IMG/VR virus record: IMGVR_UViG_3300029309_000167
Coordinates: 1 to 33,161 of that record
Strand: one strand, 5' to 3'
Length of the DNA: 33,161 nt
Source: a virus
Below the pieces are notes generated by a model. It did not search any database. It saw nothing but the letters and a program-made list of their open reading frames with translations, and had not been told where the DNA came from. Position numbers and translations under genes: made by a program. This document shows positions 1 to 33,161 of this stretch, in pieces; the first letter of the stretch is position 1; each line of letters begins with the position of its first letter.

Positions 1-459
1 ACAAAAAGTATCTCTGAATTAATAACAAAAGGCGTATTACCATCAAAAAAAGGGCGATCACCTCTAAATATTGATGTTTGCAGACATAGTTATATCAGTT
101 ATTTGCGAAAATTAGCTGGTTATCACAAAAAAAGTGGTTCAGGTGATATTGCAGAAGAAAAAACAAGACTTACCAAAGCACAAGCTGATAAAGCAGAGCT
201 AGAAGTGTCAGAATTAGAGGGAAAACTAATACCAGCACCATTAGTACAAGATACATGGACTGATTTTGTTGCTAATGTACGAGCAAAGCTACTTGGTATA
301 CCATCAAGACTTGCACATCAAATGATTGCAACTGAAAACTATGCAGAAGCAGAAAAATTACTAAAAGACTGCATCTATGATGCACTAAATGAATTAGCAG
401 ACAATGGAATACCTACAGAATATGCAGATCGTGTTGAAAAACACGAATCAAACATTTAA
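1..459 (+). CDS. Terminase small subunit, Nu1-like (5'-truncated by window edge)
   Basis: The frame is open from base 1, so the 5' end lies outside the window and the Leu codon TTG at 103 is not a real start. The visible part begins TKSISELITKGVLPS, the recognition helix and wing of a Nu1-type winged helix-turn-helix that binds the phage cos/pac DNA. It continues with the dimerisation helix typical of the family (LTKAQADKAELEVSELEGKLI) and the 'VRAKLLGIPSRLA' segment common in alphaproteobacterial phage Nu1 proteins. The large subunit gene overlaps its 3' end. About 152 residues are present; 15-25 are probably missing. Candidate missing 5' ends lie at 33108-33161. The family assignment is strong from sequence and position. 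Confidence 0.85.
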   Translation, partial: TKSISELITKGVLPSKKGRSPLNIDVCRHSYISYLRKLAGYHKKSGSGDIAEEKTRLTKAQADKAELEVSELEGKLIPAPLVQDTWTDFVANVRAKLLGIPSRLAHQMIATENYAEAEKLLKDCIYDALNELADNGIPTEYADRVEKHESNI

Positions 460-2224
460 ACCACCACCTGATTTAAAATTATCTGAGTGGTCAGATCGTT
501 ACAGGAAGTTATCACCTGAATCTTCTGCTGAAGCTGGACAATGGAACACAAGCAGAGCAGAGTATCAAAGAGAAATAATGGACACTTTCAATGATCCACA
601 TATTGAAAGGATAGTAGTTATGACTTCTTCACAAGTTGGTAAGACTGAAATAATACTAAATGCTATTGGTTATTACATAGATCAAGATGCTTCACCAATA
701 TTAATTGTGCAACCAACATTACAAATGGGACAAGCATTTAGTAAAGATAGGCTTTCAGCTATGATTAGGGATAGTGAAAAGTTAAGAGGTTGTGTAAAAG
801 ATGCTAGAAGTAGAGATGCTAATAATACAACTATGCACAAAAAGTTTGCTGGTGGTCATTTAACTATTGTTGGCTCTAATTCAGCTTCAGGTTTGGCATC
901 AAGACCAATTAGAATTTTGCTAATGGATGAAGTTGATAGATATGAACTTAGTGCTGGTAGTGAGGGTTCACCTATTGCATTAGCTGTAGCTAGAACTAAA
1001 ACATTTTGGAATAGGAAGATATTTATGTGTTCTACTCCAACAGTTAAAGGTTTATCTGCAATAGAATCAGCTTTTGAAGAATCAGATAAACGCTACTATT
1101 ATGTGCCATGTCCTGAATGTGAACATAAGCAAGTATTAAAATGGAAAAATGTTGTTTGGGAAGAAGATAAACCTGAAACAGCAACTTATGCTTGTGAGGA
1201 ATGTGGATCAGTCATTGAAGAATCAAAAAAACAATGGATGCTTAAACATGGTGAATGGAGAGCTACAAATGAATCTAGCAATACAGCAGGTTTCCATATA
1301 TCAGAATTATATTCAGTTTGGTCAACTTGGAGTCAGATGGCTACAAACTTTCTTGAAGCAAAAAAGAATCCTGAAACTTTAAAGACATTTATAAATACTG
1401 CATTAGGTGAATCATGGGAAGAACAAGGCGATGCGGTAGAGTATGACACTTTATTACAAAGAAGATTATCTTATGATAAAACTACTGTTCCTGAAGAAGT
1501 CTTAGTTATTACAGCAGGAGTTGATACACAAAAAGATAGATTAGAATGTCAGCTTGTAGGTTGGGGTAAGAATTACGAAGCATGGGTTTTAGATTACAAA
1601 ATCTTTTGGGGTGATCCTAATGCTTATCAGGTATGGCAAGATTTAGATAGTTATCTTAAAAAAAGATTTAAGACTGAAACAAATAGAATCATACCTATAT
1701 CTTGTGCTTGTTTAGATTCAGGTGGACATCATACAAATCAAGTTTACGCCTTTACAAAACCAAGACAAGCTAGAAGAATATTTGCTATAAAAGGTTTATC
1801 ACAAGCTGGTAAACCAATAGTAAATAGACCAACATTTGTAGGTAAGAACAAAGCTGTTTTATATGGTGTTGGAACTGATACTGCTAAAGAAGCTATTTTT
1901 GCTAGGTTATCTACTAATCCTGAAACTACTACACTACATTTTTGTTCTGATCTTGATGAAGAATATTTTAAACAACTTACAGCAGAAAAAAGAGTTACAA
2001 AATGGCTTAGAGGTAAAAAGTCCTTAGTATGGAAACAAATAAGACCAAGAAACGAAGCATTAGATACTTTGGTCTATAACTTTGCAGCTATTTATATTTT
2101 AAATCCTAACTATGATGTAATTGAACAAAAGATACTTATGCAAGACAGTAAATCGCAACAAAATACACAAAAAAAGCAAAGTAAAGCCATAAATAGACAA
2201 AATTTTGCTACAAATTGGAAATAA
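404..2224 (+). CDS. Terminase large subunit, GpA family
   Basis: This ATPase-nuclease motor packages DNA into the prohead. Counting from ATG 404 (606 aa), I see a Walker A-like loop SSQVGKT (75-81), Walker B ILLMDE (Asp175-Glu176), and a zinc-ribbon pair Cys236/Cys239 and Cys264/Cys267 typical of GpA. The C-terminal RNase H-like nuclease domain has candidate metal-binding acids Asp374 (GVDTQKD), Asp438 (CLDSGGHH) and Asp554 (NEALDTLVYN). The gene overlaps the small subunit by 56 bases. An in-frame ATG at 422 would give 600 aa and a shorter overlap; neither start has a clear Shine-Dalgarno. GpA enzymes usually belong to lambda-like, cos-type packagers. The family call is firm; only the start is uncertain. 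Confidence 0.93.
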   Translation: MEYLQNMQIVLKNTNQTFKPPPDLKLSEWSDRYRKLSPESSAEAGQWNTSRAEYQREIMDTFNDPHIERIVVMTSSQVGKTEIILNAIGYYIDQDASPILIVQPTLQMGQAFSKDRLSAMIRDSEKLRGCVKDARSRDANNTTMHKKFAGGHLTIVGSNSASGLASRPIRILLMDEVDRYELSAGSEGSPIALAVARTKTFWNRKIFMCSTPTVKGLSAIESAFEESDKRYYYVPCPECEHKQVLKWKNVVWEEDKPETATYACEECGSVIEESKKQWMLKHGEWRATNESSNTAGFHISELYSVWSTWSQMATNFLEAKKNPETLKTFINTALGESWEEQGDAVEYDTLLQRRLSYDKTTVPEEVLVITAGVDTQKDRLECQLVGWGKNYEAWVLDYKIFWGDPNAYQVWQDLDSYLKKRFKTETNRIIPISCACLDSGGHHTNQVYAFTKPRQARRIFAIKGLSQAGKPIVNRPTFVGKNKAVLYGVGTDTAKEAIFARLSTNPETTTLHFCSDLDEEYFKQLTAEKRVTKWLRGKKSLVWKQIRPRNEALDTLVYNFAAIYILNPNYDVIEQKILMQDSKSQQNTQKKQSKAINRQNFATNWK

Positions 2225-2234
2225 ATACACTTTT

Positions 2235-2262
2235 TTTACACAAATATATATATTTATATATT
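2235..2262 (+). promoter_or_regulatory. Candidate sigma70 promoter of the orphan gene
   Basis: TTTACA (2235-2240; 5 of 6 to consensus) is followed after 16 bases by TATATT (2257-2262; 5 of 6). The region 2221-2290 is almost pure A/T, so a chance match is easy. However, the 16-base spacing equals that of the better promoter at 24057, and both lie just upstream of orphan genes with similar leaders. Confidence 0.45.
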
Positions 2263-2309
2263 TATATATGCATAATATACTTATGTTAAACAAAAAAGGA
2301 GTAATTAAC

Positions 2310-2717
2310 ATGAAAGAATTAAATGAAAATGATCGTAGAAACATGATTGAGTATTTCATAAATAATAGAATTTGTTTAGTGCATAATTACGCAGATTCTA
2401 AACAGCTACCTAAATATATTGCTAACAATATGATTGAGCAATTAGAATTAGCATTAGAGCAATCCATGAATGGTTTTTATCAAGATGCTAATGCTTCTTT
2501 GATTGCTTATAAAAAATTATATTCTAATTATGCTGATGGTTTGTACAGTCTTGATAAGCCTTCAGTAAATAAGTGGTATTTCCAAGAGCTTTGTACTTCT
2601 GATATAAGTGTACAGTTATTAGTTCTTTCTATGCCTAAGCATGGTGGTTTATTCGATCAAAATGTTAGCGTAAGAAAAACTGGTAGAAAGTTTGAGATTA
2701 CAAAAAGAGTTGCATAA
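2310..2717 (+). CDS. Orphan protein between terminase and head genes (moron-like)
   Basis: This 135-aa protein is not one I recognise. The start is ATG 2310, preceded by a good Shine-Dalgarno (AAAAAGGAG, about 2293-2301); the frame is open further upstream, but those bases hold the AT-rich promoter candidate. The protein looks soluble and mostly helical, with no signal peptide or membrane segment. A helical part (residues 1-75) contains NNMIEQLELALEQS, and a basic C-terminus follows (VRKTGRKFEITKRVA). It sits where lambda-type genomes normally go straight from gpA to gpW/portal. It is flanked by its own promoter candidate and a strong intrinsic terminator, the layout of a moron: an independently transcribed accessory gene. 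No function can be inferred from sequence alone. Confidence 0.8.
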   Translation: MKELNENDRRNMIEYFINNRICLVHNYADSKQLPKYIANNMIEQLELALEQSMNGFYQDANASLIAYKKLYSNYADGLYSLDKPSVNKWYFQELCTSDISVQLLVLSMPKHGGLFDQNVSVRKTGRKFEITKRVA

Positions 2718-2731
2718 ACAACCTTAATATT

Positions 2732-2764
2732 AAAAGGCTCTTAATTGAGCCTTTTTTATTTTTT
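2732..2764 (+). terminator. Rho-independent terminator
   Basis: A perfect 9-bp stem AAAAGGCTC (2732-2740) / GAGCCTTTT (2747-2755) with a 6-base loop TTAATT is followed by a T-rich tract running to about 2764. It lies 14 bases after the orphan gene's stop and before the promoter at 2777, so it should separate the terminase/orphan transcript from the head-gene transcript. Confidence 0.9.
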
Positions 2765-2776
2765 GCATTTTAAATG

Positions 2777-2822
2777 TTGACAATATACTAAAGAACCTTA
2801 GTGTTATAGGTAGATTAATCTA
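2777..2822 (+). promoter_or_regulatory. Candidate structural-gene promoter with palindrome at the start region
   Basis: A perfect -35 TTGACA (2777-2782) is followed by -10-like TGTTAT (2802-2807) or TTATAG (2804-2809). The spacing, 19-21 bases, is longer than ideal. Directly downstream, where transcription would start, is a perfect 12-bp palindrome TAGATTAATCTA (2811-2822), a possible operator. Its position between a strong terminator and the first head gene supports a real promoter; the suboptimal spacing suggests weak or activator-dependent use. Confidence 0.6.
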
Positions 2823-2841
2823 TAAAAAGAGAGGTTTTTAC

Positions 2842-3468
2842 TTGTCTAACGCATTTGATAGAGCAAATTACACTACTAAAGAACCTAGTCAGCTTGTGCT
2901 TGGAGATTATTGGGCATGGCGTAGGGATGATCTTGCAAGTGATTATCCAGTAAGTTCTTTTGCATTAACTTATGAATTTCACTTAGATGCTGGTGGTGGT
3001 GGCACAAAAAAATTCACATTAACTGCTACTGAAGCTGATGATACTTATTACATAGAAGCTGCATCTTCTAGCACTACAAGTTATACAGTTGGTGATTATA
3101 TTTGGGAAGCATACATAACTAAATCTGCTGATTCTAATAGAGTTATGGTTGATTCAGGGAGAACAACTATTACTGAAAATCTAGCTAATACTAATGCTGA
3201 TTTAAGAAGTCATGCAAAGATAGTACTGGATGCAATAGAAGCTGTTATAGAAAATAGAGCTTCAATGGATCAATCTTCAATGTCTATAGCAGGTAGGTCT
3301 TTATCAAGAATGTCTATAGATGAACTTTTAACATTTAGAGATAGATATAAATCTGAATACTTAAAAGAAATAAAACTTGCAAGAATTAGAAACAAACAGG
3401 GTTCAGGCAATACTGTAAAGGTAAACTTTGGATCATCAATAAATAGAAATGTAACAGACTTATCATAA
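2842..3468 (+). CDS. gpW-like head-tail joining protein with extra N-terminal domain
   Basis: This 208-aa protein uses a TTG start at 2842, chosen because GAGAGG (2830-2835) lies 7 bases upstream and no ATG fits. The N-terminal half (about 1-110) looks like a beta-sandwich (FALTYEFHLDAGGGG, DYIWEAYI). The C-terminal half (about 115-208) is helical and holds SIAGRSLSRMSIDELLTFRDRYKSEY, the pattern of gpW/DUF6148-type joiners that follow the terminase. lambda gpW is only about 68 aa, so the first domain is an addition. Its place between terminase and portal matches gpW. The gene ends in a TAATG overlap with the portal gene. I infer a role in head completion; the N-terminal domain's job is unknown. 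Confidence 0.65.
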   Translation: MSNAFDRANYTTKEPSQLVLGDYWAWRRDDLASDYPVSSFALTYEFHLDAGGGGTKKFTLTATEADDTYYIEAASSSTTSYTVGDYIWEAYITKSADSNRVMVDSGRTTITENLANTNADLRSHAKIVLDAIEAVIENRASMDQSSMSIAGRSLSRMSIDELLTFRDRYKSEYLKEIKLARIRNKQGSGNTVKVNFGSSINRNVTDLS

Positions 3469-4955
3469 TGGCTTGGTATAACAATATATTTGGAAATAAT
3501 AAAAAACCTAAAAGACAATTTAGAAGAAGCTATACAGGTGCAAATACAGGAAGATTATTTGCAGATTTTATAACTAGCTCTACTTCTGCTGATGCTGAAA
3601 TAAAAGATAACATAAGGCTTCTTAGAGATAGAAGTAGAGATTTAGCAAGAAACGATCCATTTATAGCAAGGTATCTAAACCTGATGGTATCTAATGTGAT
3701 CGGAAAGCAGGGCGTAAGAGTTAGCTCCAAAGCTCGAAATGATGATCAGTCATTAGATATTGGAGCTAACCTGCTTATTGAAAGATCATGGAAAGAATGG
3801 TGTCAGCTTGGAAATTGTACTGTAAATGAAAGGCTTACATTTTTAGATTGTCAAAAGATATTTATTGAAACCTTATGTAGAGATGGAGAGGTATTAGTAA
3901 GAAAAGTAAAAGATAGTAGTTCACCATTTGGCTTTAAAATTAGTTTTATTGAAGCAGACCATTTAGATGAAAATAAAAATGAAACAAGATTAAAAAATGG
4001 CAATAGTATTAAGATGGGTGTTGAGCTTGATAAGGGTGGTAAACCAGTAGCATACCATTTATTTAAAAAGCATCCTTATGATAATACTTATCCAAAACCA
4101 CAACAGGAATACATTAGAGTTCCAGCAGATGAAATAATACACGCTTACCTACCACAAAGAGCAGAACAAACAAGAGGAGTATCATTTATTGCACCTATCA
4201 TAGCTAATATGAAAATGCTTAACGGATATTACGAAGCAGAGATTGTAGCTGCTAGAGTTGGCGCATCAAAAATGGGTTTTATAACTTCACCTGATGGCGA
4301 TGGTTATGTTGGAGATGGTGAAATGGAAGATACTTTTAATCCATCTATGAGCGCACAAGCAGGAGTGTTTGAACAACTACCAGCAGGAATGTCATTTGAA
4401 AGTTTTGATCCTACACATCCAACATCTGCATTTGAACCATTTACTACAAGCATATTAAGAAGTATTGCATCAGGTTTAAATATTTCTTATCACGCACTAA
4501 GCAATGATTTAACTTCTGTAAATTATTCAAGTATCAGACAAGGTGCTTTAGAAGATAGGTCTATGTATCAACTATATCAACAGTTTGTAATAGAGCATTT
4601 TATAAACCCTATATTTAAATCATGGTTAGAGATGGCTATATCTACAGGTTATATAAACTTACCTATAGCAAAGTATGACAAGTTTGCTAGAGCAATAAGT
4701 TACATACCTAGAAGTTTTGCATGGATTGATCCTTTAAAAGAAATGCAATCAAATATATTAGGTTTACAAAATGGAACTGTTACTTATGCTGATATAAGTG
4801 CTGCTTATGGTAGAGATGTTGAAGAACTATTTGAACAGCATCAAAAAGAAGTAGAACTAGCAAAACAATATGGTATAGAAATAGCTTATCAACCATTTGG
4901 AACTAAGCTACCAGTTGAAGCTAACATACAAGGTGGGGATGAAGAAGATGCCTAA
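3468..4955 (+). CDS. Portal protein, lambda gpB family
   Basis: This 495-aa protein forms the dodecameric ring at the capsid vertex through which DNA enters and leaves. It shows the lambda-portal signature along its length: an arginine-rich start, NDPFIARYLNLMVSNVIGK, WKEWCQLG, CRDGEVLVR, IPADEIIHAY-like (VPADEIIHAYLP), QRAEQTRGVSF and the long helix ending in SSIRQGALEDRSMYQ. Length is close to lambda gpB (533 aa). The start overlaps the previous stop as TAATG, implying translational coupling. The 3' end overlaps the protease-capsid gene by a few bases. The family call is firm. Confidence 0.93.
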   Translation: MAWYNNIFGNNKKPKRQFRRSYTGANTGRLFADFITSSTSADAEIKDNIRLLRDRSRDLARNDPFIARYLNLMVSNVIGKQGVRVSSKARNDDQSLDIGANLLIERSWKEWCQLGNCTVNERLTFLDCQKIFIETLCRDGEVLVRKVKDSSSPFGFKISFIEADHLDENKNETRLKNGNSIKMGVELDKGGKPVAYHLFKKHPYDNTYPKPQQEYIRVPADEIIHAYLPQRAEQTRGVSFIAPIIANMKMLNGYYEAEIVAARVGASKMGFITSPDGDGYVGDGEMEDTFNPSMSAQAGVFEQLPAGMSFESFDPTHPTSAFEPFTTSILRSIASGLNISYHALSNDLTSVNYSSIRQGALEDRSMYQLYQQFVIEHFINPIFKSWLEMAISTGYINLPIAKYDKFARAISYIPRSFAWIDPLKEMQSNILGLQNGTVTYADISAAYGRDVEELFEQHQKEVELAKQYGIEIAYQPFGTKLPVEANIQGGDEEDA

Positions 4956-7908
4956 ACCAACAGAGGGTATGAAAGCTGAAGCACAAAAAGGCATTGACTG
5001 GCGGGAAGAGCTTGGTCGTGGTGGAACTAGAATAGGTGCTGTTAGAGCAAGGCAAATAGTCAATGGTGAAAACTTATCTGATGAAACGGTTAAAAGAATG
5101 TATAGCTTTTTTAGTAGACATGAAGTTGATAAAGAAGCTGAAGGATTTGATTCAGGTGAAGAAGGTTATCCATCAAACGGAAGAATTGCATGGGCATTAT
5201 GGGGTGGCGATGCTGGATATTCTTGGTCAAGAAGATTAGTAGAACAAATGAAAAAAGAAGATAGAAGCATTGATAACGTAAGAAACGAAACTATTGAATA
5301 TAAGGTAGTAATTAAAGAGGGTGAAAACAAATATGGTGAAGGTAATAAATTTTATTTAGATGGAGAACTATCACCAAGTTTAGTAATGTTAGAAGGTAAT
5401 ACATATCAGTTTGATATATCTGATGCATCTAACAAAACTCACGCACTTAGATTTTCAACAACAGAAGATGGTGTTCATAATGATGGTGAACCATATCAAA
5501 CTGGTGTAAATATTAATGGTAAAGCAGGTGAAGATAACGCATCTATAAGTATTGAGATTACAGAAGATACGCCTGATCTTTATTATTATTGTGTAAACCA
5601 TTCGGGTATGGGTGGCAAAATAGATGTAAGACAAGTAGAAGATACTGAAGAAAGAGCGGTATCAGGTAAAGCACTAACAATGATTGAAAACAAAGTAGAA
5701 GAACACAATGAAGAAGTTGGTAATGTTAAGTCTAAAAGGACTAATGTATCAACTTTATCAAAAGTTTACGAGAGAGGGATTGGTGCTTATAAAACTAATC
5801 CAGCTTCAGTAAGACCTAATGTTAGTAGTCCTGAACAATGGGCTGCTGCTAGAATCAACAGTTTTTTATATGTTTTAAGAAATGGTAGATTCAGAAGTGG
5901 CAAACATGATACAGACCTGCTACCTGAAGGACATCCTTTATCAACAAAAAACGAGGAAAAAGCTATGAAAGATAAAGAAGATAGACATATCCTCAACATT
6001 AGTGAGCAAGACAATAAAGTTATTGTTGAGTTTGCCAAACATGGTGAGGATAAAGAAGTGGTAGAAGAAGATACAGAAATGGAATCAGCTAGACCTTATC
6101 ACTATGAGGAAGATGAAGATAAAGATAGAAAGGTTGTTAGTTTAAAAACTAGCTATAGAACTATTGATTTATCTAGGTCTGAATTTATAGATAAAGAAAA
6201 AAGATTGGTTCGAGTTGGCGTATCTTCTGAAGAACCAGTAGAACGTAGTTTTGGAATGGAAGTTCTAGGACATGCACCTGAAGATATAAACATGGAGTTT
6301 ATGCAATCAGGAAGATCACCATTATTGCTTGATCATGATATGACTAAGCAAATTGGTGTTGTAGAAGAATTTAAACTAGATCAGTCAGCTAAGAGGACAA
6401 TAGCTGTAGTCAGATTTGGAAAATCAAGACTTGCTGAAGAAGTTTTTAGAGATGTAGTCGATGGAATACGTTTAAATATATCTGTTGGCTATAGAGTAGA
6501 TAAGATGGAAAGATACAACAAAGATGATGAAACTTATTATCGTGCATCATGGACGCCTATGGAAATTAGTTCTGTAAGTGTTCCAGCAGATCAAAGCAGA
6601 TTGGTCGGAGTTGGTCGTTCTAAAGATAAACAAACTTTTAACACAACAAAGGTGGAAATGATGGAAAACGAGAAAAAAGAAATTAATCTTGATGAAGTTA
6701 GATCGCAAAGTGTTGATGAAGCAAGAAAAGAATTTCAAAAGAACTCAAAAGAAATTATTGATCTTGGCGTAAGACACAATAAAAGAGATTTAGCTAATCA
6801 AGCTATAAAAGATGGCGTTTCTGTTGAAGATTTTAGAGGACAATTATTAGATAAAATTTCTAACGATGTCTCTTTAGAAACTCCTACAGAAATTGGATTA
6901 ACAGAAAAAGAAACCAAAAGATTTAGCTTATTAAGAGCAGTTAATGCTATGGCTAATCCTACAGATAGAAAAGCCCAAGAAGCTGCAAAATTTGAATTTG
7001 AATGTTCAGAAGCAGCACAAAGAGCTTATGGGACTACAGCACAAGGCGTAATGCTTCCTGATGAAGTTTTAAGAAACTGGAATCAGAGAGATTTAAACGC
7101 TTCTGATGATTCAAATCTTATTGGTCAAGACTACAGAGCAGGTGATTTCATAGATGTACTAAGAAATAACTCTGCTGTAATGCCAATGGCAACTATGCTT
7201 AATGGACTAAGTGGTGATGTAAAAATCCCAAGAAAAACTGCTGCTTCAAGTGCTGCATTTATTAGTTCAGAGGGTGGTGCTAGTGGTGAATCTGAGTTTA
7301 CAGTAGGTTCTGTAACTATGTCTCCTAAGACATTAGGAGCGCATACAGACGTCACTAGACAATTAATGATTCAATCATCTATTGATGTTGAAAACTTAAT
7401 TAGAAATGACTTAGCACAAGCTATGGCTATTGCTATTGATGATGCTGCATTAGAGGGTTCAGGAAGTTCAGGTAATCCAACAGGTATTACTAATACTTCA
7501 GGTATAAACTCTGTATCACTTTCAAGTGCTGCTGCTCCAACATTCGCTGAGATGGTGAGTATGGAAACTGCTGTGAGAGTTGATAACGCATTACTTGGTG
7601 ATCTTGCTTACATAGTGCATCCAACCAACTATGGAACATTAAAAACTACAGAAAAAGCAACAAATACAGCACAATTTGTAGCAGTTAATGATGAAATCAA
7701 TGGCTATAAAGTCGTTGTTTCACCACAAATTACTGCAAACAATTACGTATTTGGTAATTTTAATGACTTGCTTGTTGGTATGTTTGGAGGATTAGACATT
7801 GTTGTTGATCCATTCTCAAACTCAACTTCAGGTACAGTTAGAATAGTAGCTTTACAATCAGTAGATGTAGCTGTGAGACATGCAGTTTCATTCTGTGCTG
7901 GTAGTTAA
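4948..7908 (+). CDS. Accessory-cupredoxin-prohead protease-HK97 major capsid fusion polyprotein
   Basis: The 986-aa frame has no internal stop (counted from ATG 4948; ATG 4939 and 4897 are alternatives; GGTGGGG lies at 4932-4938). Domains in order: (1) about 8-95, GRGGTRIGAVRARQI...FFSRHEVDKEAEG, an unnamed phage structural module; (2) about 116-233, a cupredoxin-like sandwich with His165 and the C-terminal loop Cys215-x2-His218-x2-Met221; (3) about 260-330, YERGIGAYKTNPASVRP...LRNGRFRSGK, another unnamed module; (4) about 380-560, an HK97-type prohead serine protease with candidate triad His463 (LLDHD), Ser512 (NISVGYR) and Glu539 (PMEISSVSVPA); (5) about 572-986, a delta/scaffold region and an HK97-fold capsid (RNNSAVMPMATMLNG, IPRKTAASSAAFISSEGG, DDAALEGSGSSGNPTGI). 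SD-preceded in-frame ATGs at 5965 and 6661 could release protease-capsid and capsid alone. Protease and capsid are usually separate genes. Domains 4-5 are firm, the rest is inferred. Confidence 0.9.
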   Translation: MPKPTEGMKAEAQKGIDWREELGRGGTRIGAVRARQIVNGENLSDETVKRMYSFFSRHEVDKEAEGFDSGEEGYPSNGRIAWALWGGDAGYSWSRRLVEQMKKEDRSIDNVRNETIEYKVVIKEGENKYGEGNKFYLDGELSPSLVMLEGNTYQFDISDASNKTHALRFSTTEDGVHNDGEPYQTGVNINGKAGEDNASISIEITEDTPDLYYYCVNHSGMGGKIDVRQVEDTEERAVSGKALTMIENKVEEHNEEVGNVKSKRTNVSTLSKVYERGIGAYKTNPASVRPNVSSPEQWAAARINSFLYVLRNGRFRSGKHDTDLLPEGHPLSTKNEEKAMKDKEDRHILNISEQDNKVIVEFAKHGEDKEVVEEDTEMESARPYHYEEDEDKDRKVVSLKTSYRTIDLSRSEFIDKEKRLVRVGVSSEEPVERSFGMEVLGHAPEDINMEFMQSGRSPLLLDHDMTKQIGVVEEFKLDQSAKRTIAVVRFGKSRLAEEVFRDVVDGIRLNISVGYRVDKMERYNKDDETYYRASWTPMEISSVSVPADQSRLVGVGRSKDKQTFNTTKVEMMENEKKEINLDEVRSQSVDEARKEFQKNSKEIIDLGVRHNKRDLANQAIKDGVSVEDFRGQLLDKISNDVSLETPTEIGLTEKETKRFSLLRAVNAMANPTDRKAQEAAKFEFECSEAAQRAYGTTAQGVMLPDEVLRNWNQRDLNASDDSNLIGQDYRAGDFIDVLRNNSAVMPMATMLNGLSGDVKIPRKTAASSAAFISSEGGASGESEFTVGSVTMSPKTLGAHTDVTRQLMIQSSIDVENLIRNDLAQAMAIAIDDAALEGSGSSGNPTGITNTSGINSVSLSSAAAPTFAEMVSMETAVRVDNALLGDLAYIVHPTNYGTLKTTEKATNTAQFVAVNDEINGYKVVVSPQITANNYVFGNFNDLLVGMFGGLDIVVDPFSNSTSGTVRIVALQSVDVAVRHAVSFCAGS
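5953..5967 (+). promoter_or_regulatory. Internal ribosome binding site and in-frame ATG before the protease domain
   Basis: GAGGA (5953-5957) lies 7 bases before an in-frame ATG (5965-5967) inside the polyprotein gene. Translation from here would start MKDKEDRHILNISEQ, just ahead of the protease domain, omitting the accessory and cupredoxin-like modules. The same ACGAGGAA context ends the gene before the tail tube start at 9533. GAGGA also encodes Glu-Glu here, so a chance SD is possible. Confidence 0.5.
6648..6663 (+). promoter_or_regulatory. Internal ribosome binding site and in-frame ATG before the capsid domain
   Basis: AAAGGTGG (6648-6655) is followed by two consecutive in-frame ATGs (6658 and 6661; spacing 2 and 5 bases). 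Starting at 6661 gives MENEKKEINLDEV and a 415-aa product, a normal length for an HK97-type capsid precursor with its delta domain. GGTGG-type SDs also precede the gpJ-like gene (13280-13287) and the polyprotein start. This could supply excess capsid subunits over protease. Confidence 0.6.
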
Positions 7909-7930
7909 TGGTACTTAGTACAAACAAAAT

Positions 7931-7950
7931 GGGTGGATTAATTTCCACCC
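7931..7950 (+). other. Intercistronic hairpin after the capsid gene
   Basis: A perfect 7-bp stem GGGTGGA (7931-7937) / TCCACCC (7944-7950) closes a TTAATT loop between the capsid stop and the next gene. No T tract follows, so it is not a standard intrinsic terminator. It may stabilise capsid mRNA or mark a processing point (inference). Confidence 0.6.
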
Positions 7951-7970
7951 ATGTTACAAAAGGTGAAAAA

Positions 7971-8174
7971 ATGAAATATTTAATTTTACAAGACACAATA
8001 GCTAACAAAGAAAAAGTAAAAGCAGGTGATGTAATTGAACTATCTATTGATGAAGGTAGATCACTTGTTGGTTATGGTAAAGCTGAAGAATACAAAGGCA
8101 AACCAAAAAAAGAATCAAATAGAAGTGTTGGTTTAGAAAAATCAGAATCAAAAGTCAAAAAAAGAAGTAAGTAA
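7971..8174 (+). CDS. Small conserved head-region protein
   Basis: This 67-aa protein starts at ATG 7971, chosen because AAAGGTG (7959-7965) lies 5 bases upstream. The frame can be extended to ATG 7908 (88 aa), which overlaps the capsid stop but would put the GC-rich hairpin in the coding region. The first 35 residues (KAGDVIELSIDEGRSLVGYGKAEE) resemble short phage proteins found just after capsid genes, where a small beta domain reads 'GDVVEL...A..LI..G.AE'. The tail is lysine/serine rich (KPKKESNRS...KVKKRSK). The function is unknown; a capsid decoration or head-completion helper is a guess from position. The 48-aa gene at 9384 has a similar charged tail. Confidence 0.7.
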   Translation: MKYLILQDTIANKEKVKAGDVIELSIDEGRSLVGYGKAEEYKGKPKKESNRSVGLEKSESKVKKRSK

Positions 8175-8176
8175 AA

Positions 8177-8575
8177 ATGGCTATTGAGAGTGCTAGAGAT
8201 TTTACTTCTTTTCTTGATGCTACAACAGGGCATGGAGTTACTGGCACTTATTTTGAAGTAGGAAAGTTGTTTGATGATTTTCCTTTAATTGATACTTTAG
8301 GATTAATAGATAGTGGTTTTTCAGTATTAATAAATCTAATTATAGATCAACCTTATATAAGCATAGAGGGAGAATCTATATCAGTCGAGGGTTTCCAACC
8401 TACTGCAATATTAAAAGCAACTGATGCACCTAATATTTCTCAGGATGATAAAATAGTTGTTGATGCTATAACAACAAACAAAGGCAATACTCTTACCCCT
8501 GAAACAACTTTTTTTATTAAAACAGTAGAACCTGATAATACAGGTTATGTAAGTGTGGTATTGGAGAAAGTCTAA
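8177..8575 (+). CDS. Head-tail connector candidate, copy 1 (gpFII/attachment-like)
   Basis: This 132-aa mostly beta protein follows the capsid gene, where lambda-type genomes encode head completion and attachment proteins. It is clearly paralogous to the next gene: shared landmarks are F/Y-LD-x-GHGV-x-x-x-Y near the N-terminus, IN-x-IID/IIN in the middle, DAPNI/DVPNI, and a C-terminal NTGYVSVVLEKV versus RTGFSALMLEEI. No membrane or signal segment is present. It ends in a TAATG overlap with the paralogue. Assignment to the gpFII class rests on size, beta content ('ATDAPNISQDDKIVVDAITTNKGNTL' resembles a nucleoside-modifying-like insert seen in such proteins) and position, so it is inference. 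Confidence 0.65.
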   Translation: MAIESARDFTSFLDATTGHGVTGTYFEVGKLFDDFPLIDTLGLIDSGFSVLINLIIDQPYISIEGESISVEGFQPTAILKATDAPNISQDDKIVVDAITTNKGNTLTPETTFFIKTVEPDNTGYVSVVLEKV

Positions 8576-8925
8576 TGTCTCAATACAGATTAGAAACTGA
8601 AGAAGATATGTCCTCTTACTTAGATATAAATTTTGGTCATGGTGTGTCTGCTGTTTATACAGTTGGTGGATCATCTACAACAATTAACATTATTATTAAT
8701 AATGAATATGTTGAACAAGTAGAAGGAACTGGTGTAGAAGCACTTAAACCTATTGCATATTGCAGAACTATAGATGTGCCTAATATTGCTTTTGGCAATA
8801 CATTAAATGTATCAGCTATTAAAGATGTTGATGGTAATACCCTAAAAGCAGCACAAAATTATACTATTGTTAATGTGCAATCAGATAGAACAGGTTTTTC
8901 TGCATTGATGTTAGAGGAAATATAA
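8575..8925 (+). CDS. Head-tail connector candidate, copy 2 (tandem paralogue)
   Basis: This 116-aa protein overlaps the previous gene as TAATG and is related to it over its whole length. It keeps YLDINFGHGVSAVY, INIIINNEY, IDVPNIAFGNTLNVSAIKDVDGNTLKAAQNYTI and a C-terminal RTGFSALMLEEI. It is 16 residues shorter because the first third is reduced. DGNTLKAAQNYTI is a pattern I associate with phage head-tail attachment proteins, so this copy may be the canonical one. It ends in another TAATG overlap with the tail terminator gene, fitting a coupled head-tail joining module. Whether both copies enter one ring or separate rings cannot be told. Confidence 0.65.
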   Translation: MSQYRLETEEDMSSYLDINFGHGVSAVYTVGGSSTTINIIINNEYVEQVEGTGVEALKPIAYCRTIDVPNIAFGNTLNVSAIKDVDGNTLKAAQNYTIVNVQSDRTGFSALMLEEI

Positions 8926-9371
8926 TGGCAAATCATATCAGACAACAGATTAGAGAAAGAGCAGGTACAGTACTTACTGGTCTTACTACTACTGGTAGTA
9001 ATGTATTTGAAACTAGAATTTATCCTTTAGAAAATACAAACCTGCCAGCATTAGTAATCTATACAAAAGATGAAACTTCTGAACCTATTGTGATTAGCAC
9101 AAATAGATTAATGAGTAGAGAATTAGAGCTTGTTGTTGAAATATATGTAAAACAAACAAGCAACTTTGATGATGAAGTTGATAAGATATGTAAAGAAGTT
9201 GAGGTGGCTATTAGTGCTGATACAACATTGAATGGACTTGCAAAAGACTGTTTTTTACAATCAACAAGTATAGAATATAATACAGAGGGAGAACAACCAT
9301 TAAGTTTTGCTGTTCTCACATTTTTAACTAACTACTATGTACAGGAAACTGCTCCTGATGTAGCAGTTTAA
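8925..9371 (+). CDS. Tail terminator protein, gpU-like
   Basis: This 148-aa protein has the alpha/beta pattern of phage tail terminators, which cap the tail tube and join it to the head. An N-terminal helix (HIRQQIRERAGTVLTGLTTTG) is followed by a strand and RIYPLENTNLPALVIYTKDE. Then comes RELELVVEIYVK, a helix FDDEVDKICKEVEVAI, and a final pair of strands. The 'YPLE...LPALVIY' element is a frequent marker of gpU-like proteins in proteobacterial siphophages. Its position directly before the tail tube gene supports the call. Confidence 0.75.
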   Translation: MANHIRQQIRERAGTVLTGLTTTGSNVFETRIYPLENTNLPALVIYTKDETSEPIVISTNRLMSRELELVVEIYVKQTSNFDDEVDKICKEVEVAISADTTLNGLAKDCFLQSTSIEYNTEGEQPLSFAVLTFLTNYYVQETAPDVAV

Positions 9372-9383
9372 CGAGGTATAATT

Positions 9384-9530
9384 ATGAAAATGATTTCACC
9401 AAATGGTAAAAGTTCAATAGATGCACATCCTGATAGTGTTGAGTATCTAAAGACTAAGGGTTGGAAAGAAGAAGCAATCCCATCGAAAGATAAACCTAAA
9501 TCTTCTTCTAAAACTAAAAACGAGGAATAA
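9384..9530 (+). CDS. Small hypothetical protein before the tail tube gene
   Basis: This 48-aa gene starts at ATG 9384 with GAGG (9373-9376) 7 bases upstream, and stops 2 bases before the tail tube start. The protein begins MKMISPNGKSSIDAHPDSVEYLKTKGWKEE... and ends in a lysine/serine-rich tail. 'G...DAHPDSVEYLKTKGW' looks like a short sequence-binding motif seen in tiny phage head-tail proteins. The function is unknown. The strong SD, tight spacing and same-strand context support translation. Confidence 0.7.
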   Translation: MKMISPNGKSSIDAHPDSVEYLKTKGWKEEAIPSKDKPKSSSKTKNEE

Positions 9531-9532
9531 AT

Positions 9533-9922
9533 ATGGCAACTCACTTAGGAAAAGAGGGAACAGTCCAAGTAGGCTCTAATGCTATTGGCGAGATTAGAAG
9601 TTTTAGTATTGATGAAACTATTGATACTGTTGAAGATACTTCAATGGGTGATAGTGCAAAATCATACTTAGCATCTATTAAAGACTTTAGTGGATCAGTT
9701 GATGTACTTTACGATGAAGCCGATACTAACGGGCAAACTGCATTAGCGGTAGGATCATCTGTAACATTAAACTTTGCACCTGAAGGATCAGATAGTGGCG
9801 ATGTAAAACTTACTGGAACTGCTATTGTAACTGGTAAATCTATAACATCATCATTTGATGGTTTAGTAGAATCTACTATTACTGTTCAAGGTACTGGTGG
9901 TTTAACAACAACTACTTACTAA
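9533..9922 (+). CDS. Major tail (tube) protein
   Basis: This 129-aa beta-rich protein polymerises into the tail tube. It opens MATHLGKEGTVQVGSNAIGEIRSFSID, and the 'G..G.V..G...IGEI.SFS.......ED.S..G' pattern is typical of small TP901-1/lambda gpV-type tube proteins of marine and alphaproteobacterial siphophages. SGSVDVLYDE and FDGLVESTITVQGTGGL near the end match the family's closing strands. ACGAGGAA precedes the start. The following gene pair encodes the frameshifted chaperones, the usual order. Confidence is high from position and pattern. Confidence 0.85.
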   Translation: MATHLGKEGTVQVGSNAIGEIRSFSIDETIDTVEDTSMGDSAKSYLASIKDFSGSVDVLYDEADTNGQTALAVGSSVTLNFAPEGSDSGDVKLTGTAIVTGKSITSSFDGLVESTITVQGTGGLTTTTY

Positions 9923-9924
9923 CC

Positions 9925-10260
9925 ATGAAAGCTATTGAGAGAGCTAAAACGCATTTTGCAGAGCAAGATGTTAAGGTAATAAAAGTGCCTGAATGGGGTG
10001 AAGAAGATAAGCCTTTAGAAATTTACAGTAAGCCATTAACGCTTAGTGAAACTTCTAAACTTTATAAAATGAGTAAGAATGATGATCTAACGATGATGGC
10101 TTATGTTCTTATCTACAAAGCACTTGATGAAAATGGAGATAAATTATTTACATTAGATGATAAAAGTTCTTTATTAAATAATGTAGATCAAGAAATATTA
10201 GTTAAAGTAGCAACTCAAATTATGGGACAAGAACCCATTGAGGATGTCAAAAAAAACTAA
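9925..10260 (+). CDS. Tail assembly chaperone, G-like (unshifted product)
   Basis: This 111-aa protein is the short product of the G/GT system. The G protein binds tape measure and tube subunits during tail assembly. It starts at ATG 9925, 2 bases after the tube gene. The sequence has the usual layout: a short beta entry (VIKVPEWGEEDKPLEIYSKPLTLSE) followed by a helical part (MMAYVLIYKALDENG...ILVKVATQIMG). It ends just past a slippery run, where a small fraction of ribosomes should shift to -1 and make the longer GT form. Confidence 0.85.
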   Translation: MKAIERAKTHFAEQDVKVIKVPEWGEEDKPLEIYSKPLTLSETSKLYKMSKNDDLTMMAYVLIYKALDENGDKLFTLDDKSSLLNNVDQEILVKVATQIMGQEPIEDVKKN

Positions 10261-10412
10261 TAGAGGATGTTAATTTATATTCGCAATATGCACTAGCAGA
10301 AAAACTAGGCAAAACTTTAGAAGAATTGCAGAAAATTAGCATCCATGAATATCAAGGATGGATAGCATACTTTGAATTAGTGGAAGAAAGGCAAAGAAAT
10401 AATGGCAAATAA
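9925..10412 (+). CDS. Tail assembly chaperone, GT-like (-1 frameshift product)
   Basis: After the slip on A AAA AAC (10251-10257), translation continues in the -1 frame from 10257 to the TAA at 10410-10412. This adds about 51 residues: LIEDVNLYSQYALAEKLGKT, then LEELQKISIHEYQGWIAYFE and a short charged end. The 'L...L..ISIHEYQGWIAYFELV' stretch is the conserved T-domain pattern. There is no ATG in this frame to express it separately, and its end overlaps the tape measure start at 10402, as in many lambda-type phages. The fused protein is about 162 aa. Confidence 0.85.
10251..10257 (+). other. Programmed -1 frameshift site (A AAA AAC)
   Basis: The heptamer matches the X XXY YYZ rule in the G reading frame and lies directly before the zero-frame stop (10258-10260). 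The run is eight A's (10249-10256) then C. The -1 frame is open into a recognisable T domain. Confidence 0.85.
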
Positions 10413-12141
10413 AAAGATAAAGTTTGAGTTAACTGCTGTAAATAAAACTAAAGCTGCTTTTGACAAAGTTAAAGGTGGTTTAGTTGGTATATCAAATGCT
10501 AGTAAAACTGCTGTAAAAGGTATAGCAGGTTTAGGTTTAGCTGTAGGTGCTGCTGCTGGTGCTATGTCCTTGCTTGTTAAAAATTCATTTGATTTTATTG
10601 ATGCTATTGGTAAAACTGCAACTAGAACTGGTATTGCAACAGATACAATACAAGCATTTCATTTAGCTGCTAGAGAGTCAGGAACAAACATAGAAGGTGC
10701 TAATAAAGCCCTTGAAAAATTTGCTAGAAGTGTTGGTGATGCTCAAAGAGGTTTAAAAACACAACAAGATATATTTAAAGCAATAAATGTTGAATTAGTT
10801 GATGCTGCTGGTAATTATAGAAGTACGGATGAAATATTAGAAGATACAGCTAAAGGTATTGCTAGTCTTGGTTCTCAAACTGAAAAAACAACAGCATTAG
10901 CAAATTTATTTGGTAGACAAGGTATTTTATTAAATAATGCTATTGAAGATTTAAACACAAGGGGTTTAGACGGTTTTATACAAAGAGCAAGAGATTTAGG
11001 TATTATTTTATCTGAAAAAGTTATAAGAAGAACTGAAGCATTTAATGACTCAATGGGTGTTGTTAGTATGCAAATAAAAGCTATAAGAGATAATATTACT
11101 GTAGCCTTCCTACCAGCTTTAGAAGCAATGCAAACAAAATTATTTGCTTTTATGAAAAAATTACAGGGTAACGATGGCTTTGATAAATTAGGTGCTAAAA
11201 TTGCAAATGCACTCATAACTGGTGTTTCAGTTTCTATAAAAGCACTTGCAGAGTTTCAATTAGCACTAGCAAATGTAGCTGTTAATTTAGACACTATTTT
11301 GCCACAAATTACTTTAAAGTTTCTTAAATTTGCAAATGCAATACAAAGTATATTACCCACTACTAAGGCTTTTGGTACAGCAATTGAATTATCAATTATA
11401 AAAAAACAAGCTGAAGTGCAATTGGAAATGAAAAATTCTGCTAAATCAAGTATTGAATTAAAAGATAGAATGATTGATGTTGCAAATGGTTTATTAGGTT
11501 TAAGGTTTAATGCAGATGATGTTACTGAAGCATATTCAAACATGAATGATAAGCAAAAAGAGCAAGTCAATGTTATGTTTGATGCAATGAATCCATTAAC
11601 TGCATATAAAAATTCTTTAGCAGATATTGGCAAAACATTAGATTCACTAGCTGTTAATTCAATGAAAAAATTTGAAGATTCTATAGTACAAGGTTTAAAA
11701 ACAGGTAAGTTAGCATTTAAAGATTTTGCGACTTTTGTTGTAGAACAACTTATAAGAGTAGCAATACAACAATTAATTATATCAAGATTAATTAATCCGT
11801 TTAGAACAATGCTTTCAGGCGGAAAATTAGGATCATTACGCGAATATAATCAGTTAACAGATGGAGATACTCTATTCAATAGTTTTGCAGGTGGTGGCTT
11901 CACAGGTATGGGTACAAGAGCAGGTGGTATAGATGGTAAAGGTGGATTTCCAGCTATATTACATCCTAATGAAACTGTTATAGATCATACAAAAGGACAA
12001 GGTATGGGTGCTACAGTAAACTTTAATATATCTACTGTAGATGCAGCAGGATTTGATCAACTGTTAGCATCAAGAAAAGGTTTAATTACAAGCATTATCA
12101 ATAATGCTATGAACAATCAAGGTAAGATGGGAGTTGTATAA
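10402..12141 (+). CDS. Tail tape measure protein
   Basis: This 579-aa protein sets tail length and is thought to be ejected with the DNA. The N-terminus is small-residue rich and helical (KAAFDKVKGGLVGISNASKTAVKGIAGLGLAVGAAAG). Then comes the 'IGKTATRTGIATDTIQAFHLAARESGTNIEGANKALEKFARSVGDAQRG' region characteristic of lambda-family tape measures, hydrophobic helices (LAEFQLALANVAVNLD), and the C-terminal FKDFATFVVEQLIRVAIQQLIISRLINPF and GGGFTG...HPNETVIDHTK segments. At about 1.5 Angstrom per residue the tail would be roughly 85-90 nm long (inference). The start overlaps the T domain's end. Confident call. Confidence 0.92.
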   Translation: MANKKIKFELTAVNKTKAAFDKVKGGLVGISNASKTAVKGIAGLGLAVGAAAGAMSLLVKNSFDFIDAIGKTATRTGIATDTIQAFHLAARESGTNIEGANKALEKFARSVGDAQRGLKTQQDIFKAINVELVDAAGNYRSTDEILEDTAKGIASLGSQTEKTTALANLFGRQGILLNNAIEDLNTRGLDGFIQRARDLGIILSEKVIRRTEAFNDSMGVVSMQIKAIRDNITVAFLPALEAMQTKLFAFMKKLQGNDGFDKLGAKIANALITGVSVSIKALAEFQLALANVAVNLDTILPQITLKFLKFANAIQSILPTTKAFGTAIELSIIKKQAEVQLEMKNSAKSSIELKDRMIDVANGLLGLRFNADDVTEAYSNMNDKQKEQVNVMFDAMNPLTAYKNSLADIGKTLDSLAVNSMKKFEDSIVQGLKTGKLAFKDFATFVVEQLIRVAIQQLIISRLINPFRTMLSGGKLGSLREYNQLTDGDTLFNSFAGGGFTGMGTRAGGIDGKGGFPAILHPNETVIDHTKGQGMGATVNFNISTVDAAGFDQLLASRKGLITSIINNAMNNQGKMGVV

Positions 12142-12746
12142 TGTCAGGTGCTTTTCCAACAAATCCATTATTTAGAGCTTTAAACTTTCAAGACAATAGA
12201 CCAACTCTATTAAATCAAACACTATCAGGTAGAAAACAAGTAAGACAAATAGGCTCACAATATTTTTCATTTACAGCTTCTATGCCACCTATGCAACAAG
12301 AAAAGGCTATGGAAATATTTGCATTTTTACAAAAACAAAAAGGCTCTTTTGAAAATTTTACAATACAAGCACCATTAGATAATTTAGGTGCATCAAAAGG
12401 TGAAACAGATATTCTAGTTGCTGGTTCTCATGCTGCAGCTGATGCTTCTATTGCATTAGATGGATTTACTGCAAGTACAACTGGTGCTTTAAAAGCTGGT
12501 GATTTGATTAAGTTTGCAAATCATTCAAAAGTTTATATGGTTCAGAGTGATATTGATTCAGATGGATCAGGTGCATTGACTGTATTAATATCACCAAATT
12601 TAGTAGCTGCTCTAGCAGATAATGAATCTGTAACTGTAAATAAACCAAGTTTTACTGTATATCTTGAAAACAATGAAATAGTGTATTCAACAGATGCTAG
12701 TGGTTTATATACTATTTCATTTGATGTTAGAGAGGTTATAACCTAA
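12141..12746 (+). CDS. Minor tail / distal tail protein
   Basis: This 201-aa beta-rich protein starts in a TAATG overlap with the tape measure gene. FPTNPLFRALNFQDNRPTLLNQTLSGRKQVRQIGSQYFSFTASMPPMQQEKAMEIFAFLQKQKGSFENFTIQAP is a pattern frequent directly after tape measures in marine siphophages, similar to distal-tail (gpM-like) proteins that cap the tube tip. Between about residues 95 and 155 is an Ala/Asp-rich beta insert (LKAGDLIKFANHSKVYMVQ). It ends in a TAATG overlap with the next gene. The exact homologue in lambda (gpM or Dit) is unsure. Confidence 0.7.
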   Translation: MSGAFPTNPLFRALNFQDNRPTLLNQTLSGRKQVRQIGSQYFSFTASMPPMQQEKAMEIFAFLQKQKGSFENFTIQAPLDNLGASKGETDILVAGSHAAADASIALDGFTASTTGALKAGDLIKFANHSKVYMVQSDIDSDGSGALTVLISPNLVAALADNESVTVNKPSFTVYLENNEIVYSTDASGLYTISFDVREVIT

Positions 12747-13294
12747 TGCCTAGAAGTTTATCTACTGCTTTACAGACACAAGTATCATCATCAGCAACTA
12801 AAACGGCTTTTTTGGTTGAACTAAATTTATCATCCACAATTAGGCTCACTGATTATTATACTAATGTTGTTTATGATTCAAATACTTATGAAGCTGGTGG
12901 TTCTTTTTTAACTGTAGATGCTACTGCTGAAACTGGACAATTGCAGGTAGATGAAATTAATATTGGCTTTTCTAATATTACAGATCAGGTTAGGTCTTTG
13001 GTGCAAAGTGGTGCATTTACAGATAAAACAGTAGAAATATATTTAGCTTACTTTGACGCTAATGAAGCTATTGTAGGTGCTATTAATTATTTTACAGGTC
13101 AAATTAGAAATGTATCTATTCAAGAAAACATAAATGATTCTGTTTTAAATATGATAGTTGCTAGTCATTGGTCTAATTGGAATCTAACAAAAGGCAGACA
13201 TTTTTCAGATGAATCTCAACAAGCATTTAGTAGTGGTGATAAAGGTATGGAGTTTGCAACACAAGTAAAAGAAGATGTTAGGTGGGGTCAGTAA
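12746..13294 (+). CDS. Minor tail protein, DUF2163/gpL-like
   Basis: This 182-aa protein lies between the distal-tail candidate and the gpJ-like tip. It contains 'FLVELNLSSTIRLTDYYTNVVYDSNTYEAGGSFLTVD', 'QVDEINIGFSNIT' and 'VEIYLAYFDANEAIVGAINYFTGQIRNVSIQE', the order of elements found in DUF2163-type tail proteins of alphaproteobacterial phages and gene transfer agents. These form part of the tip hub. lambda gpL ends in a metal-binding Cys motif, but no cysteines are seen here. The stop overlaps the next ATG as TAATG. Position and pattern agree; the family name is from memory. Confidence 0.7.
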   Translation: MPRSLSTALQTQVSSSATKTAFLVELNLSSTIRLTDYYTNVVYDSNTYEAGGSFLTVDATAETGQLQVDEINIGFSNITDQVRSLVQSGAFTDKTVEIYLAYFDANEAIVGAINYFTGQIRNVSIQENINDSVLNMIVASHWSNWNLTKGRHFSDESQQAFSSGDKGMEFATQVKEDVRWGQ

Positions 13295-16200
13295 TGGGTG
13301 TTTTTAGTGCTATTTTTGGATTTTTTAAAGCAATAGGTACAGCTTGGAAAGCTGCATCTACATTGAAAAAAATAGGATATGTAATACAGGCAATAACACT
13401 AGCTGTTGGTGTAAAGGGTTTTATGCAGGCAAGGCAAATGTTGGCAAAAGGTCAAGACATACTTGCAAACAAAACATCTGCTGGTGGTAAGTTACCAGTC
13501 ATTTATGGTACTCGCAGAGTAGGCGCACAAATAATCTACATGGACACTAACGCTAATGATTCAAGAGATTTGTATGTTGTATATGCTTTAGCAGTAGGAG
13601 AATGTGAGGAAATTATTGGTAGAACAATTGAGCTTGATGGAAACACATTATACGATTCTGCAAGATTTAGGGATGGCGGTTATATAGGTACAGATAAAAT
13701 TTCTTCAGGTTCAGGCTCGTTAAATACTGTTTCACAAAATGGAACTGGAATTAATGCAGGAGCAGGTCAATTTGGTACTTCACCAACATCTAAATATAGA
13801 TATGTTATGAATCTACATCATGGAGCTGCTACACAAACAGCAGACCCAATGCTAGTAGCATCAATGCCAAATTGGACTTCAGCACATAAATTAAATGGTG
13901 TTTGTTATATAGCAGCACATTTTGGATATGATAAAGAGGGTATATGGTCAGGCGTACCGCAATTAACAGTTCAGGTAAAAGGTAAAAAGGTCTTTGATCC
14001 TAGAGATGGTTCACAAACTTTTGGAACTGTATCAACCTATAAGTGGTCAGATAATCCTGCATTATGTTTTTTAGATTACATAACAAATAATGAATATGGT
14101 AAAGGACTACCAATAGCTAAAATCAACACATCTACATTTTCTACTGCTGCTAATACTGCTGATACTCTTGTTGATCAACCATTCTTTAATGGTTCAGCAC
14201 AAGCTCTTACATGGAGCGGTAGTAATGGTAATGATTTTATAAGTGTATTAGGAGCTAATGCTAATAGAGATTGGTTTCAAAATAAAATAGGAGAACAAAT
14301 TACACTTATAAATTCTTCAGGTTCAACAATCTTAGATAGTAAAAATATAAAAGATGTTAGGCGTGATGAATTTTTTAATACTACTGAAGATTATAGAGTC
14401 TATATTGATGCTACCTTAGGCGCTAATTATTCTTCAAATACAGGTACTTATCTTTTAAAAGTTAAGAGATTTCATTGTAACGGATATTTAGATTCAAATA
14501 AAACTGTAATGGATAATGCTAAAGAATTACTTGCAAATATGCGGGGTATATTTCTTTATGTAGATGGCAAATACGAATTACAAATTGAAGATACAGGTTC
14601 TTCTACATTTAGCATTACAGATGATCATGTTATTGCTGATGCTGGTATATCAGTTGATTATGGAAATAAAGATCAAAGAGCTAATAAAGTTATTATTGAG
14701 TTTTTTAATGCCAATAAAAAATACGAATTAGATACTGCAACTGTTCTACATTCTGCTACAACTGATGCAAATGATTTTACTTCTGATGATGGTGGTGAAG
14801 AACTAGAAGTTAAAGCAGAATTTCCTTATGTAACTGATCCTTATATTGCACATAATATGGGTAAAGCTATTCTTACAAGAAGTAGAAATCAAACTACAAT
14901 TCAGTTCTTAGGGACTCCTGAAATGTATAAACTTAATGTAGGTGATATTGTTTCATTTACTTATGCAGGTTTAGGATTTAGTGGCAAGGTATGTAGAGTT
15001 GAAGCATTAGAACTTCAATCAGATGGTTTAGTATCTGTAAGTCTAATAGAATATTTTGATATATATACTTGGGAAGTTCCAGCACAAGAACCAGTAGAAG
15101 AACTTGCTAATTTACCATCAGCTTATGCTGTAAAAGCACCAACAGGATTAGCATTTACTGATACAGGTTCTAGTTCTACAGGTAGACCTTTTTTAGCTTG
15201 GAATGAGCCAACAGATTTTCCAAACTACCAATATAGAATAAATGTTGTTGATTCTTCAGGCAATCAAGTTGTAAATAAAATAGTAGATATTGAAAATGTT
15301 GATTTAAACTTTACAAAAAAGGGCAATAATTATGTTGCTAGTGTTACATCATTAAATCCTTTGGGTTCAGAATCAAGTGCTGCAACTCTTACATTTACAG
15401 TAGGAAATGAACCAGTAGGTTCAGGGGATATACAAGCAAACGTAATTACTGCAACTGAAATAAATGTTGCTAATTTAGCTGCTATTTCTGCTGATTTAGG
15501 TTCAATTACAGCAGGTAGCATGAATATTGGATCAGGCAATTTTACTGTTTCATCTTCAGGTGTTATGACTTGTACAGGTGCTACTGTAGCAGGTGCTATA
15601 ACAGCTACATCTTTAAATGTGACTGGTGCTACTGTAACAGGTACTTTAGATGCATCTGTTATTACATTAAATGGTGATCCTTTATCAGGCGTTTTTAATG
15701 TTTCAGGTAGTGGTTCAAGTAAAGTTCTAGCTATTGGCCCTGATGCAAAGAATCGTTTATCAGTTGATGGAGTGCAGTTAATATATGATGCTTACAATCA
15801 AGTGCAAAATCAAGGTAAAAGAGCATTAACATTTGATGAAGCTACAGCAAATTTTTATCCAACAACAGACATTCCATCTAATCAGCCTACAATTATATAT
15901 GCAGGTAATGCAACAGATTCTAGCGATCAAGGTGGTATAGCTGCTTTTAAATTAACACTAGGAACTAATACAGGTGCAAGAAACACAAGTGATACTGTAA
16001 GTCGTTTGTATGTAAGTGGTAGCGGAAGATTTACAACATCTTTAGGAATAGGTACAGCTCCTTCAGGTACAACAGGTGAAATCAGAGCCACAAATAACAT
16101 TACAGCATTTTATTCAGATGCAAGATTAAAAGACTTTAAAGGCAAAATTAAAAATCCAATTGATAAAATTATGAATTTAAACGGATATTATTTTAAAGAA

Positions 16201-16428
16201 AATCAAGTAGCTAAAGATTTAGGTTACAACAATAACAGGTTGCAAGTTGGTCTTAATGCACAAGAGGTTGAAAAAGTTTTACCTGAAATTGTTACGGAAG
16301 CTCCAATTGATTCTAAATATAAAACCATTTGGTATGAAAAACTAATACCCTTGCTTGTTGAAGGAATGAAAGAACAACAAAAAGTAATTACACACTTGCA
16401 GGAGCAGATCAATGACATTAGCAAGTAG
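13294..16428 (+). CDS. gpJ-like tail tip protein with FN3 domain and C-terminal S74 chaperone
   Basis: This 1044-aa protein starts at ATG 13294, chosen for the TAATG overlap and GGTGGGG (13281-13287) just upstream. The first 60 residues are hydrophobic and helical (FKAIGTAWKAASTLKKIGYVIQAITLAVGVKG), as in gpJ/gpI-type hub proteins. Then come LPVIYGTRRVGAQIIYMDT and the tip core to about residue 600. A fibronectin type III-like domain starts near 614 (APTGLAFTDTGSSS... FLAWNEPT). A thin beta repeat region follows (ATSLNVTGATVTGTLDA). From Ser941-Asp942 (SDARLKDFKGKI) an intramolecular chaperone of the peptidase S74 type runs to the end, with a terminal coiled coil (LLVEGMKEQQKVITHLQEQIND). S74 domains trimerise and then usually cut themselves off at this Ser. 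This is the likely receptor-contacting tip. Confidence 0.85.
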   Translation: MGVFSAIFGFFKAIGTAWKAASTLKKIGYVIQAITLAVGVKGFMQARQMLAKGQDILANKTSAGGKLPVIYGTRRVGAQIIYMDTNANDSRDLYVVYALAVGECEEIIGRTIELDGNTLYDSARFRDGGYIGTDKISSGSGSLNTVSQNGTGINAGAGQFGTSPTSKYRYVMNLHHGAATQTADPMLVASMPNWTSAHKLNGVCYIAAHFGYDKEGIWSGVPQLTVQVKGKKVFDPRDGSQTFGTVSTYKWSDNPALCFLDYITNNEYGKGLPIAKINTSTFSTAANTADTLVDQPFFNGSAQALTWSGSNGNDFISVLGANANRDWFQNKIGEQITLINSSGSTILDSKNIKDVRRDEFFNTTEDYRVYIDATLGANYSSNTGTYLLKVKRFHCNGYLDSNKTVMDNAKELLANMRGIFLYVDGKYELQIEDTGSSTFSITDDHVIADAGISVDYGNKDQRANKVIIEFFNANKKYELDTATVLHSATTDANDFTSDDGGEELEVKAEFPYVTDPYIAHNMGKAILTRSRNQTTIQFLGTPEMYKLNVGDIVSFTYAGLGFSGKVCRVEALELQSDGLVSVSLIEYFDIYTWEVPAQEPVEELANLPSAYAVKAPTGLAFTDTGSSSTGRPFLAWNEPTDFPNYQYRINVVDSSGNQVVNKIVDIENVDLNFTKKGNNYVASVTSLNPLGSESSAATLTFTVGNEPVGSGDIQANVITATEINVANLAAISADLGSITAGSMNIGSGNFTVSSSGVMTCTGATVAGAITATSLNVTGATVTGTLDASVITLNGDPLSGVFNVSGSGSSKVLAIGPDAKNRLSVDGVQLIYDAYNQVQNQGKRALTFDEATANFYPTTDIPSNQPTIIYAGNATDSSDQGGIAAFKLTLGTNTGARNTSDTVSRLYVSGSGRFTTSLGIGTAPSGTTGEIRATNNITAFYSDARLKDFKGKIKNPIDKIMNLNGYYFKENQVAKDLGYNNNRLQVGLNAQEVEKVLPEIVTEAPIDSKYKTIWYEKLIPLLVEGMKEQQKVITHLQEQINDISK

Positions 16429-16999
16429 TGGAGAAATGTCCATTGGTGGAACAACAACCAATAGGTCAATAAATGTTGAATTAGGAAGAAGTGCAACAGC
16501 TACATCTTCTTTAGGAGAAACAGATTTAAGAACATTAGCAGGTATATCTTCAGGTGCTATATCTTTGACAGATTTTTATGGTAAAACACATTCTTCATCT
16601 TTATGGCAAACTACATTAACAATAGGTACAACTGTTTTTGCAGGTCAAACATTTAGAGGTTTTTCACCAACAATAAATGGTGGCTTTGGTTCTGCATCTG
16701 ATACATCATGTGATTTATATTCTAATACGCCTAGTTTTAGTTTTTACGACACTAATAATGGCAACACTTTCTTTTTTATACATGATAATAGCGGTACACC
16801 AACAGACAATGCAGGTTGGACTACATTAACAATGACAAAGACTACATCTGCTGGTTCTACAAGTACATCTTCAGTGAATAGAACAGATTTAACCTATACA
16901 AATCCAGCAGCAAATTTAAGGTTTTGGAATTTAGGTGCAAGATTTACAGGAGCAGCATCAGGAAGTATTTATGCAACAGTTGCTTTAGATTTCACATGA
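16412..16999 (+). CDS. Tail-associated structural protein of unknown role
   Basis: This 195-aa Ser/Thr/Gly-rich beta protein overlaps the end of the gpJ-like gene by 17 bases, with GCAGGAGC 8 bases before the ATG. The N-terminus, SSGEMSIGGTTTNRSINVELGRSATATSSLGETDLRTLAGISSGAISLTDFYGK, is a motif I know from many marine phage tail-region proteins, where it probably attaches the protein to the tail tip. The remainder looks like a jelly-roll or lectin-like sandwich (FSFYDTNNGNTFFFIHDNSG). The role could be receptor binding or a tip accessory; neither is proven. There are no cysteines other than one near residue 92. Confidence 0.7.
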   Translation: MTLASSGEMSIGGTTTNRSINVELGRSATATSSLGETDLRTLAGISSGAISLTDFYGKTHSSSLWQTTLTIGTTVFAGQTFRGFSPTINGGFGSASDTSCDLYSNTPSFSFYDTNNGNTFFFIHDNSGTPTDNAGWTTLTMTKTTSAGSTSTSSVNRTDLTYTNPAANLRFWNLGARFTGAASGSIYATVALDFT

Positions 17000-17190
17000 G
17001 TTATATATATATTAAACGTGAAGAAGATAATTTTACAGATTTTTGTACATACACAAGGTTAAGTGATATGGCATATTTTGAAGTGCCATGTGTTTTAGAT
17101 AGCAATAAAGATATTGATTATGTGAATACAGAAAAGAAAATGCACAAAGCTATTGAGTTAGCAGATGAACAAATAAGTTATATGAATTAA
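16996..17190 (+). CDS. Small hypothetical protein
   Basis: This 64-aa protein starts at ATG 16996 in an ATGA overlap with the preceding stop, so it is probably translationally coupled. The frame is open upstream, but only inside the previous gene. The sequence (MSYIYIKREEDNFTDFCTYT..., EKKMHKAIELADEQISYMN) is soluble and ends in a helix. I do not recognise it. Its place between the tail-tip genes and the fibre gene suggests a small tail or fibre-assembly protein, but this is a guess. Confidence 0.65.
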   Translation: MSYIYIKREEDNFTDFCTYTRLSDMAYFEVPCVLDSNKDIDYVNTEKKMHKAIELADEQISYMN

Positions 17191-17262
17191 ATTGTAAATA
17201 TATTAGTAGTAAAGATTTATAAATTATAAACATAGGTATAAAATTAACAAGAGGACTTAAAA
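17191..17262 (+). promoter_or_regulatory. AT-rich leader before the fibre gene, possible weak promoter
   Basis: This is the only real gap in the tail region. It holds TTGTAA (17192-17197) and several TATAAA-like hexamers (17218, 17225, 17237), but no pair with ideal spacing. GAGGA (17251-17255) is the fibre gene's ribosome site. A separate fibre promoter is possible but not shown. Confidence 0.3.
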
Positions 17263-20200
17263 ATGGCACAACACGACTACAACATAGCCAACCAAACAGG
17301 AGCAAACTTTAGAGCAGACTTAAACAATGCTTTATCTGCAATTTCATCAAACAATAGTGGTTCAAGTGAACCATCAACCATGTATGCTTATGAGTGGTGG
17401 ATAGACACTACAAATGATGTCTTAAAATTAAGAAATTCAGCTAATAACGCTTGGATTACTATGCCATTTAGTATTACTGCTGATAATACTGTAGATATAA
17501 ATGCTGGAACTGTTAATGGTATTACATCATTTAGTTTTAGTTCAGGAGCTACAGTAACTTCTATATTAGATGAAGATAACTTAGCTAGTGATTCTGCAAC
17601 AGCATTAGCAACTCAACAATCTATAAAGGCTTATGTAGATAGCCAAGTAACAGCACAAGACCTAGATATTACAGATGGTTCTTCTACTATTGCTATTGAT
17701 CTTGATTCAGAAACTTTATCACTCTTAGGTGGTACTGGTGTTACAGCAACAGCTTCAGGTAATGGCGTTACTTTTGCTATTGGTCAATCTGTAGGCACTT
17801 CAGATAATGTAGTATTTAATCAAGTTACAGGTGCATTAGTTGGAAATGCTTCTACTGCTACTGCTTTAGCTACAGCTAGAACAATATCAGGTGTAAGTTT
17901 TGATGGTACTGCAAACATAACTTTAGATACAGATGATATTGGTGAGGGTTCAAACAAATATTTTACTGCTGAAAGGGTAGATGATCAGGTTAATACATTA
18001 TTAACAGCAGGAGCAAATATAAGTCTTACTTATGATGATACTGCTGGTACATTAACAATAGCAAACACAAATAGTGCTGATATAACTTCAGTAGTAGCAG
18101 GTAATGGTCTTACAGGTGGTGGTACTGCAGGAGATGTTACTTTAGCTATAGATAGTACTGTAGCAACTTTAACAGGAACACAAACACTTACCAACAAAAC
18201 ACTTACCAGTCCTATATTAAATGGAACATTATCGGGTACAGGATTTAAAGATGAAGATAATATGTCTAGTAACTCAGCGACAGCAGTTGCTAGTCAGCAA
18301 TCAATTAAAGCGTATGTAGATAGCCAAGTTGGAACAGTAGATACGCTTTCTGAAATACTTGCTAATGGTAATACTACAGGCGGTACAAATATTAATTTTG
18401 GCGATAATGATAAAGCCATATTCGGTACAGGTAATGATTTACAGATTTATCATGATTCTACAGCAGGACATTCAATAATCACAGATGTTGGTACGGGTAA
18501 TTTACTAATTAGAGGAACAAATTTAAATTTGCAAGATGCTTCGGGATTTAACTATCTTGTTTGTGAAGATAATGGTAATGGTGGAGTTGTAAGACTAAGA
18601 CACAATGATGTTAATAAACTAGCCACAACCTCAACAGGTATAGACGTAACAGGTACAGTTACTAGTGATGGTCTTACCCTAGACGGTGCAAACGGAAAGA
18701 TTTATTTACCACAAACTCCTAATACGTTTAATTGGATTGGTGATTCTATTGAGCAAACGGGGATAGTTATTATCCCGACAAACGACAATGCTACTGAAGA
18801 AATCCGTCTAGCTGTTAATAACAAAAAACGATTATCTATAAACTATCTTGGAGACATCTCTTTCTACGAAGATACAGGAACTTCACAAGCTCTATTTTGG
18901 GATGCTAGTGCTGAGTCTTTAGGACTGGGTACGACTTCTCCGAGTTCACCGCTTTCAATAGGTACTACAGGTTCGCTTGGTGCTATTTCAAATAATAATA
19001 TAATTTCTGTTTCCATAGACGGTGGTTTTAGCACAACAAATGCAACTCAACACAAAGTAATAGGCTTTGTTGGAACTACTGCTGGAGTTGCTAACATATA
19101 TGATTCTAGTTATGCAAGCGGAGAAACTAGCAAGAATTTTTATACTGGTATAGTTAGTGATGTTGGTTACTTTAATTCTAGTTCATATAGAATTGTACAA
19201 GGTGGAAAAAGTCGTTTAACCATTAAACAAGACGGTGAATTTGTAATTAACGATGGTGGACAAGACCGAGACTTTAGAGTTGAGTCAGATAACAATACGC
19301 ACATGCTGTTTGTTGATGGCGGTAATGATAGGGTAGGAATCGGCACAGATTCGCCGAGTTCACAAATAAATACTAAAGGAAATACTGGACTATTAGTTGA
19401 ATCCAATGGTTCTGCAAATTATGGTGTATATATTGAATCTAATTTTGCAGAAACAATGGGTACTATCGGAGCATTAAGTCAAGCTGATGCTGGAAGAGAT
19501 GGTGCAAGTATATCTTTTAATGATTTTGGTAGAGGAATTGTTTTTAAAACTAATGAAGGTGCTAGTAATTCTGAAGCAGCTAGGTTTGATTCTAGTGGGC
19601 GATTAGGACTGGGTACAACTTCGCCAAGCAAAAAGCTACACGTTTCTACTGGTGATACAAATGTTGCTGCATTATTCGAAAACACTTCCTCTAATGGAAC
19701 TGTAGCAGAATTTTTAACATCAGGCGATGGTAGAAAATTAACTGTACAACCAGACCATATTTTCTCAAATGGTACGTTGCATTTTGGTTCAGGTAGTTAC
19801 ACAAACGTATATAGAGGAGCTGCACATATATTCCAAGAGGATGCTAGTAATACAGAAATAATGAGAATTACTGGTACAAACATTGGAATCGGTACAACTT
19901 CCCCAACAACTCCTTTACACGTTTTTCATTCTACTACTGATACAGTTGCAAACTTTCAAAGTGGCGATGCTTCTGTAGCAGTAAACTTTACTGCATCAGA
20001 TAATTCTATGCAGATAGCTACCTCTAATACAGATGGCATTATAAAAAACAATGGTGCTGGTAATTTTAGATTTTTTAATAACGGAAGTGAGAGAGCTAGA
20101 ATAGATTCTAGTGGAAACCTATTAGTTGGTAGAACTTCTACCACAATTTCTAATGTTGGTATAACTCTTGGTAGTAGCGGTTCTATACAGGCTACAAATA

Positions 20201-21672
20201 ATTTTAATCCATTAGGTTTAAATCGTTTATCAGGAGATGGAGATATAGCGGTTTTTCAAAAGTCAGGAACAACAGTTGGAAGTATTGGTACTGAAGGTGG
20301 AAGATTAATTGTTGGTTCAGATGACACATATTTATTCTTTGATAGTGGTTCAAGTCCATCAATAAGACCACATAGCGGTTCTGCTGCTACACATAATATT
20401 ATTGACATTGGTGAATCAGGTACAAGATTTAAAGACTTATATTTAGAAGGTACGGCACGTATTGAAACATCTGTTGGAATCGGCACAGATTCGCCTGATT
20501 CAAATGTTAAACTTGATTTGAATAGTGGTACAAACAATGTTGCTTTAGGTGTTGAGTCTACTGATTCTAATGTATTTATTGCTTTTAAAGATAATAACAC
20601 AACAGGTACTTATGGAGCTGCTGCTGTAGCAGTTGGTGCTAATAGCGATAACTTATTATTTAGAGCAGGTTCAGCAGAAGTTGGTAGATTTAATTCTAGT
20701 GGACAGCTATTAATAGGAAAATCTGCAACAGATAACACAACTGTAGGAACAAGAATTGATGGCAGTGGTTTTATATCTTCAGTCATAAATGGTGGTGCTG
20801 CTATATTATTAAACAGATTAACTTCAGACGGTGATATTGCTTTATTCAGAAAAGACGGAACAACAGTTGGAGCTATTTCCTCTCGTAGCGGTGCAACGCT
20901 TGGTTTAATATTAAATCCTACTTCAGGTACTGGATCTGGTTTGAGTGGAGCAACTAATGCAATTTTTCCTATTGATGAAACAACTACACCAGTCAACGGA
21001 GAAATTTCACTAGGTACAACTAGTAATAAATTTAAAGACCTTCTCCTTTCAGGCAATATTCAAATGGGCGGAAATCTTGATGTTGTTGGGCAAGTATCTT
21101 CTTTTGATAATGTGAATTCTGCTTACACCACAATGAATTTTAGAGCTATTGATTACATTTTTAAAAATGGTGGTGGTAGTGAGAAGATGCGACTAGATTC
21201 TAGTGGAAACCTACTTGTTGGTGGCTCGGCTACAGGACAAGATAATAGTTTTGCAGTAGGCAGTTCAGGAAATATAACTATTTCTAGGGCATCAGGTAGT
21301 GTTAGAACTATGGCAAGTTTTACGAATGGAGGCCCTACAGTTGGCACAATTACAACATCAACCACAGCAACAGCCTACAACACATCTTCAGATGCAAGAC
21401 TCAAAGATGTTACTGGTAAAGCTAGAGGTTTAGAGGTTATAAACGAACTTAACCCAGTAGCTTACAACTGGAAAGCCGATGGTAAAGCAGATGAAGGTTT
21501 AATAGCACAAGAAGTATTAGACATAGTACCTAACGCTGTATCAGGTTCAGAAGATGACATGTATCAAATGGATTACAGTAAATTGGTAGTACATTTGGTT
21601 GCAGGTATGAAAGAACAACAAGAATTAATAACAACGCTACAAGCTGAAGTAGCACTTTTAAAGGAGAAATAA
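17263..21672 (+). CDS. Long tail fibre with repeated beta modules and S74 chaperone
   Basis: This 1469-aa protein is the largest in the window. The N-terminus (MAQHDYNIANQTGANFRADLNNALSAI...EWWIDTTNDVLKLR) is the anchor domain typical of marine phage fibres. The shaft contains two DEDNLASDSATALATQQSIKAYVDSQ-type repeats (residues about 104 and 328), at least five G(I/L)GTxSP repeats and four (D/N)SSGxLxxG repeats. It also has a duplicated module LNRLxxDGDIAxFxKxGTTVG (20218 and 20809). The C-terminal S74 chaperone begins at Ser1376-Asp1377 (SDARLKDVTGKA) and ends in a coiled coil (LVAGMKEQQELITTLQAEVALLKEK). It is probably a trimer that contacts the host surface. The start is fixed by GAGGA. 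Slightly more GC-rich patches mark the repeats. Confidence 0.9.
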   Translation: MAQHDYNIANQTGANFRADLNNALSAISSNNSGSSEPSTMYAYEWWIDTTNDVLKLRNSANNAWITMPFSITADNTVDINAGTVNGITSFSFSSGATVTSILDEDNLASDSATALATQQSIKAYVDSQVTAQDLDITDGSSTIAIDLDSETLSLLGGTGVTATASGNGVTFAIGQSVGTSDNVVFNQVTGALVGNASTATALATARTISGVSFDGTANITLDTDDIGEGSNKYFTAERVDDQVNTLLTAGANISLTYDDTAGTLTIANTNSADITSVVAGNGLTGGGTAGDVTLAIDSTVATLTGTQTLTNKTLTSPILNGTLSGTGFKDEDNMSSNSATAVASQQSIKAYVDSQVGTVDTLSEILANGNTTGGTNINFGDNDKAIFGTGNDLQIYHDSTAGHSIITDVGTGNLLIRGTNLNLQDASGFNYLVCEDNGNGGVVRLRHNDVNKLATTSTGIDVTGTVTSDGLTLDGANGKIYLPQTPNTFNWIGDSIEQTGIVIIPTNDNATEEIRLAVNNKKRLSINYLGDISFYEDTGTSQALFWDASAESLGLGTTSPSSPLSIGTTGSLGAISNNNIISVSIDGGFSTTNATQHKVIGFVGTTAGVANIYDSSYASGETSKNFYTGIVSDVGYFNSSSYRIVQGGKSRLTIKQDGEFVINDGGQDRDFRVESDNNTHMLFVDGGNDRVGIGTDSPSSQINTKGNTGLLVESNGSANYGVYIESNFAETMGTIGALSQADAGRDGASISFNDFGRGIVFKTNEGASNSEAARFDSSGRLGLGTTSPSKKLHVSTGDTNVAALFENTSSNGTVAEFLTSGDGRKLTVQPDHIFSNGTLHFGSGSYTNVYRGAAHIFQEDASNTEIMRITGTNIGIGTTSPTTPLHVFHSTTDTVANFQSGDASVAVNFTASDNSMQIATSNTDGIIKNNGAGNFRFFNNGSERARIDSSGNLLVGRTSTTISNVGITLGSSGSIQATNNFNPLGLNRLSGDGDIAVFQKSGTTVGSIGTEGGRLIVGSDDTYLFFDSGSSPSIRPHSGSAATHNIIDIGESGTRFKDLYLEGTARIETSVGIGTDSPDSNVKLDLNSGTNNVALGVESTDSNVFIAFKDNNTTGTYGAAAVAVGANSDNLLFRAGSAEVGRFNSSGQLLIGKSATDNTTVGTRIDGSGFISSVINGGAAILLNRLTSDGDIALFRKDGTTVGAISSRSGATLGLILNPTSGTGSGLSGATNAIFPIDETTTPVNGEISLGTTSNKFKDLLLSGNIQMGGNLDVVGQVSSFDNVNSAYTTMNFRAIDYIFKNGGGSEKMRLDSSGNLLVGGSATGQDNSFAVGSSGNITISRASGSVRTMASFTNGGPTVGTITTSTTATAYNTSSDARLKDVTGKARGLEVINELNPVAYNWKADGKADEGLIAQEVLDIVPNAVSGSEDDMYQMDYSKLVVHLVAGMKEQQELITTLQAEVALLKEK
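19336..19355 (+). repeat. Direct repeat in fibre gene, copy 1 (other copy 20476-20495)
   Basis: Twenty identical bases, GGAATCGGCACAGATTCGCC, occur here and at 20476-20495. Both encode GIGTDSP in the fibre shaft. Related variants with the LGLGTTSP reading occur near 18919 and 19603. They are GC-richer than their surroundings and could support recombination. Confidence 0.9.
20476..20495 (+). repeat. Direct repeat in fibre gene, copy 2
   Basis: Identical to 19336-19355. A second exact repeat, 17 bases beginning GATTCTAGTGG, is at 20104-20120 and 21196-21212 and encodes DSSGNL. Confidence 0.9.
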
Positions 21673-21673
21673 A

Positions 21674-21991
21674 ATGGCAAATTGGGATTGTAAAACTATA
21701 GATGTATATACACATGAACATAATGGACATGATCAAGTTATATACAATGTGCATTGGCGAGTAACAAAAGAAGATGGGGATTATTCTGCATCATCTTATG
21801 GAACTCAGTCTTTAAATACTGAAAATATAGAGGACTTTAAACCTTATGATGAAGTAACTTCTGAAATGGTAGAAGGTTGGGTAAAAGATGCTATGGGTGC
21901 AGAAGAAGTGGCTAATATTGAATCTAGCTTAGATAAAAAAATAGCAGATGAAAAAAATCCAAGTTCAGAAACGATAACTTTAGAAAACTGA
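21674..21991 (+). CDS. Conserved small phage protein (DUF7936-like)
   Basis: This 105-aa protein starts 2 bases after the fibre stop with GGAGAAATAAA upstream. The order of elements (MANWDCKTIDVYTHEHNGHDQVIYNVHWRVTKEDGDYSASSYGTQSL, then IEDFKPYDEVTSEMVEGWVKDAMGAEEVANIESSLDKKIADEK) matches a family common next to tail fibre genes in marine phages and cyanophages: an N-terminal beta sheet and a C-terminal helix pair ending 'L..QI...K.P'. I recall it as DUF7936, from memory. Its function is not known. It may be a structural or fibre accessory protein. Confidence 0.75.
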   Translation: MANWDCKTIDVYTHEHNGHDQVIYNVHWRVTKEDGDYSASSYGTQSLNTENIEDFKPYDEVTSEMVEGWVKDAMGAEEVANIESSLDKKIADEKNPSSETITLEN

Positions 21992-22028
21992 TATACTTTA
22001 ATTTTAACTACTTATAAGGAGAGTAAAT

Positions 22029-22283
22029 ATGAGTGATAATGAAAATATGGAAAACCAAGAACCAGTAATAATAACATTTAATGATGTTGAGTACAGGCAA
22101 TCTGATCTATCAGAAAATCAAATGGCACTTGCATCTAGGTTAAATGTTATTGGTAGGAAACTTGCAACACTACAAGCTGCACACGATGATTATGTAATGA
22201 CTAACGATTACAAAAACATAGTTATACAATCTTTTGAAAGAACCATAAATCCTGAAGTTATAGAGGAAGATAAAGAAGAATAA
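22029..22283 (+). CDS. Small phage protein, DUF6447-like
   Basis: This 84-aa acidic protein is preceded by AAGGAGAG (22016-22023). 'ITFNDVEYRQSDLSENQMALASRLNVIGRKLATLQAAHDDYVMTNDYKNIVIQSFERTI' resembles the short phage family with the pattern 'I.I.GVEY...DLS......L..L......L..L.A.......A'. This family is found near lysis genes and has no known role. The helical middle is likely a hairpin. It ends as TAATG with the next gene, joining it to the lysis cassette. Confidence 0.7.
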   Translation: MSDNENMENQEPVIITFNDVEYRQSDLSENQMALASRLNVIGRKLATLQAAHDDYVMTNDYKNIVIQSFERTINPEVIEEDKEE

Positions 22284-22480
22284 TGCCTAGAAAGACTGCT
22301 AATGATGTCCATTCAGATTTACGAGTGCATGAAAAAATGTGCGAGGAAAGATGGAAAACTATTTATAAGAAAACTGATGATTTACAAGGATCAGTTGATC
22401 ATATAAAAATTTGGCTCATTGGTGGTTTGACTACTATTGTTGGTTCTTTAATTACTTTGATCGTAAAAACAGCTATGTAA
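22283..22480 (+). CDS. Small membrane protein, XhlA/holin-like candidate
   Basis: This 65-aa protein has a charged N-terminal helix (HSDLRVHEKMCEERWKTIYKKTDDLQGSVDHIK) followed by one clear transmembrane helix (IWLIGGLTTIVGSLITLIVKTA) and almost no C-terminal tail. This layout is that of hemolysin XhlA-type lysis proteins, in which a soluble coiled helix precedes a C-terminal membrane anchor. It is the first of three membrane-protein genes before the lysozyme. It could be a holin, antiholin or regulator of the next gene's holin. Confidence 0.7.
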   Translation: MPRKTANDVHSDLRVHEKMCEERWKTIYKKTDDLQGSVDHIKIWLIGGLTTIVGSLITLIVKTAM

Positions 22481-22481
22481 T

Positions 22482-22853
22482 ATGTTAGAAAAACTAATAC
22501 AACCAGTATCTAAAATACTGGATAAGTTTATTCCTGATGCTGATATTAAGCAGAAGATAGCACATGAAATAGCTACCATGTCGGAAAAGCATATTCATGA
22601 AATTGCTAAAGCACAAATAGAAGTAAACAAAGAAGAAGCTAAAGGTAATTGGTTTCAATCATCTTGGAGACCTGCTACAGCTTGGATATGTGTTGCTGGT
22701 TTTGCAGTAAACTTTTTAATTAGTCCACTAGCCACTCCTTTTGGTATTGATATACCACAAGCAGATACCTCAACTATGTTACCCGTACTTATGGGCATGC
22801 TTGGTCTTGGTGGATTGCGATCATTTGAACGGGTAAAAGGCGTTGGTAAATGA
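22482..22853 (+). CDS. Holin, 3TM/GTA-type family
   Basis: This 123-aa protein has a charged N-terminal helix (residues 1-50), then SSWRPATAWICVAGFAVNFLISPLATPFGIDIPQADTSTMLPVLMGMLGLGGLRSFERVKG. 'WRP...W......N......P' with 'L...LGLGG.RS.EK..G' is the signature of the holin family found in alphaproteobacterial phages and gene transfer agents. Such proteins permeabilise the inner membrane so a cytoplasmic lysozyme can reach the wall, which fits the signal-less lysozyme downstream. The stop overlaps the next start as ATGA. Confident at family level. Confidence 0.85.
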   Translation: MLEKLIQPVSKILDKFIPDADIKQKIAHEIATMSEKHIHEIAKAQIEVNKEEAKGNWFQSSWRPATAWICVAGFAVNFLISPLATPFGIDIPQADTSTMLPVLMGMLGLGGLRSFERVKGVGK

Positions 22854-23125
22854 GTGATTTAGCTAAAATTGATGATAAATCTATTTTACATATTTCACTA
22901 AGCTATCTCATACAAATCATAGCTGTAATATCTATAGCTGTTTGGGGTTATGCAAGTATTGCAGAAAAAATAGAAAAAAATAAACAAGAATTAAAAAATT
23001 TACGAGGTAATCAAAATAATTATATTTTTCCTGATATAAGAACATTAGAAAAACAAGTTATAAAATTAGAAAAAGAAGTATTAATTCTTAAAACAGAAAT
23101 AGAAGCTATAAAAAAAAATGATTAA
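22850..23125 (+). CDS. Membrane-anchored coiled-coil protein of the lysis cassette
   Basis: This 91-aa protein has one N-terminal transmembrane helix (ISLSYLIQIIAVISIAVWGYASI, about residues 15-37) followed by a lysine/glutamate-rich coiled coil (EKIEKNKQELKNLRG, then LEKQVIKLEKEVLILKTEIEAIKK). The N-in, type II topology and coiled-coil body resemble i-spanins such as lambda Rz, but it is shorter, and no partner lipoprotein (lipobox) gene is evident within or after it. It could be a spanin-like or holin-modulating protein. It is translationally coupled to the holin gene. Confidence 0.65.
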   Translation: MSDLAKIDDKSILHISLSYLIQIIAVISIAVWGYASIAEKIEKNKQELKNLRGNQNNYIFPDIRTLEKQVIKLEKEVLILKTEIEAIKKND

Positions 23126-23149
23126 TAACTATATGCTAAAAATAACAAA

Positions 23150-23626
23150 ATGAACATGGAAGGTTTAGAGCAAATTTTCCATGATAAGGTGGTAGAAATG
23201 CTAAGAAGGCACGAAGGATTACGAACCTTTCCATATAATTGTAGCGAGGGATTTTTAACAATTGGAATTGGAAGAAACCTAGATGCAAATGGTATAAGTG
23301 AAGCAGAAGCACACTATTTGTTATATAACGATATAAAGAAAGTACAAGAAGAACTAACTGCTAATTGGGGTGTATGGAGAACATTCCCTGAAAGGGTTAG
23401 GTTGGTTTGTATAGATATGACTTTTCAAATGGGTATTACTGGTTTTATGGGATTTAGAAAAACAAGAAAACTTATGGAACTAGGTAAATGGTTAGAAGCA
23501 TCTGAAGAGTTGTTAAGAAGTAGATATGCAGAAGTGCAAACTCCAAACAGGGCATTATACAATTCAAGGCAATTAGCTTTATGCCATAACAATGACAAAG
23601 AAAACCAGCGAACAGCATCAAAGTAA
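23150..23626 (+). CDS. Lysozyme (endolysin), GH24 family with Cys in the catalytic triad
   Basis: This 158-aa protein hydrolyses the peptidoglycan glycan strand at the end of infection. HEGLRTFPYNCSEGFLTIGIGRNLD aligns with T4 lysozyme's active-site segment. The triad reads Glu22-x8-Cys31-x5-Thr37, with Cys replacing the usual Asp. Further family features are the helical lobe and the C-terminal NRALYNSRQLALC. There is no signal peptide, so it depends on the holin. No strong SD precedes ATG 23150; ATG 23156 is an alternative. The 3' end overlaps the next gene by 35 bases, and the last residues (NNDKENQRTASK) are extra to the domain. Confidence 0.85.
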   Translation: MNMEGLEQIFHDKVVEMLRRHEGLRTFPYNCSEGFLTIGIGRNLDANGISEAEAHYLLYNDIKKVQEELTANWGVWRTFPERVRLVCIDMTFQMGITGFMGFRKTRKLMELGKWLEASEELLRSRYAEVQTPNRALYNSRQLALCHNNDKENQRTASK

Positions 23627-24035
23627 TTCTAGGCTTGGTGCATTAGGCGAGTCTTTAGTACAAACATTCTTATTAGAGCATTGTGATTGGTGTTACCCAA
23701 CGCAAGAAAAACATCCAGCAGATTTATTAGTTGAATTAGGATCAGCTAAATTTACTGTACAGGTTAAAACTAGAAGAGAAACAAAAGAAGGTAAATATGT
23801 TTTTGCAACTGAAAACTCACGAAATATGTCTGAAGTATATAAGCAATATCATTGTGATATTTTTGCTTTTGTATTTGTTAGTGACTCAGCTAAACGTATC
23901 AAGTTCCAACCAAATAACACTTCGCAGACTTATTACACTTTCAACAATAAGCATATAAACCCAACTTTAGAGATAGATACACTTCAAGAAACTCTAAATC
24001 AATTAAGCTCAGTTCCAGTTATAAATAAACTCTAA
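23592..24035 (+). CDS. PD-(D/E)XK nuclease-like protein
   Basis: This 147-aa protein has the core of restriction-like nucleases. RLGALGESLVQTFLLEH carries Glu20, then HPADLLVELGSAKFTVQVKT carries Asp44 and the Gln57-x-Lys59 pair. The order 'GE...(22)...D-LLVE...F-x-VQVKT' matches group I-intron-endonuclease- and resolvase-type PD-(D/E)XK proteins. The following residues (FATENSRNMSEVYKQYHCDIFAFVFVSDS) fit the sheet that comes after. It overlaps the lysozyme gene and lies directly before the strong early promoter, so it is probably co-transcribed with the lysis genes. Role: DNA processing, recombination or host DNA cutting; not distinguishable here. Confidence 0.7.
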   Translation: MTKKTSEQHQSNSRLGALGESLVQTFLLEHCDWCYPTQEKHPADLLVELGSAKFTVQVKTRRETKEGKYVFATENSRNMSEVYKQYHCDIFAFVFVSDSAKRIKFQPNNTSQTYYTFNNKHINPTLEIDTLQETLNQLSSVPVINKL

Positions 24036-24042
24036 TTTATAA

Positions 24043-24063
24043 ATATCAAATATGTGTTGATAT
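24043..24063 (+). promoter_or_regulatory. Inverted repeat overlapping the early promoter -35 (operator candidate)
   Basis: ATATCAA (24043-24049), 7-base spacer, TTGATAT (24057-24063). The right arm contains the -35 hexamer TTGATA, so a bound regulator would block the promoter. The RHH (27369) and HTH (32377) proteins are possible ligands. AT-rich composition makes chance possible. Confidence 0.4.
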
Positions 24064-24084
24064 ATTTATATATATAAGTATAAT
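24057..24084 (+). promoter_or_regulatory. Sigma70-type early promoter
   Basis: TTGATA (24057-24062; 5 of 6) lies 16 bases before a perfect TATAAT (24079-24084). It follows the nuclease gene's stop and precedes a tightly packed run of small and replication genes, so it is the best candidate for the main early promoter. A transcription start near 24091 would give a 25-base leader before ATG 24116. Confidence 0.75.
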
Positions 24085-24115
24085 TAGAGGTATGTTATTT
24101 ATAAATGGAGTTAAT

Positions 24116-24619
24116 ATGAAAACATTAAACAAACAGCAACAAAAAATAGTAGATAAACTTATAAATGTTGTAGCTAACCCATCAACAGTAAAAATAAGAT
24201 GTGGTAGGTATGCTAGAGGTTCTAATAAAATAGTTTATACAAGATTACCGCAAATCAAAACATTGGCTAAGTTATTAGATAGTCTTAATGTTTGTTATAA
24301 AAACAATTCTTATGATTATGTATTGCAGACTAAATGTGCTGGTATGAGATATTATACTGGTGGTGGTACTAGAGATTATGTAGCTAATACATTAAAAGTT
24401 GATGCTATTGATTTAGATATTGATACACAATATAAGTGGGCAGGTCGGAATAAAGATATTGCTTCTAAAATCTTAGGTCTAATAATTTTTCTTGGATATG
24501 ATATTACTTTACCTGACCCTGATAATTCTGATGACATTGATAATTTCTTTTGGGTGCATAGAACAGCAAAAGATTTGCAAGATAAATTTTCACGTAACGA
24601 TTTAATAATTAAATACTAA
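24116..24619 (+). CDS. Orphan protein at head of the early region
   Basis: This 167-aa protein is not one I recognise. ATG 24116 is chosen over ATG 24092 because TGGAG sits correctly upstream (24106-24110), and because 24092 lies at the predicted transcription start with GAGG too close. It opens MKTLNKQQQKIVDKLINVV, contains several charged and aromatic stretches (YDYVLQTKCAGMRYYTGGGTRDYVANTL), and has three cysteines at scattered positions. No transmembrane segment is present, although ILGLIIFLGYDITL is hydrophobic. First-expressed phage genes often encode host takeover proteins; this is inference from position only. Its leader resembles that of the orphan at 2310. Confidence 0.75.
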   Translation: MKTLNKQQQKIVDKLINVVANPSTVKIRCGRYARGSNKIVYTRLPQIKTLAKLLDSLNVCYKNNSYDYVLQTKCAGMRYYTGGGTRDYVANTLKVDAIDLDIDTQYKWAGRNKDIASKILGLIIFLGYDITLPDPDNSDDIDNFFWVHRTAKDLQDKFSRNDLIIKY

Positions 24620-24631
24620 GGAGAGTGCATA

Positions 24632-24778
24632 ATGAGATACACATTAGAAGTATGGCTACCAAAAAATAACTTTTGGTTTAAAGCATTTGTAGGCAAAGAC
24701 ATGATTGAGCTTGGCAAACAAATTATTAAAGTAAAAAAACAAGGTCATAAATACAGAGTAAGCAAGGTTAATAAATAA
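24632..24778 (+). CDS. Small hypothetical protein, early region
   Basis: This 48-aa gene has AAGGAGAG (24618-24625) ahead of ATG 24632 and ends as TAATG with the next gene. The protein (MRYTLEVWLPKNNFWFKAFV..., IIKVKKQGHKYRVSKVNK) is basic, beta-rich in pattern and has no cysteine. A short DNA- or RNA-binding role is conceivable from charge alone. The good SD and coupling support it as a real gene despite its small size. Confidence 0.65.
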   Translation: MRYTLEVWLPKNNFWFKAFVGKDMIELGKQIIKVKKQGHKYRVSKVNK

Positions 24779-24936
24779 TGTCTAATCCATTTCAACAGGC
24801 TTGTGATATTTTAGAACAGCATACAAGAATAGAAATTGCTGAAAAAGAATTAGCTGAAGCTGAAGAAGTGGTAAAACAAAAAAGAGATAATTTATATAAT
24901 CATAAAGCTAAATTGTGGGAGTTAGAAAATGAGTAG
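24778..24936 (+). CDS. Small coiled-coil protein, early region
   Basis: This 52-aa protein starts in a TAATG overlap. After MSNPFQQACDILEQH the remainder is one long charged helix (ARIEIAEKELAEAEEVVKQKRDNL-like: EIAEKELAEAEEVVKQKRDN), ending KLWELENE. It is a probable coiled coil, function unknown. Overlap with both neighbours (its end overlaps the next ATG at 24929 by 8 bases) argues for translation in the same coupled series. Confidence 0.6.
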   Translation: MSNPFQQACDILEQHTRIEIAEKELAEAEEVVKQKRDNLYNHKAKLWELENE

Positions 24937-25111
24937 GAATGTAACATTTAATTTATCAGGTGGTGGAGAACTAAACATACCTGCTAGGTTCATAAGTGGT
25001 TTCTATAAAGATGAAATCACTAGCGATGTCATTGTTGAGGTGCTAGGTGAAGAATATATAGTTAGAGATAGTTTAGATGAAATTAAATATATCTTGGGGA
25101 TAGCTAGATGA
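24929..25111 (+). CDS. Small hypothetical protein, early region
   Basis: This 60-aa protein starts at ATG 24929 inside the end of the previous gene, with GGGAG (24918-24922) upstream. The sequence (MSRNVTFNLSGGGELNIPAR..., VIVEVLGEEYIVRDSLDEIKYIL) looks like a small beta barrel or sheet with a final helix. I do not recognise the family. The end overlaps the next gene by 4 bases (ATGA), so it belongs to the same coupled operon as the methyltransferase-like genes. Confidence 0.65.
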   Translation: MSRNVTFNLSGGGELNIPARFISGFYKDEITSDVIVEVLGEEYIVRDSLDEIKYILGIAR

Positions 25112-25680
25112 AAGTTTTAATAGCTTGTGAGTATAGTGGTATTGTTAGGGATGCGTTTACTAAAAAAGGACATGATGCTACTAGTTGCGATATTTTACCA
25201 ACTGAATCTAAAGGAAAACATTATCAAGGTGATGTATTAGATATATTAGATGATGGTTGGGATTTGATGGTTGCACATCCACCATGCACACATCTATCAG
25301 TTAGCGGTGCTAGATGGTTTACAGAGGGTAAAAAACCAATGTATTTAAGAGAAGAAGCAATAGATTTTGTAAAAAAACTTATGGATGCTCCCATAGAAAA
25401 AATAGCTATAGAAAATCCAGTTAGTGTTATTTCATCCTATATTAGAAAATCAGATCAAATGATAAATCCATATCAGTTTGGACACAAAGAATATAAAAGA
25501 ACTTGTTTGTGGTTAAAAAATTTACCTAAATTACAAGAAACCAATAATTTAAAAGAGGAAACTGATGCACTACCAAATAAAGAAAAGCATAGAATATGGT
25601 GGATTGGAAGTGGTAAAGGTAAAGAAAGAAGTAAATTTTATACTGGTATAGCAGATGCTATGGCAGATCAATGGGGATAG
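25108..25680 (+). CDS. Short cytosine-C5 methyltransferase-like protein, first of a tandem pair
   Basis: This 190-aa protein has a Rossmann-like start (MKVLIACEYSGIVRDAFTKKGHDATSCDI: SAM-binding loop at 6-12). It also has the motif IV core HPPCTHLS with Cys60 as candidate nucleophile, and IAIENP (100-104) at motif VI. Standard m5C enzymes read PCQ and ENV at these places and run to 300 aa or more with a target recognition domain. Here that domain and motifs IX-X are absent or minimal, and the C-terminus is a short basic stretch (WIGSGKGKERSKFYTGIADAMADQWG). Orphan phage enzymes of this type probably modify DNA to avoid restriction. Whether it is catalytic without a separate recognition domain is unclear. 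Confidence 0.7.
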   Translation: MKVLIACEYSGIVRDAFTKKGHDATSCDILPTESKGKHYQGDVLDILDDGWDLMVAHPPCTHLSVSGARWFTEGKKPMYLREEAIDFVKKLMDAPIEKIAIENPVSVISSYIRKSDQMINPYQFGHKEYKRTCLWLKNLPKLQETNNLKEETDALPNKEKHRIWWIGSGKGKERSKFYTGIADAMADQWG

Positions 25681-25684
25681 CTAG

Positions 25685-26308
25685 ATGAATACATTAGAAT
25701 TATTTGCAGGTAGCAGAAGTTTCAGTAAGGTAGCAGAAAAACTAGGTCATAATGTTTATACAACTGATAATCAAGACTTCGAAAATATAGATCAAGTATG
25801 CGACATCTTTGATTTTGATTGCAGTAAAGTTCCGTATAAACCTGATATTATTTGGGCAAGTCCACCATGCACAACATTTTCAATAGCATCTTGTTTTCAT
25901 CATTGGAATAAAGATAAAACTCCAAAAACAGAAAAGTGCAAAATTGGTATTAAAATAATACAAAAAACCATACAAATAATTAATAAATTAAATCCAAAAT
26001 ATTATTTTATTGAAAATCCAAGAGGTTTGTTACGAAAACAGGACATGATGCAATCTTTTCCTAGAAAAACAATAACTTATTGTTCTTATGGTGATATGCG
26101 AATGAAACCTACTGATATTTGGACTAATTACGATTTTACAACTAGACCTATGTGCTTTAATGGAAACAGAGATTGTCACCATGAACCAGCACCAAGAGGT
26201 TCAAGAACAGGTACGCAAGGACTAAAAGGAGATTATTTAAGAAGTCAAATACCACCAGCATTATTTGAAGATATATTTACGGAGATAGCAAATGAAACCA
26301 ATAGGTAA
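25685..26308 (+). CDS. Short cytosine-C5 methyltransferase-like protein, second of a tandem pair
   Basis: This 207-aa protein has LELFAGSRSFSKVAEKLGHNVYTTDN (motif I SAM site, 4-29), DIIWASPPCTTFSIAS with Cys62 as nucleophile candidate (motif IV), and YYFIENPRGLLR (Glu110-Asn-Pro, motif VI). It is closer to canonical m5C enzymes than its neighbour (FAGSR and PPCTTFS), but again has no large target recognition domain; instead it has a His/Cys-containing tail (CFNGNRDCHHEPAPRGSRTGTQ). The two genes are 4 bases apart and may act as a pair, with one supplying DNA recognition. No restriction enzyme partner is seen. Confidence 0.75.
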   Translation: MNTLELFAGSRSFSKVAEKLGHNVYTTDNQDFENIDQVCDIFDFDCSKVPYKPDIIWASPPCTTFSIASCFHHWNKDKTPKTEKCKIGIKIIQKTIQIINKLNPKYYFIENPRGLLRKQDMMQSFPRKTITYCSYGDMRMKPTDIWTNYDFTTRPMCFNGNRDCHHEPAPRGSRTGTQGLKGDYLRSQIPPALFEDIFTEIANETNR

Positions 26309-27233
26309 GATAACAAGAGATGATTTTTGTACCCATTCCTTAGTGCCATATCTATTTGATGCTGGACATTTTAAGACTAAACAAGAGGTTTTAAATGACT
26401 GTATTAGGGCAAGGCATGGCGAAAGTATTAGAACTCCACAAACGCTTAGACAAAGAACAGGAGATGTCTTAGAGAAACCTTTAATCCAAGAATGTATGAA
26501 AAGACTTGGTATAGATAAATACAATGACAAGGTTACAGAAAAAGTTATGCACCCACTTATTCCTTTAGAGGGATCATTAGATGGTATGGCATATCCTAGT
26601 GAGCTAACGATAAAACCTGATGCAGAAAATGGTATTGCCACCTTAGATAGTTCTGAAGTTTTTATTGATGGTGCAACGCCAATAGAGGTTAAATGTAGTA
26701 GCATTTTTCCTGATGATGTGCCACCTGACTGGTTGGGTGTTTTACAACTTAAAGCTGCTATAGCTACTACACAAGCTAGAGCAGGTATATTAATAATACT
26801 TTACCAGTCAACTGATCTTAGAATTTATGTGATACCTAAAGATTATATTTTTGAGCAAGAGCTAATTAAAAGAGTTTGTGATTTTAATAGAAGAATAGAT
26901 GAAGAAGATTATTATACGCCACAAGTTACATCTGATGCTTATATCAAATATCCAAATGCAGAGGATGAAACTAAGATATTGAGTGAAGAAACATCTGAAC
27001 TATTAAAACAACACGAACAAACTAAAGAAATGATAGCCAGTTTAAAAGCAGTTAATGAAAAGATACAAGCACAAATTATGGATGAAATGGGTAACGCATC
27101 TGTAGGTAGGACTGGTGAGTGGATAGTCAATTGGAAGATGCGTAAGTATAAAGCTCAACCTGAAAGAGTTGTACCTGCCAAAGATGCTTATGAGATTAGA
27201 AGTAAGACACTAACAATTAAAAAGGGCAAATAG
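26292..27233 (+). CDS. YqaJ-type phage recombination exonuclease
   Basis: This 313-aa protein starts at ATG 26292 with ACGGAGA 7 bases upstream, overlapping the previous gene by 17. The order of elements is that of lambda-exonuclease/YqaJ-like PD-(D/E)XK enzymes: CIRARHGESIRTPQTLRQRTGDVLEKPLIQE (entry helix with RTG...E), LEGSLDGMAYP (metal-binding Asp), TPIEVKCSSIFP (catalytic Glu-x-Lys), WLGVLQLKAAIATTQARAGILIIL (Q-motif helix), then a helical C-terminus with a coiled coil (LLKQHEQTKEMIASLKAVNEKIQAQI). Such enzymes resect 5' ends for single-strand annealing in replication and recombination. No annealing partner was recognised, but an SSB is 1 kb downstream. Confidence 0.8.
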   Translation: MKPIGKITRDDFCTHSLVPYLFDAGHFKTKQEVLNDCIRARHGESIRTPQTLRQRTGDVLEKPLIQECMKRLGIDKYNDKVTEKVMHPLIPLEGSLDGMAYPSELTIKPDAENGIATLDSSEVFIDGATPIEVKCSSIFPDDVPPDWLGVLQLKAAIATTQARAGILIILYQSTDLRIYVIPKDYIFEQELIKRVCDFNRRIDEEDYYTPQVTSDAYIKYPNAEDETKILSEETSELLKQHEQTKEMIASLKAVNEKIQAQIMDEMGNASVGRTGEWIVNWKMRKYKAQPERVVPAKDAYEIRSKTLTIKKGK

Positions 27234-27280
27234 ATATATGAGAGTATATAGGTGTTATGGAGAGTTTATCTTTTGCCCTT
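27222..27280 (+). other. Long stem-loop across the exonuclease stop codon
   Basis: The 5' arm AAGGGCAAA (27222-27230), one unpaired base, and AGATA (27232-27236) pairs with TATCT (27267-27271) and TTTGCCCTT (27272-27280): 14 pairs with a single bulge around a 30-base loop. No T tract follows. It may be an RNA control or stability element. Confidence 0.55.
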
Positions 27281-27315
27281 ATGTTGATTATAAGAGAAAA
27301 ACAATAAAGTATTAA

Positions 27316-27352
27316 TTAACTATGGTAATAAAGTCATATTAATATTAATATT
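27316..27352 (+). promoter_or_regulatory. Weak promoter / palindrome region before the RHH gene
   Basis: TTAACT (27316-27321), 17 bases, TTAATA (27339-27344) form a poor promoter. The perfect palindrome AATATTAATATT (27341-27352) overlaps the -10 and extends into repeats of ATATTA. It lies 17 bases before an RHH gene, where autoregulatory operators are common. All-A/T palindromes are frequent by chance here. Confidence 0.35.
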
Positions 27353-27368
27353 TATATGGAGAGTTTAA

Positions 27369-27533
27369 ATGGAAGATAATTACAAAAAAGCACTATGGAT
27401 TCCTACTGATTTACACATAGAGATTAAGGTATTTGCTGCTAAAAATAATATGAGCATAGAATCAGCAAGTCAGTTATTACTGAAACTTGGTGTATGCAGT
27501 TATGAGCAAGGTAAAGAAAATGAGCCAAAATAA
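27369..27533 (+). CDS. Ribbon-helix-helix DNA-binding protein
   Basis: This 54-aa gene starts at ATG 27369 after GGAGAG (27358-27363). The sequence shows a basic, strand-forming start (KKALWIPTDLHIEIKVFAAKNN, residues 6-27) followed by MSIESASQLLLKLGV (28-42). This is the RHH pattern 'IPxDLHxEIKxFAxxNxMSIxxxxxxLLxxG' of MetJ/Arc/CopG-type regulators. Such proteins bind operators as dimers. The A/T palindrome just upstream is a possible autoregulatory site, and the early promoter operator (24043-24063) another. It overlaps the next gene's start. Confidence 0.75.
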   Translation: MEDNYKKALWIPTDLHIEIKVFAAKNNMSIESASQLLLKLGVCSYEQGKENEPK

Positions 27534-27687
27534 AGAAGCTGTAGAAAAAAGAAGAAAAGAATTAGCACAAGAAAAGTTAGATAAGCAGATTAAATATATT
27601 TATTTTCAAAAAGGTGCTGGTGAGCATTATGAAGAAGTTGCTTACATGAGTGGTCGTATTGTTAGGACGGACTATGGTCAACTCTAG
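27520..27687 (+). CDS. Small charged protein after the RHH gene
   Basis: This 55-aa protein starts at ATG 27520, chosen because AAGG (27508-27511) lies upstream; longer starts (27502, 27487) sit inside the RHH gene. A lysine/glutamate-rich helix (NKEAVEKRRKELAQEKLDKQIKYIYF) is followed by KGAGEHYEEVAYMSGRIVRTDYGQL. No family is recognised. Its overlap with the RHH gene (14 bases) suggests coupling. It is too short to assign. Confidence 0.55.
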   Translation: MSQNKEAVEKRRKELAQEKLDKQIKYIYFQKGAGEHYEEVAYMSGRIVRTDYGQL

Positions 27688-28084
27688 GAACAAAGGAGCT
27701 GCATTTGAAAGATATATTGTCAACAAAATTAACGCTTACTTTGAATCTAATAATATAGATAAAAGGGTAAAAAGAAACTTAGATCAATATCAAGAAAAAG
27801 GACAAGCAGACATTTACCTAGATAACTTTGCAATAGAATGTAAAAGGTATAAATCAGGTAGTAATATGCCTAGAAATGATTGGTGGACACAAACGCTTGA
27901 AAGTGCTGGTGATAAATACATACCTATTTTAATATGGAAATATGATAGGAAAAAAATACAATGTATAGTTCCAGCTTGGCTTGTGTCAGAAGTGCCAAAG
28001 TCAAACAAGATAACTATGATGTTGCCACTTACAGACTTGTGCGAGAACATGGATGAAATCTTACAGAAAGCTAATGGATGTTAA
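27674..28084 (+). CDS. Holliday-junction-resolvase-like PD-(D/E)XK endonuclease
   Basis: This 136-aa protein starts at ATG 27674 with AGGACGG upstream (GTG 27650 is an alternative). NSRNKGAAFERYIVNKINAYF carries Glu12, GQADIYLDNFAIECKRYKSG carries Asp46 and the Glu55-x-Lys57 catalytic pair. The 'NKGAAFER...QADI...IECKRYK' arrangement is typical of phage Holliday-junction resolvase-type nucleases, which cut branched DNA before packaging. The downstream WTQTLESAGDKYIPILIWKYDRKK fits the remaining fold. It ends in a short overlap with the next gene. Confidence 0.75.
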   Translation: MVNSRNKGAAFERYIVNKINAYFESNNIDKRVKRNLDQYQEKGQADIYLDNFAIECKRYKSGSNMPRNDWWTQTLESAGDKYIPILIWKYDRKKIQCIVPAWLVSEVPKSNKITMMLPLTDLCENMDEILQKANGC

Positions 28085-28262
28085 TAGTTTCATGTTAGAA
28101 GAAGAATTTGATAATTATTGCAGAGAAAGATTTGATAGTATTAATATCGCTTGTGATTTTTTAGGAGTAATCAACGATGAAGATTTTGTTAGTTTTAAGG
28201 AAAGAAATTACTCTACCCTTGAAGCTGATTTTTTAACCAGTATTGATAAAACAATACATTAA
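28074..28262 (+). CDS. Small hypothetical protein
   Basis: This 62-aa acidic protein starts at ATG 28074 (MDVNSFMLEEEFDNYCRER); ATG 28053 would lie deeper in the previous gene, and ATG 28092 is a third option. SD support is weak (AGAAAG). The sequence is helical and ends TLEADFLTSIDKTIH. It lies between the resolvase and SSB genes and may belong to the replication module; the role is unknown. The overlap with the previous gene is 11 bases. Confidence 0.5.
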   Translation: MDVNSFMLEEEFDNYCRERFDSINIACDFLGVINDEDFVSFKERNYSTLEADFLTSIDKTIH

Positions 28263-28276
28263 TAAGGAGAGTATAT

Positions 28277-28906
28277 ATGGATATATTAGGTGGAATGAAT
28301 AGTGGTGGTGGAGAATCACCATATTTAAAATGGAAAACAGGAGATATGAGTTTCTATAATGGTGAAGCACCAATAGAGTTTCAATATCTACAACTTGATC
28401 CAGCTACATTTTTAAGTGGTTGGGGATGTTACGAAATAGCATCAGGTTATAACTTTGTTTGGGATAAACAATTTGGTGTTGCGGAAACAAAACCTACAGC
28501 AAATGATCCTAAAAATGAATATAAAAGAGCTTTTTCAGCTTGGGTTTTACCACAAGGACTAGCAAGACCTTTATTATGGCAAAATATGTCTTTTGCAGAA
28601 ACACAAGCATTTAATAAAATACTTGGTTTGTTTTGGAATGAGAAAGACAAGAATGGTGATTTATTACCAGTTGTTAAATTTACAGGAGCTAAAAAACTAC
28701 AGGTAGGTTTAGGACAATCAAGTGAGCTAAGTTTTGAGTTTGCTAAGTTTGCACCTAAATCAAATGAGTTTGTGATTCCTAGTTGGTATTATGAAGATGA
28801 AAACGATGATAATTTTAAATCACCTAATGATGGCTTGTCTGATTTGGTTAATAAGCAAGTCAATGACAATAATGATTTATTAACAGATGAAGATATACCT
28901 TTCTGA
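28277..28906 (+). CDS. Single-stranded DNA-binding protein
   Basis: This 209-aa protein has a strong AAGGAGAG before ATG 28277. Residues 1-150 form an aromatic-rich beta domain (SPYLKWKTGDMSFYNGE, FQYLQLDPATFLSGWGCYEIASGYNFVWD, RPLLWQNMSFAETQAFNKIL) of a kind seen in phage SSB-like proteins. The C-terminus is an acidic tail ending DEDIPF (204-209), the classic SSB tip that recruits partner proteins. It sits next to the primase-helicase gene with a TGATG overlap. Function is inferred from the tail and neighbours; I cannot show an OB fold by eye. Confidence 0.75.
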   Translation: MDILGGMNSGGGESPYLKWKTGDMSFYNGEAPIEFQYLQLDPATFLSGWGCYEIASGYNFVWDKQFGVAETKPTANDPKNEYKRAFSAWVLPQGLARPLLWQNMSFAETQAFNKILGLFWNEKDKNGDLLPVVKFTGAKKLQVGLGQSSELSFEFAKFAPKSNEFVIPSWYYEDENDDNFKSPNDGLSDLVNKQVNDNNDLLTDEDIPF

Positions 28907-30777
28907 TGCAGAATATAGATTGGCAAAGAATAGCACCTGAAGTAGCTAGAGAATTACTTGGAGAACCTAAAACTACAACCACAACTGAATATAGGTGGGG
29001 TAATAAAGGTTCTTTAGTTTTAAATCTTGAAGATGCCACATGGTATGATTTTGAGAATGATACTGGTGGTGGTATTGTCGATCTTATCAAACATCTAAAT
29101 AAAGATGTTGCAGTAATACTAAAACAGTATGGTTATGATCTAGCACCGCCTTCTAATTACTCCAATGGAACTAACCCCCTTGTTCCTAAAAGTGGTGCTA
29201 GGTCATTCTCTAGGGAACAAATGGTTGATTTATACAGACAAGCAAGTATCAAGGTTAAGTATGCAGATAATTTTTTAGTGCTTAGATTTCCTAATGGACA
29301 TCATATAAAACAGAAATATGCACCATTTACTTTAAATACAGATGGCTCTTGGTCTATGAAAAGACCTGAAGGTACATTACCTATTTATATTGAAGAAAAA
29401 CATTTAGATAAACCAGTAATAATTAATGAAGGTGAAAAGGCATTATTAGGTTGTCAGCAGATATATGATTATGATTCTTGCACTTGGCATGGTGGGGTAA
29501 ATGCTTGGGATAAAGCAGACTGGTCGAAAATTTATAATAGAGAAGTCTATATCTTTCCTGATAACGATGATGCTGGTAAGAAGTGTGCAAAAGACATAGA
29601 AAGACATTTAAAACAAAATGGATGCAAGGTAACTATTACTAATCCGCCAAAAGATTTTGCAGAAAAAGATGATTTGTATGATGCTTATGAAAGCAATTAC
29701 TTTAAATCATCAGATGAATTAATTAGTTATATAAAACAAAACAAACTAAAGCCACCAAGAGGTTCTTTATACTTTCAAAGTGTAGATCATATTATGGATA
29801 ACTTGACTGAACCTGATTGGATGATAGATAGGATATGTGAAAGAGGTACAGTAATGTCTATCTTTGGAGCAGCTAAATCAGGTAAATCATTTATAGCAAT
29901 AGCTATGGCTTGTGCTGTAAGTTCAGGAAAAGACTTTTATGGATTTAATACAAAACCTTCTACTGTACTTTACTTAGCAGGTGAGGGATTTATTGGTGTA
30001 GGGCGAAGAGTAAAAGCCTATGAAGAGTTTTATAATATAAACATTAGTGATAAACCATTATTAGTTTCTAATAGGGGTTCAAGAATAGGTGATGATGAAG
30101 AATTTGCTATGTTGCAAAATGTTTGTAGAGATATAGAAATAGATAAGGGCAATATAGGTATGATTATTATTGATACTTTAGCTAGGAACTATGGATTAAA
30201 TGAGAACTCTACAGAAGATATGAACAAATTTATACAAAGAGTAGATGAATTAAAAGAAGAATTTAACGCAACAATAGTTATAGTTCATCATACTGGACAT
30301 GGTAGTAATGGCAGAGCAAGAGGAAGCTCTGTATTACCAGCAGCATTAGATTATGAATTTAGAGTAGATAGAGATAAGAATAGCGATGATAAAGCTATGC
30401 TAGTAACAGTCAAGCAAACGCTAGTTAAAGATGGTACTCCAATAGATGATCTTTACTTTAAATTTAAAGAACAAACTCTGTATGGTTATCAGGGTGTTAC
30501 ATCAGGTGTACTAGGATTAACTGATAAAAGACCTAAAATTACTACTTTAACACCAGTTAGAGCTGAAACTTTAGAAGCCATAGAAGCATATCAACAAGAA
30601 AAAAATAGCGATAAACCAATAGATGTTTGGGTTAAAAATGCTGTATTAGCTGCTATTATGAATATAAATAATTCTACTATGACAACTAGATTAAGAGAAA
30701 TGTATCAGCTTAATTTAATACATTATGATGAAAATAAGGGTTATCAATCAAAAAAATGGGATAATGAATTATTTTAA
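28906..30777 (+). CDS. Primase-helicase (Toprim plus RepA-like AAA ATPase)
   Basis: This 623-aa protein begins with a primase-type N-terminal region (WYDFENDTGGGIVDLIKHL, about 45-65). A Toprim domain follows (VIINEGEKALLGCQQIYD, then VYIFPDNDDAGKKCAKDIERHL, roughly 165-250). From about 300 there is a RepA/AAA_25-type helicase domain: Walker A GAAKSGKS at 321-328, GMIIIDTLARNYG as Walker B, and the sensor-like IVHHTGHGSNGRARGSSVLPAALD. The C-terminus is helical (about 560-623). It probably primes and unwinds DNA at the phage origin. No polymerase gene is present, so host polymerase must be used. The GT-rich structured region directly follows. Confidence 0.85.
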   Translation: MQNIDWQRIAPEVARELLGEPKTTTTTEYRWGNKGSLVLNLEDATWYDFENDTGGGIVDLIKHLNKDVAVILKQYGYDLAPPSNYSNGTNPLVPKSGARSFSREQMVDLYRQASIKVKYADNFLVLRFPNGHHIKQKYAPFTLNTDGSWSMKRPEGTLPIYIEEKHLDKPVIINEGEKALLGCQQIYDYDSCTWHGGVNAWDKADWSKIYNREVYIFPDNDDAGKKCAKDIERHLKQNGCKVTITNPPKDFAEKDDLYDAYESNYFKSSDELISYIKQNKLKPPRGSLYFQSVDHIMDNLTEPDWMIDRICERGTVMSIFGAAKSGKSFIAIAMACAVSSGKDFYGFNTKPSTVLYLAGEGFIGVGRRVKAYEEFYNINISDKPLLVSNRGSRIGDDEEFAMLQNVCRDIEIDKGNIGMIIIDTLARNYGLNENSTEDMNKFIQRVDELKEEFNATIVIVHHTGHGSNGRARGSSVLPAALDYEFRVDRDKNSDDKAMLVTVKQTLVKDGTPIDDLYFKFKEQTLYGYQGVTSGVLGLTDKRPKITTLTPVRAETLEAIEAYQQEKNSDKPIDVWVKNAVLAAIMNINNSTMTTRLREMYQLNLIHYDENKGYQSKKWDNELF

Positions 30778-30906
30778 TATGGTTGGGTTTTGGTCTGTTT
30801 TTGGTTGGTTTTTGGTTGGTTTTTTTGGCAAAATCAATAGAAAGATGGTTGGTTTGGTTTGTATTTCTAATACAACCAACCACCAACCAACTAAGATTAC
30901 AGTATT
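30778..30906 (+). other. GT-rich region with GGTTGG repeats and a hairpin, origin candidate
   Basis: This 129-base gap differs sharply from its surroundings. GGTTGG occurs at 30781, 30803, 30814 and 30847; the complement CCAACC at 30876 and 30883 (and again at 30912, in the next gene). The arms 30847-30865 and 30869-30884 fold into a long stem with a 3-base loop and three bulged T's. GGTTGGTTTTTGGTTGG (30803-30819) could form a two-layer G-quadruplex. Its place directly after the primase-helicase gene suggests an origin or a regulatory site. Confidence 0.55.
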
Positions 30907-31416
30907 ATGAACCAACCAAATACATATTTAGATAATGAGCTAAAAGATAAATTAAAGAGATTACGTACTTATGAATCACAAACTTATGCTAAATGGGGTA
31001 ACAGGAAAAGAATCTTTAAAATGGTAGGTGTAGATTTTGAGATTAAGTTTTGTAGAGCAGAGATGATATTAAAAGAATCTTTACGATCTGAATCTACACA
31101 AAAGAAAATAACAAGAGTAGAGATGATGGATAGAGCATTACAACAACTTAATATAAAATTAGAAAGTAGTGGTTATGCACAAATACAACCAAATGCTAGA
31201 TTATTCAGATTAGATAACAAAAACATTCTAGTTTGTGATACTGATGATGAAAAACCATTGTTAGTAAAAATACACAAACAAGAAAATGATATAGCAATAT
31301 TTAGTGTAGAAGAATTACTAAGATGTATTCCAAAAGACTTTATGGATGCTAAACAATTATTATCTAAGATAGATAAATCAGTAAACTTTGAGAAAATAAG
31401 TCATGAGCAAAGGTAG
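30907..31416 (+). CDS. Hypothetical protein after the origin candidate
   Basis: This 169-aa protein is not one I recognise. It starts at ATG 30907 directly after the GT-rich region; no clear SD is visible, so the hairpin may matter for its translation. The first half is basic and helical (LKDKLKRLRTYESQTYAKWGNRKRIFKMVGVDFEIKFCRAEMILKESLRSE), suggesting nucleic acid binding. The second half is acidic and beta-like (RLFRLDNKNILVCDTDDEKPLLVKIHK). It ends overlapping the next small gene. A replication-associated role is inferred only from position. Confidence 0.65.
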   Translation: MNQPNTYLDNELKDKLKRLRTYESQTYAKWGNRKRIFKMVGVDFEIKFCRAEMILKESLRSESTQKKITRVEMMDRALQQLNIKLESSGYAQIQPNARLFRLDNKNILVCDTDDEKPLLVKIHKQENDIAIFSVEELLRCIPKDFMDAKQLLSKIDKSVNFEKISHEQR

Positions 31417-31513
31417 TAAACGCAGACCTGAAGATAAAAAGAAAATAGATAATAATTGGGATAAAGTGTTTGGTAATAAATTTAATAAAGATGAAAAACA
31501 GAAATCTAAATAA
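31403..31513 (+). CDS. Tiny conserved basic phage protein
   Basis: This 36-aa gene starts at ATG 31403 inside the end of the previous gene. MSKGSKRRPEDKKKIDNNWD followed by KVFGNKFNKDEKQKSK is a type of tiny phage protein I know well ('MSKG..RRP.D...F..N...IFG'), usually near replication or packaging genes. It is probably a nucleic-acid-binding peptide; no function is known. It overlaps the following methyltransferase gene. Identification rests on the pattern, so moderate confidence. Confidence 0.65.
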   Translation: MSKGSKRRPEDKKKIDNNWDKVFGNKFNKDEKQKSK

Positions 31514-31922
31514 TCACGATAATTGGCAAACGCCATTAAAACTTTATGATGAATTAAATAAAGAATTTAACTTTGATTTTGATCCTTGTCCTTTGTTTGC
31601 AGAATTTGATGGATTAAATATTGAATGGGGAAATAGTAACTTTGTGAATCCACCTTATAGTAGAAAATTAAAAGATGCTTTTGTAATTAAAGCTATTAAT
31701 GAATCTAAAAAGGGTAAACTTTGTGTATGTTTGTTACCAGTAAGTACAAGCACAATACTATTTCACGAACATATACAACCAAACGCAACTGAGATAAGAT
31801 TTTTAAAAGGTAGGGTTAAATTCATTGGAATTAATACTTTTGGAGAAAAAGTTAATAACAAAGCAGGAATGCACGATTCTATGATAGTTATTTTTGGAAA
31901 AGAAAAGTGCCAGCAAAACTAA
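31491..31922 (+). CDS. Phage N6-adenine methyltransferase (Dam-like)
   Basis: This 143-aa protein starts at ATG 31491 (a TTG at 31470 is possible). NNHDNWQTPLKLYDELNKEFNFDFDPCPL matches the opening of phage DNA N6-adenine methyltransferases, and the catalytic NPPY is present at 53-56. Then follow 'LCVCLLPVSTSTILFHEHIQPNATEIRFLKGRVKF' and a C-terminal 'AGMHDSMIVIFGK'. The size is typical of the small phage family. It probably protects phage DNA from restriction or sets timing of late functions. It ends overlapping a GTG-started gene. Confidence 0.85.
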   Translation: MKNRNLNNHDNWQTPLKLYDELNKEFNFDFDPCPLFAEFDGLNIEWGNSNFVNPPYSRKLKDAFVIKAINESKKGKLCVCLLPVSTSTILFHEHIQPNATEIRFLKGRVKFIGINTFGEKVNNKAGMHDSMIVIFGKEKCQQN

Positions 31923-32110
31923 AGAAAAGTGTTAAGACATATAATAGACAAACAGGTAAAACAACTACTGAACACTTTTATTTACATGCTACAAAGCAAG
32001 ATGAATTAGTTAGGATAGCTAATGATCCTAATGCAAACCCAAAACTTAGAATGAAATGTAAAAGAGAATTAACAAAAAGGAGTAAAGCAAATGATAGACT
32101 TAGTAAATAA
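31907..32110 (+). CDS. Small conserved phage protein
   Basis: This 67-aa protein uses a GTG start at 31907, within the end of the methyltransferase gene. The sequence (KLKKSVKTYNRQTGKTTTEHFYLHATKQDELVRIANDPNANPKLRMKCKRELTKR) follows a pattern I know from phages: an N-terminal beta strand pair 'R.TG..TTEH.YLH' and a basic helical tail. Function unknown; basic charge suggests nucleic acid contact. It overlaps the DUF3310 gene by 20 bases. Confidence 0.65.
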   Translation: MPAKLKKSVKTYNRQTGKTTTEHFYLHATKQDELVRIANDPNANPKLRMKCKRELTKRSKANDRLSK

Positions 32111-32309
32111 ACCACCTCATTATAATAAAGGTGGAGTAGAAGCAATAGATTATATTAAGCAACAATTAGGTAAGGACTTTCCAGCTTACCTAGAGGGATC
32201 AGCTATTAAATACATACATAGATATAAGTATAAAAATCATAATATACAAGACTTACAAAAGGCAAAATGGTATATAGAAAAACTTATAGAGTATTACGAG
32301 AATCTATGA
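32091..32309 (+). CDS. DUF3310-like phage protein
   Basis: This 72-aa protein begins after AAAAAGGAG and reads MIDLVNKPPHYNKGGVEAIDYI...FPAYLEGSAIKYIHRYKYKNHNIQDLQKAKWYIEKLIEYY. This is the clear DUF3310 pattern: 'PPHY..G..E.IDYI......YL.G..IKY..RY..K....DL.KA..Y...L'. DUF3310 proteins are found in many lytic phages near nucleotide-metabolism genes; their activity is not settled. The end overlaps the next small gene as ATGA. Confidence 0.85.
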   Translation: MIDLVNKPPHYNKGGVEAIDYIKQQLGKDFPAYLEGSAIKYIHRYKYKNHNIQDLQKAKWYIEKLIEYYENL

Positions 32310-32380
32310 TGGATATAAGTTTTTATGCAGTAGTTGGAATTTTATTATTAATGATTTATCAACTTATTTTGAACAAATGA
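32306..32380 (+). CDS. Putative 24-aa single-pass membrane peptide
   Basis: The gene starts in an ATGA overlap with DUF3310 and ends in an ATGA overlap with the HTH gene. The peptide is almost entirely one hydrophobic helix (FYAVVGILLLMIYQLIL). Couplings on both sides argue it is translated. No family recognised. Confidence 0.45.
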   Translation: MMDISFYAVVGILLLMIYQLILNK

Positions 32381-32541
32381 AAATAGATAAAGATAAATTA
32401 CAAGAAAAAATTAAACAGGGCAAATCCTCACATGATGTTGCTATGACATTTGGGTGCCATCCATCTACAGTTAGAAGAAAAGCTAAAGAGTTAGGACTTA
32501 AATTTAAAACTAAATCATATTGGAGAAAGTATGAAAGTTGA
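32377..32541 (+). CDS. Small helix-turn-helix protein
   Basis: This 54-aa protein starts at ATG 32377 (ATGA overlap). It contains LQEKIKQGKSSHDVAMTFGCHPSTVRRKAKELGLKF, where residues 18-39 form a homeodomain-like helix-turn-helix (SHDVAMTFGCHPSTVRRKAKEL). The C-terminus is basic and aromatic (FKTKSYWRKYES). It probably binds DNA. Position just before a tail/head gene and the terminase suggests a late regulator or a packaging accessory. The last 11 bases overlap the next gene. Confidence 0.7.
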   Translation: MKIDKDKLQEKIKQGKSSHDVAMTFGCHPSTVRRKAKELGLKFKTKSYWRKYES

Positions 32542-33118
32542 TGTAAAAAGCAACATAAATGAAATAACTAAATGGACTACTAACGCACAAAAGAAACAAA
32601 TACCTTTTGCAACATCAGTAGCAATCAACAACACTCTATTTGATTTAAAGAAAGAAATGGCTAAACAAATGGATAAGAAGTTGGATAGACCAACGCCATT
32701 TACTAAAAGGGGATTCTTTATTAATAAAGCTAAAAAAAATTTATTAGTTGGCGTACTGTTAATGAAGGACATAGTTGCTAACTATATGCAATTTCAAATA
32801 GAAGGTGGCACTAGGACAACTGGCAAACAGATACCAGTACCATATAAACCTAATGCAAGATTAAATAAGTTCGGTAATATCATTGGCAAAAGGACTGGAC
32901 TTATAAAAAAGAGTACACAATTTATAGGTAATGTTAGTGGAACAGAGGGAGTTTATGAAAGGACTAAAGATGGTTTGAAACTTATAATAGGTTTTGAAAG
33001 ATCGGTAACATATAGACCTAGATTCCCTTTTTATGTTATTGCAGAGAAGTTTAGTAAAGCTGTATTTGATAAGAAGTTTGCAAAAGCATTTGACAGAGCT
33101 TTAAGGAGTGCCAAGTAA
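32531..33118 (+). CDS. Minor head/tail structural protein candidate
   Basis: This 195-aa protein has TATTGGAG 6 bases before ATG 32531. The opening KVDVKSNINEITKWTTNAQKKQIPFATSVAINNTLFDLKKEMAKQMDKKLDRPTPFTKRGFFINKAKKNLLVGVL is a pattern I know from phage minor tail/virion proteins of the gpZ or HK97-gp10 type, where an entry helix with 'QIPFA...ALN.T' is followed by a beta sheet. The C-terminal part (GFERSVTYRPRFPFYVIAEKFSKAVFDKKFAKAFDRALRSAK) also fits. lambda's neck genes lie elsewhere, so being upstream of the terminase is unusual. The role is a guess. Confidence 0.65.
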   Translation: MKVDVKSNINEITKWTTNAQKKQIPFATSVAINNTLFDLKKEMAKQMDKKLDRPTPFTKRGFFINKAKKNLLVGVLLMKDIVANYMQFQIEGGTRTTGKQIPVPYKPNARLNKFGNIIGKRTGLIKKSTQFIGNVSGTEGVYERTKDGLKLIIGFERSVTYRPRFPFYVIAEKFSKAVFDKKFAKAFDRALRSAK

Positions 33119-33161
33119 TGCTAGGTTCTTCTACAGCAACCATCGTGGGTTATTCGCGACA
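33118..33161 (+). CDS. Likely 5' end of the terminase small subunit (cut by window end)
   Basis: ATG 33118 overlaps the previous stop (TAATG) and has AAGGAG (33103-33108) 9 bases upstream. It encodes MLGSSTATIVGYSR, which looks like the first helices of a Nu1-type HTH. If the genome is circular, this would join the truncated small-subunit gene at base 1. Joined directly, this frame hits a stop after about 6 more codons, so one missing base (or one plus a multiple of three) or a sequencing error is needed. The GTG at 33108 gives a frame that joins without a shift but lacks a good SD. Confidence 0.5.
   Translation, partial: MLGSSTATIVGYSR

Follow-up and report, generated by a model that had tools for sequence, protein, structure and literature searches.

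In this study, a small domain that reads like a blue copper protein was found ahead of the fused prohead protease and major capsid protein of a tailed marine phage. The window, meaning the whole stretch of 33,161 nucleotides analysed here (GC about 33%), carries a polyprotein gene in which, on the strength of structure modelling, residues 117-234 almost certainly form a discrete domain with a cupredoxin fold. In this phage group the cupredoxin is an optional, exchangeable cassette that precedes the joined protease and capsid domains. The cupredoxin itself is of a known kind; what is unexpected is its place ahead of a capsid-making protein.

Organization of the polyprotein gene

The polyprotein gene is flanked by a lambda-type portal gene and by head-closure genes in a siphophage-type cluster. 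The open frame spans 4897-7908, and its start in practice is the ATG at 4939, which is preceded by the Shine-Dalgarno sequence aaggtgggg and overlaps the end of the portal gene. The encoded protein consists of a helical N-terminal module, the cupredoxin-like domain, DUF5824, a probable HK97-type prohead protease and an HK97-fold major capsid protein, in that order:

4939..7908, plus strand: polyprotein open reading frame, 989 aa, stop codon included
4939..5283, plus strand: N-terminal module, phrog_2859-like, residues 1-115, predicted all-helical, without a solved-structure match
5287..5640, plus strand: cupredoxin-like domain, residues 117-234, placed by homologue alignment, AF2 model, fold search and profile alignment
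5647..5937, plus strand: DUF5824 module, PF19141 (E 4e-8), residues 237-333, helical
5983..6621, plus strand: probable HK97-type prohead protease, residues 349-561 (phrog_617/4523)
6931..7905, plus strand: HK97-fold major capsid protein core, residues 665-989 (PF05065 E 7e-38; TIGR01554 E 3e-28)

The HK97-fold capsid domain expected of a prohead protease-major capsid fusion was recognized by both PF05065 and TIGR01554, and the protease region matched phrog_617 at E 9e-144. Other models were reached below their cut-offs: PF04586 with 19.6 bits (cut-off 21), TIGR01543 with E 1e-4, and the fusion model NF045541 with a partial match of E 2e-40. The first-pass annotation of this DNA had put a cupredoxin-like domain at 5293-5646, N-terminal to the protease-capsid fusion, and both the position and, within 6 bases, the boundaries agree with ours; its residue numbering starts at Met4 and falls 3 short of a count from the ATG at 4939, and the residues that it singled out are correctly His168, His180, Cys218, His221 and Met224. 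The N-terminal module and DUF5824 were modelled on a relative that naturally lacks the cupredoxin (L223) and then fold-searched. These adjoining modules are helical and gave no match below E 2 in that search, and thus do not account for the function.

Cupredoxin fold and relation to known families

With the 85-sequence alignment of homologues as input, the AF2 model of the domain reached a mean pLDDT of 97.2 and a pTM of 0.89, and is all beta with short helices. The 50 best PDB fold matches listed are all cupredoxins, led by the cupredoxin domain of nitrite reductase (8e-5) and rusticyanin (2e-4), and including CueO, ascorbate oxidase and pseudoazurin. The Greek-key beta sandwich that defines the cupredoxin fold was found in the AF2 model and by the fold search, and the sandwich proposed from the letters alone, which a different predicted fold was to have overturned, came through intact. 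The TM-scores against solved cupredoxins are modest (0.5-0.6), as expected of a diverged member in which a long insertion separates the first His from the Cys loop. In BFVD, the domain model was also matched structurally by A0A481YVH3, A0A481Z6J5 and A0A481Z7Q7, giant-virus 'beta-sandwich proteins' that come from Marseillevirus LCMAC201 and Pithovirus LCPAC302/304.

Searches with the window domain alone against Pfam and NCBIfam gave no match, and a PDB sequence search returned nothing useful; the antibody matches that appeared in the alignment-based PDB sequence search were set aside as chance hits through a YYC motif. PF00127, the plastocyanin/azurin family, did not match the window, whose domain falls short of the curated cut-off, and among 33 relatives it matched only four, weakly (best E 0.031). 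In loci L259 and L261, two bacterial domains score above the PF00127 cut-off and are also hit by the family of the window domain (2.5e-8 and 1.4e-7), and so provide a bridge between the two families at the sequence level. By sequence comparison, the window domain is a distant relative of PF00127 and not a curated member. It shares with amicyanin, plastocyanin and pseudoazurin (PF00127, Copper-bind) the cupredoxin fold, the His followed by Cys-x2-His-x2-Met and the amicyanin loop length, and differs from PF00127 proteins by the long insertion and the missing Pfam match. Unlike the free periplasmic electron carriers, it is part of a virion polyprotein and has no signal peptide; the free-standing, secreted form of an electron-transfer cupredoxin was not found here, as the domain is internal to a cytoplasmic polyprotein of 989 aa.

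Candidate metal ligands and selection

The candidate ligands of a type-1 copper site, each conserved in 85 of 85 homologues, lie as follows:

5440..5442, plus strand: His168 codon, first type-1 copper ligand candidate (THALRF), aligned with the amicyanin His ligand
5590..5592, plus strand: Cys218 codon, ligand candidate, aligned with the amicyanin ligand Cys
5599..5601, plus strand: His221 codon, ligand candidate, aligned with the amicyanin ligand His
5608..5610, plus strand: Met224 codon, axial ligand candidate, giving C-x2-H-x2-M as in the amicyanin loop CTPHPFM

These residues are unchanged in all 33 close and middling homologues. In the 85 diverse homologues, drawn from heads and tail fibres of phages as well as from surface proteins of bacteria and with a mean column identity of 42%, the only invariant residues are His168, Tyr216, Cys218, His221 and Met224. 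The ligand set read by the first-pass annotation is complete, but its second candidate histidine, His180, is kept in just 69 of the 85 homologues and is not a conserved ligand. A His followed by a Cys-x(2-4)-His-x(2-4)-Met loop, the pattern of a type-1 (blue) copper protein, is present. A profile-profile alignment with an amicyanin-like set gave E 1.7e-5 for the single comparison, with the four ligands in register; that set consisted of amicyanin, in a sequence that exactly matches PDB entry 1aac, together with five cupredoxins of bacteria, all of them outside the family of the window domain. The predicted fold and this alignment imply that the four candidates would converge at one site. The median pairwise dN/dS of the domain is 0.15, indicating purifying selection. 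Judging from the ligand set, copper is probably the natural metal of the site. Type-1 copper proteins usually mature outside the cytoplasm, in which copper is scarce, so that before lysis the present site may be unoccupied or filled by some other metal.

Distribution of the domain family

The domain belongs to what is, by our sequence searches, an unnamed family, with no Pfam or NCBIfam model and widespread in virion proteins of marine phages. At least 596 confirmed IMG/VR stretches carry it, as do 125 phage records, mostly of Synechococcus and Prochlorococcus phages and also of Pelagibacter and Methylophilales phages, where the carrier proteins are annotated as tail fibre, baseplate gp7, structural or hypothetical. 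Bacterial genome assemblies supplied 22 loci, some of them phage genes and others cellular; the cellular carriers are lipoproteins with a cadherin-like domain, giant Bacteroidetes repeat proteins and one RTX-type protein. The domain is not specific to this capsid protein: most of its carriers belong to tail fibres, baseplates or other parts of the virion. From these comparisons, the window domain is best described as a single example of a virion or extracytoplasmic module. The marine phage proteins L106, L101, L053 and L136 have it in two or three copies in tandem, and domains with the same ligands lie in very large repeat proteins, with open frames of 4737 and 10091 aa, on Bacteroidetes genome contigs (L154 and L157).

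The P-SSM2 tail fibre, gp7 of P-HM1 and P-HM2, S-TIM5 gp134 and the tail fibre of Pelagibacter phage Baldr belong to the same sequence family and keep the same invariant ligands. They differ from the window in that their domains sit in tail or other virion proteins, whereas here the domain is fused ahead of protease and capsid, and their annotations go no further than hypothetical, tail fibre or structural protein. S-TIM5 gp134 was considered as a head homologue and rejected, its neighbours matching tail families and the protein itself having no head match beyond the shared domain. A literature search found no report of cupredoxins as virion or phage structural proteins and none naming this domain; many subscription papers lie outside that search, which is no proof of novelty, and the domain had apparently not been recognized earlier as a copper-protein fold.

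Gain and loss of the cassette

The same protease-capsid polyprotein with the domain was found in more than 50 independent contigs from many metagenomes, in varying cassette orders: N-module, cupredoxin and DUF5824; DUF5824 and cupredoxin; or N-module and cupredoxin. Polyproteins without the domain have DUF5824 alone, another helical module or an Hva1-Tudor-like stretch (PF11160, E 1.6e-4), or start directly at the protease. The cassette slot corresponds to 4939-5964 and was followed through loci L173-L243; the second helical module reads KISLRNS... Among 60 distinct 5'-complete polyproteins, the domain is present in 24 and absent from 36. On the capsid tree of 60 rows this amounts to 14 changes of presence or absence, at least four of which are forced by supported branches, and capsids as close as 99.4-99.7% identical differ in its presence. 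L216 and L223 are empty-site alleles, in which both flanking modules are about 89-97% identical to those of the window. The domain tree places the polyprotein versions almost in a single clade, at 2 changes where shuffles give 19.7, although with so few columns this is only a lead. The simplest reading of these sequence comparisons is a single entry into the polyprotein gene followed by repeated exchange.

Other prohead protease-major capsid fusions (NF045541; phrog_617 and phrog_4523; those of CRP-811, the CRP-822-type phages and S-CBS1/S-CBS3) share the gene order terminase, portal, fusion and have a homologous core. The closest isolates are Roseobacter phage CRP-811, with 55% identity over protease and capsid, and Synechococcus phages S-CBS3 and S-LBS1. 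CRP-811 has a helical N-terminal module and an Hva1-Tudor-like stretch where the window has the cupredoxin and DUF5824, and CRP-822-type isolates are not among the 125 phage records with the domain. CRP-811 belongs to the CRP-822-type group; in the study describing that group, the predicted hosts of low-GC members are SAR86, SAR11 or NAC11-7, and the protease-capsid gene is treated simply as capsid (PMC12629253).

Putative internal starts

The codon usage of the polyprotein gene suggests that protease-capsid and capsid-only forms may also be made from internal starts, at these positions:

5953..5958, plus strand: Shine-Dalgarno-like GAGGAA upstream of internal Met343, from GAG codon bias
5965..5967, plus strand: putative internal start 1, Met343, giving a protease-capsid form without cassettes, from codon choice
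6649..6652, plus strand: Shine-Dalgarno-like AAGG upstream of Met574/575, with the Lys codon AAG in 39/41
6658..6663, plus strand: putative internal start 2, Met574/Met575, giving the capsid and its N-terminal scaffold arm only, from codon choice and a similar CRP-811 site

A Glu-Glu-Lys-x-Met motif just before the protease is kept in all relatives. Its first Glu is encoded by GAG in 76 of 76 loci (48 of 48 with identical contexts removed), against a background of 18% GAG, and this choice creates GAGGAR at Shine-Dalgarno distance from Met343. Before the capsid arm, the Lys of Lys-Val-x-Met is likewise AAG far above the 21% background, creating AAGG, and at the second start position of Roseobacter phage CRP-811 there is an aaggag site. 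Nine conserved Glu positions used as controls had GAG in 0-43%, and a tenth (FAKHxE) reached 96%; an invariant codon by itself is therefore no proof of an internal start, and the signal at the first site is strong but short of conclusive. If both starts work, three products would arise, namely the long, the protease-capsid and the capsid-only forms, and the cassettes would be carried by a minority of the subunits. The earlier view of the domain as part of the capsid polyprotein is right as to its N-terminal location, but the cassette is optional and most capsid subunits may well be made without it. In phage lambda, Nu3 is made in excess from an in-frame internal start within C. The likeness to C and Nu3 would lie in such a start giving a shorter product; the differences are that the shared C-terminal part would here be the capsid protein itself and that there are two putative internal starts. 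Our literature search on internal starts in protease-capsid fusions found nothing on point.

Proposed mechanism and alternatives

In HK97-type heads, the N-terminal arm of the capsid precursor and the protease lie inside the procapsid. By analogy with this general topology, in which the arm faces the lumen, the cupredoxin would most likely enter the head lumen on the long form. We propose that residues 117-234 hold a mononuclear type-1-like metal site made up of His168, Cys218, His221 and Met224, and that the cupredoxin acts as one of several swappable cassettes in the N-terminal arm encoded by a nested protease-capsid gene, whose long product would be rarer than the protease-capsid and capsid-only ones. 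The long form would co-assemble through its capsid domain, with the cupredoxin arm in the procapsid lumen, and the prohead protease would then cut the cupredoxin free during maturation. The freed domain would most likely remain inside the head as a small cargo protein that binds metal, or else be lost at maturation; its possible fates besides retention include ejection along with the DNA and digestion, and retention is favoured by the exact metal site being under purifying selection in an otherwise dispensable arm. Copper loading would probably follow lysis or ejection, as type-1 sites usually receive their metal outside the cytoplasm. The literature searched holds no virion proteomics for this phage group. 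As a whole chain, carriage into the procapsid lumen and release from the shell by the protease, we hold the proposal to be about evenly poised.

The most serious alternative, which we consider doubtful though far from negligible, is that the domain is a general structural block of the Ig-like sort, in which metal only staples the sandwich and the capsid-arm copy is a spacer or scaffold digested at maturation, with no redox or delivery role. It fits the many relatives in tail-fibre, baseplate, other virion and bacterial surface proteins, often in tandem, the dispensability of cassettes of the same arm, and the cleavage and loss that N-terminal arms of HK97-type capsid precursors normally undergo, as in HK97 and lambda. 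However, pure Ig-like modules need no four invariant ligands, and here only the ligands and one Tyr are invariant; nor is a precise metal site with a dN/dS of 0.15 what one would expect of a spacer that is digested.

We regard it as improbable that the His/Cys/His/Met cluster binds Zn(II), or forms a thiol-rich store or sink for Cu(I), serving sequestration or sensing and not type-1 electron transfer. Synthesis in a copper-poor cytoplasm without a signal peptide would suit such a site, and apo cupredoxins can take other soft metals; the complete type-1 ligand order, the amicyanin loop spacing and the listed fold matches, all of them copper proteins, argue for a type-1 site instead.

The first-pass annotation had offered surface display, a scaffold part removed by proteolysis or a redox role. 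By analogy with HK97-fold heads, whose N-terminal arm faces the procapsid lumen, surface display is the least likely of the three. A host-touching decoration outside the mature head would agree with the homologous domains in tail fibres, which do touch hosts, but an arm before the protease is inside in HK97-fold precursors and should be cut off the shell, and internal starts would leave few copies; we therefore give this reading very little credence. That an unrelated sandwich contains C-x2-H-x2-M by chance, or that the contig is chimeric, has only the missing Pfam and NCBIfam matches of the window sequence in its favour; it is refuted by the recurrence of the fusion in independent contigs, the invariant ligands of 85 sequences and the agreement of AF2 model and fold search, and its likelihood is practically nil.

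The preferred reading, the cupredoxin as luminal cargo, has a bolder extension, in which a copper-loaded cupredoxin is packed in the head by way of the cargo arm, is delivered with the DNA and disturbs host metal or redox physiology early in infection, as part of a large, unrecognized family of virion-borne type-1 copper domains in marine phages; at present we think this unlikely, though worth stating. If true, a never-varying type-1 copper site in hundreds of virion proteins would make the virions of abundant ocean phages metal-bearing, and one would have to ask what tailed phages need copper for. The arm of cassettes before a self-cleaving capsid gene, moreover, resembles a natural slot for loading interchangeable small proteins into phage heads.
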